A stretch of 64,000 bases of DNA from Beggiatoa alba B18LD. Lineage in GTDB: Bacteria > Pseudomonadota > Gammaproteobacteria > Beggiatoales > Beggiatoaceae. The notes under the pieces are model-generated. The model did no database searches and was not told where the DNA came from. It saw only the letters and a list, made by a program, of their open reading frames with translations. Of this stretch, positions 1-64,000 are shown one piece after another (within the stretch, counting starts at the first letter, position 1; each line of letters opens with the position of its first letter). The position numbers and the translations under genes were made by a program. Location: the NCBI RefSeq assembly GCF_000245015.1, contig NZ_JH600070.1:186001-250000 (forward strand). Reading direction: 5' to 3'.

Positions 1-539
1 TTATCCAATCTCATCGCGTAATGTCTTATCCTTTCCGTGACCCTGTGACTAATAAACGGGCTTATTGGCGTGATGTAGGAACATTGGATTCTTTCTGGGA
101 AGCCAATATGGAGCTGGTTGCCGTTGAGCCAGAATTAAATTTATATGATAAAGAATGGCCCATCTGGACATATCAAGAGCAATTGCCCTCCGCTAAGTTT
201 ATTTTTGATGATGATGGACGACGTGGAATGGCAATTGACACAATGGTTTCAGGTGGTTGCATTATTTCAGGGGCAGTGGTTAAGCATTCGCTCTTATTTT
301 CAAATGTGCGTGTAAATGATTTTTCCCATGTACAAGACAGCGTGATTTTGCCTGATGTGACGATTGGAAAAAATTGCCGTTTACATAAAACCGTCATCGA
401 TAAAGGCTGTCGTATTGCGGATGGTACGGTGATTGGTGAAAATCGAGAAGAAGATGCAAAACGCTTTTATATCAGTCCTAAAGGTGTTGTTTTAGTTACT
501 CCTGATATGTTAGGACAACGTATCCATTCCGTGCTTTAA
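1..539 (+). CDS. glgC: Glucose-1-phosphate adenylyltransferase, C-terminal part (5' end outside window)
   Basis: GlgC makes ADP-glucose from ATP and glucose-1-phosphate for glycogen synthesis. Only the C-terminal part is here. The frame is open to the window edge, and the ATG at 21 is internal. Family features are [18 protein letters not shown] at the end of the nucleotidyltransferase domain, then a left-handed beta-helix ([38 protein letters not shown]) and the typical tail [14 protein letters not shown]. The match to enterobacterial GlgC is clear by eye. mnmE starts 15 bases after the stop on the same strand, so the two may be co-transcribed. Confidence 0.95.
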
Positions 540-554
540 GCGAGTCATGCCTCT

Positions 555-1889
555 ATGTTTGAACAAGTTGATACTATTGCAGCGATTGCAACCCCCGCAG
601 GACGCGGTGGCGTTGGCGTTATACGTATTTCAGGCACGAATGTGCCCGTTATTGCACAATCGATTTTGCATAAATTGCCTAAGCCTCGTTATGCCGCTTA
701 TAGCCAATTTTTAAATGCACAAGGTGAGTTGATAGACCAAGGCATTGCCCTGTATTTTCCTGCGCCGCATTCTTTCACAGGGGAGGCAGTGCTAGAACTG
801 CAAGGACACGGCGGGGCGGTGGTGATGGATCAATTACTCGCTGCCGTCCTCAATGCAGGTGCACGTCTTGCCCAACCAGGGGAGTTTTCCGAACGGGCTT
901 TTTTAAACGGTAAAATTGATTTAACCCAAGCGGAAGCCATTGCTGACTTAATCGACAGCGCGTCTGTACAAGCGATGCGTTCGGCGTTACGCTCGCTACA
1001 GGGTGATTTTTCTCGAAAAATAAATAAGTTATTAGAACAGCTTATTTTATTAAGAACGTATATCGAAGCGGGTATCGATTTTGTTGATGAAGAAATCGAC
1101 TTGTTGGCAGATGGGCAAGTATTGCGACAACTGACTGAGTTACAACACACGGTAAAGGCAATTTTTAATCAAGCACAACAAGGCTTTTTATTAAAAGAGG
1201 GGGTACATATTGCCTTAGTTGGCGAGCCTAATGTAGGGAAATCGAGCTTATTAAACTGTCTGGCTGGGCGCGAAACTGCCATTGTGACTCCAATTGCAGG
1301 CACAACCCGCGACATTGTCCGTGACCAAATTCAATTAGACGGGATGCCCTTACACATTATCGACACGGCGGGATTGCGTGACACAGATGATATTGTTGAA
1401 CAAGAAGGAATTCGGCGCACAAAATTGGCTTTGCAAGCGGTTGATTTAGTCATTTTACTGTTAGATGACCGTTACGCCGATGACCAAGCCACGCCTGAAT
1501 TACTGGCTAGTATTCCGAGTAAACCACTGATTATCAGAAATAAAATTGATTTAAGTGGACATGAAGCAGGCATTAGCCCGCAAGGAATGGTTTATATTTC
1601 GGCAAAAACAGGGGCAGGAGTGGAAGATTTAAAACAGACCTTACGTGAGCGTTTAGGCTTACAAACGCAAACCGAAGGCACTTTTATTGCCCGTCGTCGT
1701 CATTTAGACGCACTAACGCGCACTTTAACCGCGTTGCAAAATGCCATGTCTTACATCCACAGTTATCAAAATGAACTGCTCGCTGAAGAATTACGCCTTG
1801 CACAACAAGCGTTAAGCGAAATCACAGGCGAATTCACCCCCGACGATTTATTAGGGCAAATTTTCTCAACGTTTTGTATTGGGAAGTAA
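555..1889 (+). CDS. mnmE: tRNA modification GTPase MnmE (TrmE)
   Basis: MnmE works with MnmG to place the carboxymethylaminomethyl group on wobble uridine 34 of certain tRNAs. The protein has 444 residues, close to the usual length of about 450. It has the N-terminal formyl-THF-binding domain (IAAIATPAGRGGVGVIRISG), a helical domain, and an inserted G domain with P-loop GEPNVGKSSLLN near residue 220, G2 loop GTTRD, G3 DTAGLRDT and G4 NKID. The C-terminus FCIGK carries the invariant catalytic cysteine. The ATG at 555 fits the family N-terminus, although the Shine-Dalgarno is weak. Confidence 0.97.
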   Translation: MFEQVDTIAAIATPAGRGGVGVIRISGTNVPVIAQSILHKLPKPRYAAYSQFLNAQGELIDQGIALYFPAPHSFTGEAVLELQGHGGAVVMDQLLAAVLNAGARLAQPGEFSERAFLNGKIDLTQAEAIADLIDSASVQAMRSALRSLQGDFSRKINKLLEQLILLRTYIEAGIDFVDEEIDLLADGQVLRQLTELQHTVKAIFNQAQQGFLLKEGVHIALVGEPNVGKSSLLNCLAGRETAIVTPIAGTTRDIVRDQIQLDGMPLHIIDTAGLRDTDDIVEQEGIRRTKLALQAVDLVILLLDDRYADDQATPELLASIPSKPLIIRNKIDLSGHEAGISPQGMVYISAKTGAGVEDLKQTLRERLGLQTQTEGTFIARRRHLDALTRTLTALQNAMSYIHSYQNELLAEELRLAQQALSEITGEFTPDDLLGQIFSTFCIGK

Positions 1890-1907
1890 AATGAACGGGG
1901 ATAAAAC

Positions 1908-1958
1908 AGGACTAGCAGTTTTCCAAGGACTGCCAGCCCTGAGTGGGGTTCTTTTTTT
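1908..1958 (+). terminator. Possible terminator after mnmE, built on a degenerate GGACTGGCAGTCC palindrome
   Basis: AGGACTAGCAGT (1908-1919) pairs with ACTGCCAGCCCT (1929-1940) with two mismatches, and a run of T follows at 1952-1958 after a short gap. The stem sequence resembles the core palindrome of repeat family B found elsewhere in the window. It lies between the convergent mnmE and prkB genes. The function as a terminator is inferred. Confidence 0.4.
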
Positions 1959-1970
1959 GCCAAACTGACT

Positions 1971-2849
1971 TTATAACAATAACGCTTTGCGACGGTTTTC
2001 CATCATTCGTTCAATAATCGGTGTGAAAATCACTTGTAATGCAAATCCAATTTTTCCACCGGGGATAACCAAGGTATTGGGACGTGACATAAAAGAATCG
2101 TGAATCATCCGCAATAAATAGGGATAATCTTGGTCACGATATTTATTAAACCGAATCACAACTAAACTTTCATCAGCGGTTGGAATATCCCGTGCAATAA
2201 AAGGGTTAGACGTGTCAACTAAGGGAACACGTTGGAAATTGATATGTGTCCGTGAAAACTGCGGCACAATGTAATTGATGTAATCAGGCATACGACGCAA
2301 AATTGTATGCACAATTGCCTCAGGGGAATGCCCACGCTCGGCAATGTCTCGGTTAATCTTTTGAATCCATTCTAAATTAATACTAGGCACAACGCCGATT
2401 AACAAATCTACCCACTGCGTGACATCCACGTCTTTTGTCACAATGCCACCGTGTAAGCCTTCATAAAACAGTAAATCCGTTTCTGTGGGTAAATCTTCCC
2501 ATTCGGTAAACGTGCCCGCGTCTTGGTGATAAGGGGTCGCCTCGTCCTCGTTATGCAAATAAAAACGACGTTGTCCTGTTCCTGTTTGAGAATAGCGAAC
2601 AAATAACTCTTCTAATTTGTGAAACAAGTTTGCATCAGGGCCAAAATGGCTCATGACGCGCCCTTCTACCTCCGCTTTTGCAATGGCTTCCTTCATCTCT
2701 ATGCGGTTGTAGCGGTGAAAACAATCCCCTTCTACAACGCTGGTTTTGAGCTTTAAGCGACGGAACATATCCTCGAATGCTTTCTTAACAGTTGTTGTAC
2801 CTGCACCCGATGACCCTGTAACAGCAATAATAGGATGTTTGACTGACAT
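1971..2849 (-). CDS. prkB: Phosphoribulokinase
   Basis: Phosphoribulokinase phosphorylates ribulose-5-phosphate to ribulose-1,5-bisphosphate, the RuBisCO substrate, and is a marker of the Calvin cycle. The P-loop-like GSSGAGTTTVK sits at the N-terminus, followed by VVEGDCFHRYNR and LLFYEGLHGG, as in the proteobacterial class I enzyme of about 290 residues. A start at 2867 is possible, but the ATG at 2849 gives the family N-terminus MSVKHPIIAVTG and has GAGGAG about 8 bases upstream, inside the longer reading. RuBisCO genes are not in the window. The gene converges on mnmE. Confidence 0.95.
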   Translation of the reverse strand: MSVKHPIIAVTGSSGAGTTTVKKAFEDMFRRLKLKTSVVEGDCFHRYNRIEMKEAIAKAEVEGRVMSHFGPDANLFHKLEELFVRYSQTGTGQRRFYLHNEDEATPYHQDAGTFTEWEDLPTETDLLFYEGLHGGIVTKDVDVTQWVDLLIGVVPSINLEWIQKINRDIAERGHSPEAIVHTILRRMPDYINYIVPQFSRTHINFQRVPLVDTSNPFIARDIPTADESLVVIRFNKYRDQDYPYLLRMIHDSFMSRPNTLVIPGGKIGFALQVIFTPIIERMMENRRKALLL

Positions 2850-3565
2850 CACACTCTCCTCGTCCAATAACCAATTGTTGTTTATTATATTTTCTGAATT
2901 TTTACATAATTACGGGTTCCAAAAAAACGGATAAAAATACGTAATTAGTTAAAAGAGTTCTTTATTTTCTTGTTTATTACATTTTATGGCGGTGATGAAT
3001 ATCTCACTGTGCCAGTTATTATTGAGATGATATTGCTGTGTGTCCGTGTCATTGACAAGTTGTATTTTTTTATTTTAAAAATAAATAATTTTTATCGTAT
3101 TTTTTGTATTTATAAAAATAAATAATTATATGTATTGCTTCTCTCATTGAGAGTGAAATTAGCAAATTTTTTATTTGCTTTTAAATATCGCTAGTAATGC
3201 TTATTAAGTTAAAAAAGTTAGTCACTTAATAAAAGTTAATAACGCTATTTATTTTTTAACAAAAAATATATTGAGAAGTTTACTATAAACCTTTTAGTTA
3301 GCTTGTTTGTGTTTGGAGAGTCATAGGATGTCATTTTGTCATCCACAGAGAATGTGAACACTCAACTATGAAGAGAGAAAAAAACAGAAAAAAAGCGCAA
3401 ATTGAATGCCGAAATGGCTGGACTTATATAAAAGCTGTGTTATGCTCAATTAAACATAACTTACTGATATATAGAAATTATATCTAATATTTTTATAATC
3501 TACATAGAATCTACTTTTTATTTTAAATTTTAAAAAATTAGAAAAATAACAAAGTATTATATAAT

Positions 3566-3596
3566 TTTAACAACTAAGATTACCTTAGTTGTTAAA
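3566..3596. repeat. Perfect 13-bp inverted repeat (hairpin)
   Basis: TTTAACAACTAAG (3566-3578) and its exact complement CTTAGTTGTTAAA (3584-3596) flank a 5-base loop. There is no clear T-run on either strand. It could be a weak terminator, an operator or a transposon scar; the sequence does not say which. Confidence 0.5.
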
Positions 3597-3728
3597 CTAC
3601 ATTTTCCCTCCTTCAATCTTCCCATTTTTCCCGCCACCAACACCAATCACCAACCCCAAAAATAACAACCTCACATCAGACAAAATTGGCGATAAAATCG
3701 TTATAATTAGAACAATAAACCCATTAGC
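3597..3728 (-). pseudogene. Possible remnant of a small membrane-protein gene
   Basis: On the minus strand a stretch of 43 codons between stops encodes a hydrophobic peptide (IVLITIILSP..., then LLFLGLVIGVGGGKNGK) ending at a TAG at 3597-3599. No start codon with a Shine-Dalgarno is visible, and stops interrupt the frame directly upstream. The glycine-rich membrane helix and lysine-rich tail look like the C-terminus of a real membrane protein that has decayed. No family could be assigned. Confidence 0.25.
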
Positions 3729-3783
3729 CTACCAAAATAATGAACCCAGTTACATGAAATTATTTTTCTCTATAAAAATAAAT

Positions 3784-3843
3784 AACGCTATTTACATTAT
3801 TAACATTTAAAACATTTAACCCGTTAATAATGCAAATAGCGTT
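3784..3843 (-). terminator. Probable rho-independent terminator of hypF
   Basis: A 21-bp inverted repeat with one mismatch (3784-3804 against 3823-3843) starts about 10 bases past the hypF stop. Read on the minus strand it is followed by ATTTATTTTTATA. The position and T-rich tail fit termination of hypF. Confidence 0.6.
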
Positions 3844-3853
3844 CTAAATAATG

Positions 3854-6127
3854 CTAATTCAATTTTAATAAACTTTTTCCGACATCCACCACCTGCCCAA
3901 AACTCAATCCACCATCATTACAAGGCAACTGTGTAGGCAAAAAAACCTTAAAACCAAGCATCGATAATTCATCAATCACCCACTCGGTTAAATAACGATT
4001 TTGAAAAACGCCACCCGCTAACCCAATTTGTCCTACCTGTTTTTCAGCACAAACTGCTAAAACCTGTTGTACCAATGTTCGCGCCATTGCCTGATGAAAA
4101 CCCGTTGCCCGTACCGTTTGCGTCAATGCTGTATCCTGCAAATAAGGCAATAATACTGACCAATCACTCTCCCAAATCCCCCCCACTCTCAACAAAGGCA
4201 ATTCAGGAACTTTTTGCACATTTCTTGATAAACACAAAGACGCTAACCACATCGGTGCTTGTCCCTCATAACTTACAACAGGCATTCCCCCCACTAAAAC
4301 CGTTGCCGCATCAAATAAACGCCCAACAGCATGAGTCGTTATACAATTCAATCGCTTCTGCCATGCCAGTTGTAACAAACGCATGTCCGCAACAGTGTGC
4401 GTAAACGGCAACCCCACTTCCCAACAAAGCCCCGCCGCACTTCGATACGGCTCACGTCCTGCTTTATCGCCACCAACGACCGCAAACGGACGAAACCGCG
4501 CTACTTGTTGCCAATTGCCTGCTTCCCCATATAACGCATCCCCCCCCCATAATGTCCCATCACTCCCCAATCCAACCCCATCCCACGTAAACACCAGCCA
4601 CGGCGCATTTTCTGGAAACTCCCCCGCAACCGCAGACGCATGAGCATGATGATGATAAACCGCATGAATGGGTAAGCCTGTTTGTCGCGCCCAACGACTA
4701 TTTGCATACTGTGGATGTGCGTCACAAATCACCGCCTCAGCTCGCACCCCATACAAATGCTGTAAATCCGCAATGACCTGTTTAAAAACGTCTAAACTCC
4801 GTGCTGTTCCCAAATCGCCAATATGAGGCGAGACAACCACTCGTTGTTCCCACGCCAATGCCACCGTATTTTTTAAATGTGCACCCACTGCTAACACAGG
4901 ATAAGGCAAAGTAAATGGCAGACTCAGTTCCAATGGGGCAAGCCCACGCCCAACCCGTATGGCTCGCGCTTGCCCACCAATCATGTGCATCACAGAATCA
5001 TCCGCAGGGCGAATAATCTCACGGTTATGATGCAAAAAACTATCAGCAACGCCCATTAAACGAGCTTCAACCACTTGATTATCCGTTAAAACAGGCTCGC
5101 CACTCACATTTGCAGAAGTTGCAACAACAGGTTCACCCAATTCTGTTAATAACAAATGATGCAAAGGACTATAAGGCAACATAACCCCTACCTCATTTAA
5201 ATTCGGAGCAATCTCAGGCGACAAATCACAATCAACTCGACGCGGTAATAAAACGATAGGACGAGCGGGACTGCTCAAGCACTGCGCAGCAATCGGACTG
5301 ACATAACACTGTTGACGAATAAAGGTCAAACCATCACGACCATGTAAAGGAAACATCACAGCTAAAGGCTTATCAGGGCGATTTTTTCGCACTCGCAAGC
5401 GTTGCACACTGAGCGACGAACGCGCCAAACACAACAAATGATAACCCCCAACCCCTTTCACTGCGACAATCTGCCCCGCCTGCAAACGTGCCACACAAGC
5501 CATTAACGCCTGTTCCGTCTGATGTGGGTCATCATTGCCTATCGTTTCTGTTGTCTGTGTATCATAAAAACACAAACCCACCCCACAATCAGGACAAGCC
5601 AACGGTTGCGCATGAAAACGACGATTTGCAGGATTCTCATAATCCGCTTGGCAGGCAGAACAGAGCGGAAACCCCGCCATACTGGTGGCAGAACGGTCAT
5701 AAGGCAGTTGACGAATTAAGGTATAACGCGCCCCGCATTGAGTACAATTAATGAAAGGATAATGATAATAACGGCTTGTAGGGCTAAATAACTCCTGCAA
5801 ACAATCGTCACACAAGAAATAATCGGGCGGGACATGAATATCTGCGGAACTAGGCAAACTGGTTTCAATACTAAAACTAAGCAAGTCCAAAGTCTGACAA
5901 GTTTTTTTCTCTAAAATGGCTGGCTGCGACAACGGTGGCGGCTGTTGACACAACAAATCCGCAAACTGCTGTAATTGTGTTACCGACCCCTGCACATGAA
6001 TTGCCACCTGTCCCGACAGATTTTTAACCCACCCCGACAAACCGATACCAGTCGCCAACCGATAAATATAAGGACGAAACCCCACCCCCTGCACCCGTCC
6101 GCCAATTAACCAATATTCCGCTTGCAT
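3854..6127 (-). CDS. hypF: Carbamoyltransferase HypF, NiFe hydrogenase maturation
   Basis: HypF turns carbamoyl phosphate and ATP into carbamoyl-adenylate and passes the carbamoyl group to HypE, the first step in making the CN ligands of NiFe hydrogenases. At 757 residues it is full length. Domain order is acylphosphatase (GGRVQGVGFRPYIYRLA, residues 9-25), zinc-finger pairs (CDDC, CTQC, CSAC, CPDC, about 105-185), a YrdC-like domain, and a Kae1-like domain with HHHAHASAVAGE. A strong Shine-Dalgarno (GAGGAG) lies upstream of the ATG. No other hyp or hydrogenase gene is nearby, so it acts in trans with genes elsewhere. Confidence 0.97.
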   Translation of the reverse strand: MQAEYWLIGGRVQGVGFRPYIYRLATGIGLSGWVKNLSGQVAIHVQGSVTQLQQFADLLCQQPPPLSQPAILEKKTCQTLDLLSFSIETSLPSSADIHVPPDYFLCDDCLQELFSPTSRYYHYPFINCTQCGARYTLIRQLPYDRSATSMAGFPLCSACQADYENPANRRFHAQPLACPDCGVGLCFYDTQTTETIGNDDPHQTEQALMACVARLQAGQIVAVKGVGGYHLLCLARSSLSVQRLRVRKNRPDKPLAVMFPLHGRDGLTFIRQQCYVSPIAAQCLSSPARPIVLLPRRVDCDLSPEIAPNLNEVGVMLPYSPLHHLLLTELGEPVVATSANVSGEPVLTDNQVVEARLMGVADSFLHHNREIIRPADDSVMHMIGGQARAIRVGRGLAPLELSLPFTLPYPVLAVGAHLKNTVALAWEQRVVVSPHIGDLGTARSLDVFKQVIADLQHLYGVRAEAVICDAHPQYANSRWARQTGLPIHAVYHHHAHASAVAGEFPENAPWLVFTWDGVGLGSDGTLWGGDALYGEAGNWQQVARFRPFAVVGGDKAGREPYRSAAGLCWEVGLPFTHTVADMRLLQLAWQKRLNCITTHAVGRLFDAATVLVGGMPVVSYEGQAPMWLASLCLSRNVQKVPELPLLRVGGIWESDWSVLLPYLQDTALTQTVRATGFHQAMARTLVQQVLAVCAEKQVGQIGLAGGVFQNRYLTEWVIDELSMLGFKVFLPTQLPCNDGGLSFGQVVDVGKSLLKLN

Positions 6128-6238
6128 TATCCCCGCTCCTCTTCGCCTACCGAATCAATAAAAGAAGTCTAATCAAAAGGAGAAAAGGGCGCGAGTTAGC
6201 AATTGAACGAGATAATGAGGAAATGGCGTATAGACAGA

Positions 6239-6265
6239 TATAGTAAACGTACCATAAAGTAATTT
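6239..6265. repeat. Half copy of repeat family B
   Basis: TATAGTAAACGTACCATAAA with the next bases matches one terminal arm of the B elements at 13739, 44417 and 62298. The partner arm is missing. It directly abuts the family A copy at 6266. Confidence 0.7.
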
Positions 6266-6498
6266 AACCTGAGTTCGGCGAGTTTCTTTTAAAAAAGACA
6301 ACAGTTTGTCTGAATCAGGATTTTCAGGATTAAAAAGACAAGAAAATTAAAAGAATAAAAAATTATGTTTTTAATTGTTTTTAATTCTGCTAATTCTGAA
6401 AATTCTGTGAATTCTGATTCAGACAAAAAAAGACCTGCTAGGTTTTGAAAATCTAGCAGGTATCTGTTTTATTTTATAAAATTCGCCAAACTCAGGTT
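6266..6498. repeat. Repeat family A, copy 1 (MITE-like, 233 bp)
   Basis: It starts AACCTGAGTTCGGCGAGTTT and ends TTCGCCAAACTCAGGTT, which are terminal inverted repeats. Inside are GTCTGAATCAG and CTGATTCAGAC as a second inverted pair, and the hairpin GACCTGCTAGG/TCTAGCAGGT followed by T-rich DNA. The right end lies 7 bases past the hsdM stop, so it may also end transcription of the restriction operon. Confidence 0.85.
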
Positions 6499-6505
6499 AA
6501 TTACT

Positions 6506-8089
6506 CTAAGGTAACGGAGATAAACCTAATTCCTTTAAAAAAGCATTGTGTTTTTCTTTCGCGCTTTCAATGGTTTTACTAATAGCGACCAGTTCGGCGT
6601 GGGTGGCTTGTAGGTCTATTTGTTCTTCGGGTTGGTTGGTGCTGATGTAGCGGGAAATGTTTAGGTTGTAGTCGTTGCTTTCTATTTCTGCCATTGTGAC
6701 GCGGCGGGAATAGAGGGGTTCTTCTTGGCGATATTGGTAAGTTTGAACAATTTTGTCGATGTGTTCGGGTAATAATTGGTTTTGGCGTTTGCCTTTTTCG
6801 AAGTGTTCGGCGGCGTTGATGAATAGAACATCATCGGGTTTTTTGCATTTTTTGAGGACGAGAATGCAAACGGGAATACTAGTCGAGTAGAACAGGTTAG
6901 CGGGTAAGCCGATGACGGTGTCAATGTTACCATCTTTGAGGAGTTTGGTACGAATGCGTTCTTCTGCGCCACCACGGAATAAGACACCGTGCGGCAGGAT
7001 AATCGCCATTACGCCATCGGATTTTAAGTAGTGGAAACCATGGAGTAAAAAAGCGAAATCGGCGGCGGATTTGGGGGCGAGTCCGTAATTTTTAAATCGC
7101 ATGTCGTCGCCGAGTGCGTCGGTGGGTTCCCAGCGGTAGCTAAAGGGGGGATTGGCGACAATTGCGTCAAATTTTGGGGTTTTTGCGGGGTTCATTTCGC
7201 GCAGAAATTCCCATTCGTTCAGCAGTGAATCGCCGTGATAGATGTCGAATTCGGTATCTTTTACCTCGTGCAGTAGCATGTTCATGCGGGCAAGGTTGTA
7301 GGTGGTGATATTTTTTTCTTGTCCGTATATTTTGCCAATGCCTTTTTTTCCCATGCGTTTGCGGATATTGAGGAGAAGCGAGCCTGAACCACATGCAAAA
7401 TCTAAAATTTGTTCTAGTTGGTGTCGTGTGCCTGTGGTGGGGTCTTGGCTGTCTAGGGTAACGATGCCAGATAGGATGCTAGAGGCAGCTTGCGGGGTGT
7501 AGAATTCGCCCGCTTTTTTGCCTGAGCCTGCGGCAAATTGTCCAATTAGATATTCGTATGCGTCGCCGAGGGTGTCTTTATCGGTAGAGAATTGTGCGAG
7601 TCCATCGGCAAGGGCTTTGATAACTTCGCAGAGTTTTGCGTTGCGGGCTTCGTAGCCTTTGCCAAGTTTGTCGGAATTTAGATTGATTTCAGAGAATAAT
7701 CCGTTGAAGGTGCTGGAGAAGGATTCATTTTCTATGTAGGTAAAGGCGTTTTGTAGGGTGTTGAGCAGTTCGCCGTTTTGGGTGCGTGCCATTTCGGCGA
7801 TATTGCCCCATAAGTATTCGGGTTTTATGGTGTAGTGGGTTTTTTGACGAACTTGTCTTTCAAATGCTTGAATATCGTCGGGGTTGTTGGTGTACCAAGT
7901 GGCAAGGGATAGAGTGTTGTGGTTGCCGAGTTCTTTTTGTGCGGCGGTTTCGTAGTTGTCTGAGAGGTAGCGCAGGAATAGGAACGAGAGCATGTAGTCG
8001 CGGAAGTCGTCGGCGTTCATTGCGCCGCGCAGTTTATCAGCGATTGCCCAGAGGATATTCCCGAGTTGTTTTTGGTCTTGGTCGGTCAT
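6506..8089 (-). CDS. hsdM: Type I restriction-modification system, N6-adenine methyltransferase subunit HsdM
   Basis: HsdM transfers methyl groups from S-adenosylmethionine to adenine in the target chosen by HsdS. The 527 residues contain the HsdM N-terminal helical domain (ADKLRGAMNADDFRDYML), the AdoMet motif FACGSGSLLL near residue 230, and the catalytic NPPF near residue 312. It is the last gene of the hsdR-hsdS-nuclease-hsdM operon, starting 2 bases after the stop of the gene before it. By eye its coding strand is richer in C than G, opposite to hsdR, hinting at a different history. The motifs look intact. Confidence 0.96.
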   Translation of the reverse strand: MTDQDQKQLGNILWAIADKLRGAMNADDFRDYMLSFLFLRYLSDNYETAAQKELGNHNTLSLATWYTNNPDDIQAFERQVRQKTHYTIKPEYLWGNIAEMARTQNGELLNTLQNAFTYIENESFSSTFNGLFSEINLNSDKLGKGYEARNAKLCEVIKALADGLAQFSTDKDTLGDAYEYLIGQFAAGSGKKAGEFYTPQAASSILSGIVTLDSQDPTTGTRHQLEQILDFACGSGSLLLNIRKRMGKKGIGKIYGQEKNITTYNLARMNMLLHEVKDTEFDIYHGDSLLNEWEFLREMNPAKTPKFDAIVANPPFSYRWEPTDALGDDMRFKNYGLAPKSAADFAFLLHGFHYLKSDGVMAIILPHGVLFRGGAEERIRTKLLKDGNIDTVIGLPANLFYSTSIPVCILVLKKCKKPDDVLFINAAEHFEKGKRQNQLLPEHIDKIVQTYQYRQEEPLYSRRVTMAEIESNDYNLNISRYISTNQPEEQIDLQATHAELVAISKTIESAKEKHNAFLKELGLSPLP

Positions 8090-8091
8090 GA

Positions 8092-9150
8092 TTATTTGGG
8101 AAAATTATCTGTATTAAACTTATAGCGCTCTTCGAATCTTTCTAAAATTTGGCGAAATAACTTTTTGTTATCTTCTACCATTTCTTTGGGTTCATAAATG
8201 GAGTATTTTCCATGACTAAGTAGGTTAAGTGCGCGTGCGTGAAGTGATTCATCTAAACCGTCTATACAACTAGAAAAATCATTATAACCAAAAAAAATTG
8301 CCGTTTTTTCCAGAATACTACGTAACATATTAAAATGGTATGTATATAACTTTCCAGAAGCAACAGCTTCCTTTATTTCATTTAATATAGAAATGTGGTA
8401 AAGAAAGGGGGTTTCTGCTGTGTCTTGTAATAAATATTGATTATTCGAATACTGTAGAAAGTATTTTTTATGGCGATTTTTCTTTAGTTCGTTACAGATA
8501 ATATTGAAAAAAAGAGTATGGTGGGATGATATAACTGCATTAACTCGTTCTTTTTCTGCTCCTTTTCGCAGGATTTTTGCGAGGTCGCTTGCTACAGCAA
8601 TAACATTATTGTCATCAAGTGAAGAGATTGGATCATCAATATATATATATTTAACCCATTGATATGCATCATCACCATCTATAACCATGTCGCAAATTAC
8701 CATAAAGAGACACAAAATAAAAATATTTTCTTCCCCACGAGATATTTTGATGTTTTGCTGTCCTTCTTTTGTGTGGAAAGTAATCTGCCACTGTGTATAG
8801 TCAATTTTAAAATCAAAGTTGGTATAACGTTCTAAATAATGGTTAATTCTCCCATCTAAGGATAATCCTTCCAAACCAGAAATAAATTTAGACTCGGAAT
8901 TCATTTTTAGTTTTGGTTCGGTGTTATTTTCGATATCATTATCCCAATAAAAAAGGTCTTCAGTAAAAGCGTTAAAGTAAAGTGTATCTGCTTGTTGAAA
9001 TGTATTTTTAAAATCCATGGAAAGACGGGTTTTACCTGTTCTGTTGTAGGCATATAGCAAGATAAACTTTTGTTTTCCCCCTTCCAAGTCATCACGCAAT
9101 CTTTGTGACAATCTACGCATGGAAGTGTATTTATAATTTTTTTGGGTCAT
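8092..9150 (-). CDS. PrrC-like anticodon nuclease (ABC-type ATPase plus RNase motif) in the type I R-M operon
   Basis: PrrC-type proteins are silent toxins bound to a type I restriction complex. They cut a tRNA anticodon loop when a phage blocks restriction. This protein has 352 residues (E. coli PrrC about 396). The N-terminal ABC-like ATPase has a Walker A variant AYNRTGKT (34-41), signature SRGEE (137-141), Walker B IYIDDPISSLD (169-179) and an H-loop SSHH (208-211). The C-terminal part has R277-x3-E281-x31-H313, the same spacing as the PrrC catalytic triad. It sits between hsdS (15 bases) and hsdM (2 bases). Nuclease activity and tRNA target are inferred. A related AAA ATPase of another function remains possible. 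Confidence 0.72.
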   Translation of the reverse strand: MTQKNYKYTSMRRLSQRLRDDLEGGKQKFILLYAYNRTGKTRLSMDFKNTFQQADTLYFNAFTEDLFYWDNDIENNTEPKLKMNSESKFISGLEGLSLDGRINHYLERYTNFDFKIDYTQWQITFHTKEGQQNIKISRGEENIFILCLFMVICDMVIDGDDAYQWVKYIYIDDPISSLDDNNVIAVASDLAKILRKGAEKERVNAVISSHHTLFFNIICNELKKNRHKKYFLQYSNNQYLLQDTAETPFLYHISILNEIKEAVASGKLYTYHFNMLRSILEKTAIFFGYNDFSSCIDGLDESLHARALNLLSHGKYSIYEPKEMVEDNKKLFRQILERFEERYKFNTDNFPK

Positions 9151-9165
9151 CTCTAAACATCCTTC

Positions 9166-10440
9166 TTATATAAGTGGAAACAGTTGTTGCATTAGCCCTT
9201 TTTTGTGTTGTTTGAGGGTGTTAATTTTTTGGGTCTGGGCGGTGATGAGGTCGTCGAGGGACGAGAGGCAGGAGGCGATTTTTTGTTGTTCGGGGAGGGA
9301 GGGAAACGAAATTATTATTGCATTACAACTATCCTTATTTAAATATGCAATTGTTGTATGTGTTGCCATTCTTTCCATCTGATTCTTATGTAACACTAGG
9401 GAATACAGTAAATAGTAATTATTAATTATTTGACTAGGTAACCAAGCATGTAATTGTTGATTAATAACTAAATCCTGCTCACAAATTGATACTAAACCAA
9501 ATGTTCCAACACAAGACATAATAACTGAGTTTTTAGGTACAATCTTTGCCCCACATTCCTTAATTTCTTCTATTGAAAGCCCTAATTTACTAATTGATGA
9601 GTGTATTTTTACGCCTTGAATATCTGGAATTGTAATCCACGGTATATTTCCAGTGAATGATTTAGGTTTGTTTCTCCCTGATACTATGCAGTCACAAATA
9701 TCCCCCAGTGTTTTTTCCTCCCACTCCCCCGCCCCCAAAAACTCAGGAAACCGCAATTGTGGGACAGTTTCGCCCTCAGCGGGAAAAAGTTGTTGCATCA
9801 AGGCTTTTTTATGCGCTTTGAGCGTGGCGAGCTGTTGCGTTTCTGCGCTGATGAGGTCGTCGAGGGAGGAGAGGCAATTGGCGATTTTTTGTTGTTCGGG
9901 GAAGGAGGGTAAAGATATTTCAAAATTCTTTAAGGAATTTCCAGATAATTCTTTAAAAGTATTACCTGCGCCTAAGTCAATCAGCGAAGACTTAAAAATA
10001 AAAAGCGCATAATATAAAAAATCGTAATTAGTTAACTCTTTAGGAATTAGTCCTTTACATCCTTGATTAATCGCCATTTCAGACTTATTAATAGCTAGAT
10101 GCCCAATTGGGGCGCGTGTTGAAATTATAACGGAGTTGATAGGTAGCAAATCAGAAGAGCAATTTTTAAGTCCTGTTATCGTTATTTTTCTTACAGTTGA
10201 ATCTATAAAACGAGTTTCTATTTTTCCCATTTCAGCAGGTGTAAGCCATTCGATAGAACCGTTCCAATAGTCTGGATTTGATGTATCTGGAGTTCCGCCT
10301 TGTGTGATTTTTTTGCATATATCAATGAGTTTTCTTTCCTCCCACTCCCCCGCCTCCAAAAACTCAGGAAACCGCAAACGAGGCACAAGCCCCTGCCCTG
10401 CCGACGACTTCACTGTCTTCATCTCCTTATCACTGCTCAT
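9166..10440 (-). CDS. hsdS: Type I restriction-modification system, specificity subunit HsdS
   Basis: HsdS recognises the split DNA target for both methylation and restriction. The 424 residues show two target-recognition domains, each introduced by RLRFPEFLEAGEWEE or QLRFPEFLGAGEWEE and each closed by a near-identical coiled spacer (FPEQQKIANCLSSLDDLI and LPEQQKIASCLSSLDDLI). The near-identical halves are typical and make domain exchange by recombination easy. The gene overlaps the end of hsdR by 11 bases. A second ATG follows the first by six codons, but AAGGAG abuts it too closely to favour it. Confidence 0.95.
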   Translation of the reverse strand: MSSDKEMKTVKSSAGQGLVPRLRFPEFLEAGEWEERKLIDICKKITQGGTPDTSNPDYWNGSIEWLTPAEMGKIETRFIDSTVRKITITGLKNCSSDLLPINSVIISTRAPIGHLAINKSEMAINQGCKGLIPKELTNYDFLYYALFIFKSSLIDLGAGNTFKELSGNSLKNFEISLPSFPEQQKIANCLSSLDDLISAETQQLATLKAHKKALMQQLFPAEGETVPQLRFPEFLGAGEWEEKTLGDICDCIVSGRNKPKSFTGNIPWITIPDIQGVKIHSSISKLGLSIEEIKECGAKIVPKNSVIMSCVGTFGLVSICEQDLVINQQLHAWLPSQIINNYYLLYSLVLHKNQMERMATHTTIAYLNKDSCNAIIISFPSLPEQQKIASCLSSLDDLITAQTQKINTLKQHKKGLMQQLFPLI

Positions 10441-13408
10441 AAATCTTTAACCCCGAAATTTCTCGCCCTTTAGCACACTGATGTAAAAAAGGAATTAAAT
10501 CAACCATTAAAGCCTGCTCTCTCTGCCCGCGCAACTTCCACCCCAAATCCAACGGCGCAAACAACTCACTCAACTGCTCACCATCAAACACCATCCGCCG
10601 CAAAACACCCGCAACAAAATCCTGCAACGCAACCGCATCAAGCCCATGTTGACGCGCCATATCCCGCAACACCCGCGCAAAATTATCCGCCTTAAACTGC
10701 GCATAACCCGCATGAATTGCCTCCACACTCAAACTTTTACCCATTTCCAACGTACCAATATACGCAGCAATCTCATCCCGCTCATCCATAAACTTCGCAT
10801 CAGACTGAATTAAATCAATCAACTGCTCACGGCTCATTTTCTGCTTTTCGGGCGACTCCTGCGAATAACGCGCAATCAACGTCATAATATAATCGTAATC
10901 AATCACCGCCGAAGCAAACAACACAAACTCAAAATCGAGCTGCTCAACCTCAGGCGCGACCGACTCATCTTGTTTGCCTTGCAATTCGCGCAACCGTTGC
11001 GCAACATCCAAATAACTTCTTTTAAAACCTTGCAACTGCTCAGTTGGTAATATCTGCTCAATCGTTGCCGTATTTTCTTCTGTTAAATCCGTATATTGCG
11101 CAAGCTGGGTTTTAATCCGCTGTATCTCTTTAAACAAATTCACAAAATTTGCCCGCGCCTTATCGCCTTTAATATTCGCCACTTCCGACGGCGCAACAGC
11201 TAAATCATTTTTTTGCATAAACGATTCTAACGCCTGCACAGCGGTTTGATACTTCTCAATCACAACGGGGGCTTTATCCACTAACCAAATTTCTTGCGCC
11301 GCTCGACTCGCCTGCCCTGAAAACAAATTAATAGCCGTATCAACTTCTTCCTGCTGTTGACGAAAATCCAAAATATTGCCATAAGGCTTAGTATCATTCA
11401 AAACGCGATTTGTCCGTGAAAAAGCCTGAATTAAACTATGATATTTAAGATTTTTATCCACATACAACGTATTCAAATACTTAGAATCAAACCCCGTCAA
11501 CAACATATCCACAACAATCACAATATCGATTTTTTGCGAATGCGATAAATCACTATTTGGATACTGCTGGTCTTTAATCCGTTTTTGAACATCTTGATAA
11601 TAAAGGTCAAACTCATTAATACTGTAATTTGTCCCATAACGAGCGTTATAGTCGGCAATAATCGCCATTAACGCGCTTTTCTTCTGCTCAGGATTATGCT
11701 TATTATCTTCCTTTTCCTGAAGCAAATCATTCACAAGCGTGCTGATATTCGAATTTTGCGCTTTATCACCAGACGTAAGCGGCGGCGAAAAAATACAAGC
11801 AATATTCAACGGTTTAGCATCTGCTTGTAACTCTTTAAACAACGCATAATATTCAATCGCATCATCAATCGACGCAGTTGCAAAAATCGCATTAAAACGG
11901 CAATCATTCGTTGCCGCCGCATGTTTCGCAAGAATCGCCTCAACAATGGCGCGTTTTGCCAATCCTTCGCCTGCTTTCTTGGGCGGATTGCCTTCAGGCT
12001 TATAATAATTGACATGAAAACGCAAAACATTGCGGTCTTCAATCGCGTGCGTAATCGTATAACTGTGTAATTGATGTTGAAAAATCGCTTGCGTCGTTTT
12101 ATAAGAAGCCTGCTGTCCTTCAATTTGCTGATAACTGGCATTTTCTTCAAAAATCGGCGTACCCGTAAAACCAAACAATTGAGAATTAGGAAAAAACTCC
12201 TTAATCGCCTGATGATTTTCCCCAAACTGCGAACGATGACACTCATCAAAAATAAAAACAACACGCTTATCCTGCAACGCCTTCAACCGCTCGCGATAAT
12301 GCCGTTTTTTACCCTTCTGCGTTGTTCCCTCATCATCCAACGCAATCCCCAACTTTTGAATAGTCGTAACAATGACTTTATCCGCATAATCATCCGACAA
12401 TAAACGAGACACTAAACTTTCTGTATTAGTATTTTCCTCAACACAACCCGCTTGAAATTTATTAAATTCCTCGCGGGTTTGGCGGTCTAAATCCTTACGG
12501 TCAACCACAAACAAACATTTATCAATATCAGGATTACTTTTTAATAACGTCGCGGCTTTAAAAGAAGTCAACGTTTTACCGCTGCCCGTCGTATGCCAAA
12601 TATACCCATTACCACAATGCTGATGAATACAAGCGACAATCGCCTTAACCGCATAAATTTGATAAGGGCGCATCATCAATAATTTTTGCTCACTCGCCAC
12701 TAACACCATGTAATGGCTAATCATTTCCCCCAGTGTACACTTAGCAAGAAATTTATCCGCAAACGCATCTAAATGAGTAATTTTTTTATTATTTTCATCG
12801 GCAAATTGATAAAGCGGTAAAAAACGCTCATCCGCATTAAAATGAAAATGACGCAAGTTATTATTAGCAAAATACCATGTATCTATCTGATTACTCACGA
12901 TAAACAACTGTAAAAAACAAAGCAAAGTTTTATTATAACCATTCCCCGCATCATTCTTATATTCAATGATTTGCTGCATTGCCCGACGCGGGGTAATCTG
13001 ATGACTTTTTAACTCAATTTGCACCACAGGCACGCCATTCAGTAACAACAACACATCATAACGATGATAACTACTTTCAGTATTCATGCGTAACTGGTTG
13101 ATAACTTCAAAAGTATTTTTGCACCAGTCTTTAATATTCACTAAGGTATAATGCAGTGGCGTACCGTCATCCCGCTCGAAACTATTCCGCTCGCGCAAAT
13201 GTTTAGCCGACGCAAACACATCAGGGCTAATAATTTGCGCTAACAAACGGCTAAATTCGCTATCAGTCAATTTAACCGCATTTAATGCGTCAAAATGCGC
13301 CCGAAAATTCGCTTTTAACGCCTCATAATCATGAATATCTGGGCGATAACTATATTTAAGTAATTCTAATTTATGAATAAAAAAATCTTCAATATCTTTT
13401 TCTGTCAT
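10430..13408 (-). CDS. hsdR: Type I restriction enzyme, translocase/endonuclease subunit HsdR
   Basis: HsdR pulls DNA using ATP and cleaves unmodified DNA far from the target. The 992 residues match the family. An N-terminal PD-(D/E)xK nuclease carries the core DVLLLLNGVPVVQIELK (about 115-133). Two RecA-like helicase domains follow with motif I TTGSGKT (near 271), motif II DECHR (near 388) and motif III GFTGTP. The C-terminal helical part binds the methyltransferase. It is the first gene of the operon, with AAGGA about 10 bases before the ATG. All key motifs look intact. Confidence 0.97.
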   Translation of the reverse strand: MTEKDIEDFFIHKLELLKYSYRPDIHDYEALKANFRAHFDALNAVKLTDSEFSRLLAQIISPDVFASAKHLRERNSFERDDGTPLHYTLVNIKDWCKNTFEVINQLRMNTESSYHRYDVLLLLNGVPVVQIELKSHQITPRRAMQQIIEYKNDAGNGYNKTLLCFLQLFIVSNQIDTWYFANNNLRHFHFNADERFLPLYQFADENNKKITHLDAFADKFLAKCTLGEMISHYMVLVASEQKLLMMRPYQIYAVKAIVACIHQHCGNGYIWHTTGSGKTLTSFKAATLLKSNPDIDKCLFVVDRKDLDRQTREEFNKFQAGCVEENTNTESLVSRLLSDDYADKVIVTTIQKLGIALDDEGTTQKGKKRHYRERLKALQDKRVVFIFDECHRSQFGENHQAIKEFFPNSQLFGFTGTPIFEENASYQQIEGQQASYKTTQAIFQHQLHSYTITHAIEDRNVLRFHVNYYKPEGNPPKKAGEGLAKRAIVEAILAKHAAATNDCRFNAIFATASIDDAIEYYALFKELQADAKPLNIACIFSPPLTSGDKAQNSNISTLVNDLLQEKEDNKHNPEQKKSALMAIIADYNARYGTNYSINEFDLYYQDVQKRIKDQQYPNSDLSHSQKIDIVIVVDMLLTGFDSKYLNTLYVDKNLKYHSLIQAFSRTNRVLNDTKPYGNILDFRQQQEEVDTAINLFSGQASRAAQEIWLVDKAPVVIEKYQTAVQALESFMQKNDLAVAPSEVANIKGDKARANFVNLFKEIQRIKTQLAQYTDLTEENTATIEQILPTEQLQGFKRSYLDVAQRLRELQGKQDESVAPEVEQLDFEFVLFASAVIDYDYIMTLIARYSQESPEKQKMSREQLIDLIQSDAKFMDERDEIAAYIGTLEMGKSLSVEAIHAGYAQFKADNFARVLRDMARQHGLDAVALQDFVAGVLRRMVFDGEQLSELFAPLDLGWKLRGQREQALMVDLIPFLHQCAKGREISGLKIYEQ

Positions 13409-13479
13409 TGCGCAAAGTCCTTATAAAGTTTTGCACTTGTTCCTATTTAAAAGAGCTTCAGCTATTTTACGCCTGAAAA

Positions 13480-13544
13480 TATAGTAAACGCACTATAAAA
13501 CGATGCGAAGGACTGGCAGTCCTAATTATGATACGTTTACTATA
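13480..13544. repeat. Repeat family B, 65-bp variant
   Basis: It starts TATAGTAAACGCACTATAAA and ends ACGTTTACTATA, with one GGACTGGCAGTCC palindrome in the middle. It is the shortest B form in the window and lies upstream of hsdR. Confidence 0.8.
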
Positions 13545-13549
13545 TTGGT

Positions 13550-13696
13550 TTGCTCGTTACCAAGCTCTGCTTGGTAATGCCTGCCTTGCAAGCTCCGCTT
13601 GCCGAATACAAGCAAACTTAAGATTGAAGCGTTCAAGTACAAGTCAAGCAGAGCTTGGCGAGTAGGCATTACCAAGTGAAACTTGGTAACGAGCAA
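13550..13696. repeat. Long imperfect palindrome (repeat type C)
   Basis: TTGCTCGTTACCAAG near 13550 is matched by CTTGGTAACGAGCAA ending at 13696. The inner arms also pair: CTTGGTAATGCCT with AGGCATTACCAAG. Smaller palindromes such as GCAAGCTCCGCTTGC lie in the middle. Only this copy is seen in the window. It sits between a 65-bp B copy and the right end of an A copy. Confidence 0.7.
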
Positions 13697-13710
13697 TTCA
13701 CTATTTTATT

Positions 13711-13736
13711 TATGAAATCTCGCAGAACTCAGGTTA
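13711..13736. repeat. Right end of a repeat family A copy
   Basis: TTTATGAAATCTCGCAGAAC followed by TCAGGTT matches the right terminal part of family A copies (for example 6481-6498). The rest of the element is missing here. It abuts the B copy at 13739. Confidence 0.6.
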
Positions 13737-13738
13737 AA

Positions 13739-13833
13739 TATAGTAAACGTATTATAAAACGACATGAAGGACTGGCAGTCCTGTGAGGACTGCCAGTCCT
13801 AGATTTAAATTACTTTATGGTACGGTTACTATA
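13739..13833. repeat. Repeat family B, 95-bp form
   Basis: Ends TATAGTAAACGTATTATAAA and GGTACGGTTACTATA are inverted, and the core is a double palindrome (GGACTGGCAGTCC ... GGACTGCCAGTCC). It is nearly identical in layout to the copies at 44417 and 62298. Confidence 0.85.
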
Positions 13834-13843
13834 AGATATCAAT

Positions 13844-13880
13844 AAAAAAACCTGACAAGCGGTTAAACTTGACAGGTTTG
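13844..13880 (-). terminator. Rho-independent terminator of hppA
   Basis: AAACCTGACAAG and CTTGACAGGTTT form a stem with one mismatch. On the minus strand the stem is followed by a run of seven T. It lies about 30 bases past the hppA stop. Confidence 0.85.
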
Positions 13881-13907
13881 ATTTAAAAAAGCGATTAATG
13901 GATTAAA

Positions 13908-15947
13908 TTATAAAAATGGCACTAATAACAACGCGACAATATTAATAATCTTAATCAAGGGATTAATCGCAGGACCTGCGGTGTCTTTGTAGGGGTCGCC
14001 GACGGTGTCGCCTGTTACAGCGGCTTTATGTGCGTCTGAGCCTTTTCCACCGTGATGTCCGTCTTCAATGTATTTCTTGGCGTTATCCCACGCGCCACCA
14101 CCTGTCGTCATGGAAATAGCAACAAATAAGCCTGTGATAATTGTCCCCATGAGTAACCCGCCTAAGGCTTGCGCACCGAGTAATAAGCCAACCAGAATTG
14201 GGACTAAAACAGGAAGTAAAGAGGGAATAATCATTTCTTTAATTGCCGCTGTTGTCAGCATATCCACTGCTTTGGAGTAGTCGGGTTTCGCGGTTTTTTC
14301 CATGATGCCACTAATTTCGCGGAATTGGCGACGCACTTCTATCACAACGCTACTCGCTGCCCGTCCAACCGCTTCCATTGCCATTGCGCCGAATAAGTAG
14401 GGAATCATCCCCCCAATGAATAAGCCAATAATGACGTGAGGGTTACTTAAATCAAAAGTGACCTGTGTCCCGCCACCAACATCAGCTAATTTATGTTGAA
14501 AGTCAGCAAAAAGGACGAGAGAAGCTAAACCCGCCGAGCCGATGGCGTAGCCTTTTGTAACCGCTTTTGTGGTATTGCCAACAGCGTCTAAAGGGTCGGT
14601 AATATTACGAATATCCTTGCCTAATTCTGCCATTTCTGCGATACCGCCTGCATTGTCAGTAATCGGGCCATAGGCATCTAGGGCAACGACGATGCCTGTC
14701 ATGGAGAGCATGGCAGTCGCGGCAATGGCAATGCCGTATAAACCTGCAAGCCAGTAGGCAACAAAAATACTTAAGCAGACAGCTAGCACGGGTAATGCAG
14801 TGGATTTCATAGAGATACCTAGCCCTGCAATCATGTTAGTGGCATGACCTGTTGTGGAGGCTTGGGCAATATGTCTGACGGGTGAGAATTCTGTCCCTGT
14901 GTAATATTCGGTAATCCAGACCATCAATGCAGTGAGAACAAGACCAACGAGGGAGGCGAAGTAGAGTTTAATCCCTGCGTCCCAGCCCATAAAGATGAGG
15001 ATGAGTGGTAGAAAGAGGACAGCGGAAATGCCTGCCGCGACGATTAATCCGCGATAGAGGGCATTCATGATTTTTTCGCCTTGGCGGTTAATCTTCACAA
15101 AGTATGTGCCAATAATAGAGGCGAGAATAGAAACACCACCTAAAACTAGCGGTAAAATCATGGACATCAGTGCTGTTTCTGGAGAGGTAGCGGCGAAGGT
15201 AATTCCACCAACTAACATGGTTGCAATCAGTGTAACGGCGTAAGTTTCAAATAGGTCTGCTGCCATCCCTGCGCAATCGCCAACATTATCGCCAACATTG
15301 TCTGCAATGACGGCAGGATTGCGAGGGTCATCTTCGGGAATGCCTGCTTCAACTTTGCCAACTAAATCCGCGCCAACGTCCGCCCCTTTGGTGAAAATCC
15401 CCCCGCCTAAACGGGCAAAAATGGAAATCAAGGATGCACCAAATCCAAGACCAATAAGCGGTGATAAGTTAATAATTTCCTTATCTGTATTTGTAGAGAA
15501 GTAAAGGAGTGAGAAATATAAAACCACCCCTAATAGTCCTAATCCAACGACTAACATCCCTGTAATTGCCCCACCACGAAATGCAAGGGCAAGTGCCGCA
15601 TTTAAGCCATTGCTGGCTGCTTGAGCCGTGCGTACGTTTGCACGGACAGAGACATGCATCCCAATAAAGCCCGCAGCCGCAGAAAGTAGCGCGCCGAGTA
15701 AGAAGCCAAAAGCGATTAAACCATCGAGTAACACCCATAAGATGATGAAGATAATCGCGCCCACAATGCCGATTGTGGTGTATTGTCGATTTAAATAGGC
15801 TTCAGCCCCTTCCTGTATGGCGGTTGCAATTTCTTGCATTCGCTCATTTCCTGCTGGTTGTGCCAAAATCCACTTGATAGAAATAACACCATAAAATAAT
15901 GCACCGCCTGCACATAACAGCGCGAACAACAATCCCAGCATAGCCAT
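13908..15947 (-). CDS. hppA: K+-independent proton-translocating membrane pyrophosphatase
   Basis: This enzyme couples hydrolysis of pyrophosphate to proton export or import across the membrane. It has 679 residues and about 16 hydrophobic segments. The signature [19 protein letters not shown] (about 205-225) holds the pyrophosphate-binding Asp residues. GNTTKA near residue 458-462 has Lys where K+-dependent enzymes have Ala, so the K+-independent proton-pumping class is expected. AGGAGG lies 6 bases before the ATG, and a strong terminator follows. It may recover energy from biosynthetic pyrophosphate during autotrophic growth. Confidence 0.97.
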
Positions 15948-16120
15948 ACGACATCCTCCTGATTGGTTGGTAAAACAGTTTTAAACGTCTATATAAATCC
16001 TCAAATAATGAAGTAAAAAACAGGTCTCTGATTTTTCTATCTTGAACCTAAATAAAGACCCACTGCTTTATGATAGGTTAAAAATCTGGATTTGCAGGAG
16101 GATGAGTTTTTACGATTGCG

Positions 16121-17068
16121 TTAATAGCGCATGGCATGTTGTAGGATTTGTACAGGATTATCTGTTGTTTGGCAGGGAATAAAGCGCATACCGTGTTGTT
16201 TAGCAAGGCGTTGTAGATGGGCTTGATGGAGAATAAACCGTTGTTCATAGGTTTGTACAATCTGTTTATCGCCTGTATATAAATTTACTTCTTGCGTGCC
16301 ATTACTTAAACGGTAGTAACCTGTTGGCGGGAGTTGCCCTTCTAATGGGTCTGATATAAAAAGCAACATCAGTTGATTATCTCGAGATAAATGGACAAGG
16401 TGAGATTCTCCTAACGCATTTAAATGACGAAAATCACTGATTAAAAAAATTAAACTAGCGGGGTGAACAACGTGGCGTAAACGTCCTAAGGCGGATTGAA
16501 TGGCTTCAGGGTGTGGGGTTTGCGTGAGAGTTTGTGTGTTAGCTAATTGTTTTAGCAATTGTAAAACCGCTGTTTTTCCCCGTCGTGGCTTTAGCTCATG
16601 ATGCTGTGTATCTGTAAAAATCTGTCCGCCAACACGGTCGCCTGCTTGGTGAGCTGTCCACGCTAATAAACTCGCTAATTGCGCCGCCAATACGGATTTA
16701 AAAACGCCACGTGTCGCAAAAAACATGGGGGCGCGGTGGTCAACCCAAACAAAAACGGGGCGTTCGCGCTCTTCACGAAACAGTTTTGTATGGACTTTGC
16801 CCGTCCGTGCTGTCACTCGCCAATCAATCGCTCGAATATCATCGCCTGCTTGATACGGACGCGCTTCATCAAACTCCATGCCCCGTCCTTTAAATGGCGA
16901 TACATAACCACCAATTTGTTTTGCATGGGGTTTACGGGTTTGCCACAATTGCAGACTGGTGGCAAATTGATTTAAATGAATTAATTGCGCTAAATTGACG
17001 GCAACACGCTCATTCATAGCGGTTTGTGTTGCGTTTATTGTACTAACAGTTTGCTTGCGGAAAAACAT
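16121..17068 (-). CDS. DUF58 domain protein, partner of MoxR ATPase
   Basis: DUF58 proteins have a von Willebrand A-like fold and are encoded next to MoxR ATPases; they are thought to act in cell-envelope or protein-complex assembly. The core is KGRGMEFDEARPYQAGDDIR followed directly by AIDWRVTARTGK, then FREERERPVFVWVDH. I prefer the ATG at 17068 because AGAAAGGG lies 7 bases upstream; a start at 17095 would add nine residues. The stop of the MoxR gene is 32 bases upstream of this start, so the two form an operon. Confidence 0.9.
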   Translation of the reverse strand: MFFRKQTVSTINATQTAMNERVAVNLAQLIHLNQFATSLQLWQTRKPHAKQIGGYVSPFKGRGMEFDEARPYQAGDDIRAIDWRVTARTGKVHTKLFREERERPVFVWVDHRAPMFFATRGVFKSVLAAQLASLLAWTAHQAGDRVGGQIFTDTQHHELKPRRGKTAVLQLLKQLANTQTLTQTPHPEAIQSALGRLRHVVHPASLIFLISDFRHLNALGESHLVHLSRDNQLMLLFISDPLEGQLPPTGYYRLSNGTQEVNLYTGDKQIVQTYEQRFILHQAHLQRLAKQHGMRFIPCQTTDNPVQILQHAMRY

Positions 17069-17100
17069 GACATGCCCTTTCTGAAAAAAAGCCATCAGGC

Positions 17101-18081
17101 TTAAGGTACAGCAATCCGTGCTAACAATTCAGCAATCACCGTGTCACTACTGACACCATCCGCTTCTGCTTCATAATTTAATAAAATCCGATGTCGTAAA
17201 ACATCATACGCCATCGCTTGAATATCCTCAGGCGCGACAAAATCCCGACCTGCTAACCATGCATGAGCCCGCGCACAACGTTCTAAGGCAATACTCGCAC
17301 GTGGACTTGCACCATATTGTATCCACTTTGCCAAATCATCCCCATACGGGCGCGGATTACGTGTTGCAAGGACTAATTGCAATAAATAATCTTCTAAATC
17401 CTCAGCTAAATGCAATTGTAAAATAGCTTGTCGTGCCTCAAAAATCGTTGCTTGACTGACACGGGGGCAAACCTTGCGCGATGTATGACTATCATTAGCT
17501 TGCAACGCTTCTTGACGCGCTAAACGTAAAATAGATTTTTCATGCACGGGGTCGGGATAAGTAATCTTGACGTACATTAAAAAGCGGTCGAGCTGTGCTT
17601 CTGGCAATGGATACGTGCCCTCTTGCTCAATGGGGTTTTGTGTCGCCATCACTAAAAATAAAGTAGGTAATGCATAAGTGGTACGCCCAACAGTAATCTG
17701 ACGCTCTGCCATTGCTTCTAATAAAGCCGATTGGACTTTCGCGGGAGCGCGATTAATTTCATCCGCTAAGACTAAATGATGAAATAAAGGACCTTGTTGA
17801 AATTGAAAACTGGCATCTTGCGGGCGATAGATTTCTGTCCCCGTTAAATCCGCAGGCAATAAATCAGGGGTAAACTGAATTCGATGAAAATCCCCCTCAA
17901 TTCCCTCACTTAATACTTTAATTGCCCGTGTTTTCGCCAAACCAGGAGCACCTTCAACCAATAAATGCCCATCGGCTAATAAGGCAATCAATAAACGTTC
18001 AACAAGTGACGCTTGTCCTAAAATTTGCTCGCTGATATGCGCCTGCAATTCTTTGATGATAGACTGTATTGTTTCACTCAT
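17101..18081 (-). CDS. MoxR-family AAA+ ATPase
   Basis: MoxR ATPases act as chaperones that mature or insert cofactors into protein complexes, usually with DUF58 and VWA proteins. The protein has Walker A EGAPGLAKTRAI, Walker B HLVLADEINRAPAK, sensor 1 FLVMATQNP and the C-terminal lid. A TTG start at 18108 is possible, but the ATG at 18081 gives the standard N-terminus MSETIQ. The DUF58 gene follows at once. The VWA genes of a full Bat operon are absent; BatD lies 1.3 kb away beyond a gene on the other strand. Confidence 0.92.
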   Translation of the reverse strand: MSETIQSIIKELQAHISEQILGQASLVERLLIALLADGHLLVEGAPGLAKTRAIKVLSEGIEGDFHRIQFTPDLLPADLTGTEIYRPQDASFQFQQGPLFHHLVLADEINRAPAKVQSALLEAMAERQITVGRTTYALPTLFLVMATQNPIEQEGTYPLPEAQLDRFLMYVKITYPDPVHEKSILRLARQEALQANDSHTSRKVCPRVSQATIFEARQAILQLHLAEDLEDYLLQLVLATRNPRPYGDDLAKWIQYGASPRASIALERCARAHAWLAGRDFVAPEDIQAMAYDVLRHRILLNYEAEADGVSSDTVIAELLARIAVP

Positions 18082-18419
18082 ACCCTGTGTTTTAACTCCT
18101 AAAAACAACGGTTACGAAAGGCTTCAAAAAGAAAGTAGATAGATGATTATTATGCCGTATTCTCATTATTTAAAGATTAATCTTTAGTAATTCAAACAAG
18201 CCCATTGATAACACATTATTTCTGACTTAAATTATTTTAATACGATGAATTACATTGAAAATAAGCAAGTTTGATTTCACAAATCTGAGCGTTTATTACT
18301 TTACGTTTAAACCGTTATACGGTACAACTAACACGCTAAAATTGATAAATAGGCTAGAAAAATACCGATTTCTGTTTGAATCCTATTTAAACATCACCAA
18401 ACGATTAGAGGAATACAAA

Positions 18420-19004
18420 ATGAAAAAATGGTTAGCTATCTTAGGGCTAGTCACCTTTAGTATGAACAGTGCTGTCAGCTTTGCCGCTGATGTTGTCGGC
18501 ACACTGGCAGTTAAATCCACCATGATGGTACGTGGAACACCCGAAAAAGTATGGGGTATTATTGGCGGATTCAACGATTTACCCAAATGGCATCCAGCCA
18601 TTGCAAAAAGCCAGCTAGAAATCAGTGGCGATGCCAATTCAGGCGGGATTACTTCCCGTATTTTGACCTTAAATGTACCTGATAATCCTGTCATTGTTGA
18701 ACAATTGCTCAGTCAAGACCCTGAAAAAATGACGTATAGTTACGCCATTACCAAAACCGTCCCAGAGGTTTTACCCGTTCAAAACTACATGTCAACCATT
18801 AGCGTTGTACCTGTTGACAAAAATCAATCTCAAGTCATTTGGGAAGGCTCATTTTCCGCCCTGCCCAACACAGACCCCGCAAAGGCTAAAGAAATCGTTG
18901 AAAATGTATATACGACGGGTTTAATCAACTTAAAAGGGATGTTAAACACCACCGCTGATGGTAAGGTGTTACCCGAACGTGAAAACAGCCGCGTTGCTAA
19001 ATAA
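18420..19004 (+). CDS. Secreted SRPBCC (START-like) family protein
   Basis: The SRPBCC fold binds hydrophobic ligands; some members are polyketide cyclases. The true start is the ATG at 18420, with GAGGAAT upstream, which gives a Sec signal peptide (MKKWLAILGLVTFSMN..., cleavage likely after SFA). The mature part carries RGTPEKVWGIIGGFNDLPKW, the usual first strand and helix of the fold. It is about 194 residues. Ligand and role are unknown. The reading frame extends upstream to 18255 but lacks a good start there. The repeat element at 19004 begins on the last base of its stop codon. Confidence 0.85.
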   Translation: MKKWLAILGLVTFSMNSAVSFAADVVGTLAVKSTMMVRGTPEKVWGIIGGFNDLPKWHPAIAKSQLEISGDANSGGITSRILTLNVPDNPVIVEQLLSQDPEKMTYSYAITKTVPEVLPVQNYMSTISVVPVDKNQSQVIWEGSFSALPNTDPAKAKEIVENVYTTGLINLKGMLNTTADGKVLPERENSRVAK

Positions 19005-19395
19005 ACCTGATATTGGCGATTTTTATAAAATAAAACAGAGACCTGCTAGGTTTTGAAAACCTAGCAGGTCTGTCGGAACACGCGAAAAGATTTGAAGGAC
19101 TGGCAAAGATTACTCTCTTGTTTTTCATCAAGATTTATCAGACAAGATTAAAACCTTGTCTGAATCAGGATTTATAGTAACCGTACCATAAAGTGATTTG
19201 AATCTAGGACTGGCAGTCCTTCGCATCGTTTTATAGTGCGTTTACTATAAAACCCTCAAACCAAAAAGTCAGGTGAATGACGCTTTTTAATCCTGCTAAT
19301 TCTGTAAATTCTGATTCAGACAAAAAAAGACCTGCTAAGTTTTCAAAGCCTAGCAGGTCTCTGTTTTATATTATAAATATCGCCAAACTCAGGTT
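19004..19395. repeat. Repeat family A, copy 2, carrying a nested family B element
   Basis: It runs from AACCTGATATTGGCGA to TCGCCAAACTCAGGTT and holds two GACCTGCTAGG hairpins, a CAGACAAGATTAAAACCTTG segment shared with copies at 32815 and 62150, and an inserted B element at 19173-19249. It fills the gap between two convergent genes almost exactly: it starts on the last base of the SRPBCC stop codon and ends 3 bases before the batD stop. Confidence 0.85.
19173..19249. repeat. Repeat family B, 77-bp form inserted in a family A copy
   Basis: TATAGTAACCGTACCATAAA begins it and GTGCGTTTACTATA ends it, with a single GGACTGGCAGTCC core. The flanks read GGATT and AAACCCTC. The uninterrupted relative at 37512-37524 reads GGATTTAAAACCCTT. 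The insertion therefore duplicates TA, as IS630/mariner-type elements do. Confidence 0.85.
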
Positions 19396-19398
19396 GGA

Positions 19399-21177
19399 TT
19401 ATAATTTAAACAATGGCTCTAACGGTTCGACGTTTGCCTTTGATTTTCGTTGTTGCACCTGTGTAGCAAGATAGGCTTGTATTGCTGACCAGAGCGTATT
19501 CCCTTGCCAATCTTGGGTTTGTTGACTGTATAACAAACGGTTTAATGTTTGAATTTCCTGTAAAACAGGCTCGCCACAACGTACCCCAATATCGCCTAAA
19601 CTGACAGGCGGACGACTTGCCCATTGCATTTTTGCCCATTCTAATAAAGCAGATTTCGCCTGTATCGCATCATTAGCCATACAAGCCTGTTGCAAATGTT
19701 GTAATGGATTTTGTCGATTATTTTTCACCAACTGCTTGATTTGTCGTGCTTGATAATGCACCCATATCCACGCCATGATGGTTAATAACCAACCAACTGC
19801 TAAACCCGCACTCACCCATTGCCAGAACATAGAATGTTCAACTGTCATCGCGGGCGCGGGTGCAGCTACAACGGGTGCAGGTGTCGTTGCATTATTTACC
19901 ACAGGAGGCGTGGAAGCAGTTACGGGGGCAGTCGTTTGAACAGGTTGAGGTTCTGGCGCGGTCGCGCTTGGGGCTACTTTAATAGTTTGTTCTGGTAACG
20001 TTGCGACTTCCATCGTGTTGGTGTTGGTATTCCACCAAGACACGGAAATAGCGGGCAAAACATATTGACCTGCTTTTGTCGGAATAATCGCTGTTTTTTC
20101 TTGGCGAGCACTAATTGCCCCACTACTGGTCATCTGTTCTGTGGGTTGGGTCTGGTCAGGATAACTTTTTAAATCTGCGGGATAATAATTATTACTCACT
20201 AAAATAGGTAATTGTCCTGCGGTAAGCCCATTCGCATTTAAAGTGATGGTGCGCGTAATGGGTTTGCCAACTTCAAACTGGGGGGGATTTGTTGACCATT
20301 CTTCTTGCAACACGATTTGTTTAGCGGGCAACCATTGTGTACCAGAAAATTCACTGGGAATTGGTTGCACTGTTAAATCAATTGGATTAGAAAGAATTTT
20401 TTTCGTTGTGCCTGTTTGTTGGGTGAAAAAACTATCAAAAGCCGAGCGGGGATAACGATTATTATCTAATAATTGCGCTTGCAAAATTAAAGGGTCTATA
20501 TGCAACGCTCCACTTTTTTGCGGGAAAATCGCATATTTACGTTCAATCACGCGATAAGCCTTATTATCCCGTTGCGTTTTATAATTAATATCCTCTCCTA
20601 AACGTTGCACGATAGCATCGCCTTGTGCAAGATTCAGGTCGGTTAAACTCGCATTAGCAATATCAACCGCATGAAATAGACGCAAGGTATAAATAACTTG
20701 CGATTGCACATAAGGATTTTTAGGCTCTGCATCGACTTCTAAAAATAAATCTTTGGCTTTTTCCGTCGTTGTACTACTTGCGGGGACTTCAGCGGTAACG
20801 GCTATTTGTGCCGCTGTGCTACTGGTATTGCCGAAATTAATGGCTGGTACGGTTAATGTCCCTGTATGTTTTGGCATTAATTCTAATCGCCAAACCATTT
20901 GGCTGGTGTATTGACGGTTGATAATAGACACTTGATTACTTTGGGCTTGGCTGAGAATTTCAAAATCTTGACTAAGCGGTTTAAAATCAGGTGTCCCCAC
21001 AGCACCAACTGCCGTAAACGTGATTTGAAACGATTCATTCATTTGTACATTGTGGCGGCTAATTTCCACGGTAACGCTTTCATTTGCAAAACCATAGGCA
21101 CTGTATAAAAAAAGGATTACCCACAATCCAAGTGCTTTTTTAAACATTATTTTTTTGCGCATGGCTATAAACATCAT
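19399..21177 (-). CDS. batD: BatD-family membrane protein
   Basis: BatD proteins (first linked to aerotolerance in Bacteroides) have a large outer domain of immunoglobulin-like repeats, one membrane helix and a cytosolic tail. The 592 residues include an N-terminal signal (ALGLWVILFLYSAYGFA), a beta-rich region with SQAQSNQVSIINRQYTSQ, a Pro/Ala/Thr linker near 400-440 and a membrane helix near 449-472, then a helical cytosolic part. The first ATG has AAGG close upstream; two later ATGs would shorten the signal. BatA and BatB with VWA domains are not in the window. Confidence 0.85.
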   Translation of the reverse strand: MMFIAMRKKIMFKKALGLWVILFLYSAYGFANESVTVEISRHNVQMNESFQITFTAVGAVGTPDFKPLSQDFEILSQAQSNQVSIINRQYTSQMVWRLELMPKHTGTLTVPAINFGNTSSTAAQIAVTAEVPASSTTTEKAKDLFLEVDAEPKNPYVQSQVIYTLRLFHAVDIANASLTDLNLAQGDAIVQRLGEDINYKTQRDNKAYRVIERKYAIFPQKSGALHIDPLILQAQLLDNNRYPRSAFDSFFTQQTGTTKKILSNPIDLTVQPIPSEFSGTQWLPAKQIVLQEEWSTNPPQFEVGKPITRTITLNANGLTAGQLPILVSNNYYPADLKSYPDQTQPTEQMTSSGAISARQEKTAIIPTKAGQYVLPAISVSWWNTNTNTMEVATLPEQTIKVAPSATAPEPQPVQTTAPVTASTPPVVNNATTPAPVVAAPAPAMTVEHSMFWQWVSAGLAVGWLLTIMAWIWVHYQARQIKQLVKNNRQNPLQHLQQACMANDAIQAKSALLEWAKMQWASRPPVSLGDIGVRCGEPVLQEIQTLNRLLYSQQTQDWQGNTLWSAIQAYLATQVQQRKSKANVEPLEPLFKL

Positions 21178-21418
21178 TCACACCTTGTCTCTCAAGCGGG
21201 CTTAACCGTTTGAATGTTATGTTTTTTCTTAAAAATAATCGGTAACGATTGAAATATGAAAAAGTACCATAAATTTTACAAGTAATTAGTGACAAGCGGG
21301 ATGAATACAAGATTAAACTTCGTTAATCCATTGTAAATAGTCTAAATTACCCAATTTTTCAAAAATGAACAATTTTTTATACAGGAAAGAGAAGATAAAC
21401 AGAGGTTAAAGTGAAGGA

Positions 21419-21441
21419 GAGACGCAAAAATAATGCGTCTC
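21419..21441 (-). terminator. Possible terminator after purF
   Basis: GAGACGCA (21419-21426) and TGCGTCTC (21434-21441) form an 8-bp stem with an A/T loop, about 55 bases past the purF stop. The T-run after it on the minus strand is weak. A second short stem, GCTTAGT/ACTAAGC, overlaps the purF stop. Confidence 0.35.
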
Positions 21442-21494
21442 GATAAGTGGAAAAAGAATAACGACAAGTAAACGCTTAGTTTTTCTATATGTGA

Positions 21495-23012
21495 CTAAGC
21501 AACATTATGTAAGTCAATGACTTCCGCAGACTCTTTGTTAGCACGTTGCGTTTTCGCCGCATCATTGCGCATCCGCTCTAAGTTTTCTAAATAAGGCTGA
21601 TTCACATCACCTGTTACATAATCCCCATCAAAACAAGAAGTATCAAAGCGAGAAATTTCCTTACTTGCTTTTTTACGCGCACAAGCAATTAAGTCTTCTA
21701 AATCTTGATAAATCACTTTATCCGCACCAATTTCGCGGGCAATTTGCTCTTCATCGCGGTTGTGGGCTAAAAGTTCATGCACAGAAGGCATGTCGATACC
21801 GTAAACATTGGGAAAACGCACAGGGGGCGCGGCAGAGGCAAAATACACCTTGCGTGCGCCTGCTTGACGAGCCATTTCGATGATTTGCTTCGCAGTTGTT
21901 CCGCGCACGATGGAATCATCAACCAATAAGACATTTTTGTTTTTAAACTCCAAATTAATGGCGTTTAATTTCTGCTTAACCGATTTTTTCCGTAAATGTT
22001 GCCCAGGCATGATGAATGTGCGGGGAATATAACGATTTTTTACAAAACCTTCTCGATATTTCAAATTTAAATGATACGACAAAGACAAGGCTGCAGTACG
22101 GCTAGTATCAGGGATAGGAATCACCACATCGATATCATGCTCAGGAAAAACATTCTCGATTTTTCTGGCTAAGGCTTTGCCCATGCGTAAACGGGCTTTA
22201 TACACCGAAATCCCATCCATAAAGGAATCAGGACGCGCCATATAAACCAATTCAAAGATACAAGGGCTATAAACAGGGTTATCCGCACAGGTTTGCTTGC
22301 TTAACTGACCATCATTAGAAATATAAACCGCTTCACCAGGGGCAACATCATCAATCAAATCAAATCCTAATACATTCAACGCAACACTTTCGGAAGCCAC
22401 CATATATTCTGTGCCTTGTTCCGTTTCTGCCTTCCCATAAACTAAGGGGCGAATACCGTAGGGGTCACGGAAGGCAACGATGCCATAGCCCATAATTAAA
22501 GCAACAACCGCATATCCACCCCGACAACGACGGTGCACGCCCCGCACAGCCGCAAAAATATCCTTATCCGTTAAACTAGAACGCCCTGCCCGATGTAATT
22601 CATGGGCAAAAATATTTAATAAAATTTCTGAGTCAGAATCTGTATTAATATGACGTAAATCTTCTTGAAATAACTCTTGTTTTAACGCATCCGCATTGGT
22701 CAAATTGCCATTATGTGCCAAGGCAATTCCATAAGGCGTATTTACATAAAACGGCTGTGCTTCTGCGGTAGAAGAACAGCCCGCTGTCGGGTAACGCACA
22801 TGTCCAATACCAACATTACCCAACAAATCCATCATATGGCGCGTGTGGAAAACATTTTGTACTAAGCCATTACTCTTACGTAAATGAAAGCGATTATTTT
22901 CACAAGTGACGATACCCGCCGCATCTTGTCCACGATGTTGTAACATGGTGAGTCCATCATACAGTGCCTGATTAACACTAGATTTACCGACAATTCCGAT
23001 GATTCCGCACAT
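21495..23012 (-). CDS. purF: Amidophosphoribosyltransferase PurF
   Basis: PurF makes 5-phosphoribosylamine from PRPP and glutamine, the first committed step of purine synthesis. Met removal exposes Cys2 (MCGIIGIVG), the glutaminase nucleophile. RGQDAAGI and the PRPP loop [16 protein letters not shown] (near 366-381) are intact. The 505 residues equal the usual length. It follows cvpA by 15 bases on the same strand, the classic cvpA-purF pair of gammaproteobacteria. Confidence 0.98.
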
Positions 23013-23027
23013 ACTTCAAAGGCTCCA

Positions 23028-23549
23028 CTAAGGTACATAAGGTCTGTAAGCAGACAAAGGTTCAAAATTGAACTGTGATGCAATAGAGATAGGTAATTGA
23101 TTGCGTAAAATTAACGCAGTCGTTTGAAAAAAAGGAATCAGTACAGACTGTTGCCAACTGTTCCAATGGGGAATTTGTGTGAGTCCTGCTAACAACACAA
23201 ACGCTAAAATCACCACATTAGCGCGTGCCAAACCCAGTAAACTACCAAGAAAGTGTTCAAAGAAGGTAGGCGGTATTTCACCAACAGACTGTATTATCAA
23301 ATCATTCATCCAATGCAATAACGCAAGGCTTACTAATAAAATGCCACTGAATGCAATGCCTAGACGTAAATCACTATATGGAATTGATTTATAGAGTATT
23401 TCATCAAAAATACTGAGAAAGCTGATAGCAATCGCCATTGCTATCAACCAAGCGAGCAAAGATAGTACTTCTTTAATAAATCCTTGCACTAAACCGATGA
23501 TAGTAGAGAAAAAAAATACAGCAAGAATGGTTGTGTCAGCCCAGTTCAT
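23028..23549 (-). CDS. cvpA: CvpA family inner-membrane protein
   Basis: CvpA is a four-helix membrane protein first named for colicin V production; it is now linked to envelope stress tolerance. Four hydrophobic segments are seen in 173 residues, beginning NWADTTILAVFFFSTIIGL. The gene is directly upstream of purF, which is the usual order and supports the call. Confidence 0.93.
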   Translation of the reverse strand: MNWADTTILAVFFFSTIIGLVQGFIKEVLSLLAWLIAMAIAISFLSIFDEILYKSIPYSDLRLGIAFSGILLVSLALLHWMNDLIIQSVGEIPPTFFEHFLGSLLGLARANVVILAFVLLAGLTQIPHWNSWQQSVLIPFFQTTALILRNQLPISIASQFNFEPLSAYRPYVP

Positions 23550-23784
23550 AAAGTCGTAACAGCATCATTTTACGGAGAAAAACGCAAAAATTGCGCCATT
23601 TTTTCCCATAAAAAATTCATCCAATGAGTCAGCAATTTTAAACGATTTATCACCCTTCTTCATGTCTTTCTTCTTATCCTGCAAATTGTTCATAAAAAAA
23701 TAACAATTAGTTTTTTGCAAGTATCATGATGAATAAGTCTTATAGAGCAAGTGCTTAAAAAACAATATATTCATCTAAAATTTT

Positions 23785-25455
23785 TCACTTCATTTTTAAA
23801 CTAAATAATTTATTACCTTCATAAAATAAAACCGTTGTCCCCACATGACATAAACGCATAGAAGTCCGAATAAAGGGGTCTTTCACGGTTTTCATGGCTT
23901 GTGCTTGACGGTGGAAAATATGCATTTCCCCTTCTTCAGGAATATGAATGACAACCCCATTGTCTAAAGTAATAAAATTATTTTCCAAAATATCGCGATT
24001 TTCCAAAATACGCACATCATATTGACGATAATCCGCATCAAAACGCAGGATAATTTCATCATACTGCCCATTTTTCCGCCCAATGAGCATCACCACGCCT
24101 TTATCATGTTTCCCATGAATCACTGTATAACCCACTAATTCAGGCACGGCTAAAATGGCACAGGCTTGTTGATACGGAATCACTAAATAAGGCTTACCCA
24201 GCACATTTTGATAAATAAATCCCTGAAAAACCTGATGCGAATGGGGCATGATTTGCCACACCGTTCCACTTGTCGCTAATAATTTATCATTCACTTGACG
24301 CAATTGAATGGCAATCAACTTGTCATACTGCACCGCATAAAGCTGATTATTAACCGTTAATAAATCCTGCGCATTCAGTTTTAAAGCCAATATTTCCCCA
24401 GTTGCTAAAGCCGTTAGTTGTAGCTGCTGTTGCTGAATACAAGCACTCACAGCGGTTAAACTGCGCGGTTCAAAAATCACTTGTATGGCAGTATTTTGCG
24501 TTGTGTATGCCTGTTTATTAATAAAAATGTAATTTTTTATAAAAATGGTTTCTAAGCCATTGTAATCAAAGTATCCAAAAATTGGGCTTGGATATTCATG
24601 AATCAGACTAACGATAAAATTATTCGTTCCCTGAATCACCTGCACCCGCAAGACAGGTGCGGGCAATTTGCCAGATAATCGGGGCGGTGCAAGACGTTCG
24701 CCTTTTTCAAATAAACGAATAAACCAATCTTGCCACGCACTTGGAATAATGGCGAAATCGCGCACCGCAGCGGGTAAAGATACCGCCGTGTTAAAAATAG
24801 AAATATTCGCCTTCATCCGACTTTCTAACCCCTTTAAATTTGAATGTTTACCTTTATACGGATGAATGCCCACCAACAATTGACATGCCACAATGGCAAA
24901 TGCAAACCAATCTGTTAACGGTGTAAAACCTTGCGTGTGATAATCTTTGATAGAAGGCATTAAGGCAGTCGCGGGAAAATGTGGGGTTTGATACGAATCC
25001 ACGTCGATAAAATAGGGTTTTTCCCATGTTTGTGTATCCACTAAATAATTCATTTCATTGCCATCTACGATTAAACAGTGTTGCCGATGAATAAATTCAA
25101 TGGTCGTCTGCATTTCTTCCAACAAGGCAAAAATCGTGGCATCTGAAATATTTTGTTGCTGGCGAAAATCATTGGTAAACAAACGCGGTAACGATTGCGC
25201 ATTTTGAGCCTGCAACATCGTAAACCCGACAGGTATATTCTTTTTGTCCAACAACAACGCCAATGGACGGATAATATTAGGATGGTCTAACGCGCTTAAT
25301 TCCTGAATTTTAGCGGCAGGCATGACCCGTGATGGGTCTGTATAAATTTTATAAACGGTTTGGTTTTTAACATAAATTTTTCCCTCTCCCCCCTCCGCAA
25401 CAAAATCTGTATCGGACAACTTAACCTTGCTACCACCTTGAATGAAATACTCCAT
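23785..25455 (-). CDS. Divergent protein-kinase-like protein
   Basis: Residues 1-270 look like a eukaryotic-type kinase fold: a glycine loop EGGEGKIY (20-27), a lysine strand VYKIY, IEFIHRQHCLIVDGNEMNYLV in the catalytic-loop place (Asp and Asn kept, but not HRD), and FIDVDSYQT in place of DFG. DYHTQGFTPLTDWFAFAIVACQ resembles the helix after the activation loop. Proteins of this kind are often found with VWA or PP2C partners of the TerY type, which are not seen here. The C-terminal half is beta-rich and unassigned. Activity is uncertain. A DUF2889 gene is divergent from it 121 bases away. Confidence 0.7.
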   Translation of the reverse strand: MEYFIQGGSKVKLSDTDFVAEGGEGKIYVKNQTVYKIYTDPSRVMPAAKIQELSALDHPNIIRPLALLLDKKNIPVGFTMLQAQNAQSLPRLFTNDFRQQQNISDATIFALLEEMQTTIEFIHRQHCLIVDGNEMNYLVDTQTWEKPYFIDVDSYQTPHFPATALMPSIKDYHTQGFTPLTDWFAFAIVACQLLVGIHPYKGKHSNLKGLESRMKANISIFNTAVSLPAAVRDFAIIPSAWQDWFIRLFEKGERLAPPRLSGKLPAPVLRVQVIQGTNNFIVSLIHEYPSPIFGYFDYNGLETIFIKNYIFINKQAYTTQNTAIQVIFEPRSLTAVSACIQQQQLQLTALATGEILALKLNAQDLLTVNNQLYAVQYDKLIAIQLRQVNDKLLATSGTVWQIMPHSHQVFQGFIYQNVLGKPYLVIPYQQACAILAVPELVGYTVIHGKHDKGVVMLIGRKNGQYDEIILRFDADYRQYDVRILENRDILENNFITLDNGVVIHIPEEGEMHIFHRQAQAMKTVKDPFIRTSMRLCHVGTTVLFYEGNKLFSLKMK

Positions 25456-25576
25456 TTTTTCCCTCCCTTGTTTTATCCAATGATTAAAGGTCGTTTTGAT
25501 ACCCGCTACAAAACTATCCTTTTATTAATGATACGATAAGTATTCATAACCACTTTTGCCAGACAGTAAAAATACA

Positions 25577-26155
25577 ATGCCTTTTTCTAAACCAGTGAAC
25601 CGCCAACTCTTACATACCCGCAAAATTGAATGTACAGGCTACCATCGTGAAGACGGATTATGGGACATAGAAGCCTATTTAATTGATACTAAAACGTATT
25701 CTTTTCCGAATAAATTTCGCGGAGGCATCCAAGCAGGTGAATCCCTGCACGGTTTAGGACTACGCTTAACATTAGACGATAATTTTGTGATACAGGATGC
25801 ACAAGCCATTATTGATGCTTCTCCTTTTGCCGTTTGCCCCGCCATTACCCCCCGCTTTGCCCTGCTTAAAGGCTTACAAATCAAAACAGGCTGGAATCGA
25901 CACGTTAAAACATTACTCGGTGATGTCAAAGGCTGTACCCATTTAGTAGAACTCCTCGCCCCCCTCGCAACAACCGCTTTTCAAACAATTTACGGCGCGA
26001 CTAAAGAAAAACGTGAAGAAGAAATGAGCGCGAATCCTGAGAAAAAACCAGCGTTATTAGATACCTGTCATGCACTTTCTTGTGATGGTGAAGTTGTAAA
26101 AACTTTTTTTCCACGTTTTTACACAGGACAGACCACAGATAAGCAGAATAATTAA
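25577..26155 (+). CDS. DUF2889 domain protein
   Basis: DUF2889 proteins have no known function. The family opening LLHTRKIECTGYHREDGLWD and the next residues IEAYLIDTKTY are clear. A Cys/His set in the C-terminal half (CTHLVELLAP, TCHALSCDGE) may bind a metal; this is a guess. A TTG at 25556 would add seven residues; I chose the ATG at 25577. It is divergent from the kinase-like gene. Confidence 0.85.
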   Translation: MPFSKPVNRQLLHTRKIECTGYHREDGLWDIEAYLIDTKTYSFPNKFRGGIQAGESLHGLGLRLTLDDNFVIQDAQAIIDASPFAVCPAITPRFALLKGLQIKTGWNRHVKTLLGDVKGCTHLVELLAPLATTAFQTIYGATKEKREEEMSANPEKKPALLDTCHALSCDGEVVKTFFPRFYTGQTTDKQNN

Positions 26156-26493
26156 GATGTTATCTGATTATTTTAAGCATATTTGTTTTTCGTTGTATTT
26201 TTTAAAATAACAATTTTTTACTTTAACCGAATTATTCAGTTAATCATCTACTTTTAAGAGCGTTATACTTATTTTGAAATAACGATTTTTTTATCTCCTT
26301 TCTTGTATTACTTAGATATTTATGCAATGCTAATAACGTTAGCGAATAGCGCGTAAAATCATTAAAAGTGCAAGTGCTTTCTATATTAATTTTTTACTAA
26401 TTAAATACTTATAAAAATAATTGGCTAACATTGCTTATTTTTTAAGATAACGATTATTAGTGGTTAAATTAGCTACTTAGTTGGGGTTTTATC
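26156..26493. other. AT-rich intergenic region upstream of the tungstate/molybdopterin genes
   Basis: Three similar words (AAATAACAATT, AAATAACGATT, AGATAACGATT) are spaced over about 260 bases, and GCTAATAACGTTAGC at about 26327 is a short inverted repeat. They might be regulator sites for the genes after 26494. No ORF or RNA is evident. Confidence 0.3.
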
Positions 26494-26982
26494 ATGTCAC
26501 AAGTTTTACGTGTAGAAACACACTTAGCATCATCGGCATTAAGCAATTTGCCACTACTACAAATTAGTGGAGAAGTTGAAACGCCATTAATCTTAGATTT
26601 CGATGCGTTGCAAGAATTACCTCATTATGAAGTGCATAACTTTCCCATTGTTTGCGCAACGACAAAAACTGTGTTGGCGGTAACACAGCACTTTAAAGGG
26701 GTGTTGTTGCGAGACTTATTAGCCCAAGCGGTGTTAAAGACAAGTAATAAACCCTTATATCGTCAGCCGATTTATATTGCTGCAAGGGCAGTTGATGGCT
26801 ATACCGCTATGTTTACATGGCATGAAATATTTAACGCGCGAGGCGGAGACTCTGTGTATGTGATTCATACCTGTGAATATGAGCCATTAGCACAATTGAT
26901 GTTGTTATGTACCAGTGATGTTTATAGCGCGCCGCGTTGGGTTCGTAATTTAAACCGTATTGAAGTTAAACAGTTATCATAA
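26494..26982 (+). CDS. Small molybdopterin-dependent oxidoreductase-like protein
   Basis: At 162 residues it resembles the lone molybdopterin-binding domain of the sulfite-oxidase superfamily: LQISGEVETPLILDFDALQE, then PIVCATTKTVLAVTQHFKGV with a cysteine in the metal-ligand region, and VDGYTAMFTWHEIF. It lacks the dimer domain. It is 58 bases upstream of a tungstate-binding protein gene, so it may bind a molybdenum or tungsten cofactor or sense its supply. That link is an inference from position. Confidence 0.7.
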   Translation: MSQVLRVETHLASSALSNLPLLQISGEVETPLILDFDALQELPHYEVHNFPIVCATTKTVLAVTQHFKGVLLRDLLAQAVLKTSNKPLYRQPIYIAARAVDGYTAMFTWHEIFNARGGDSVYVIHTCEYEPLAQLMLLCTSDVYSAPRWVRNLNRIEVKQLS

Positions 26983-27040
26983 TAAATCATGCGTAATGAT
27001 GATGATTACGCATATTAACCAAAGGTTAAGGAAGAATTAC

Positions 27041-27865
27041 ATGCTACGTCGACTGTCTTATGGCTTATTTGCCGTCTTTTTATTTATCACCGCCAATGTG
27101 TTAGCAACTGATGCAATGCCCAGTTTGCGGCTTTCAACCACAACCAGCACAGAAAACTCAGGATTATTAAAGGTCTTATTACCTGCTTTTGAGAAGAAAA
27201 CAGGGTATAAAGTGCAAGTGATTGCAGTCGGTACAGGTAAGGCTTTAAAAATGGGAGAGAACGGCGATGTTGATGTTGTTTTAGCCCATGCGCGTGGAGC
27301 TGAAGATAAATTTATCGCAGATGGACATGGCGTAAATCGGCGAGATGTGATGTATAACGATTTTCTCATCGTTGGTGCGAAAGATGACCCCGCAGGGATT
27401 AAAGGCTTAAGCGATGCTGCCGAAGCGTTAAAAAAGATTCAAGCCAAAAAAGCTGTTTTTGTCTCCCGTGGGGATAAATCAGGCACACATGAGAAAGAAT
27501 TAGAATTATGGCAAGCAGCAGGGGTGAAACCTACAGGCGAATGGTATCGAGAAGCAGGACAAGGCATGGGTGAAGTTTTACAAATGTCTGGCGAATTATC
27601 CGCTTATACCATCGTCGATAGAGGAACATGGCTCGCTTATAAAACAAAAAGCCCTTTGGTTGAATTAGTACAAGGTGATAAACGCTTGTTTAATCCTTAC
27701 GGTGTTATGGCGGTTAATCCTGAAAAATTTAAAGATATTAACTATATGGGGGCAATGAGTCTTATTGCTTGGTTGACTTCTGTTGAGGGACAAACGCTTA
27801 TCCATGATTTTACAATCAATAATGAAGCCTTATTTATCCCGACTGCGATTCATTTTGACAAATAA
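27041..27865 (+). CDS. tupA: Tungstate ABC transporter, substrate-binding protein
   Basis: TupA binds tungstate in the periplasm and delivers it to TupBC. The family motifs STTTSTENSGLLKVLLPAF and VIAVGTGKALKMGENGDVDV are near perfect. The ATG at 27041 has AAGGAAG upstream and gives a signal peptide (YGLFAVFLFITANVLA). The frame is open from 26960 but that start is unlikely. A perfect 18-bp hairpin follows before tupB, which probably keeps more tupA than tupBC message. Confidence 0.93.
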   Translation: MLRRLSYGLFAVFLFITANVLATDAMPSLRLSTTTSTENSGLLKVLLPAFEKKTGYKVQVIAVGTGKALKMGENGDVDVVLAHARGAEDKFIADGHGVNRRDVMYNDFLIVGAKDDPAGIKGLSDAAEALKKIQAKKAVFVSRGDKSGTHEKELELWQAAGVKPTGEWYREAGQGMGEVLQMSGELSAYTIVDRGTWLAYKTKSPLVELVQGDKRLFNPYGVMAVNPEKFKDINYMGAMSLIAWLTSVEGQTLIHDFTINNEALFIPTAIHFDK

Positions 27866-27880
27866 CCCCATCATTTTATA

Positions 27881-27940
27881 AATGCGTTTATTGACTGATA
27901 ACTGTGTTTTCATTCAGTCAATAAACGCATTCTGCATTTT
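27881..27940 (+). terminator. Perfect 18-bp intercistronic hairpin between tupA and tupB
   Basis: AATGCGTTTATTGACTGA (27881-27898) and its exact complement (27914-27931) flank a 15-base loop, followed by CTGCATTTTTCC. It is in the right place to attenuate or to protect the tupA message, as seen in other ABC operons where the binding protein is made in excess. Confidence 0.8.
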
Positions 27941-27964
27941 TCCGTTGTTTTATCAATATTATCT

Positions 27965-28666
27965 ATGAGTAGCTTATCTGAAACAATTCTTAATGCTTTG
28001 ATATTATTAGTTTCTGGTGATATAGACTTATGGGTGATTATTTGGACATCGTTTAAAGTCTCGTTTATTGCCATTGCTATTGCGATTCCTCCCTCATTAT
28101 TCATTGCGTTTTTATTAGCATTCAGTCACTTTCCAACACGTCGTTTATGGATTGCCTTGTTTCAAGTGCTTTTAGCTTTTCCTGCGGTGGTGGTAGGTTT
28201 ATTAGTCTATATGCTCCTATCCCGCCAAGGTTGGCTGGGCGATTTAAAATTATTATTCACACAAACTGCGATGGTAATTGCACAAATCTGTCTGAGTGTG
28301 CCGATTTTAGTCGCCATGGGACATGCAACTTTTCAATCAGCCGACCGCCGTGCATGGGAAACTGCATTGACATTAGGCGCGAAACCTTATCGAGCGATGT
28401 TTACGCTCATGTATGAAGTGCGTTTTGGCTTATTTGCTGCGGGTATTGCTGCATTTAGTCGGATTATTGCAGAAGTTGGCAGTTCTATGATGGTGGGCGG
28501 AAATATTTTGCATTACACCCGTAATATTCCGACGGCTATTGCTTTAGAAACGAGCAAAGGAATGTTTGAACAAGGCATTGCATTAGGCATTGTTTTATTA
28601 GTATTGGCGTTATTATTAAATGTTTCCTTAATTTTTTTACAGGGCAAAGGAGAAATGTTGTCATGA
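27965..28666 (+). CDS. tupB: Tungstate ABC transporter, permease
   Basis: TupB is the membrane subunit of the tungstate importer. The 233 residues have five or six hydrophobic segments and the cytoplasmic coupling loop ADRRAWETALTLGAKPYRAM (EAA-type motif, near residue 120-140). It overlaps tupC by 4 bases (ATGA), which indicates translational coupling. Confidence 0.92.
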   Translation: MSSLSETILNALILLVSGDIDLWVIIWTSFKVSFIAIAIAIPPSLFIAFLLAFSHFPTRRLWIALFQVLLAFPAVVVGLLVYMLLSRQGWLGDLKLLFTQTAMVIAQICLSVPILVAMGHATFQSADRRAWETALTLGAKPYRAMFTLMYEVRFGLFAAGIAAFSRIIAEVGSSMMVGGNILHYTRNIPTAIALETSKGMFEQGIALGIVLLVLALLLNVSLIFLQGKGEMLS

Positions 28667-29361
28667 CAATGCCTTTATTGACCCTGAAAAACTTAAAAAT
28701 CCTGCAACAAAAACGTCTTATTTTAGATATTCCATCATTGACCATTGCAACACAAGGCTGTGTTGTACTGAATGGGCGAAATGGTAGCGGTAAAACGACT
28801 TTATTAAAAGTTATCGCGGGGTTATTTGCACCACAACAAGCCCAAGTCGTTTGGGGAACAACGGATAAACCACAAACTTGGCAAAAAGCACGTTCTCATT
28901 TAATTACACAAACCGTTTATTTACACCAACAACCGTATTTATTTGATATGAGCGTGACAGAAAATATTGCCTATGGATTAAGACAATTATCGCTCCCACG
29001 TCAAACTGTCCTGACTAAAGTAAAACAAGCATTAGCGTGGGCAGAATTAGAACATTTAGCCAATCGCCATGCCCGCCAATTATCTGGCGGAGAAAAGCAG
29101 CGCGTTGCCTTAACCCGTGCGCGGGTTTTATCCCCCCGCTTACTGTTATTAGATGAACCAACTGCCAGCATGGATAAGACAGCAAAAGAACAAACTTATT
29201 CATTAATTCGTCGCTTAGTTGCAGAAAATGTCAGTGTTATTCTGACCAGTCATGAATTAGAGAACCACGTACCATTTAACGACAGCAGTCTATGGTCGCT
29301 AGAAGCAGGACAATTGAGCATTCATGCACATTCGCCTTTGTCAACGTGTGTTCGGGGGTAA
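28663..29361 (+). CDS. tupC: Tungstate ABC transporter, ATP-binding protein
   Basis: TupC powers tungstate import. It has Walker A NGRNGSGKTTLL (near 36-44), Q-loop TQTVYLHQQPYLF, signature LSGGEKQRVAL and Walker B LLLLDEPTASMD, with the H-loop ILTSHE. At 232 residues it is a standard single-domain ABC ATPase. The order tupA-tupB-tupC is the usual one. Confidence 0.93.
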   Translation: MTMPLLTLKNLKILQQKRLILDIPSLTIATQGCVVLNGRNGSGKTTLLKVIAGLFAPQQAQVVWGTTDKPQTWQKARSHLITQTVYLHQQPYLFDMSVTENIAYGLRQLSLPRQTVLTKVKQALAWAELEHLANRHARQLSGGEKQRVALTRARVLSPRLLLLDEPTASMDKTAKEQTYSLIRRLVAENVSVILTSHELENHVPFNDSSLWSLEAGQLSIHAHSPLSTCVRG

Positions 29362-29795
29362 AAAACAAGCCGCTTTTAACTTTTGAATCTTGCTACACTC
29401 AGGTTAATTAAAACACTGTCTGAATCAGGATTTTCAGGATTTAAAATCCTTCACACAACAATCAATATGAATCAATCTTTTTAATCCTGCTAATCCAGAT
29501 TCAGATAAAAACATCCGCCCGTATGTTAAATAGATATATTTCTGTGTAATCTTGCTCATTAAGATTTACACATTAATTTGCCTGTTGTCACAATAACCAT
29601 ATAAAAAATATGTAGTGTTAGCCACATCAGATAATTTCTTTATTCTTGCTCTCTTTTTGCTAGTCCGCTTAAATAAAGAGAAAAGGACGTAATAACGTGT
29701 TTATGAAAAACCGTTATATTAATAGCGAATAAAGAAGCACTTTTTTCATCTGCCTGATTAAGTTCAACACTACCCTTAATACAGGGCGCAACCGT
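29362..29795. other. Intergenic region with a decayed repeat family A copy
   Basis: Bases 29394-29511 match family A (CACTCAGGTT, GTCTGAATCAGGATTTTCAG, CAGATTCAGATAAAA) but lack the GACCTGCTAGG hairpin. The rest is AT-rich and should hold the promoter of the hybrid kinase gene. I cannot place its -10 and -35 with confidence. Confidence 0.55.
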
Positions 29796-32282
29796 ATGAT
29801 GAATATCTTAATTGTTGATGATAATAAAAATAATTTGTTCACATTAAGAACATTAATCAGTGAACATATTCAAGAATCTTTCATTATCGAAGCAAATTCA
29901 GGATTAACTGCGTTAGAAATTCTTACCGAACAGGCTGTTGATTTAATTATCATGGATGTGCAAATGCCTGAAATGGATGGTTTTGAAACAGCGCGTTTAA
30001 TTCGTTCATTAAAGAAAACTCAACACATTCCCATCGTATTTCTCACTGCGGCTTATAAATCTGAAGACTTTCAGCGTCAAGGCTTTGAAGTGGGTGCAGC
30101 CGACTATTTAACCAAACCCATTGACGCGCCGCAATTAATCAGTCGTATTCGTTCATATTTACGTTTTATTGAGCAAGAGCGTGAGCATAATCAAGAGTTA
30201 GAAAACAAAGTTCAAAAACGGACCGCTGAATTACAAGCCGCACGCGATGAGTTAGAACAACGTGTGCGAGAACGGACTGCCGAAATTGAGCAGTTAAGTC
30301 GGCAAAATCGTTTGATTTTGGAAGCAGTAGGAGAAGGAATTTATGGGGTAGATTTAGCAGGGCGCACGACCTTTATTAACCCAGCAGCAACAATGATGCT
30401 AGGCTACAGCGCGTCAGAATTGAAAGGCTTGCATCAACATGAAGTTATTCATTATGCCCATGCAGATGGTACGCCTTATTTATTTGAGGAATCGCCTATT
30501 TATCAAGCGTTACAAACTGGTAACACTTATCAAGTGACTGACGAAGTTTTTTGGCGAAAAAATGCGAGTTTTTTTCCTGTGGAATATACCGTGACACCAA
30601 TTTTAGAAAATGGAGAAATTACAGGCGCGGTGTTGCTTTTTCGAGATATTACCGAGCGTAAACAAGTTGAGCAGGCAATGAAAACCGCTAAAGAAGCCGC
30701 CGAAAAAGCACAGTTAGCTGCCGAAGCGGCGAATATGACGAAAAGTCAATTTCTTGCCAATATGTCACACGAATTACGCACGCCTTTAAACGCCATTATT
30801 GGTTATAGCGAAATTTTACATGAGGAAGCCAGCGAGGTCGGACATACGCATTATTTGGAGGATTTAAATAAAATTCAGGTTGCAGGTCGTCATTTATTAG
30901 GACTTATCAATGATGTATTAGATTTATCGAAGATTGAAGCAGGAAAAATGCAATTTTCTTTAGAAGAAGTTGACCTGAATACCTTAATTGCAGAAGTAGA
31001 AAGTACGGTTAAACCGCTGGTTGAGAAAAAAGAGAATGTCTTAATTATTGAGCGGGTTTCTGAATTAGGTAAGATGCAAACAGATGCCACTAAACTACGG
31101 CAAATGTTATTAAATCTACTCAGTAATGCCGCAAAATTCACTGATAATGGCAAGATTCGCTTTACTATTCAACAATATCATGAAGCTAATGCCGATTGGA
31201 TTAGCTTTAAAATTGCCGATAATGGCATTGGTATCACACCAGAGCAACAAGCAAAGCTTTTTCAACCCTTTACACAAGCTGATGCATCAACCACGCGCAA
31301 ATATGGCGGTACAGGCTTAGGATTAGCCATCACAAAACAGTTTGCCGAAATGTTGGGCGGAAATATCAGTATTCATAGTGAATTCGGACATGGTAGCGAA
31401 TTTATTATTCAATTACCCACACAAATCAGTATTGAACAGTTACAACAGCTTGCGGAAAGTAGTGTGACAGAGCCAAGCAAAGAAGGGGATGGCGTTGTTT
31501 TGGTCATTGATGATGATGAAGCTAGCCGACAAATGTTACAGAATTACTTATGTGAATTAGGCTATGCCGTCGCAACCGCCAGTGATGGCGATATGGGATT
31601 AAAACTCGCTAAAAAATTACGTCCAGATACCATTATCTTGGATATCTTAATGCCGAAAATGAACGGTTGGGACGTAATTGCCCGCTTAAAAGCCGATCAT
31701 GAACTCATGAATATCCCCGTTATTATCAGTTCGGCAACAGATGATAGACAAAAAGGCTATTCACTGGGCGCAACCGAGTATTTAGTCAAACCCATAGAAC
31801 GCAATCAACTCTCTATCTTATTAGAAAAATATGGTCGTCATCAACAAGGTAAGACTAAAACAGTGATGGTGATTGATGATGATGAATCTATGCGCGAAGG
31901 GATTTCGATTTTATTAGAAACAGAAGGCTGGCAAGTTCATACCGCAGAAAATGGGAAAGTTGCGTTAGCGCAAATAGAGAATGTTAATCCGACGCTGATT
32001 CTACTTGATTTAAATATGCCTGTGATGAATGGCTTTGAATTTGTTACCCGTTTACGCATCATTGATAAATGGCGGTCAGTGCCAGTAATCATTTTAACCG
32101 CTGAAAATTTAACCGCAGAACAACTCGCACGTTTATATGGATATGTAGAAAATATTTACCAAAAAGATCATTTCTCGGAACAAACGTTGTTACAACAAAT
32201 TCGTCATATTCTGCAAGATGCCAGTAAATTACGCCCCATCTCTCCTGAAAGTGTTTTACCTTTATTATCAGGATATCAATAA
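29796..32282 (+). CDS. Hybrid sensor histidine kinase with REC-PAS-HisKA-HATPase-REC-REC
   Basis: A soluble two-component phosphorelay protein of 828 residues. REC1 (1-120) has [10 protein letters not shown] and phospho-Asp in [14 protein letters not shown] coiled coil (125-170) leads to a PAS domain (170-290, [19 protein letters not shown]). HisKA has the phospho-His in [17 protein letters not shown] (near 325). HATPase has the N box [16 protein letters not shown] and [12 protein letters not shown]2 (567-685) and REC3 (689-805) each keep the Asp pocket (VIDDDE) and phospho-Asp (LDILMP, LDLNMP). No membrane segment is seen, so the signal is probably internal or arrives by phosphorelay into REC1. 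No DNA-binding output is linked. Confidence 0.93.
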
Positions 32283-32321
32283 GATGATTTCGGTCTATCA
32301 GTGTATTAAAGGACTCTCAAC

Positions 32322-32810
32322 ATGACCATTCGTTTATTAGTTGCTGGCGGTACAATAGATAAACAATATGATGAAAATACAGGTAATCTTATTTTTTCTC
32401 GCACGCATATCCCCGCATTATTAGCACAAGGACGTTGTCGAGTACCGTTGACGGTGCAAAGTGTTTTTTTAAAAGACAGTTTAGAAATGACCGATGCAGA
32501 TAGAGCGTTGCTCTGTCAACATGCGACACAATCAGTAGAAACACGTTTAATTATTACGCATGGTACTGATACGATGGTAGAAACAGCGCGTTGTTTAGCC
32601 AACTGTCAGTTGTCGAAAACCATCGTATTATTAGGTTCGATGATACCGTACCGTTTTAAACATTCAGACAGTTTGTTTAATTTAGGTTGCGCCATTGCTG
32701 CTGTACAGTGTTTACCAACGGGGGTTTTTATTACGATGAATGGGCAAGTTTTCCCTTGGGATAAAGTCGTGAAAAATCGCCAACAAGGGATTTTTGAATG
32801 GACAGCTTAA
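32322..32810 (+). CDS. Asparaginase N-terminal-domain-only protein
   Basis: It carries the two active-site threonine motifs of L-asparaginases, VAGGTIDKQYD (residues 7-17) and ITHGTDTMVETA, plus IVLLGSMIPYR. At 162 residues it has only the N-terminal catalytic domain; typical asparaginases have about 330. Short family members exist, so it may be a real one-domain protein. A family A repeat begins directly after the stop, so truncation by that element is a second option. Activity is uncertain because the dimer that completes the site needs the second domain. Confidence 0.8.
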   Translation: MTIRLLVAGGTIDKQYDENTGNLIFSRTHIPALLAQGRCRVPLTVQSVFLKDSLEMTDADRALLCQHATQSVETRLIITHGTDTMVETARCLANCQLSKTIVLLGSMIPYRFKHSDSLFNLGCAIAAVQCLPTGVFITMNGQVFPWDKVVKNRQQGIFEWTA

Positions 32811-32814
32811 GGAG

Positions 32815-32998
32815 AGGATTCACCAGACAAGATTAAAACATTGTCTGGTGAATCTTGATGAAAAACAATAGAATAACCTCTACCAGTCCGTCAAACCTTT
32901 TCGCACGTTCCAACAGACCTGCTAGGTTTTTAAAACCTAGCAGGTCTCTGTTTTATTTTATAAATCTCGCAAAATTAGGGTTAAATTAGCTTTACTTT
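32815..32998. repeat. Repeat family A, partial copy 4a
   Basis: It holds CACCAGACAAGATTAAAACA, GACCTGCTAGG/CCTAGCAGGTC (32915-32947) and a degenerate right end CTCGCAAAATTAGGGTT. It sits directly after the asparaginase-like gene and in front of copy 4b. Confidence 0.7.
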
Positions 32999-33239
32999 AA
33001 CCTGAGTTCGGCGATATTCTTTTAAAAAAAACAACAGCTTGTCTGAATCAGAATTTTCAGAATTAACAGAATTTTCAGAATTAAAAAGACAAGAAAATTA
33101 AAAGAATAAAAAATTATGTTTTTAATTCTGCTAATTCTGAAAATTCTGTGAATTCTGATTCAGACAAAAAAAGACCTGCTAGGTTTTTAAAACCTAGCAG
33201 GTCTGTGTTTTATTTTATAAATCTCGCAAAATTAAGGTT
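32999..33239. repeat. Repeat family A, copy 4b, with 16-bp flanking direct repeats
   Basis: The left end is AACCTGAGTTCGGCGA and the right end is TCGCAAAATTAAGGTT (diverged). It contains the GTCTGAATCAG/CTGATTCAGAC pair and the GACCTGCTAGG hairpin. ATTAGCTTTACTTTAA occurs just left (32985-33000) and just right (33242-33257) of it; the right copy runs into the stop of the next gene. Confidence 0.8.
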
Positions 33240-33253
33240 AGATTAGCTTTACT

Positions 33254-33883
33254 TTAATAAGCAATACTCACCACTTTTTGAGCGTAAGTATCTTCTTTTA
33301 ATTGTTGTAGCATAAAGGCAGCGACATCGGCACGAGAAATAGTTCCTCCTTTAAAGCTTGTATCCTCTGTATCGTCTAGGCGATATTGTCCTGTTGCTTT
33401 TCCGTTAGTTAATGCCGCAGGACGCACAATAACCCAGCGTCTTAAGCCACTGTCTTGAATAATTTGTTCTTGTATTGCTTTGTCTGCAAAGACATGACGT
33501 AGAAAAAACGGCATTAACAAATAACGAAAGAAAAAACTGGTTTGCGCTAGGCTATCTCCCACGCCTAGCGAGGACTCACAGATAAAGCGGTTCAGTCCGA
33601 AGCGTTTCATGGCTGCGCAAATGTTTTGCGTTCCTTGTGATAAAACAGTTGTGCCTTTAACGTTCTTTGTACCTAGTGCGCACAGTACCGCATCTTGCCC
33701 ACGTATCGCGTTTTCTACATCAAAATAAGTGAGAACATCGCCTTGTAAAATGCGTAATTGTGAGTCTGTTTTACGAATTTTACTGTGATGTTGCAATACA
33801 GTGACGTAATGCCCTGCAGCTAATGCTTGTTCTACAAGACAGCGTCCAGTCCCACCACTTGCGCCAAAAATGACAATATTCAT
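33254..33883 (-). CDS. NAD(P)-binding Rossmann-fold protein (atypical SDR)
   Basis: The N-terminal dinucleotide-binding motif IVIFGASGGTGRCLV is clear, and the 209 residues match the short NAD(P)H-binding (NmrA/flavin-reductase-like) proteins. VRPAALTNGKATGQYR and the late ISRADVAAFML are typical of this group. Substrate unknown; it may sense redox state. Convergent with the asparaginase-like gene across a repeat cluster. Confidence 0.88.
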   Translation of the reverse strand: MNIVIFGASGGTGRCLVEQALAAGHYVTVLQHHSKIRKTDSQLRILQGDVLTYFDVENAIRGQDAVLCALGTKNVKGTTVLSQGTQNICAAMKRFGLNRFICESSLGVGDSLAQTSFFFRYLLMPFFLRHVFADKAIQEQIIQDSGLRRWVIVRPAALTNGKATGQYRLDDTEDTSFKGGTISRADVAAFMLQQLKEDTYAQKVVSIAY

Positions 33884-34055
33884 GCCTTTTTCCTTAAAAT
33901 AATCTCAAAAATCGTGTTTAAACAGTCTAAAAGCGCGAAAAAGTAATGCGCAGGTTAGAAAAAAGTCAAATCTGTGAAGGACTAAGGTATAATGTTGCAT
34001 ATTCTGATTATGCTAAAGTTATCCTACTTCTCAGTAACTTAATCCATTTATTATT

Positions 34056-34562
34056 ATGAGTATTTCTTATTTATTTCCTGATGATACTGTTTTGTTTGGG
34101 CAAAATATTCCGCCCGAAATTGATTTGTTATTACAACAAGCGGTCAAAGCCTATGATAATACGGAAGAATCTGAACGGTTGTTGTGGCAAGCCCAACAGA
34201 TGAAGCCTGAACAGCTTGAGGTTTATATCGCGCTCTATAAGTTTTATTTTTATAAATATCGCTTAGATGAAGCGCGACGTGTTGCCGAGTTATCATTAGC
34301 AATGTGTGCAAAAGTTGGCGGTTTCGACGCGGATTGGACACATTTAACGATAGATTCTGCGAATTGGTCTAACCCTGAAGGCGCGGAACGGGTTTATTTA
34401 TATACGTTAAAAGCCTTAAGTTTTATTCGCTTACGTCAACTACGTTTTGCAGATGCCGACCAAGTATTGACTAAATTGCAAGAATTAGACCCCTTAGATC
34501 AGGTCGGTAGTTCCGTTTTGCGTGATGTTGCCAGTAGCTTTGAAGAAGAGGTGAACGATTAA
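34056..34562 (+). CDS. TPR-like protein upstream of histidine decarboxylase
   Basis: The 168 residues are helical and fit tetratricopeptide-like repeats (ERLLWQAQQMKPEQLEVYIA, YRLDEARRVAELSLAM, RFADADQVLTKLQELDPLD). No enzyme motif is seen. It lies 2 bases upstream of the histidine decarboxylase gene, so it is likely a partner or scaffold for that enzyme. This is an inference from position. Confidence 0.75.
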   Translation: MSISYLFPDDTVLFGQNIPPEIDLLLQQAVKAYDNTEESERLLWQAQQMKPEQLEVYIALYKFYFYKYRLDEARRVAELSLAMCAKVGGFDADWTHLTIDSANWSNPEGAERVYLYTLKALSFIRLRQLRFADADQVLTKLQELDPLDQVGSSVLRDVASSFEEEVND

Positions 34563-34564
34563 TC

Positions 34565-35713
34565 TTGTTTGCTGAGCCTGCCCCTCAAGCGACAATAGCG
34601 TGTCGCTTGCAAGCCTTTCTCGATCACATTACAACCTTACCCGCCTCATTGGGGTATCCTTTAAATACGCAATTAGACGTTCATTTATTGCAAGATTTAT
34701 TGTCTCAGCCCTTACACAATGTGGGGAATCCTTGGACAGATCATAGTCGTCGCCATCCCAGTCATGTTTTTGAACGAGAAGTTTTACAGGCGTTAGCCGT
34801 GCTCTATGAGTTTCCAAATACTGAAACAGTCGCGGGTTATATTACGTCGGGTGGAACAGAGGGGAATTTATACGGTTTGTATTTAGCGCGGGAAAAATAT
34901 CCAACAGGAATTTTATATTTCTCTTGTGAAAGTCATTACTCTGTGCGTAAAAGTGCGCATTTATTGCGTGTGCCTTTTCAAGAAATTGCGACACAAGCAC
35001 AGGGAGAATTAGATTATCAAGCCTTAGCAACCGCATTACAGCCTGAACATCCTGCCATTTTATTATTGAATATTGGTACAACGATGAAAGGGGCAATAGA
35101 TAATCTGGAGATGGTGTTAAGTATTTTACAAGCAAAGGGCATTCAAGATTTTTATATTCACTGTGATGCGGCTTTATTCGGCATGACATTGCCATTTATT
35201 CCACAAGCCACTTATCCCACTTTTCGCTATCCAATACAAAGCCTTTCTATTTCTGGGCATAAATTTTTAGGTGCGCCCATGCCCTGCGGGATAGTGTTAT
35301 GCCGTCCTCAAATGGTTGCTAATATTGCACGTCCTATCAACTATATTGACACGATAGACACGACTTTATCAGGCTGTCGTAATGGACACACTCCGATTAT
35401 TCTCTGGTATGCCTTACAACTTAAAGGCTATACGGGCTTACAGGCAGAAGTTGCGCAATGTTTAGCCCATGCGCAATATTTGGAACAACAATTACAGGCG
35501 ATGCACTATCCCTGTTTTCGTCATCCGCATTCAATAATTGTCGTTTTAAAAAAACCGCCACAAGTTTGTATTGAAAAATGGCAACTTGCTGTTGATGGTG
35601 ATTGGGCGCATATCGTTGTTATGCAACAAGTACAACAGAAAATACTGGATCAATTTTTAACCGATTTGCGCGATAACCTTGCCACGCCCGTTATATCCTC
35701 CGAACTGGTGTAA
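34565..35713 (+). CDS. PLP-dependent histidine decarboxylase-like enzyme
   Basis: Group II decarboxylase fold. Motifs: YITSGGTEGNLYGLYLARE, FSCESHYSVRKSAHLLRV, CDAALFG with the PLP-binding Asp, and SISGHKFLGAPMPCG with the Schiff-base Lys near residue 233. The length (382) equals bacterial PLP-type histidine decarboxylases, which make histamine from histidine. The start is a TTG at 34565, since no in-frame ATG precedes the core and GAGGTGAACG lies about 10 bases upstream. Substrate could be another amino acid. It is followed by glxB- and glxC-like genes. Confidence 0.82.
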   Translation: MFAEPAPQATIACRLQAFLDHITTLPASLGYPLNTQLDVHLLQDLLSQPLHNVGNPWTDHSRRHPSHVFEREVLQALAVLYEFPNTETVAGYITSGGTEGNLYGLYLAREKYPTGILYFSCESHYSVRKSAHLLRVPFQEIATQAQGELDYQALATALQPEHPAILLLNIGTTMKGAIDNLEMVLSILQAKGIQDFYIHCDAALFGMTLPFIPQATYPTFRYPIQSLSISGHKFLGAPMPCGIVLCRPQMVANIARPINYIDTIDTTLSGCRNGHTPIILWYALQLKGYTGLQAEVAQCLAHAQYLEQQLQAMHYPCFRHPHSIIVVLKKPPQVCIEKWQLAVDGDWAHIVVMQQVQQKILDQFLTDLRDNLATPVISSELV

Positions 35714-35813
35714 CGCTTGCTTAATCTTGCTTAACAAATGAATATCAGCGTTAAATTGTGACATCCTGTCTTAATATCAGGACAGATTAACCCTCAAGGA
35801 GCTTTTTAAACGC

Positions 35814-36713
35814 ATGTGTGGCATTGTTGGCTTATTTACAAAAAATGTACGGCTAGAACCGCAACTCGGGGCATTACTCTCCGCGATGCTGGTTGATATG
35901 GGAGAACGCGGTTCAGACAGCACAGGCATTGCCATCTATAAAGACCAAGTTCCACAGCCTGCAATGAAACTAACCCTATATCACCCTTCTAATAATTATG
36001 ATTGGGTACGTTTAGGCGAAATTGTGACAAAAAACTTCGGTGGCAAGGTTAATTTATCTATACGCACTAATCATGCAGTTATCACCGTGATGGAATCCCT
36101 AGACGTGATTAAACGCTGGATGCATCAACAATTTCCCGATGTTCGTCTGATGAGTGCGGGCGATACGATAGAAATTTACAAAGAAACAGGCACAGCGGCT
36201 GATTTCGTAGAACATTTTAACCTGCACGAACTACATGGCACTCATGCACTGGGTCATACCCGCATGGCAACAGAAAGCGCGATTACCACCGAACATGCCC
36301 ACCCCTTTACGACAGGGCTAGACTTATGTCTCGTGCATAACGGCTCTTTATCTAATCACAATCGGCTTCGCCAACAACTCTGTCGACGCGGGATTGAATT
36401 TGAAACAGATAACGATAGCGAAGTCGCCGCAGGTTATCTGACATGGCAACTCTCACAAGGCGCGACACTGGATCAAGCCCTAGAATCTGCCCTAAAAGAT
36501 ATCGACGGTTTCTACACCTTTGCAATAGGCACACGCGATGGCTTTGCCGTCTTACGTGATCCCATCGCTTGTAAACCTGCCGTGATGGCAGAAACAGACG
36601 ACTGGGTTGCCGTTGCCTCTGAATATCGAACCATCGCCCACCTGCCTAATGCCGAAAATGCCCGAATTTGGGAACCCGCCCCCGCAACTATTTACAGTTG
36701 GCACAGAACTTAA
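35814..36713 (+). CDS. GlxB/MgsA-like class II glutamine amidotransferase subunit
   Basis: The protein begins MCGIVGLFTKN with Cys2 as the glutaminase nucleophile and has RGSDSTGIAIYKD, THALGHTRMATESA and LCLVHNGSLSNHNRLR. At 299 residues it is the free-standing amidotransferase domain of glutamate synthase, as in GlxB or MgsA of N-methylglutamate synthase. It should release ammonia from glutamine for a partner. GlxC follows. The FMN subunit GlxD/MgsC is not in the window. Confidence 0.88.
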   Translation: MCGIVGLFTKNVRLEPQLGALLSAMLVDMGERGSDSTGIAIYKDQVPQPAMKLTLYHPSNNYDWVRLGEIVTKNFGGKVNLSIRTNHAVITVMESLDVIKRWMHQQFPDVRLMSAGDTIEIYKETGTAADFVEHFNLHELHGTHALGHTRMATESAITTEHAHPFTTGLDLCLVHNGSLSNHNRLRQQLCRRGIEFETDNDSEVAAGYLTWQLSQGATLDQALESALKDIDGFYTFAIGTRDGFAVLRDPIACKPAVMAETDDWVAVASEYRTIAHLPNAENARIWEPAPATIYSWHRT

Positions 36714-36734
36714 AACGACTCTTTGGAAAATATT

Positions 36735-37409
36735 ATGTCAATGATTGATTTAGACCAAAGCACTGTCCGCGAATTAAATCAACGCTTACATCAACAAGAT
36801 GTCATACAAACGCAATGGCAAATAAAAAACCCACGCGGCAAACATAATATTGCAGTTGGGGTTATGCACCCTGCAACTATCCATATTGATGGACATGTTG
36901 GCTATTACTGTGGCGGGATGAATCAACTGGCTACCCTCAATATCAATGGCAATGCAGGTTCTGGCGTCGCGGAAAATATTATGTCGGGACGGGTACACAT
37001 CAAAGGCAACGCATCACAATACGCAGCCTCTTCAGGACATGGTGGATTAGTTGTGATTGAAGGTGATGCAAGCTCACGCTGTGGCATCTCTATGAAAGGC
37101 GTTAATATTGTTGTTGGTGGCTCAGTGGGTCATATGAGCGCGTTTTTAGCACAAAAAGGTTGCCTTGTTGTCTGTGGCGATGCGGGAGAAAATTTAGGCG
37201 CATCCTTATATGAAGCAGTGATTTATGTGCGTGGAAAAGTCAGCAGTTTAGGCGAAGCCTGCATCGAAAAACCCATGCACTTAGAACATATCAATCAACT
37301 ACAAGCGTTATTAATACAAGCAGGCATAAATGCTAATCCAACAGACTTCCGTCGCTATGGCTCTACACGTCAACATTATCATTTTTATAGTGCGGCATTA
37401 AACAAATAA
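36735..37409 (+). CDS. GlxC/MgsB-like subunit (glutamate synthase GXGXG domain)
   Basis: Repeats such as HIDGHVGYYCGGMNQLATLN, HIKGNASQYAASSGHGG and GGSVGHMSAFLAQKG are the right-handed beta-helix of the glutamate synthase C-terminal GXGXG domain, as in GlxC or MgsB. The start is the ATG at 36735; a TTG at 36723 would add four residues. It follows glxB by 21 bases. A family A repeat follows after about 33 bases, where the third subunit gene would be expected. Confidence 0.87.
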   Translation: MSMIDLDQSTVRELNQRLHQQDVIQTQWQIKNPRGKHNIAVGVMHPATIHIDGHVGYYCGGMNQLATLNINGNAGSGVAENIMSGRVHIKGNASQYAASSGHGGLVVIEGDASSRCGISMKGVNIVVGGSVGHMSAFLAQKGCLVVCGDAGENLGASLYEAVIYVRGKVSSLGEACIEKPMHLEHINQLQALLIQAGINANPTDFRRYGSTRQHYHFYSAALNK

Positions 37410-37442
37410 TACAATGACTTACTTAATATTTAAAAACTAATT

Positions 37443-37674
37443 TACTTAAGTTCTGCAAGTTTATTTTAAAAAGATAAAAGCTTGTCTGAATCAGGATTTT
37501 CAGGATTAACAGGATTTAAAACCCTTAAACCAAGAAATTAATACGAATAACGCTTTTTAATTCTGCTAATTCTGAAAATTCTGTGAATTCTGATTCAGAC
37601 AAAAAAAGACCTGCTAGGTTTTTAAAACCTAGCAGGTCTCTGTTTTATTTTATAAATATCGCCGAACTCAAGTT
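37443..37674. repeat. Repeat family A, copy 5
   Basis: The left end (ACTTAAGTTCTGCAAGTTT) is diverged; the right end is TCGCCGAACTCAAGTT. It keeps GTCTGAATCAG/CTGATTCAGAC and the perfect GACCTGCTAGG hairpin with a T-rich tail. It lies between the convergent glxC and proQ genes and serves as the empty-site comparator for the B insertion at 19173. Confidence 0.8.
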
Positions 37675-37725
37675 AGGATTAAAAAAGCAATTGTCTTTTT
37701 TTAAGAGAAAGTTATCAAATACAGC

Positions 37726-38481
37726 TTATTCAAACGTTGACGCTTCGTTATTCTTTTCTTTCTCCTGCTCTTTTTCCTTCTTTTCAACAACAAGTAGTTG
37801 TGGATTTTTTAATTTTTGTTCACTACTTAATACAGCTTGTAGTAATACCCACGCCTCTTTATTTTCCTGTTCGTAATGTTGAATCGTTTTTAACATACGC
37901 TGTTGCGATTTTTGCGTGATTTGCGTGGAAATACTGAAAGGTTTTCCGCGTGGGTTGGCAAGCTCAATTTGCCAATCAATCTCTGGTTTACGACTGGGTT
38001 GACGTAAAGATTTTGGCAATTTTGAGGAGAGAATTGGCAGGGTAACTTTAACCGCTCGGACAGGAATCACTGCTGTGTACTTGTCGGTTGCCGCTGATTC
38101 TGCGCTGCTTTTAACCTGTAGTGGATTTTTACGCCGTTCTTTAAAAGAAGAAACCTGTTCCGCTGTCACTTCGCCAACAATATTACCTTCTAAATCAACC
38201 CGTTTACTGCCTTGTGTTTTGATTAAGGTTTGATATTGCGAGTCATGACAGTAGAGGCAAATGGCGGCACTGATGCGTTTAAAACTTAAGTGTTCAGGTA
38301 AGTCATTAGAACCATCTGGCTTTTTTAAATAGCGACTGATGTCTTGACGAATGCCAACCGCAAGCGCGTATTTAATTTCGCCTTGGGAAAAAAATGCCTT
38401 GGGAAAACGTTCACGTAAAAAGTTAAGGGCTTCTTGGGTTTTATCTTTGGTTAATAAAGGGTTTTGAGTTGGGTCTTGCAT
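37726..38481 (-). CDS. ProQ/FinO family RNA-binding protein
   Basis: ProQ/FinO proteins bind structured small RNAs and mRNA ends. The FinO domain covers residues 10-115 (ALNFLRERFPKAFFSQGEIK, GIRQDISRYL, ISAAICLYC). The C-terminal half is basic and lysine-rich, ending in a charged KEKEQEKEKNNE tail, as in longer ProQ forms. 251 residues. It follows dusA by 3 bases, so both are probably co-transcribed. Confidence 0.88.
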   Translation of the reverse strand: MQDPTQNPLLTKDKTQEALNFLRERFPKAFFSQGEIKYALAVGIRQDISRYLKKPDGSNDLPEHLSFKRISAAICLYCHDSQYQTLIKTQGSKRVDLEGNIVGEVTAEQVSSFKERRKNPLQVKSSAESAATDKYTAVIPVRAVKVTLPILSSKLPKSLRQPSRKPEIDWQIELANPRGKPFSISTQITQKSQQRMLKTIQHYEQENKEAWVLLQAVLSSEQKLKNPQLLVVEKKEKEQEKEKNNEASTFE

Positions 38482-38484
38482 AGT

Positions 38485-39483
38485 TTACAAACCTTGGTCT
38501 AAGGTGGAACGGTTTACTTTCTCTACCGCTGCAAGGGCTTGGCGTAGCACTTGTGCATCTGCGTGACGATTGGGGGCATGTTCACTTAAATAGCGTCGCC
38601 AATGGCGTGCACCGCATTCGCCTTGAAATAAACCTAGCAGGTGACGGGTAATATTAGCGAGGTAAGCCCGTCCGCTATCAAGTTCTGCCGTAATATAGGG
38701 AATCATTTGCTCGACAATTGCTTGACGTGTCGGTTTTTGATAATTGGGGTTAAAAAAATGTTGTTCTAAGTCTGCCAGTAAATAAGGATTTTGATAGGCT
38801 TCGCGTCCTATCATCACCCCGTCAACCTTTAGCAATTGTTGCTCCACATCAGCAATCGTTTTTAATCCCCCGTTGATAATAATTGTTAAATGGGGGAAAT
38901 CCGTTTTAATCTGGTGTACAACATCGTAACACAGCGGGGGAATTTCTCGATTTTCTTTAGGGCTTAAGCCTTGTAACCATGCTTTACGGGCGTGAATGAT
39001 AAAGGTATCACAGCCTGCTTGGGCAATGGTTTGGATGAAGTGGCAAAGATGTTCGTAGCTGTCTAATTCATCGATGCCAATCCGCGATTTAACTGTGATG
39101 GGAATATTAACAGCTTGTTTCATGGTGGCGACACAGTCCGCGACTAGTGCAGGCGTTGCCATTAGACATGCACCGAATTGTCCCGATTGCACGCGGTCAC
39201 TGGGACAACCCACGTTTAAATTGACTTCGGCATAGCCATAATCTTTGGCAATTCGTGCACAGTCTGCTAAGGCTTGGGGGTCGCTACCGCCTAATTGTAA
39301 GGCTACGGGGTGTTCTGAAGGATGGAAACGTAGGAAACGGTCACGGTCGCCGTGAATAATCGCGCCTGTTGTGACCATTTCGCTATAGAGTAGGACAGAT
39401 GGGGAGAGTAAACGTAAAAAATAGCGGTCATGCCGATCCGTCCAGTCTAACATGGGCGCGACGGCAATAAGACGATTAAGCAT
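38485..39483 (-). CDS. dusA: tRNA-dihydrouridine(20/20a) synthase DusA
   Basis: DusA reduces uridine 20 and 20a in the tRNA D-loop with FMN and NADPH. The 332 residues include [56 protein letters not shown] with the catalytic cysteine, and [20 protein letters not shown]. All are typical of the DusA subfamily. It is upstream of proQ on the same strand. Confidence 0.96.
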
Positions 39484-39580
39484 AATAATTGATATCGTTA
39501 ATAAAAAGTAAAAACTGTGCTCAATTATAAGTTAAATGTTGAGCTTGGAAAACTTTTTATAATATATCTTCTCGTCGCTT

Positions 39581-40864
39581 CTAAACATATTTTGATTGTA
39601 GCTCTTGAGATTGGCGCATTTTAACGACGATGAATGTAATATCATCTGCAATTTTAGTTAATCCAATATGTAATTGAATATCAGCGACTATTTTTTGTTG
39701 AATTTCGTTAGCCGATAAATGCCAATAATGGCTAATGACTTTACATAAGCGGTCAACGCCGTACTGTGTGCCTGCTTTATTGCGTGCTTCAGTTAATCCA
39801 TCGGTATAAAGTACAACGCCCTCTCCGGGGACTAAGTCGCGTTCTAACTTGGTGACAAAGTTTGTAATATCACGTTCAATGCCGACTAAAAATCCCATGT
39901 CTATCGTGTCTATGCGTTCAACTTCGCCATCATGATGGACAATTAAAACCTCTTCATGTTGTCCACTGAGTCTGAACTTGCCTTGCTGATAATCCATGAA
40001 TAATAGGCTTAAATTTTTGTCAGATTGCATACGTTTAACATTGTCATAAACCACTTGATTCAGAATATTAAAGAATAGCTTGGGGTCGTCGATACGACTA
40101 TTCAGTAAGGTTCTTACGGCGGTTTGTACCATCAGCATAACAACACCACTTTCTAACCCATGTCCTGTAACATCACCAATACCAATTTTAACTTTCCCAT
40201 GCTCTTGCAAAATATCGTAGTAATCGCCTGCGACTTCGGTTGCGGGTTGCATATAGCTCGCTATGTCGAGTTCTTCAATATTGCTTAATTCTTCAGGACG
40301 TGGAAGTACCATCTGTTGCAGTTGACGACTAACCGCAAGCTCTGCCCCCATACGAATATTTTCTTGCGCTAATTGCTGATTTAATTTTGAAATTTCTAAA
40401 TAAGCATTGCTCAAATCCTCCGTTTTTTCGCGCAGGGCTTGTTCGGAAAGGCGGAGCTTTTCTTCTGAACGAATGCGTTCGGCGATTTCTGCTTGTAATT
40501 TGCTGGGGCTTGGTGCTTCTATGGCGTAGGGAATGAGCGGGACAAGGAGGAAAAGGAAAACATAAAAGGAAATGCTGGCATTAATAAAACCAAGCCAACC
40601 ACTCACCCAATAAGCGGGATACCAAAAGGTAACAATTTGTAAAAGATGCGTTGTTCCACAAATGGCAAACACTAAAAATGTACCAATTAATAGCCATTGT
40701 GTATTTTTAGGTAAATCATTGCGTCCATGGGTAAAATAAACAATTGCACCTGCAACAGCGTAGTAAGCTAATGCAGTGATGGCATTACTAATGACGTGTA
40801 AAGCGAGTAAATCAGGTAGCCAAGAAATACAATAGCCGTGTGGTAAGAAGTCATTAAATAACAT
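39581..40864 (-). CDS. PP2C-type (SpoIIE-like) phosphatase with an ethylene-receptor-like membrane domain
   Basis: Residues 15-115 form three membrane helices like plant and cyanobacterial ethylene-binding domains: FLPHGYCISWLPDLLALHV, ITALAYYAVAGAIVYF and FAICGTTHLLQIVTFW. Cys69 and His73 match the Cu(I)-binding Cys and His of ETR1, and Tyr34 matches Tyr32. Asn27 stands where ETR1 has Asp25. A coiled coil (115-175) links to a SpoIIE/PP2C phosphatase with GDYYD, GDVTGHG, LYTDGLTEA and ADDITF intact. The role is probably membrane sensing of a small hydrophobic ligand coupled to Ser/Thr dephosphorylation, perhaps of an anti-sigma partner. The ligand is not known. Confidence 0.85.
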   Translation of the reverse strand: MLFNDFLPHGYCISWLPDLLALHVISNAITALAYYAVAGAIVYFTHGRNDLPKNTQWLLIGTFLVFAICGTTHLLQIVTFWYPAYWVSGWLGFINASISFYVFLFLLVPLIPYAIEAPSPSKLQAEIAERIRSEEKLRLSEQALREKTEDLSNAYLEISKLNQQLAQENIRMGAELAVSRQLQQMVLPRPEELSNIEELDIASYMQPATEVAGDYYDILQEHGKVKIGIGDVTGHGLESGVVMLMVQTAVRTLLNSRIDDPKLFFNILNQVVYDNVKRMQSDKNLSLLFMDYQQGKFRLSGQHEEVLIVHHDGEVERIDTIDMGFLVGIERDITNFVTKLERDLVPGEGVVLYTDGLTEARNKAGTQYGVDRLCKVISHYWHLSANEIQQKIVADIQLHIGLTKIADDITFIVVKMRQSQELQSKYV

Positions 40865-41299
40865 GGTTTTTTCCTCATTATTATTCTTGCTAAAAATCCA
40901 TTGCGTCCATTTTGATTGATGATGGTGCGCATTTTTCTAAAGTTTTATGCGTAAATTAGTAAAAGTGAGTAATAACGTTGCTTTTAGTCATTTAAACAAA
41001 GCAAATAGATGCAATCTATCGCTACCTATAAGCAATACCCTAGTGTAAAACTCGGACAATAACAACTGAAGATAATTTGTAGGATGGGCAAGAAAGAGAA
41101 AAAAAGGAAAGAAACGGAAAGCGGTTGTGTGATTAAACGGCTGTTTGTTTGATTATTAGCGATATCGGCTGACCGTTAGAAAAAATATTTTTTAAAATCC
41201 TATCAATATTTAAGACATCGTCTAATCTTGTTATTTTACTAGAGTGGTGCATAATATACGTTTTTCTAACAGCAGATAGGATTTTTAAAAGAGCGGAAT
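40865..41299. other. Divergent promoter region between the phosphatase and infA
   Basis: There are 435 bases between two divergent starts. Apart from the infA promoter at 41228-41255, I see only AT-rich DNA. No repeat or ORF is evident. Confidence 0.5.
41228..41255 (+). promoter_or_regulatory. Probable sigma-70 promoter of infA
   Basis: TTGTTA (41228-41233) and CATAAT (41250-41255) are 16 bases apart and match the -35 and -10 boxes at 4 of 6 and 5 of 6 positions. The expected start is near 41262, leaving a leader of about 40 bases before the infA ATG at 41300. Confidence 0.5.
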
Positions 41300-41518
41300 A
41301 TGGCGAAAGAAGATAATATTGAAATGGAAGGGACAGTGATTGAGACCTTACCTAATACCATGTTTAGAGTGCAATTAGATAATGGTCACGTCGTTACTGC
41401 CCATATTTCTGGACGGATGCGTAAAAATTACATTCGTATTTTAACGGGTGATAAAGTCACTGTACAATTAACCCCTTATGATTTAAGCAAGGGTCGTATT
41501 GTTTATCGAGCACGTTAG
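41300..41518 (+). CDS. infA: Translation initiation factor IF-1
   Basis: IF-1 binds the 30S A site during initiation. The 72-residue OB-fold protein has all family landmarks: [40 protein letters not shown] and the tail [10 protein letters not shown]. It stands alone, ending 7 bases from the stop of the convergent phosphatase gene. Confidence 0.98.
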
Positions 41519-41525
41519 CCTTCCT

Positions 41526-42005
41526 CTACTGATTCAACTGTGCACGTAAATGGTTTAATAAGCCTTTACCTGCTTCCTCTACTAAATCTAAGACATGCTC
41601 AAACCCCGTTTGATCTATCCCGTGATAGGGGTCGGGTACTTCCCTGACTTTTAGCTGCGGGGCAAAATCTAAAAACAAGTGTAGCCGTTGTTTTTCACTC
41701 ACGGGGCATGAGGCTTGTAATAGTCTGTAGTTTTGCATATCCATAGCAAGAATATAGTCAAACGTTGTGAAATCTTGCGGTTGTACTTGTCTAGCCCGCA
41801 ATTGGCTTAAATCAATACCTCGTTTTGACGCAGCAAGTTGGGAACGGCGATCAGGTTGTTCCCCTATGTGATAGGCATGTGTCCCCGCCGAATCGATTTG
41901 AATCACATGATTTAAACGAGCCTCAGCAACTTGTTGACGAAATACCCCCTCAGCAGTCGGAGAACGGCAAATGTTGCCCATGCAAACAAATAAAATTTTC
42001 ATCAT
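41526..42005 (-). CDS. Low-molecular-weight protein-tyrosine phosphatase
   Basis: It has the CX5R loop VCMGNICRSPTAEG (Cys8, Arg14) and the acid loop VPDPYHG near residue 118. The 159 residues equal the family length. In bacteria these enzymes often act on exopolysaccharide kinases or on phosphoarginine, but no such partner is nearby. A second Met follows the first, so the start may be 42002. It ends 7 bases from infA. Confidence 0.94.
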   Translation of the reverse strand: MMKILFVCMGNICRSPTAEGVFRQQVAEARLNHVIQIDSAGTHAYHIGEQPDRRSQLAASKRGIDLSQLRARQVQPQDFTTFDYILAMDMQNYRLLQASCPVSEKQRLHLFLDFAPQLKVREVPDPYHGIDQTGFEHVLDLVEEAGKGLLNHLRAQLNQ

Positions 42006-42033
42006 GATTTAGCAAATATTCAGTTGTTAGAAA

Positions 42034-42110
42034 TATAGTAAACGCACTATAAAACGATGCGAAAGACTGGCAGTCCTAAATTTAAATCATTTTGTGGTAC
42101 GTTTACTATA
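42034..42110. repeat. Repeat family B, 77-bp form
   Basis: TATAGTAAACGCACTATAAA and GTACGTTTACTATA are the ends; the core is GACTGGCAGTCC. It lies between two minus-strand genes (EamA transporter and LMW phosphatase). Confidence 0.85.
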
Positions 42111-42123
42111 TTGATAAAGTTGT

Positions 42124-43041
42124 TTAGAAACTTTTAGCCATAAAAAACCATTGTTGTAAACGGGTTGTCGTAATCTGCAATTGTGAAAGTATAATTCCAA
42201 AAAACATCAAGCAACAGCCAATAAGCCCTTGCGTTGAAAACGTTTCTTGTAAAATCAGCCAACCTGCTAATGCCGCAAAAATCGTTTCGGTACTCATGAT
42301 TAACGCAGCGTTAGTTGGTGCTATATAACGTTGCCCGATAATTTGCAACGTATAAGCAATGCCAACGGATAACAGCCCGCCCCATAAAATCGGAATACCC
42401 GCGCCGATAATACTTTGTATCGTCGTTGTCTCTAAAAAAAGCGCGACCCAAAAACTACAAAATGCACAGACTAAAAATTGCATAATTGCCAATAAAATCG
42501 GCTCTATCCGTTGCACAAACCATGCAATCGCTAACACATGCAATGCCCAGAAAATCGTACTAATCAGCAGTAAAAAATCCCCATAAGCCAGACTAAAATC
42601 AGCATTAACAGTCAATAAATATAACCCGATAACCGCTAAAATAGAGCCTAACCATGTGCCTAAATCAGGATATTGTCGCCAAAGTAGCCCCAATAAAGGC
42701 ACGAGAATCACATATAATCCCGTAATAAATCCTGCTTTGCCTGCGGCGGTATAAATTAAACTAATTTGCTGAATCGTCGCTGCTGAAAACAATAAACTCC
42801 CTAAACAAAGCCCTGCCCACACTAATAAGCGTTTATCATCAGGTAAAGGCATTATTTGCCGTTTACGGTGTAACACCAGAAAAAAAGGGATTAAAAATAA
42901 GCCTCCTAATGCAAAACGAATCGCCGTAAACATAAAAGGGCCAATATGTCCCATACTAATTCGTTGAGCAACAAAGGTTGTTCCCCAAATAAAAGACGCG
43001 AGCAGTAATAAAAGTGTCGCGTGTAGCGGTTTAATCGTCAT
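42124..43041 (-). CDS. DMT-superfamily transporter, EamA domain
   Basis: Ten hydrophobic segments in 305 residues form two EamA repeats. ASFIWGTTFVAQRISMGHI is the first helix with the usual W-G motif, and AALIMSTETIFAALAGWLIL is the conserved ninth. Such proteins export amino acids or metabolites; the substrate cannot be told. Monocistronic. Confidence 0.9.
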   Translation of the reverse strand: MTIKPLHATLLLLLASFIWGTTFVAQRISMGHIGPFMFTAIRFALGGLFLIPFFLVLHRKRQIMPLPDDKRLLVWAGLCLGSLLFSAATIQQISLIYTAAGKAGFITGLYVILVPLLGLLWRQYPDLGTWLGSILAVIGLYLLTVNADFSLAYGDFLLLISTIFWALHVLAIAWFVQRIEPILLAIMQFLVCAFCSFWVALFLETTTIQSIIGAGIPILWGGLLSVGIAYTLQIIGQRYIAPTNAALIMSTETIFAALAGWLILQETFSTQGLIGCCLMFFGIILSQLQITTTRLQQWFFMAKSF

Positions 43042-43212
43042 CGTTATATGCTTAATGCAACCTAAAATATTAAAAAGTTTTTGCCTTAATAAGCATTATG
43101 CCTATTGCTCGTGTAGAAAGTATTGCCATATTATGTCTGCATTCCTATTGAATGCTGACAATACGACACAACACATCAGACATATCCAAACCTGTAGGGG
43201 AGAATATCGAAC

Positions 43213-44364
43213 ATGTCTTTCTGGAAAAGTTTAACCAGCGAATTTATTGACATTATTGAATGGCTGGATGATACACAAAACACCCTCGTTTATCGCTTTG
43301 AACGCCATGATAACGAGATTAAAAACGGGGCAAAACTGATTGTACGTGAAGGACAAGTTGCGGTCTTTATTAAAGAAGGTAAGCACCAACGCACCATCGA
43401 CATGGACATTTTAGAGCCTGCCGATACCTTCGAAGCAGGTACTTATACCTTAGACACTAAAAACTTACCTATTTTATCAACATTAATGGGTTGGAAATAC
43501 GGTTTTGATAGCCCATTCAAAGCAGAAGTTTACTTTATCAATACCCGCCGTTTTCTCGACCAAAAATGGGGCACACCTAACCCAATTATTCTGCGCGACC
43601 CAGAATTTCAAATGGTACAAATTCGCGCATTTGGCACATTCTCCTATCGAATTAACAAACCGGCTTACTTCTTAAAAGAAATCGTAGGGACAGCAGGCAG
43701 TTTAAAAACGGACGATATTAACAAACAATTGCGCGATTTCATCGTTTCCCGCTTTACCGACGCATTGGGCGAAAGTCGCATGTCAGTATTAGACATGGCA
43801 GCAAAACACGATGAACTTGGCGAATTTGTCAAAGAAAAAATTAAAGGGGAATTTGCAGAATTAGGCGTAGAACTGCTAAAAATCGTCATTACCAATATTA
43901 ACCTGCCCCCAGAATTAGACGAAGCCTTCAAAAAACGCAGTAGCATGGGCATACTCGGCAATATGCAAACCTATACCCAATATCAAACCGCTGAAGCCAT
44001 TGGCAAAGCAGCAGAACACGGTGGCAGTGGCATTGCAAGCAGTATGATGGAAAGCGGTATGGGCTTTGCCATGGGCATGAACATGGCAAATCAAATGCAA
44101 AATGCGCAACAACAAGCCCCACAACCCAACGCAGGCACAATGCCGCCCCCCCTGCCTCAAGCAGTCGCCTATCACGTCGCTATCAACGGTCAAACCCAAG
44201 GACCATTTGAATTACCGACGTTAAAACAACATGTTCAATCAGGACATATTACCCGTGATACGCTAGTCTGGAAACAAGGCATGGCAAACTGGACAGCAGC
44301 AGGACAAGTCATGGAATTATCCAGCCTCTTTGGTAGCGTGCCCCCTCCCTTACCGCATCGCTAA
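43213..44364 (+). CDS. SPFH-domain (YdjI-like) protein with C-terminal GYF_2 domain
   Basis: The first 270 residues match bacterial SPFH/virion-core-like proteins (SFWKSLTSEFIDIIEWLDDT, LIVREGQVAVFIKEGK, LGVELLKIVITNINLP). A Gly/Met/Gln-rich linker follows. Residues about 325-375 form a GYF_2 domain (YHVAINGQTQGPFELPTLKQ, TLVWKQGMANWTAA), which binds peptides in other proteins. It may organise membrane or protein complexes; the exact role is unknown. A clear Shine-Dalgarno (GGGGAG) precedes the ATG. Confidence 0.88.
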   Translation: MSFWKSLTSEFIDIIEWLDDTQNTLVYRFERHDNEIKNGAKLIVREGQVAVFIKEGKHQRTIDMDILEPADTFEAGTYTLDTKNLPILSTLMGWKYGFDSPFKAEVYFINTRRFLDQKWGTPNPIILRDPEFQMVQIRAFGTFSYRINKPAYFLKEIVGTAGSLKTDDINKQLRDFIVSRFTDALGESRMSVLDMAAKHDELGEFVKEKIKGEFAELGVELLKIVITNINLPPELDEAFKKRSSMGILGNMQTYTQYQTAEAIGKAAEHGGSGIASSMMESGMGFAMGMNMANQMQNAQQQAPQPNAGTMPPPLPQAVAYHVAINGQTQGPFELPTLKQHVQSGHITRDTLVWKQGMANWTAAGQVMELSSLFGSVPPPLPHR

Positions 44365-44416
44365 CACATTTTAACCAGATTATTTAGATAATCATCATGG
44401 TGCGTTATGGCAACAC

Positions 44417-44511
44417 TATAGCAAACGTATTATAAAACGACATGGAGGACTGGCAGTCCTCACAGGACTGCCAGTCCTAGATTTAAATCACTTTATGGTA
44501 CGGTTACTATA
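44417..44511. repeat. Repeat family B, 95-bp form
   Basis: Ends TATAGCAAACGTATTATAAA and GGTACGGTTACTATA, with the double GGACTGGCAGTCC/GGACTGCCAGTCC core. It lies 52 bases after the SPFH gene and 27 bases before the glutathione peroxidase gene. Confidence 0.85.
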
Positions 44512-44538
44512 ACGCACCTCATTCAAGGAATGTAAACC

Positions 44539-45042
44539 ATGACAGACTTCTACAGCCTTAAAGCGAAAGCTATCAATGGAAAAGAAATTGAAATGTCTGC
44601 CTATAAAGGCAAAGTTTTATTAATTGTCAATACTGCCAGTAAATGCGGTTTTACCCCCCAATACGAAGCCCTACAAAAACTCTATGAAGCATATAACCCC
44701 CAAGGGCTAGAAATTTTAGGGTTTCCCTGCGACCAATTCGCCCATCAAGAACCCCATTCAGACACAGAAATTCAACAATTTTGCAGTCTCAACTTTGGCG
44801 TTACATTCCAACTATTCAGCAAGATAGATGTTAATGGCGAAAATACACACCCCATTTACCAATATTTAAAACAAGCCTTATCAGGTATTTTAGGCAGTCG
44901 TATTAAATGGAATTTCACCAAATTTCTACTAGCCGCCGATGGAACACCCATAAAACGTTTTGCACCAACGACAAACCCGAAGGACATTGCCAAATATATA
45001 ACGCCCTTACTCAAAACTAAGCCTGAAAACCCCGCACCATAA
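44539..45042 (+). CDS. Glutathione peroxidase family protein (Cys type)
   Basis: It reduces peroxides, in bacteria usually with thioredoxin. The peroxidatic residue is Cys36 in NTASKCGFTPQY. GFPCDQFAHQEP carries the Gln of the catalytic set, with Asp where Asn is usual, and KWNFTKFL holds the Trp and Asn. The 167 residues fit the family. The TATA end of a B element lies 27 bases upstream of the ATG, so its promoter may be in or beyond the repeat. Confidence 0.93.
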   Translation: MTDFYSLKAKAINGKEIEMSAYKGKVLLIVNTASKCGFTPQYEALQKLYEAYNPQGLEILGFPCDQFAHQEPHSDTEIQQFCSLNFGVTFQLFSKIDVNGENTHPIYQYLKQALSGILGSRIKWNFTKFLLAADGTPIKRFAPTTNPKDIAKYITPLLKTKPENPAP

Positions 45043-45187
45043 AAAAATAACATCGTCTATTAAAGCCACGTGCTTACCTTGCCATGAACAAAACACACAC
45101 AGTTTTATATAATGGCACACCCATCAACGACACATGAAAGCAGTACCATCATGTGTTTTTCTTTTTATACCAAAAAATAAATATCTT

Positions 45188-46276
45188 ATGAGCAATGAAG
45201 CGTTTCAACAACAAAGCCTTCAAGGCGTTTCCCGTACTTTTGCCCTCACTATCCCGCGTTTACCGCCAAGTTTATGTCGAAGCATTGGTAATGGGTATTT
45301 GTTATGCCGAATTGCTGACACCATTGAAGATGAACCGAGCTTAACGGCTGAACAAAAACACGAATTTTTCCAAAAATTTATTGACGTTGTTGCAGGTAAA
45401 CAAAGCGCGTTCACCTTTAGTCGCGCCTTATATCCACGACTCTCAGACAGCATGTTGCCTGCGGAACGACAATTAGTCTTTGATACCGAAAAAGTCATTC
45501 AAATCACCCATTCACTGCCCCAAACACAACAAGCCATTCTATTACGCTGCGTCAAAATTATGAGTAATGGCATGAGTGAATTTCAATTTTTATGGGAAAA
45601 GTTACGCCAATCACAACAAGGCTTAAGTACACTCACGCAAATGAATGATTACTGCTACTACGTCGCGGGCGTGGTTGGAGAAATGGTGACGGACTTATTT
45701 TGTGATTATTCCCCCGCCATTAATCAACATCGTCAATCCTTACGGACGCTTGCCTTATCCTTTGGGCAAGGCTTACAAATGACGAATATTTTAAAAGATA
45801 TTTGGGACGACCAAGCACGGGGCGCGTGTTGGCTACCGAGCGAAGAATTTGCCAAAGTTGGTTTTGATTTACGCACGCTGAACCCTAACAACTATCAACC
45901 TGCCTTTGGTGAAGGCTTAAGCCAATTAATCGGCGTTGCGCATCATCATCTACACAATACCTTGCGTTACATCTGCCTATTGCCATCGAAAGAAGTTGAA
46001 ATCCGCTGTTTCTGCCTATGGACAATGGCAATGTCATTATTAACCCTGAAAAAACTACAAAAGCATTTAGATTTCAAAGACGGGCAACAGGTTAAAATTT
46101 CCCGTCGTAGCGTCAAACTGAGCTATCTTGTCAGCCGTACCGCAGCCCGCTCCAATCTTGCCTTAAAAATACTTTTTTACTTAACCAGTTACCCACTCAA
46201 AGAAGTGACTGTTGAGCCACTAACTCCCCCGCAACAAGTTGCACTATGGGAATTGCCAGAGTATCGACTGATTTAA
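45188..46276 (+). CDS. Squalene/phytoene synthase family protein (squalene synthase-like)
   Basis: These enzymes join two prenyl diphosphates head to head. The two Asp-rich motifs are RIADTIEDE (near residue 37-45) and NILKDIWDD, and SRTFALTIPRLP matches squalene synthases. At 362 residues from the ATG at 45188 it is in the squalene synthase range. An upstream ATG at 45134 adds 18 residues without family likeness. It could feed hopanoid or sterol synthesis, but no shc gene is here. Confidence 0.9.
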   Translation: MSNEAFQQQSLQGVSRTFALTIPRLPPSLCRSIGNGYLLCRIADTIEDEPSLTAEQKHEFFQKFIDVVAGKQSAFTFSRALYPRLSDSMLPAERQLVFDTEKVIQITHSLPQTQQAILLRCVKIMSNGMSEFQFLWEKLRQSQQGLSTLTQMNDYCYYVAGVVGEMVTDLFCDYSPAINQHRQSLRTLALSFGQGLQMTNILKDIWDDQARGACWLPSEEFAKVGFDLRTLNPNNYQPAFGEGLSQLIGVAHHHLHNTLRYICLLPSKEVEIRCFCLWTMAMSLLTLKKLQKHLDFKDGQQVKISRRSVKLSYLVSRTAARSNLALKILFYLTSYPLKEVTVEPLTPPQQVALWELPEYRLI

Positions 46277-46282
46277 TTGCAA

Positions 46283-46733
46283 AACCTGAGATTGGCGAGT
46301 AGTTTGTCTGAATCAGAATTCACAGAATTTTCAGAATTAGCAGAATTAAAAAACGTAATTCACCTGACTTTTTGGTTTTAGGGTTTAAATTCTGTTAATT
46401 CTGAAAATTCTGATTCAGACAATGTTTTAATCTTTTCGCATGTTCCAACAGACCTGCTAGGTTTTTAAAACCTAGCAGGTCTTTTTTTGTCTGAATCAGA
46501 ATTCACAGAATTTTCAGAATTAGCAGAATTAAAAAACGTAATTCACCTGACTTTTTGGTTTTAGGGTTTAAATTCTGTTAATTCTGAAAATTCTGATTCA
46601 GACAAGCTGTTGTCTTTTTAAAGGAAACTCGCCAAACTCAGGTAGAATTAAAAAGCGTTATTCGCATTAATCTTTTGGTTTAAGGGTTTTAAATTCTGCT
46701 AATTCTGAAAATTCTGTGAATTCTGATTCAGAC
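46283..46733. repeat. Repeat family A, copy 6, with internal 117-bp exact duplication
   Basis: The element starts AACCTGAGATTGGCGAG and one right end, CTCGCCAAACTCAGGT, is at 46643. A further partial copy continues to 46733. Inside, 46306-46422 and 46489-46605 are identical over 117 bases, with the GACCTGCTAGG hairpin between them. It lies between the squalene synthase-type gene and the CRISPR array. Confidence 0.8.
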
Positions 46734-46773
46734 AAAAAAAAAGCCTCAGTATATTGATACTGAGGCTTTTTTA
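46734..46773. terminator. Bidirectional terminator between repeat copy 6 and the CRISPR array
   Basis: GCCTCAGTAT (46743-46752) and ATACTGAGGC (46757-46766) form a perfect 10-bp stem with a 4-base loop. A run of A precedes it and a run of T follows it, so it should work on both strands. On the minus strand it lies just past the last CRISPR repeat and is a likely end for the crRNA precursor. Confidence 0.85.
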
Positions 46774-46786
46774 TTTCTATCGTCTT

Positions 46787-47376
46787 TAATAAACCGCCTG
46801 CTTTGGCGAATCAGCTGTAACCTCGTTCATTGGGAAGATACCCCGAGTGTCCTATCAGTTTCAACCGCCTGCTTTGGCGAATCAGCTGTAACACAAGATT
46901 ACCAACGGCATTAAAGAGACTGTTTCAACCGCCTGCTTTGGCGAATCAGCTGTAACTCGTGCCACGGGAAGTAAAAATGGCAATAGATGAGGTTTCAACC
47001 GCCTGCTTTGGCGAATCAGCTGTAACTCGTGCCACGGGAAGTAAAAATGGCAATAGATGAGGTTTCAACCGCCTGCTTTGGCGAATCAGCTGTAACAAAT
47101 TATCTTGCCTGAGCGAGGGACACTCGTTGTGTTTCAACCGCCTGCTTTGGCGAATCAGCTGTAACCGATATTCAGACTACTACGGGGAATACGCATGTTG
47201 GTTTCAACCGCCTGCTTTGGCGAATCAGCTGTAACGTCAAGGTTTTCGAGGGGTCACTGCTACTGGAGGCGTTTCAACCGCCTGCTTTGGCGAATCAGCT
47301 GTAACGCGCACATCAATCACATCATCAGGTGACTTAACACTGTTTCAACCGCCTGCTTTGGCGAATCAGCTGTAAC
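46787..47376 (-). CRISPR. CRISPR array, 9 repeats and 8 spacers, no cas genes in window
   Basis: The repeat is 35 bp; on the minus strand it begins GTTACAGCTGATTCGCC and ends GGCGGTTGAAAC. Repeats start (plus coordinates) at 46787, 46858, 46922, 46992, 47062, 47131, 47201, 47271 and 47342. Spacers are 36, 29, 35, 35, 34, 35, 35 and 36 bases. Spacers 3 and 4 are identical. The leftmost repeat differs in its five outermost bases, which marks the leader-distal end, and the repeat end GTTGAAAC fits minus-strand transcription. Subtype cannot be told without cas genes. Confidence 0.97.
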
Positions 47377-47704
47377 CCCGACGGTCAAAATAATCGCATA
47401 TTTTTCACTTGCTTGCAAGCCAAAATTTTCATGAAAAATTGTCCAAAAAAGTAGAACTCTTTTGCATATTTCTTGCGTAAGAAAATATCTTGTTAAATCA
47501 ACAAAATACAAATACCGTTTTTTAAAAAAACGGCCCATTTTACGACCCTCGAAAAGTAGAACTCTCTTCTTGATTTTAAAGGACTATTCAATTATTCCCG
47601 CTTATCCCGACGAAATGAATAACTCGATATTGATACACCTTCATTAAAAAAACAGCAAAACGATGACAACCCCCAATTTTGCGAAAAAGCACTTAAGGTT
47701 TGTC
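47377..47704 (-). promoter_or_regulatory. Putative CRISPR leader and spacer region to the STAND gene
   Basis: This AT-rich stretch is at the conserved end of the array. AAAAGTAGAACTCT occurs twice, at 47447-47460 and 47552-47565, and CCGTTTTTTAAAAAAACGG (47513-47531) is a near-perfect palindrome. The region also holds the 3' flank of the STAND gene, which ends at 47705. Leader identity follows from repeat orientation, not from a known leader match. Confidence 0.5.
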
Positions 47705-50700
47705 TTAATAAATTCGTCCCATTTTATACAAGAGCAATTCACCGCGAGTTAATGGCACAGCAAGCCAACAGGTTTGCGCCATACATTGAAAATCCATATC
47801 CCACATCGGTATTGGATAGCCACTGTGTGAGGGTAAACGTAAACTAAATAACTCGTTATTTTCGCTAATATCCCAAAAACGAATAGACGCATCACTGCTG
47901 AGTGTAATCAGTTGTTGCGGGTCAGGTAGGTAGAGTGCTTTTAATATACTGTTTTCATGACCGATTAAACGTTGAACTAATTGTTGATTAGTCGTTTCAT
48001 AGAGATACACGCTTGCACTATCGCCAACACTGACAATAGACTGTCCCATTGGGTCAAAAATAGCATTATAAACAGTTGTTTGTTGTTCACTGGGTAATTC
48101 TGTGCGTAAAACAGGTTTATCTTCTAATAATGTCCATAAGCGGATATTACCTTCTTTTCCCGTCGTTAATAATTGTTGTCCATTTGGATGGAACATTAAG
48201 CTAGTAACGACGCTTTGTTGTGCTTGCCATTGGTGTTGAATCTCAGCTTCATTTGCGTCAAAACTCAATAAACGCACTTCTCCATCATAATGCCCTGTTG
48301 CAAGTTGTTTGCGTTGTGGGTTTTCTGCAAGAGCGTAAACCGCTTTTTTAGTTTGTTCATCAAACACAGTTTGTTGTAATTGAAAGCCTTGCGCGTCACT
48401 ACGCCATAATCGTACAAAACCATCACCCGCCCCAGCAGAAGCGAACCATTCGCCATTTTTATTGGTTAAGCCCTGAATGCGTATTAATTGTTGAATACGT
48501 CCTATGTGGGCTTTTTCTAGCGTGTTTAGTAAATTACCCGTTATTAATGAATAAACTTGTAAAACACCTGTAGCAAATCCAATGACAACTTGCTGATTTT
48601 CTGGAAGTAGTAATACAGAAGTGGGTTCACTCGGTAAGTGTACTGTATGAATATTGGGTTTATCTTGCAATTGCCAGCGTTGAATTGTGCCATCACGTCC
48701 ACCGCTGAATACAATGTTATTTTGTAAACTTAAACTAGCGATGCTGTCATTATGCCCTTGCCATACTTGTAGGCTCACACCGCTGTCAATATCCCATAAA
48801 CGCAGGGTTCTATCACGACTGGCGGATAAAACCCGTCGTCCTTCTGGTAAAAATACAACATCTAGGATGCTATTTTGATGTCCTGATAAAACGTTGAGCG
48901 ATTGGTCATTTTTAATACTCCATAATCGCAAGGTTTTATCACTGCTGGCAGTAATTACATATTGCCCATTAGGACTGAAACGAATTGCTTCAACATCTTG
49001 AGTATGTCCTTGATACAGACGGATTCGCTTTCCTGTCGCAACTTCCCATAAACGCGCGGTTTTATCAAAGGATGCACTGGCTAACAATGTGCCATCAGGG
49101 CTGAATGCTAACCCTGAAGCGGGAATGCGTCCTGTATGTCCTTTAAAACGGCGTAATTCATGGGCATCTGTCACTGACCATAAACTGATTGAATGCTCTA
49201 GTTCACGCCCCGCACTGGCTAAGAATTGCCCATCAGGGCTAACGGCTAACGCATTGATTTTATAACCAGCATCCCATTCGCGCAGAATTTGCCATGTATT
49301 TTGAGCGGGGGGGCTTGCGTTTTGTCGTGTCCATAAAATCACTTTTTGATCATGTCCTGCACTGGCAAGCCATTCTCCATGCGGTTCAAAAACAAGGGAT
49401 TGAATATCACCTTGATGAGCCTGCAAGATTTGCATCACTTTTCCCGTATTTGCATCCAAAATATGGATGATTCCGCGAGTGCTCGCGACAGCTAACCAAC
49501 GGGTATCAGGGCTTAATGCGATGGCGTTAATGGGGGTATTTAATTGGAATTGCAGTTGTGCAGGGTTACTTTGTTGTTGCACAAACCAATCTAGTAAGGT
49601 GAATAAATGCCGACGGCTGGGCGCAACACTGTTATTTAAATAACTTGCATCCGTCAATACTTTACGTGCTGTTTGATAATCTTCAACGCGGGCTAATAAT
49701 GCCGCGTGGGTTAAATGCGATTCAAATAATTCCGTAGTGCGGGTTTGCTCAATATTTTCTATGGCTTGTTTTGCTTGTAGGGCAAGCCCTTCAGAAATTT
49801 GTGCTTGATTTTTAGCCACTAAAGCAGATTGTTTAGATTGTTCTGCTTGCGCTAAGGCATTACGAACCTGTTGCTCAGAAGATTCGGCGCGTTGTTTCGC
49901 TAATTCGGCAGCGCGTGCTTGTGCTGTTGCTAATTGCGCTTGATAGTAAGCAAATAAACCTGCAAGCAACGCTAAAACAGATAAACCCGCAAATAATAAA
50001 GCAATATAATGACTACGTTGTAACCGTTTACGGGCTTGTTCAGCATGTTGATGTTGGCGTTGTTGAACGGCAAGGCTAGAGGCTTGAATATAATCAATGG
50101 TTTCAGGTAATAAAGCATCTTGCCAATGGATTAATAAATCTTCTGCTTCAATTAATAATTTACCCTCTGGCAATAATAAATCAGGTAATTTGCCCTCATT
50201 TTGCCAATGAATAGCGGCATCTTTCACCCGTGCACGGACTTGTAAGGCGTGGCGGTCTTCATGCCACCATGCTAATAAGCGCGGCCAATGGTGCAATAAG
50301 GCTTCATGCGCAATGCGTGCGAAGGCTATTTTATTTTCTGTTTCGCCTGTTACTAACAAACGCGCTTGAGTCAATGCATGGAGTAATTCTTTTAAAGGCT
50401 CAGGGGTTTTATGGTCATCATATAAAAAACGTTGACCTAAAACAGGCACATCCCCATTTTTGGCAACTGTAACCAAAGTTCGCATTAAATTAGGAAAACA
50501 GGCTTGCGCGGCAGGACTGACTTGATTAAAAACCATTTCTGCATGTTGCGCTAACGCCCCTTCTAAACCGCCAATCCGTTGATAAGCCTCATAAGTAAGC
50601 CCACCTTGTGCATTGCGTTGTTCATACAAACGCTCAAGCGTAAATTCTAACAGGGCGAGATTTTCAGGATTATCGCCGATTGCTTCGAGTAATACTTCAT

Positions 50701-52060
50701 CTAAGCTAATTGTTTTTTCAGGTAATTCCGCAAAATGTAAGCCTGCCGCTAACGCAGGTAAACGAATAATTTGGCTTAATTCATTTAATGAGGGAGGCGT
50801 TAATAAATAGTGTCCATGTCCTTCCATTAAACGTACTAACGCGGGTAATTCGGCACACCGATGATAAAAATCGCTGCGCATGGTGCTAATCACCCAGACA
50901 TTTTCCATGCTGACTAAAAACGTAAGCAATTGAATGAACGCAATACGGTCTGAGGAGCTAATCGCTTCTAAAGTAAAAATTTCCTCAAATTGGTCAACAA
51001 ATAATAATAAATGCACTGCGTTATGAGCTAACCGCTGCAACTTAGCCGCTTGCACAAGTCGATCATTGATAAAGCGCGTAATCGCATTTTTTTCTGCGAG
51101 ACGTAACAAATTTAATAAAATCTGTGTGTCATAAGGGGTTAGCGTTGGTAAGGCACTTTTAACTAATAATTCAATGGCTAATCCTAGGGCTAAATCATTA
51201 CTAAAATCACTGGGGCGTAAAACCGCCTTACGCCACGCACTGACACCTTCAATCACATTAGGTTGTGTGAGCAAGGGAATAACGCCAGCCCGTACTAGCG
51301 AAGACTTTCCACAGCCACTCATCCCTAACACCATGATAAAAGGATGTTTTTCTTGTGCCTGCTTGCGTAAATATTGAATAATTTCCCCAACTGCTTGCGT
51401 TCTCCCAAAAAAAATGGGGGCATGTTGCTCTTCAAATAAATGTAAGCCCCGAAAGGGAGAACCATGCGTCCAACGATTAATAGTTAAAGCTTTTTCTTCA
51501 CAAGGAACGGTTTTTGAGGCTAATAAATGGCGTAAATATTCCTCTATATGCTGTTCAAAGAAAGCCAGATTATCAAACGGTTGAAAAATTGCTTGTTGTG
51601 TAGATTTATGTTGCTGTGACCAATAATTACAAAAATTATCAGTGCGTTCTTTTTGCGCCATCCGCTGATTAAAGTCGGTCGCTTTCGAATTTTGTAAAAA
51701 AGGCGGTTCTAACGTTTTACGATAAATCAACATGTCAGGCTTGCCCATAGACTGAAAATTAGCCAGTGCAGTTTCAAATTCATATTCGACGCTGGTGGCG
51801 TATTGACTACCATCAGCACGATAATGCACTGATTTTGGTCTTTCACCCAATTGTGACCATAAGACGCAGATATAAACATCGATACAGGTCGGCAAAATTT
51901 CATGCTTAATGCTGTCAGGCGTAACAGAAAAATAACTTATTAAACAAACTTGATTTGCATAGGTTTCTGCTAATCGCTGAACAACTCGTTCAATAATGAC
52001 ACGTTCCTCACTAACATCATTAGGCGTGGTTATAAATAGGGTTAAATGTGGTAGTTCCAT
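47705..52060 (-). CDS. STAND NTPase with N-terminal DUF4062-like domain, membrane helix and WD40 repeats
   Basis: A 1451-residue protein. The N-terminus (LPHLTLFITTPNDVSEERVI) resembles DUF4062-like signalling domains. An nSTAND-type NTPase follows (SPFRGLHLFEEQHAPIFFGR) with Walker A GMSGCGKSS (about 246-254) and LLLFVDQFEEIF as Walker B. A membrane helix lies near 685-708, then a long Ala/Gln/Glu coiled coil and about 12 WD40 blades (for example TLLASASFDKTARLWEVATG). This is the layout of ligand-sensing NTPases that switch on when the repeats bind a partner. Relatives include signal-transduction and antiphage proteins. It sits next to a CRISPR array, but a defence role is unproven. Confidence 0.85.
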   Translation of the reverse strand: MELPHLTLFITTPNDVSEERVIIERVVQRLAETYANQVCLISYFSVTPDSIKHEILPTCIDVYICVLWSQLGERPKSVHYRADGSQYATSVEYEFETALANFQSMGKPDMLIYRKTLEPPFLQNSKATDFNQRMAQKERTDNFCNYWSQQHKSTQQAIFQPFDNLAFFEQHIEEYLRHLLASKTVPCEEKALTINRWTHGSPFRGLHLFEEQHAPIFFGRTQAVGEIIQYLRKQAQEKHPFIMVLGMSGCGKSSLVRAGVIPLLTQPNVIEGVSAWRKAVLRPSDFSNDLALGLAIELLVKSALPTLTPYDTQILLNLLRLAEKNAITRFINDRLVQAAKLQRLAHNAVHLLLFVDQFEEIFTLEAISSSDRIAFIQLLTFLVSMENVWVISTMRSDFYHRCAELPALVRLMEGHGHYLLTPPSLNELSQIIRLPALAAGLHFAELPEKTISLDEVLLEAIGDNPENLALLEFTLERLYEQRNAQGGLTYEAYQRIGGLEGALAQHAEMVFNQVSPAAQACFPNLMRTLVTVAKNGDVPVLGQRFLYDDHKTPEPLKELLHALTQARLLVTGETENKIAFARIAHEALLHHWPRLLAWWHEDRHALQVRARVKDAAIHWQNEGKLPDLLLPEGKLLIEAEDLLIHWQDALLPETIDYIQASSLAVQQRQHQHAEQARKRLQRSHYIALLFAGLSVLALLAGLFAYYQAQLATAQARAAELAKQRAESSEQQVRNALAQAEQSKQSALVAKNQAQISEGLALQAKQAIENIEQTRTTELFESHLTHAALLARVEDYQTARKVLTDASYLNNSVAPSRRHLFTLLDWFVQQQSNPAQLQFQLNTPINAIALSPDTRWLAVASTRGIIHILDANTGKVMQILQAHQGDIQSLVFEPHGEWLASAGHDQKVILWTRQNASPPAQNTWQILREWDAGYKINALAVSPDGQFLASAGRELEHSISLWSVTDAHELRRFKGHTGRIPASGLAFSPDGTLLASASFDKTARLWEVATGKRIRLYQGHTQDVEAIRFSPNGQYVITASSDKTLRLWSIKNDQSLNVLSGHQNSILDVVFLPEGRRVLSASRDRTLRLWDIDSGVSLQVWQGHNDSIASLSLQNNIVFSGGRDGTIQRWQLQDKPNIHTVHLPSEPTSVLLLPENQQVVIGFATGVLQVYSLITGNLLNTLEKAHIGRIQQLIRIQGLTNKNGEWFASAGAGDGFVRLWRSDAQGFQLQQTVFDEQTKKAVYALAENPQRKQLATGHYDGEVRLLSFDANEAEIQHQWQAQQSVVTSLMFHPNGQQLLTTGKEGNIRLWTLLEDKPVLRTELPSEQQTTVYNAIFDPMGQSIVSVGDSASVYLYETTNQQLVQRLIGHENSILKALYLPDPQQLITLSSDASIRFWDISENNELFSLRLPSHSGYPIPMWDMDFQCMAQTCWLAVPLTRGELLLYKMGRIY

Positions 52061-52455
52061 TGAATAGCCTTCGAAAAACAGAGCGATTTATCACCTTATC
52101 ATTAACTGACATAATCAAATGCATTTGGATAGGTAAAAATCAGGATATAGCAAACGTACCATTTATCATGCATTAGCCATGCTTACCTGAAATAAACCAC
52201 TCAATGCAATTCAAATCTGATAATATTTTAAACAAAAACAGTTCGTTATGTTTTTAACATCTAGCAAGTCTTTTTTATCTGAACAAGGATTTTCAGGATT
52301 GTTCACGGTATGCTGATGAAAAAAATCATTATCTTGCAGAATTCAGGTTTATTAATTAAGTTTCTGTAATCTAAAGATGAATTAATTCTTAACTAAATTT
52401 TAAGAATAAAGTGAAAAAATTTAAAATCACTTTTCTTTAGTAACAGGATATTTTT
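52061..52455. other. Divergent intergenic region with repeat fragments
   Basis: It holds a half B arm (TATAGCAAACGTACCA, 52146-52161) and a decayed A fragment near 52258-52305 (ATCTAGCAAGTC, GATTTTCAGGATTG). Both neighbouring genes start here and point outward. The promoters could not be placed with confidence. Confidence 0.5.
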
Positions 52456-54369
52456 GTGTTAAACCTTATTAAAAATCGCTATAACACATTTATTTTAATC
52501 GGTATTATCTATCTCATTTTGTCAGCTTTGCTACGTATTTTACTGTGGGGTGACTTTGGCATTGATGCCGATATTAACGTTTACAACCTGCCTATTATGC
52601 TGTTAGCAGGCGTTATAAATGACCTTATCATTTTGCTGTATTTTCTCTTTCCCTTAACTTGTTTACTGTTTTTGTTACCTGATCACTGGTTTCAAAAAAG
52701 GCGCGGTAAAATTCTCAGTTTTATAATTATCTTCGCGTACTTATATGGCTTTTTATATATTATGGAAGCCGAATTTTTCTTTTTTGAAGAATTTAACGCC
52801 CGTTTTAACTTAGTCGCTGTGGATTATCTGGTTTACCCTCATGAAGTCTTTATTAATATTTGGGAATCTTATCCTGTCACTTTAGTATTGCTCATTAATT
52901 TAGCAGTGGCATTAGGGCTATTTTATGGCATTTGGCGCAACATTTCGCCGACTTTAAGCGTGACCATTCCATTAAAAAAACGCTTTTTTGTTCTTTGCAC
53001 ACATACGCTTAGTATTTGTCTGGTTGCTTACGTGTTTTCAACAAATACCTTTGCGTTTTCAGAAAATCGTGTTGTGAATGAAATTACAGCAAACGGGGTG
53101 AGTAGTTTCTTTCAAGCACTAGCAACGAATGAGCTAGATTATCACCTCTATTACCGTACAGGGGAGCATAAAGCCTTGTTCGATAAGCTGGTGAATAATT
53201 TAAAAGTGGGCGGTGGTGAATTTACCCATTTAACAGAACAACGTATCGACCGCCATTTTCCCGCAAATCCGCAAGGATTAGGTAAGCTCAATGTCGTTGT
53301 CGTTGTTGAAGAATCTTTTGGCGGGGAGTTTGTAGGCAGTTTAGGGGATACACGAGGACTGACACCCGAGTTTGATAAATTAGTGCAACAAGGGCTATTT
53401 TTTACCAATGCCTATGCAACAGGCACAAGAACTGTACGCGGTTTAGAAGCCATTACCTTATCATTTCCCCCGATTCCAAGCGAATCCGTGTTAAAACGCC
53501 CTAATAATGAAAATATGGTGAATTGGGGCACAGTGATGCAAGCGCAGGGGTATCAACCTAGCTTTTTATATGGGGGTTATGGCTATTTTGATAATATGAA
53601 TTATTTCTACAGCCATAATGGTTTTGAAGTGCGTGACCGTAGCGACATGCCCCCTCCACATTTTGCCAATATTTGGGGCGTGAGCGACGAAGATTTATTT
53701 AATTACGCTTTGAGTTATTACGACCAGCAAGCAGCGAAAAAACAACCGTTTTTCTCAATGATTATGACAACTTCTAATCATAAACCCTTTACTTTCCCTG
53801 AAGGTATTCCCCAAGTGCCTGCTTCTGGGGGGGGACGCGATGCGGGTATTCGGTATGCGGATTATGCGATAGGTAAATTTATCGAAGGGGCACGGCAGAA
53901 AGCATGGTTTAATCAAACGGTTTTCGTGTTTGTTGCTGACCATGGTGCGCGGGTGTATGGAAAAGCGGAAATTCCTTTAAAAACATATAGAATCCCCTTG
54001 TTAGTTTATGCACCACAACGTATTCCAGCGCGTATCGTTGACCGTCCAATTGGACAAATTGACATTGCGCCAACCATTTTAGGATTACTGGGTTTAGACT
54101 ATGAAGCCCCATTCTTTGGGCAAAATGTGTTTAATTTACCTGAAACACAAATGAGCACTTTATTGTTTAACCATAATCATACCGTTGCATTAGACCAAGG
54201 CGATACTTTGTCATTATTGGATTTAAACGGCAAAACTGAGCAAGTGACCTATGATACAAAGAATGAACGTTTTACCCCATTGGCGAAAAAAGACGAAGCC
54301 CAATTGGATTTAGCAACGGCTTATTATCAGTTAGCAGTTGAACAATTCCAACATTATCAAGTGCATTAA
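52456..54369 (+). CDS. LTA synthase-family sulfatase (membrane phosphoglycerol/phosphoethanolamine-type transferase)
   Basis: Five N-terminal membrane helices (residues 1-210) lead to an extracytoplasmic sulfatase-fold domain. The metal site is seen in VVVVEESFGGEF and FVFVADHGARVYG, and ATGTRTVRGLE holds the likely catalytic Thr. In Gram-negatives this family modifies glucans or lipids with phosphoglycerol. Start is a GTG at 52456 with AACAGGA upstream. The length (637) is normal. The hairpin after it is shared with the convergent ccmA gene. Confidence 0.9.
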   Translation: MLNLIKNRYNTFILIGIIYLILSALLRILLWGDFGIDADINVYNLPIMLLAGVINDLIILLYFLFPLTCLLFLLPDHWFQKRRGKILSFIIIFAYLYGFLYIMEAEFFFFEEFNARFNLVAVDYLVYPHEVFINIWESYPVTLVLLINLAVALGLFYGIWRNISPTLSVTIPLKKRFFVLCTHTLSICLVAYVFSTNTFAFSENRVVNEITANGVSSFFQALATNELDYHLYYRTGEHKALFDKLVNNLKVGGGEFTHLTEQRIDRHFPANPQGLGKLNVVVVVEESFGGEFVGSLGDTRGLTPEFDKLVQQGLFFTNAYATGTRTVRGLEAITLSFPPIPSESVLKRPNNENMVNWGTVMQAQGYQPSFLYGGYGYFDNMNYFYSHNGFEVRDRSDMPPPHFANIWGVSDEDLFNYALSYYDQQAAKKQPFFSMIMTTSNHKPFTFPEGIPQVPASGGGRDAGIRYADYAIGKFIEGARQKAWFNQTVFVFVADHGARVYGKAEIPLKTYRIPLLVYAPQRIPARIVDRPIGQIDIAPTILGLLGLDYEAPFFGQNVFNLPETQMSTLLFNHNHTVALDQGDTLSLLDLNGKTEQVTYDTKNERFTPLAKKDEAQLDLATAYYQLAVEQFQHYQVH

Positions 54370-54382
54370 ACGATAATTAATG

Positions 54383-54425
54383 ACGGATACTACCCGTTTT
54401 AAGCAGTGGTATCCGTTTTAAAAAA
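54383..54425. terminator. Terminator between the convergent sulfatase and ccmA genes
   Basis: ACGGATAC (54383-54390) pairs with GTATCCGT (54409-54416), followed by TTTTAAAAAAG. It can act on the plus strand; on the minus strand a T-run precedes the stem, so bidirectional use is possible. Confidence 0.55.
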
Positions 54426-54426
54426 G

Positions 54427-55092
54427 TTAAGGTAAATCATTCAAGTCTAAACAGCGGGCATGTTGACAATTAACGACATGGTGCGAGGTTAAAACCGCTA
54501 AATTGCCCCGCTGTGCATGGGCATCTAATAAACCCTCAATCATTTGAATTGCCGCTTTATCTAAAGACGTAAACGGCTCATCTAAAATCCATAAAGGCAC
54601 ATCACAAACTAATAAACGCGCTAAAGCAACACGGCGTTGTTGACCTGCGGATAAGGTGCGGACAGGCACATCTTCAAAACCACACAAACCAATAATTTTT
54701 AAGGCTTCCTCTAAATCGATACCTGTGGTTTTCATCATTAAGGCTTGCGTCACGCGCAAATTTTCCAACGGTGTCAGCTCAGTTTTAATACCTGCTAAAT
54801 GTCCGACGTACAACAGATTTTCCCAATAATCCCCTTTTAATGCGGCAATATCTTCTGATTGCCAGTAAATGCTTCCCTCTGTTGGTAAGGCTAAACCGCA
54901 TAAAATACGCAATAAACTGGTTTTTCCGCTCCCATTCCGTCCCTCAATTTGCAAAATTTCACCACTTGCAACGCTAAAATTCAGATTTTCAAATAAAATT
55001 CTATCATCCCGAATGCACTGTAATTGATTTACAGACAAGGTGAAACGAGTGGATAAATCGATAGGATTAGCGGTTAGCATATTATTTATCAT
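54427..55092 (-). CDS. ccmA: Heme exporter ATP-binding protein CcmA (stand-alone)
   Basis: CcmA is the ATPase of the CcmABCD complex for cytochrome c maturation. It has Walker A GRNGSGKTSLLR, signature LSAGQQRRVALARLL and Walker B LWILDEPFTSLD. YVGHLAGIKTELTPLENL is typical of CcmA. The 221 residues fit. No ccmB follows; downstream on this strand lies the convergent sulfatase gene, so it is separated from its usual partners, which must be elsewhere if the system works. An ATG four codons later is also possible. Confidence 0.85.
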   Translation of the reverse strand: MINNMLTANPIDLSTRFTLSVNQLQCIRDDRILFENLNFSVASGEILQIEGRNGSGKTSLLRILCGLALPTEGSIYWQSEDIAALKGDYWENLLYVGHLAGIKTELTPLENLRVTQALMMKTTGIDLEEALKIIGLCGFEDVPVRTLSAGQQRRVALARLLVCDVPLWILDEPFTSLDKAAIQMIEGLLDAHAQRGNLAVLTSHHVVNCQHARCLDLNDLP

Positions 55093-55241
55093 AGAAAAAG
55101 TGCCGAATGAAAAAGAGAAATGGCTATTCAGAAAAAGAATAATAAGGCTATAATGCTTATTATGTGACTTAATGCGAGTGCTATATAAAGATTGTCATAT
55201 AACCTGTAGAAAATAAACAATTTTTAACGGAGGGTTTAATT

Positions 55242-56276
55242 ATGGATATAGGCGAAATTTTAGCGTTCGGTGTTAAAAATGGCGCTTCTGACTTTCATTT
55301 GTCGGCTGGGGTACAGCCCATGATTCGCGTTAATGGTGATATGCGTCGCCTTAATGTGGATGTGTTAGATCATAGCACGGTGCGCGATATGGTTTATGAC
55401 ATCATGAACGATAACCAACGCAAAGAGTACGAAAAATATTTAGAATGCGACTTCTCTTTTGAAATTCCAAACTTAGCCCGCTTTCGTGTCAACGCATACA
55501 ACCAAAATCGGGGCGCGGGTGCGGTTATTCGTACCATTCCCTCCAAAATTTTAACCTTAGAACAACTCAATGCACCGTCTATTTTTAAACAATTTGCCAT
55601 GTATCCACGCGGTATTGTGCTGGTTACAGGGGGGACGGGGTCAGGCAAGTCAACTACGCTTGCGGCAATGATGAACTACCGCAACGAAGAAGAATATGGA
55701 CATATTTTAACGATTGAAGACCCTATTGAGTTTGTGCACGAATCTAAAAATAGTTTAATTACACAACGTGAAGTCCGTCGGGACACTTTAGGTTTTACTG
55801 AGGCGTTACGCTCGGCTTTGCGTCAAGACCCTGATGTTATTCTTGTTGGGGAAATGCGGGACTTAGAAACCATTCGACTTGCCCTATCCGCCGCAGAAAC
55901 AGGTCATGCTGTATTTGGTACGTTACACACCTCATCCGCTGCAAAAACCATTGCCCGTATTGTGGAAGTGTTTCCAACGGAAGAAAAAGACACTATTCGA
56001 ACGATGATTTCAGAATCTTTACAAGCGGTTATTTCACAAAGTTTGTTGAAAAAAGTGGGGGGTGGACGGATTGCGGTGCATGAAATTATGGTGTGTAATC
56101 CCGCTATTCGGAACTTAATCCGCGAAAATAAAGCCGCACAAATGTATTCAGCGATTCAAACAGGCGCGAAAGAAGGGATGCAGACCTTAGACCAAAAACT
56201 GCAAGAGTTATTGAAGAAAAATTTAATTACCCGTGAAGCAGCGCGTGAAAAAGCAGTGTTTAAGGATAATTTTTAG
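55242..56276 (+). CDS. pilT: Twitching motility ATPase PilT
   Basis: PilT is the retraction motor of type IV pili. The 344 residues include GVKNGASDFHLSAGVQPMIR, Walker A GGTGSGKSTT (about 129-138), Asp box ILTIEDPIEFVHE, Walker B VGEMRDLETI and the His box TGHAVFGTLHT. The C-terminal AIRNLIRENK corresponds to the retraction-specific AIRNLIRE motif. GGAGGG lies upstream of the ATG. An imperfect hairpin follows. Confidence 0.97.
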   Translation: MDIGEILAFGVKNGASDFHLSAGVQPMIRVNGDMRRLNVDVLDHSTVRDMVYDIMNDNQRKEYEKYLECDFSFEIPNLARFRVNAYNQNRGAGAVIRTIPSKILTLEQLNAPSIFKQFAMYPRGIVLVTGGTGSGKSTTLAAMMNYRNEEEYGHILTIEDPIEFVHESKNSLITQREVRRDTLGFTEALRSALRQDPDVILVGEMRDLETIRLALSAAETGHAVFGTLHTSSAAKTIARIVEVFPTEEKDTIRTMISESLQAVISQSLLKKVGGGRIAVHEIMVCNPAIRNLIRENKAAQMYSAIQTGAKEGMQTLDQKLQELLKKNLITREAAREKAVFKDNF

Positions 56277-56302
56277 TTCACAAGAATTCCCTCCCAATTT
56301 CT

Positions 56303-56362
56303 CCACGAAAAACACGAACAACACGAAAAAAACCATGTTCGTGTTTTTTGTGTTGTTCGTGG
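56303..56362 (+). terminator. Imperfect hairpin after pilT, possible terminator
   Basis: The arms 56303-56327 and 56338-56362 pair over 25 bp with three mismatches and consist of repeats of CACGAA and its complement. The T-rich right arm and position 26 bases after the stop suggest a terminator or message-protecting structure. Confidence 0.5.
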
Positions 56363-56453
56363 TTTAAGTGTTTTTTGTTTTACCCCGCCTAAAAATTCGG
56401 TAATATCCTCTTACCTTACTAAGTTAATCAATCATTGCTGGTGGGAGTTTCCC

Positions 56454-58079
56454 ATGATGATACGTCATTTCAGTTTTATCCGTTTGATATGGCTTTGTTG
56501 CCTCATACCTTTGACTGTTTCAGCACAAACATTTGAAGAGAGTATTCAAACGTTTAGTCAAGTTTCCGACCGTTCTGGTTTAATCAATATTATTCAACAG
56601 TTAGCCAATATTGGCGATGAGCGCGGTTTGCCTATTTTAGAAGCCTTGCGGGATGGACAGTTGCGTATGACTGCCGATAATCAGGTTTTTATCCTCAAGG
56701 GCGAGCAAGCAAAAAATGGCTTAACAGGGGAAATGGTCGCCGTTTCACAATTGAATTTTAAGGAATTACCCAGTATTAATAATGCAATACGTCGCGCTTT
56801 ATTGCCTGCTATTGGGCAGTTACAGTTAAGTGTTAAAGACCCCACAATCCGTTTGCAGGCAGCAGAAGAGTTGCGAAAACGTCCACCCGAAGGGGCAAAT
56901 GAGTTTTTAAAAATCGCTATTGCCCGTGAGCAAGACCCCAAAATTAGCCAAACCTTAAAAATTGCCTTGGCACAAATCGAATTAAATAGCCCTGACCGCC
57001 CAACCCGTTTAAATGCCTTACAGTTAATGCAAGAGGTTCAATCCAGTGAATTTACTGCGTTATTAACGCCGTTAGTCGCTAAAAATCCCGATGGGAGTTT
57101 TGTTGAAACGGATGCAGAAATTCGTACAAAAGCCAGTACGTTATTGCAAGCCATTGAGCGGGAACAAGCACGAATTGCGCAATGGGGGAATCTATTTTAC
57201 GGCTTAAGTTTGGGCAGTATTTTGTTATTAGCCGCGTTAGGTCTTGCAATTACGTTCGGCTTGATGGGCGTGATTAATATGGCGCATGGGGAAATGTTGA
57301 TGTTGGGCGCGTATAGCACGTATGTAGTGCAAAATCTTTTTCGTGAATATTTACCCACAGGCTTTTTTGATGCGTATCTAATACTTGCCTTGCCTGTGGC
57401 ATTTATTGTGAGCGCAAGTGTTGGAATTTTATTAGAACGTAGCGTGATTCGCTTTTTATACAATCGTCCTTTAGAAACCTTATTAGCTACGTGGGGCATC
57501 AGTTTGGTGTTAATTCAAACAGTGCGCTTGTTATTCGGTGCGCAAAATGTGCAAGTTGCAAATCCCAGTTGGTTATCAGGCGGGATAGAGGTCGCGCAAA
57601 ATTTAGTTTTACCTTACAACCGTTTAGCAATTATCGGCTTTGTGATTTTCGTCGTTGTGCTGGTTTGGTTTATTTTGCGACATACGTCTTTAGGGTTAAA
57701 AGTGCGAGCAGTCACACAAAATCGGCAGATGGCGGCATGTATGGGAATTCGGACTGCACAAGTGGATATGTGGACATTTGGGCTAGGCTCAGGCGTAGCG
57801 GGCTTGGGCGGGGTGGCTTTATCACAAGTGGGCAATGTTGGCCCTGAATTGGGACAGCTTTATATTATTGATTCTTTTATGGTCGTTGTATTGGGCGGAG
57901 TGGGAAATATCGCGGGCGCGGTGTTTGGTGCGTTGGGGTTGGGAATGTTTAGTAAGTGGTTAGAGCCTGAAGTCGGCGCAGTACTCGCTAAAATTTTAAT
58001 GCTAGTGTTGATTGTTCTATTTATTCAAAAACGACCACAAGGTTTATTCGCGCTCAAAGGGCGATTTGTAGAGAACTAA
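56454..58079 (+). CDS. urtB: Urea-type ABC transporter permease UrtB
   Basis: UrtB and UrtC form the membrane pore of the high-affinity urea importer (branched-chain amino acid type family). The 541 residues have a signal-like N-terminus (IWLCCLIPLTVSAQTFEESI), an extracytoplasmic helical region to about 245 (LQAAEELRKRPPEGANEFL, as in long UrtB forms), and then the permease domain (GLAITFGLMGVINMAHGEML). urtC follows after 18 bases. No urtA is upstream. Confidence 0.9.
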   Translation: MMIRHFSFIRLIWLCCLIPLTVSAQTFEESIQTFSQVSDRSGLINIIQQLANIGDERGLPILEALRDGQLRMTADNQVFILKGEQAKNGLTGEMVAVSQLNFKELPSINNAIRRALLPAIGQLQLSVKDPTIRLQAAEELRKRPPEGANEFLKIAIAREQDPKISQTLKIALAQIELNSPDRPTRLNALQLMQEVQSSEFTALLTPLVAKNPDGSFVETDAEIRTKASTLLQAIEREQARIAQWGNLFYGLSLGSILLLAALGLAITFGLMGVINMAHGEMLMLGAYSTYVVQNLFREYLPTGFFDAYLILALPVAFIVSASVGILLERSVIRFLYNRPLETLLATWGISLVLIQTVRLLFGAQNVQVANPSWLSGGIEVAQNLVLPYNRLAIIGFVIFVVVLVWFILRHTSLGLKVRAVTQNRQMAACMGIRTAQVDMWTFGLGSGVAGLGGVALSQVGNVGPELGQLYIIDSFMVVVLGGVGNIAGAVFGALGLGMFSKWLEPEVGAVLAKILMLVLIVLFIQKRPQGLFALKGRFVEN

Positions 58080-58097
58080 AGAGACAAGGACACATCC

Positions 58098-59183
58098 ATG
58101 TTAAACCGTTTCTATCGCTTACATAGCCCGCTAGCGTGGCTTTCACTGGTACTTATTGCCCTCGTTTTAATTATTGGAATTCCTTTATTAAATACACAAT
58201 TAACGGCAAATAGTGCGGGGCATGTGCCTGATTATTTAATTCCCTTATTAGGGAAATTTTTATGTTATGCCATGGTTGCCTTAGCCATTGATTTAATTTG
58301 GGGATATGCAGGCATTTTAAGCCTAGGGCATGGCGTATTTTTTGCCTTAGGGGGTTATGCGATGGGCATGTACTTAATGCGCAGTATGGCTGGGCTTGGG
58401 GTTTATCGCAGTGAACTACCTGATTTTATGGTATTTTTAAATTGGCAATCTTTACCATGGTATTGGTATGGTTTTGATAATTTTGCCTTTACGCTGTTGA
58501 TGGTTCTGTTAGTTCCTGCCTTATTAGCCTTTGTTTTTGGCTGGTTTGCCTTTCGTTCACGGATTAAAGGGGTTTACTTTTCTATCATTACCCAAGCCAT
58601 GACATTTGCCTTGATGTTGCTGTTTTTTCGCAATGAAACAGGGTTCGGTGGAAATAATGGCTTAACCGATTTTAAATTTATTTTAGGTTATTCTATTCAA
58701 GAACATAACACCCGTTTAGCCTTGTATATCATCACTGCCGTGATGTTGCTCTTGGTGTATTTACTCTGTCGTTTTTTAGTCACAAGCAAGTTAGGACGGG
58801 TTTTAACCGCGATTCGAGACGCAGAAAGTCGGGTGATGTTTTGCGGATATAATCCTTTGTATTATAAATTATTTGTTTGGGTCGTTTCTGCAATGATTTG
58901 CGGAATTGCGGGTGCATTGTATGTGCCTCAAGTCGGTATTATCAACCCGAGTGAGTTAGCTCCCGCGAATTCTATTGAAATGGCGATTTGGGTCGCAGTG
59001 GGGGGGCGTGGCACGCTGGTTGGGGGCATGGTTGGTGCGGGTGTAATTAATGGAGCAAAAAGCTGGTTTACGGTCGCTTATCCTGATTTATGGCTGTATT
59101 TTTTAGGCGGGTTATTTATTCTCGTCACGCTTTTCTTACCGCGCGGGCTTATCGGTATTTTTAAAGGGAAGGCAGGCAAATGA
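58098..59183 (+). CDS. urtC: Urea-type ABC transporter permease UrtC
   Basis: It is the second membrane subunit of the urea importer. Ten hydrophobic segments in 361 residues; GYAGILSLGHGVFFALGGYA is the family core, and AIRDAESRVMFCGYNPLYYK is the coupling loop. It overlaps urtD by 4 bases, which couples their translation. Confidence 0.92.
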   Translation: MLNRFYRLHSPLAWLSLVLIALVLIIGIPLLNTQLTANSAGHVPDYLIPLLGKFLCYAMVALAIDLIWGYAGILSLGHGVFFALGGYAMGMYLMRSMAGLGVYRSELPDFMVFLNWQSLPWYWYGFDNFAFTLLMVLLVPALLAFVFGWFAFRSRIKGVYFSIITQAMTFALMLLFFRNETGFGGNNGLTDFKFILGYSIQEHNTRLALYIITAVMLLLVYLLCRFLVTSKLGRVLTAIRDAESRVMFCGYNPLYYKLFVWVVSAMICGIAGALYVPQVGIINPSELAPANSIEMAIWVAVGGRGTLVGGMVGAGVINGAKSWFTVAYPDLWLYFLGGLFILVTLFLPRGLIGIFKGKAGK

Positions 59184-60061
59184 GCACGAGTTCAACAGAA
59201 AATACAACGAATAAAGCAGATACAACGCCACGCTGGTTAGCACGTAGTCGGCAATTTTGGCGACGCGACCACGTGTTTAAAATGATGATGCCACCGATTC
59301 ATACACTACAGTTGGATTTATCGCATGATACCGTGTTGTATTTGGAAAATATCACCGTTAGCTTTGACGGATTTAAAGCCTTAAATGATTTAAATTTTTA
59401 TGTAAAACGGGGGGAATTGCGCTGTGTGGTTGGAGCGAATGGGGCAGGAAAAACCACGATGATGGATGTCATTACAGGCAAAACACGCCCCGATAGTGGT
59501 TCAGCTTTTTTTGGTCAATGGATTGATTTAACACAGTATTCAGAATCGGAAATTGCATCAGCGGGTATCGGGCGCAAGTTTCAAAAGCCAACCGTATTTG
59601 AAAATCACAGCGTTTTAGAAAATTTAGAATTGGCATTAAGAGCTTATAAAGGCGTATGGTCGAGTTTATTCGCACGTTTAAGCCCTGAACAACGTGACCG
59701 TATCGACGAAATTTTGCGCTTAATTGGCTTGACTGACCACGCACAACGGCGAGCAGGTTTATTAGCACATGGGCAAAAGCAGTGGTTAGAAATTGGTATG
59801 TTATTAGTGCAAGAACCGTATCTATTACTGTTAGATGAACCCGTTGCGGGGATGACACAACATGAAATCGAACGCACCGCAGAATTGTTGAATACATTGG
59901 CGGGAAAACATGCCATTGTTGTGGTTGAACATGATATGGCATTCGTGCGTTCTATTGCGAAAACGGTCACGGTGTTACATGAAGGGCATGTCTTAGCGGA
60001 AGGTAATATGGCGGATATTCAAGCAGACCCTCGTGTTATTGAAGTTTATCTCGGCGAATAA
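59180..60061 (+). CDS. urtD: Urea-type ABC transporter ATP-binding protein UrtD
   Basis: It has Walker A VGANGAGKTTMMDVITG (near 84-92), RKFQKPTVFENHSVLENLEL, signature LAHGQKQWLEIGMLL and Walker B LLLLDEPVAGMT, which are UrtD-specific forms. An extra N-terminal segment of about 50 residues precedes the ABC core. The next gene is a DUF3574 protein, so urtE, the usual second ATPase, is absent here. Confidence 0.92.
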   Translation: MSTSSTENTTNKADTTPRWLARSRQFWRRDHVFKMMMPPIHTLQLDLSHDTVLYLENITVSFDGFKALNDLNFYVKRGELRCVVGANGAGKTTMMDVITGKTRPDSGSAFFGQWIDLTQYSESEIASAGIGRKFQKPTVFENHSVLENLELALRAYKGVWSSLFARLSPEQRDRIDEILRLIGLTDHAQRRAGLLAHGQKQWLEIGMLLVQEPYLLLLDEPVAGMTQHEIERTAELLNTLAGKHAIVVVEHDMAFVRSIAKTVTVLHEGHVLAEGNMADIQADPRVIEVYLGE

Positions 60062-60163
60062 TTTACTTTAAATTCGGTAGAATAATACGGCGTGAGCAAT
60101 AACACTTATTTTAATGCGTTAAATATTTTCCTTTTTTATTAAGAATATGGAGAGAGAAGCACA

Positions 60164-60790
60164 ATGAAAAAAAGACATCTCGTTGCTTTATTATGCGCCT
60201 TAGGAACAACATTACTGACCAATGCGTATGCAGCCGATAGCACGATTAGCACCGCCTGCCAGCAAACCAGCGCGCCGATTTACGATAATAATCTGCAAAT
60301 TTTATCCTTGCCGTGTTTTGTCAATAACCAAGATGGGCAGACTTATACCGCTGTTTTGCAACTCAAGCCCAGTACCAGCGGATTTGAATTTAAGTTGCTC
60401 CATGTAGAACCGACCGCCCCCGCAACAGGGAGTACGCCATTACCTGCGGATTTACCCTTACTTTACGGCGATTTGTTTGTACAAACTGAACTTTATTTCG
60501 GTTTATCGATTCCGACGGGTGGCACAGTTTCCGAAGAGCAATGGAGTCAATTTGTTAATGAGTATGTTACCCCTGCTTTTCCCGATGGCTTAACCATGAT
60601 TAATGGCAATGGGCAATATTTAATGTCTAACGGCGAAATTGCGCATGAAGGCTCAAAAGTATTAATTTTGTTACATCAAAATTCTGCTGAAAACAGTGCC
60701 AAAATTGAAGCTATTCGCACAAAGTATAAAGCGTTATTTGCACAAGAATCTGTCATGCGCGTAACCACATTGACGGGTGTATCTTTCTAA
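60164..60790 (+). CDS. Secreted DUF3574 family protein
   Basis: A signal peptide (MKKRHLVALLCALGTTLLTN, cleavage likely after AYA) is followed by an unassigned domain and a DUF3574 core (TELYFGLSIPTGGTVSEEQW, VTPAFPDGLTMINGNGQYLM, EGSKVLILLHQNS). The family function is unknown. GAGAG precedes the ATG. A perfect 13-bp hairpin follows the stop, so it is likely its own unit and not part of the urt operon. Confidence 0.85.
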   Translation: MKKRHLVALLCALGTTLLTNAYAADSTISTACQQTSAPIYDNNLQILSLPCFVNNQDGQTYTAVLQLKPSTSGFEFKLLHVEPTAPATGSTPLPADLPLLYGDLFVQTELYFGLSIPTGGTVSEEQWSQFVNEYVTPAFPDGLTMINGNGQYLMSNGEIAHEGSKVLILLHQNSAENSAKIEAIRTKYKALFAQESVMRVTTLTGVSF

Positions 60791-60806
60791 AATGTAATTG
60801 TTTTAT

Positions 60807-60845
60807 AAGATAAATGTGTTTTAATTAATACACATTTATCTTTAA
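60807..60845 (+). terminator. Perfect 13-bp hairpin after the DUF3574 gene
   Basis: AAGATAAATGTGT (60807-60819) and ACACATTTATCTT (60830-60842) are exact complements around a 10-base loop, 16 bases after the stop. The T tail is short. Confidence 0.55.
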
Positions 60846-60869
60846 CTATTTATTCGGAGTTAGCGTGTA

Positions 60870-61052
60870 ATGACAAGCACAGAAACAACCAATACAGAAC
60901 GCTTTGACCCGCAAGTACACATTCATATTAAATTGAGTTATCAAGAGCGATTGGCATTAAAAGAACTGGCAACTGCGCAAGGAATCAGTGTAGAAACGTT
61001 GTTACAACAACAGATTAAACAATTAATTACGCCAAAAAATCCCGCTATTTAA
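60870..61052 (+). CDS. Small protein of 60 residues, possibly ribbon-helix-helix-like
   Basis: CGGAGTT lies upstream of the ATG, and codon use looks normal for the window. The segment HIHIKLSYQERLALKELATA, then QGISVETLLQQQIKQLI, fits a short strand followed by two helices, as in ribbon-helix-helix DNA-binding proteins or small regulators. The family is uncertain. A CPBP protease gene follows after 26 bases and may be co-transcribed. Confidence 0.6.
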   Translation: MTSTETTNTERFDPQVHIHIKLSYQERLALKELATAQGISVETLLQQQIKQLITPKNPAI

Positions 61053-61078
61053 TTCACTAACTTCGCGCGCCTAATGCT

Positions 61079-61879
61079 ATGCAACAATATACAAATTTCC
61101 CTGATGTCTGGGGGGCTGTGTTAATTCTCTTTCTTCAGTTTACATTACAAATCATTTTATTAGTGGTTTTTAGTGGGTTAGAAATAGATTTGCAGGCGGG
61201 CGACCCTTTTTGGGAAGGCGTTTTAACCTTAATTCCGACAGTGATTATTGTTAGTGCATTATTGCGTTATAAACGGCTGGATATTCAAGATTTTTTTCAT
61301 ATGTCAGTCGTTTCTATCAAAAGTACCTTGTTAGTGCTTGGTTTACCTGTTGCCTTAGTTGCGTTGGGAAGTGTGATTTTATTTAATGATTTAATTAATC
61401 TTTTTTTATTATATGAGCCGTTAACTACGGAAGAAATAGACGCTTTTGAACGTTTTACAAATAGCGGATTTAATAGTTTTATGACGATTGTGCTTATCGC
61501 GCCTGTTTGTGAAGAAATGTTATTTCGGGGGATTTTCCTGCGCAGTTTTTTGTATGAATACAAGCCGATAGAAGCCATTTTTTTATCTTCCATCTTATTT
61601 GCCTTTACGCACTTTAGCATTTATCAACTGATTCCCTTGTTTTTATTAGGGATGTTTTGGGGATGGCTTTATTATCGGACACGCTCTTTATGGACGGCGA
61701 TTTTAGGGCATGTGTTATATAACGGTTTTGCATTAATGTATGACGTACTTATCGATGCAAATGCTGGGGATTTACCAGAAGATACGATTATTTTTCAATC
61801 TATTTTTGTACATCTCTTTGCCTTCATGCTGGTTGGTTTCGGTTTGCTGTTGCTTTATCGCTTATTGAAATTACGTTAA
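61079..61879 (+). CDS. CPBP family intramembrane metalloprotease (CAAX protease/bacteriocin-immunity type)
   Basis: Eight hydrophobic segments in 266 residues. The active-site motifs are VCEEMLFRGIFLRSFL (EExxxR) and FAFTHFSIYQL, with LGHVLYNGFALM as the third motif. These proteases process membrane peptides or give self-protection in some peptide systems. The small upstream gene is a possible partner. Substrate unknown. Confidence 0.9.
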   Translation: MQQYTNFPDVWGAVLILFLQFTLQIILLVVFSGLEIDLQAGDPFWEGVLTLIPTVIIVSALLRYKRLDIQDFFHMSVVSIKSTLLVLGLPVALVALGSVILFNDLINLFLLYEPLTTEEIDAFERFTNSGFNSFMTIVLIAPVCEEMLFRGIFLRSFLYEYKPIEAIFLSSILFAFTHFSIYQLIPLFLLGMFWGWLYYRTRSLWTAILGHVLYNGFALMYDVLIDANAGDLPEDTIIFQSIFVHLFAFMLVGFGLLLLYRLLKLR

Positions 61880-61891
61880 TCCAAGTGCTAC

Positions 61892-61974
61892 TTCTGAAAA
61901 TTCTGTGAATCCTGATTCAGATAAAAAAAGACCTGCTAGGTTTTTAAAAACTTAGCAGGTCTCTGTTTTAATAT
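61892..61974. repeat. Partial repeat family A fragment
   Basis: It carries TTCTGAAAATTCTGTGAATC, CTGATTCAGATAAAA and the GACCTGCTAGG/CTTAGCAGGTC hairpin, ending just before full copy 7. Confidence 0.65.
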
Positions 61975-62295
61975 AACCTGAGTTCGGCGAGTTTCTGTTA
62001 AAGAAACAACGGCTTGTCTGAATCAGAATTCACAAAATTTTCAGAATTAGCAGAATTAAAAAGCATGATTCATCTTAACTTTTTGGTTTAAGGGTTTTAA
62101 ATTCTGTTAATTCTGTTAATTCTGAAAATCCTGATTCAGACAATGTTGTAATCTTGTCTGGTAAATCTTGGTGAAAAACAAGAGAATAATCTCTACCAGT
62201 CCGTCAACCTTTTTCGCGTGTTCCAACAGACCTGCTAGGTTTTGAAAACCTAGCAGGTCTCTGTTTTATTTTATAAAACTCGCCGAACTCAGGTT
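61975..62295. repeat. Repeat family A, copy 7 (best-preserved, 321 bp)
   Basis: The ends are exact inverted repeats of 20 bp: AACCTGAGTTCGGCGAGTTT on the left and its complement on the right. Inside are the GTCTGAATCAG/CTGATTCAGAC pair, an ATCTTGTCTGG segment shared with copies 2 and 4a, and the GACCTGCTAGG hairpin. AATAT lies on both outer sides. It sits between convergent genes. Confidence 0.9.
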
Positions 62296-62297
62296 AA

Positions 62298-62392
62298 TAT
62301 AGTAAACGCATTATAAAACGATGCGAAGGGTTGGCAGTCCTGTGAGGACTGCCAGTCCTAAATTTAAATCACTTTGTGGTACGTTTACTATA
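62298..62392. repeat. Repeat family B, 95-bp form
   Basis: TATAGTAAACGCATTATAAA and GTACGTTTACTATA are the ends; the core is GGTTGGCAGTCC/GGACTGCCAGTCC. It abuts family A copy 7. Confidence 0.9.
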
Positions 62393-62413
62393 GCGTTGTC
62401 GAGTCGCTATATG

Positions 62414-64000
62414 TTACGGCTGAATATCAACATGAATCGTGCTAGGGTCATGATGTAGAACGATAGTGCCGTCTGTTAAGCGATAGCCAAAGACAATTTT
62501 TAATGTCCCTATTTCTACAAATTTACCTGTGTATAAGGTCAATTCTTGAACAGGTTCTAAAATCACTTGGGCTTTAAAAGGGGTAAGGTTTAAGGGTTTT
62601 TCATCCCAGCTTAAAATTTGCCCTAAGCTATCTGCCATAAAGTAGCCAATAAAACGTTCATCTGCATACCAATAAGGTGCGTAGATGAAAATATCCGCCG
62701 TTTGTCCAATGTGTTCAGGCGCGACAAAGATACGTCCGCGAATGGTAACTTTATCCGCCAGTTTTTGGCTGGTTTTAGCAGTAAAAGCGGTGTTATTGAC
62801 AGAAATCCCGCCCGCAAATTGATGAATCAGGTTGAGTAATTTACCTGTTGCATCATAGGCACTGATATTTTCTAGCAAGGGTAGGGTGATATTGTTATCA
62901 ATCACAACATCGTCTTCTAACGTGACATTGTCGCCCAGTATCACGCCACTTAAATGGCTACCCGCTTTAATGCGTACATTGCTAAGAATCACAGGGGCAT
63001 TGGGATTGCCATAAATTCGCCCTTGTAAAATCCCGCCTGTTAATGTGGCGTTGTTCATAAAACGCACGTCTGCAATGATGCCGCCTACTTGGCTACTATT
63101 GATAATTGTTCCTGCTAATATCCCACCTTGTAACAGTCCGCCTTTAAAGTCTATATCAGTGAGTGTGCCTTGATTGCGGATATAACCCGTTAACACCCCG
63201 CCCGTTATTTGTCCTGTGGGTTTTATCCATAGATTTCCTAACCAGCCGTGGTTAGTGATGGCAATTGTAACGATTAAATTGCTGATATTGCCTTGTGCTA
63301 AGACGGTTAAGGGGTCCGTTGTTTCGCGGTTTTGTGCGTTACATAGGGTATTTACATCGCCAATAATCGGACATTCTGGGCTGTTACTGCCACTGTTATT
63401 GCTGGGCGTAATGGGTAAAAACACAGGTTCACAATGTAGATTGCTATTGAGGGTCACGCTATGAGCACATGTGTTATCACCTGCCCAATTCATGAATTGG
63501 TAGCCTGTTTGTGCAACAGGATTGAGTTGTAACATGCTCCCCATTTCTGCGGTCACTTGGCATGTGTCAGGACATTGTACGTTGTTGGATAATATGACTG
63601 TTCCAAACGGCGATGGTGTTAGTGTGAGGGTGTAAGTTGCAGGCGGTAAACGTTCAAATTGTGCAGTACATGTCGTGTTTGCTGTGAGGGTGAAAGGATT
63701 TGCACAATTGGCAGGTGTCCAACCAATAAATTGAGAGCCTGCTTCTGTTGTAACACTTAAATTAATCAGTGTCCCGCTGGGGTAAGTGCCTGCACTGTTG
63801 CCGTTAATTGTCCCTATGCCTGTGCCTGTCGTTGCTAAACTCAGGCTGTAATTTGTGCCTGTTGGCGGTGGGGTGATAGGGTTAAGCTCAAATTGTGCGG
63901 TACAAGTAGTATTTGCCGTTAAAGTAAAGGCTGTGGCACAACTGGCAGGTGTCCAACCAATAAAGTGGGAATCAGTATTGGCAAGTGCGCTAAGAGTAAT
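62414..64000 (-). CDS. Large secreted repeat protein, C-terminal part (start outside window)
   Basis: The minus frame stays open to the window edge, so the GTG at 63556 is internal. The upstream part carries InlB-type repeats of about 80 residues: FIGWTPA..CA...FTLTANTTCTAQFE occurs twice, and a third diverged unit has FMNWAGDNTCAHSVTL. The middle (about 62850-63300) has many G-rich beta-helix turns (GGLLQGGILAG, GGILQGRIYG, LSGVILGDN). The paired Cys residues suggest disulfides, hence an extracellular site. Likely a surface adhesin or matrix protein; no anchor is seen in this part. Confidence 0.8.
   Translation of the reverse strand: MTLSALANTDSHFIGWTPASCATAFTLTANTTCTAQFELNPITPPPTGTNYSLSLATTGTGIGTINGNSAGTYPSGTLINLSVTTEAGSQFIGWTPANCANPFTLTANTTCTAQFERLPPATYTLTLTPSPFGTVILSNNVQCPDTCQVTAEMGSMLQLNPVAQTGYQFMNWAGDNTCAHSVTLNSNLHCEPVFLPITPSNNSGSNSPECPIIGDVNTLCNAQNRETTDPLTVLAQGNISNLIVTIAITNHGWLGNLWIKPTGQITGGVLTGYIRNQGTLTDIDFKGGLLQGGILAGTIINSSQVGGIIADVRFMNNATLTGGILQGRIYGNPNAPVILSNVRIKAGSHLSGVILGDNVTLEDDVVIDNNITLPLLENISAYDATGKLLNLIHQFAGGISVNNTAFTAKTSQKLADKVTIRGRIFVAPEHIGQTADIFIYAPYWYADERFIGYFMADSLGQILSWDEKPLNLTPFKAQVILEPVQELTLYTGKFVEIGTLKIVFGYRLTDGTIVLHHDPSTIHVDIQP

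Follow-up and report, generated by a model that had tools for sequence, protein, structure and literature searches.

Does a membrane protein of the sulfur bacterium Beggiatoa alba B18LD that joins an ethylene-receptor-like domain to a protein phosphatase respond to ethylene, and to which partner does it signal? The question is raised by a gene in a window of 64,000 nucleotides (contig NZ_JH600070.1, positions 186,001 to 250,000), whose product is called here the window protein. An earlier note, made from the sequence, suggested that it may sense ethylene, another small olefin or the copper state. The reading that we favour, with confidence somewhat above even, is that of a copper-dependent sensor controlling the dephosphorylation of a STAS phosphoprotein, its olefin pocket being rebuilt and its ethylene response weak at most.

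The gene and its two domains

The open reading frame is real and lies on the minus strand, which was absent from the earlier note. The gene and the domains of its product are arranged as follows:

39581..40864, minus strand: whole gene, a membrane-bound PP2C phosphatase of 427 amino acids with an ethylene-receptor-like sensor (open reading frame, translation, Pfam, 86% identical homologue)
40872..40876, minus strand: GAGGA, probable ribosome-binding site, 7 bases before the ATG (sequence)
40520..40810, minus strand: ETR1_N or ethylene-binding-like domain, residues 19-115 (Pfam 6.9e-22; predicted membrane helices 17-45, 53-78 and 85-116)
40310..40507, minus strand: long single-helix linker, residues 120-185 (AlphaFold helix, without a Pfam domain)
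39617..40201, minus strand: SpoIIE-type PP2C phosphatase domain, residues 222-416 (Pfam 1.4e-34, acidic motifs, Foldseek)

In the Pfam search of the window protein, the N-terminal part belongs to the ETR1_N family (PF25487; 78 bits, cut-off 27, E 6.9e-22). It has the three membrane helices expected of this family, with Cys and His at the copper positions in helix 2. The sensor also matches the AzoEtr1 locus of Azospirillum brasilense (plasmid matches with E 5e-18 and 4e-18) and is 33% identical to AzoEtr1 over 132 aligned columns. Together with the tree described below, these matches bear out the proposal that the first three helices are ethylene-receptor-like and exclude an unrelated membrane family. 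A profile search of the genome found this ETR1_N domain to be its sole one.

The AlphaFold model (46 sequences, mean pLDDT 90.4, pTM 0.67) consists of the three membrane helices, one helix of 66 residues (120-185) and then an alpha/beta domain, the phosphatase. Neither HAMP nor PAS was found in linker residues 120-185 by the Pfam search. The output is a SpoIIE-type PP2C and not a histidine kinase, as had been suggested: the SpoIIE profile (PF07228) matches residues 222-416 with 120 bits (E 1.4e-34), and the metal-binding Asp motifs of PP2C (PPM) phosphatases are present as GDYYD at 213 (just before the Pfam match), GDVTGHG at 230, YTDGLTE at 353 and ADDIT at 406. The closest solved structure to this domain is SiaA-PP2C (6k4e, Foldseek E 9e-14), and the PP2C domains of RsbU and RssB match the fold as well.

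A protein 86% identical to the window protein is encoded in a second genome of the Beggiatoa genus. Between the two, dN is 0.107 and dS 1.61 over the whole gene (dN/dS about 0.07), with 0.113 and 1.31 over the sensor (about 0.09). These low ratios indicate purifying selection on both halves of the protein.

The neighbours of the gene are dus, a proQ-like gene, infA and genes for an LMW phosphatase and an EamA protein. An operon with them was rejected, as infA is on the opposite strand, the next genes are housekeeping ones and the neighbours in the second Beggiatoa genome are other genes. Promoter and terminator scans around the gene gave results no better than shuffles, and the viral contigs searched held no relatives of the window protein. 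The minus strand at 37726-38481 encodes an RNA chaperone of the ProQ/FinO family that is extended at its C-terminus by a long segment. Window positions 34565-37409 carry, in a row, a gene for a PLP-dependent decarboxylase, one for a glutamine amidotransferase of class II and, separate from it, one for a GXGXG domain of the glutamate-synthase type.

The ethylene site and its evolution

The residues of the ethylene site were assigned against AzoEtr1 of A. brasilense Sp7 (525 amino acids), whose numbering of D35, C75, H79 and K98 is that of the published protein (PMC11819568). The alignment gives the following positions:

40658..40660, minus strand: Cys69, equivalent of the copper ligand Cys65 of ETR1
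40646..40648, minus strand: His73, equivalent of His69 of ETR1
40763..40765, minus strand: Tyr34, equivalent of Tyr32 of ETR1
40784..40786, minus strand: Asn27, at the position of Asp25 of ETR1
40751..40756, minus strand: Val37-Ala38, replacing Ile35-Pro36
40589..40591, minus strand: Gly92, at the position of Lys91 of ETR1 (the partner of Asp25 in ETR1)

Cys69 and His73, within the motif ICGTTH (residues 68-73), occupy the copper positions and Tyr34 is in place, in agreement with the earlier note; in AzoEtr1/ETR1 the counterparts are C75/C65, H79/H69 and Y42/Y32, and for Asn27 D35/D25. The ETR1 sequence agrees with the AzoEtr1-based assignment at every site. In all, ETR1 positions D25, Y32, I35, P36, I62, C65, H69 and K91 are N, Y, V, A, L or F, C, H and G in the window protein. 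The assignment at Ile62 is uncertain: every member of the clade of the window sensor carries two extra residues, either between this position and Cys69 or in the preceding loop, and their placement decides between Leu and Phe. The insertion may change the helix register. Placing Phe at the Lys91 position (helix 3 slid by two residues and anchored on IIP) was ruled out by sister sequences that keep the Lys (GWLKLFNA against GWLGFINA), and these give Gly92.

Seven residues of ETR1, D25, Y32, I35, P36, I62, C65 and H69, are reported to be essential for ethylene binding (PMC6586836). Three of the seven (Tyr, Cys and His) are certain in the window protein, which does not have the full set of a functional ethylene receptor. 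At least three and probably four are altered (25, 35, 36 and probably 62), in addition to Lys91. AzoEtr1 binds ethylene, and a polar pair Asp25-Lys91 is predicted for ETR1 (PMC11819568); with Gly92 this pairing is absent. The replacement of an important Asp by Asn27 thus stands, but not as the sole important change, since I35V, P36A, the Ile62 region and K91 to G92 also differ. With these changes, tight, high-affinity sensing of ethylene by the window protein is unlikely; of the signals proposed earlier, a low-affinity olefin or a copper signal may apply.

The tree was built from 136 distinct sensors and 95 columns, leaving out positions 25 and 91; many of its deeper forks are unresolved and the bootstrap had not settled. 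The window sensor falls in a clade of eight rows with support 100/100, which comprises the two genomes of the Beggiatoa genus, Thiomargarita, two Thiotrichaceae paralogues, Thioploca (a single gene entered as two rows) and Microcoleus vaginatus WJT46. The named close relatives, Thiomargarita, Thioploca and Thiotrichaceae MAGs, accord with the sulfur bacterium assumed in the earlier note. Cys, His and Tyr are invariant throughout the clade and Pro36 is absent from all eight rows, P36A being the common change. Within the clade, Asp25 and Lys91 were lost only in the two Beggiatoa-genus sequences.

In M. vaginatus WJT46-NPBG5 (L080), the ethylene-like domain is part of a sensor kinase of 1720 amino acids and is 61% identical to the window domain. 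Its position inside the sulfur-bacterial clade may stem from transfer of the gene between organisms that form mats, or else from misbinning. A further observation concerns the order of genome G289, probably methanotrophs (sister sensors in Methylovulum and Methyloprofundus), where ETR1_N occurs in 156 of 301 genomes, with up to six copies; in the sample of the class, 16 of 369 genomes have it.

Across the tree, Asn25 occurs in 15 of the 136 sensors (for example L098, L131, L151, L037 and the window protein), and none of these has Lys91: the residue is Arg in nine, Glu in two, Asp in two and Gly in two. Lys91 is present in 112 of the 119 Asp25 sensors. By parsimony Asn25 was gained about eight times, the copper ligands being kept. 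Of the tree length, 12.3% belongs to branches whose tips all lack Lys; when eight gains were placed at random by branch length 200,000 times, no placement put all of them on such branches, and six or more fell there with a frequency of 8e-5. An independent-pairs sign test of the two positions gave p 0.25 from three informative pairs only and was underpowered. Where position 91 is Asp, Glu or Gly, either of the two changes may have come first. Fifty further sensors of one order, 30 of them top-scoring and the set not independent of the 136, comprised 43 D/K, six N/D or N/E and one H/L. As a pattern in sequences, the mutual exclusion of Asn25 and Lys91 supports the predicted Asp25-Lys91 pair.

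The phosphatase and its candidate partners

In Pseudomonas aeruginosa, SiaA and SiaB balance the phosphorylation of SiaC and so control biofilm formation (PMC7647112). Both other phosphatases of the clade that carry an ethylene-binding domain (EBD-PP2C) are encoded beside or near SiaB and SiaC. In Thiomargarita (L201) the EBD-PP2C is SiaA-like (7.1e-71) and is followed, 15 bases on, by genes for a kinase of the SiaB family (2.7e-60) and for a phosphoprotein of the SiaC type (3.5e-29, below the equivalog cut-off). In Thiotrichaceae S06.Bin195 (L077), homologues of SiaB and SiaC are encoded 2.4-3.3 kb upstream of the EBD-PP2C, on its strand. The window phosphatase is of a different subfamily from these SiaA-like sisters, and thus the SiaBC link does not transfer to it directly. 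It resembles SiaA of the SiaABCD system as a membrane-bound PP2C with, as proposed here, a STAS-like phosphoprotein as counterpart. Unlike SiaA, it has a different sensor, no SiaB, SiaC or SiaD beside its gene, and 47 bits against the cut-off of 700 for the equivalog family NF038263 of NCBIfam.

Phosphatase domains 46-58% identical to that of the window protein immediately precede a kinase gene and a STAS gene of the slr1658/slr1659 type (NCBIfam NF047703 and NF047705) in four relatives (L012, L014, L017 and L020), the assignment in L012 being confirmed by NCBIfam. The literature searched gave no description of the function of this pair. Unlike these relatives, the window gene adjoins no such pair and its product has an ETR1_N sensor. 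Its own genome contains two pairs, neither with an adjacent phosphatase: one at L197 1988-2943 (NCBIfam 5.5e-86 and 3.6e-49) and one at L199 5743-6751, assigned by BLAST. Since the subfamily precedes these genes in relatives and two phosphatase-less pairs occur here, an slr1659-type STAS protein is proposed as the substrate. As the window gene stands alone, its partners are deduced from those relatives.

The earlier note called for a search for anti-sigma partners. An RsbW-type module was found once in this genome, at L195 3989-6034, where an RssB-like REC-PP2C, a STAS protein and an RsbW-like kinase follow in a row as a complete classical partner-switch module. It is the less likely partner, having its own REC-PP2C, which aligns to the window protein over only 83 residues with 22% identity; the slr1658/slr1659-type pairs, and SiaB/SiaC in the sister genes, are better candidates. 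The genome (4.27 Mb) has 22 SpoIIE domains, all on one contig, most of them 50-60% identical to the phosphatase part of the window protein and located on proteins of different length. To judge from their lengths, these proteins probably carry different sensors, and the domains may share or divide partners.

Possible signals and mechanism

A true high-affinity ethylene receptor with a phosphatase output, otherwise like ETR1, SynEtr1 or AzoEtr1, would agree with the ETR1_N domain, with the kept copper ligands and Tyr and with ethylene binding by the homologous A. brasilense domains (PMC11819568). It is nevertheless improbable with positions 25, 35 and 36 (probably also 62) changed among those essential in ETR1 (PMC6586836), with Ala at position 36 as in the alanine scan, and with Lys91 lost too. 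The Asp-to-Asn form of ETR1 is reported to work still, with affinity about 100-fold lower (PMC13012798), which speaks against a high-affinity receptor and for a low-affinity sensor of ethylene or olefins where these are locally abundant, as they might be in microbial mats or decaying matter. About eight origins of Asn25 with the copper ligands kept likewise suggest that this residue is tolerated, perhaps selected. Such a sensor is conceivable but rather unlikely, as Pro36 and the Ile62 region are altered too, the proposed coupling is gone without Lys91, and the neighbourhood examined yielded no ecological or gene-neighbour link to ethylene.

Sensing could also have been lost, leaving the sensor half merely to anchor and dimerise a constitutive phosphatase. 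Several otherwise conserved residues are gone and the genome is rich in paralogous phosphatases, but the sensor dN/dS of about 0.09, the invariance of Cys, His and Tyr across the clade and the coordinated, non-random loss at positions 25 and 91 make this improbable.

In the copper-dependent reading that is preferred here, the window protein would be a dimeric inner-membrane sensor with a three-helix domain presumably descended from bacterial ethylene receptors. Cu(I) is probably still held through Cys69 and His73, as is assumed from these two residues. With both the pocket for olefins and the signalling pair Asp25-Lys91 rebuilt, the ethylene response would be weak at most, and the signal would more likely be another ligand or the copper state. 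Helix 120-185 would pass the change to the PP2C and turn it on or off by dimer rearrangement, the direction of the response being conjectural. SiaA-PP2C was described as a dimer (PMC7647112), and helical linkers that order, dimerise and switch the PP2C were shown for RsbU and proposed as general for other sensors (PMC12143880). The continuous helix between sensor and PP2C fits this scheme. The phosphatase would remove the phosphate from a small slr1659-type STAS protein phosphorylated by an slr1658-type partner kinase encoded elsewhere in the genome, and dephosphorylation would switch the binding partner of the STAS protein.

The window protein has in common with ETR1, SynEtr1 and AzoEtr1 (PF25487) the three membrane helices, the CG.TH copper motif and the Tyr32 equivalent, and with the bacterial ethylene receptors also the N-terminal motif PHG.C. 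It differs from them by having Asn instead of Asp25, Val-Ala instead of Ile35-Pro36 and Gly instead of Lys91, by the two-residue insertion before the copper Cys and by the PP2C replacing the histidine kinase. The order of N-terminal sensor, helical linker and PP2C output is that of the RsbU/RsbP/SpoIIE-type sensors (PMC12143880), but the ethylene-receptor-like membrane sensor is absent from the sensor types shown there. ETR1_N and SpoIIE are also combined in one protein in an Eremiobacterota MAG (L152). Unlike the window protein, this EBD-PP2C-HATPase fusion keeps all eight canonical residues, adds an RsbW-like kinase (HATPase_c_2) and lies outside the clade; it apparently arose independently and, if a high-affinity ethylene receptor with a partner-switch output is sought, makes a better candidate than the window protein. 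The literature searched gives histidine kinases as the outputs of ETR1_N. A full-text search found no 'ethylene-binding domain' together with SpoIIE; subscription reviews were outside its reach and may hold an earlier mention.

Within that literature, an ETR1_N domain feeding a Ser/Thr phosphatase switch is an output not found for this domain. The covariation of positions 25 and 91 provides independent evolutionary support for the pair predicted in plant ETR1 and predicts that the plant D25N change is possibly compensated by K91R, K91E or K91D. The clade is a natural series in which the residues of the ethylene pocket disappear in steps, Pro36 at the first and both Asp25 and Lys91 at the second, with the copper ligands kept throughout. 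Such a series makes it possible to tell apart what copper, ligand binding and signal coupling each contribute. Tentatively, and with less confidence than for the mechanism above, sulfur bacteria that form mats may share with one or more cyanobacteria a branch of the ethylene receptors that kept the copper site, changed its ligand (to the copper state or to a pi-acceptor gas other than ethylene) and uses Ser/Thr partner switching instead of a histidine kinase for its signal.
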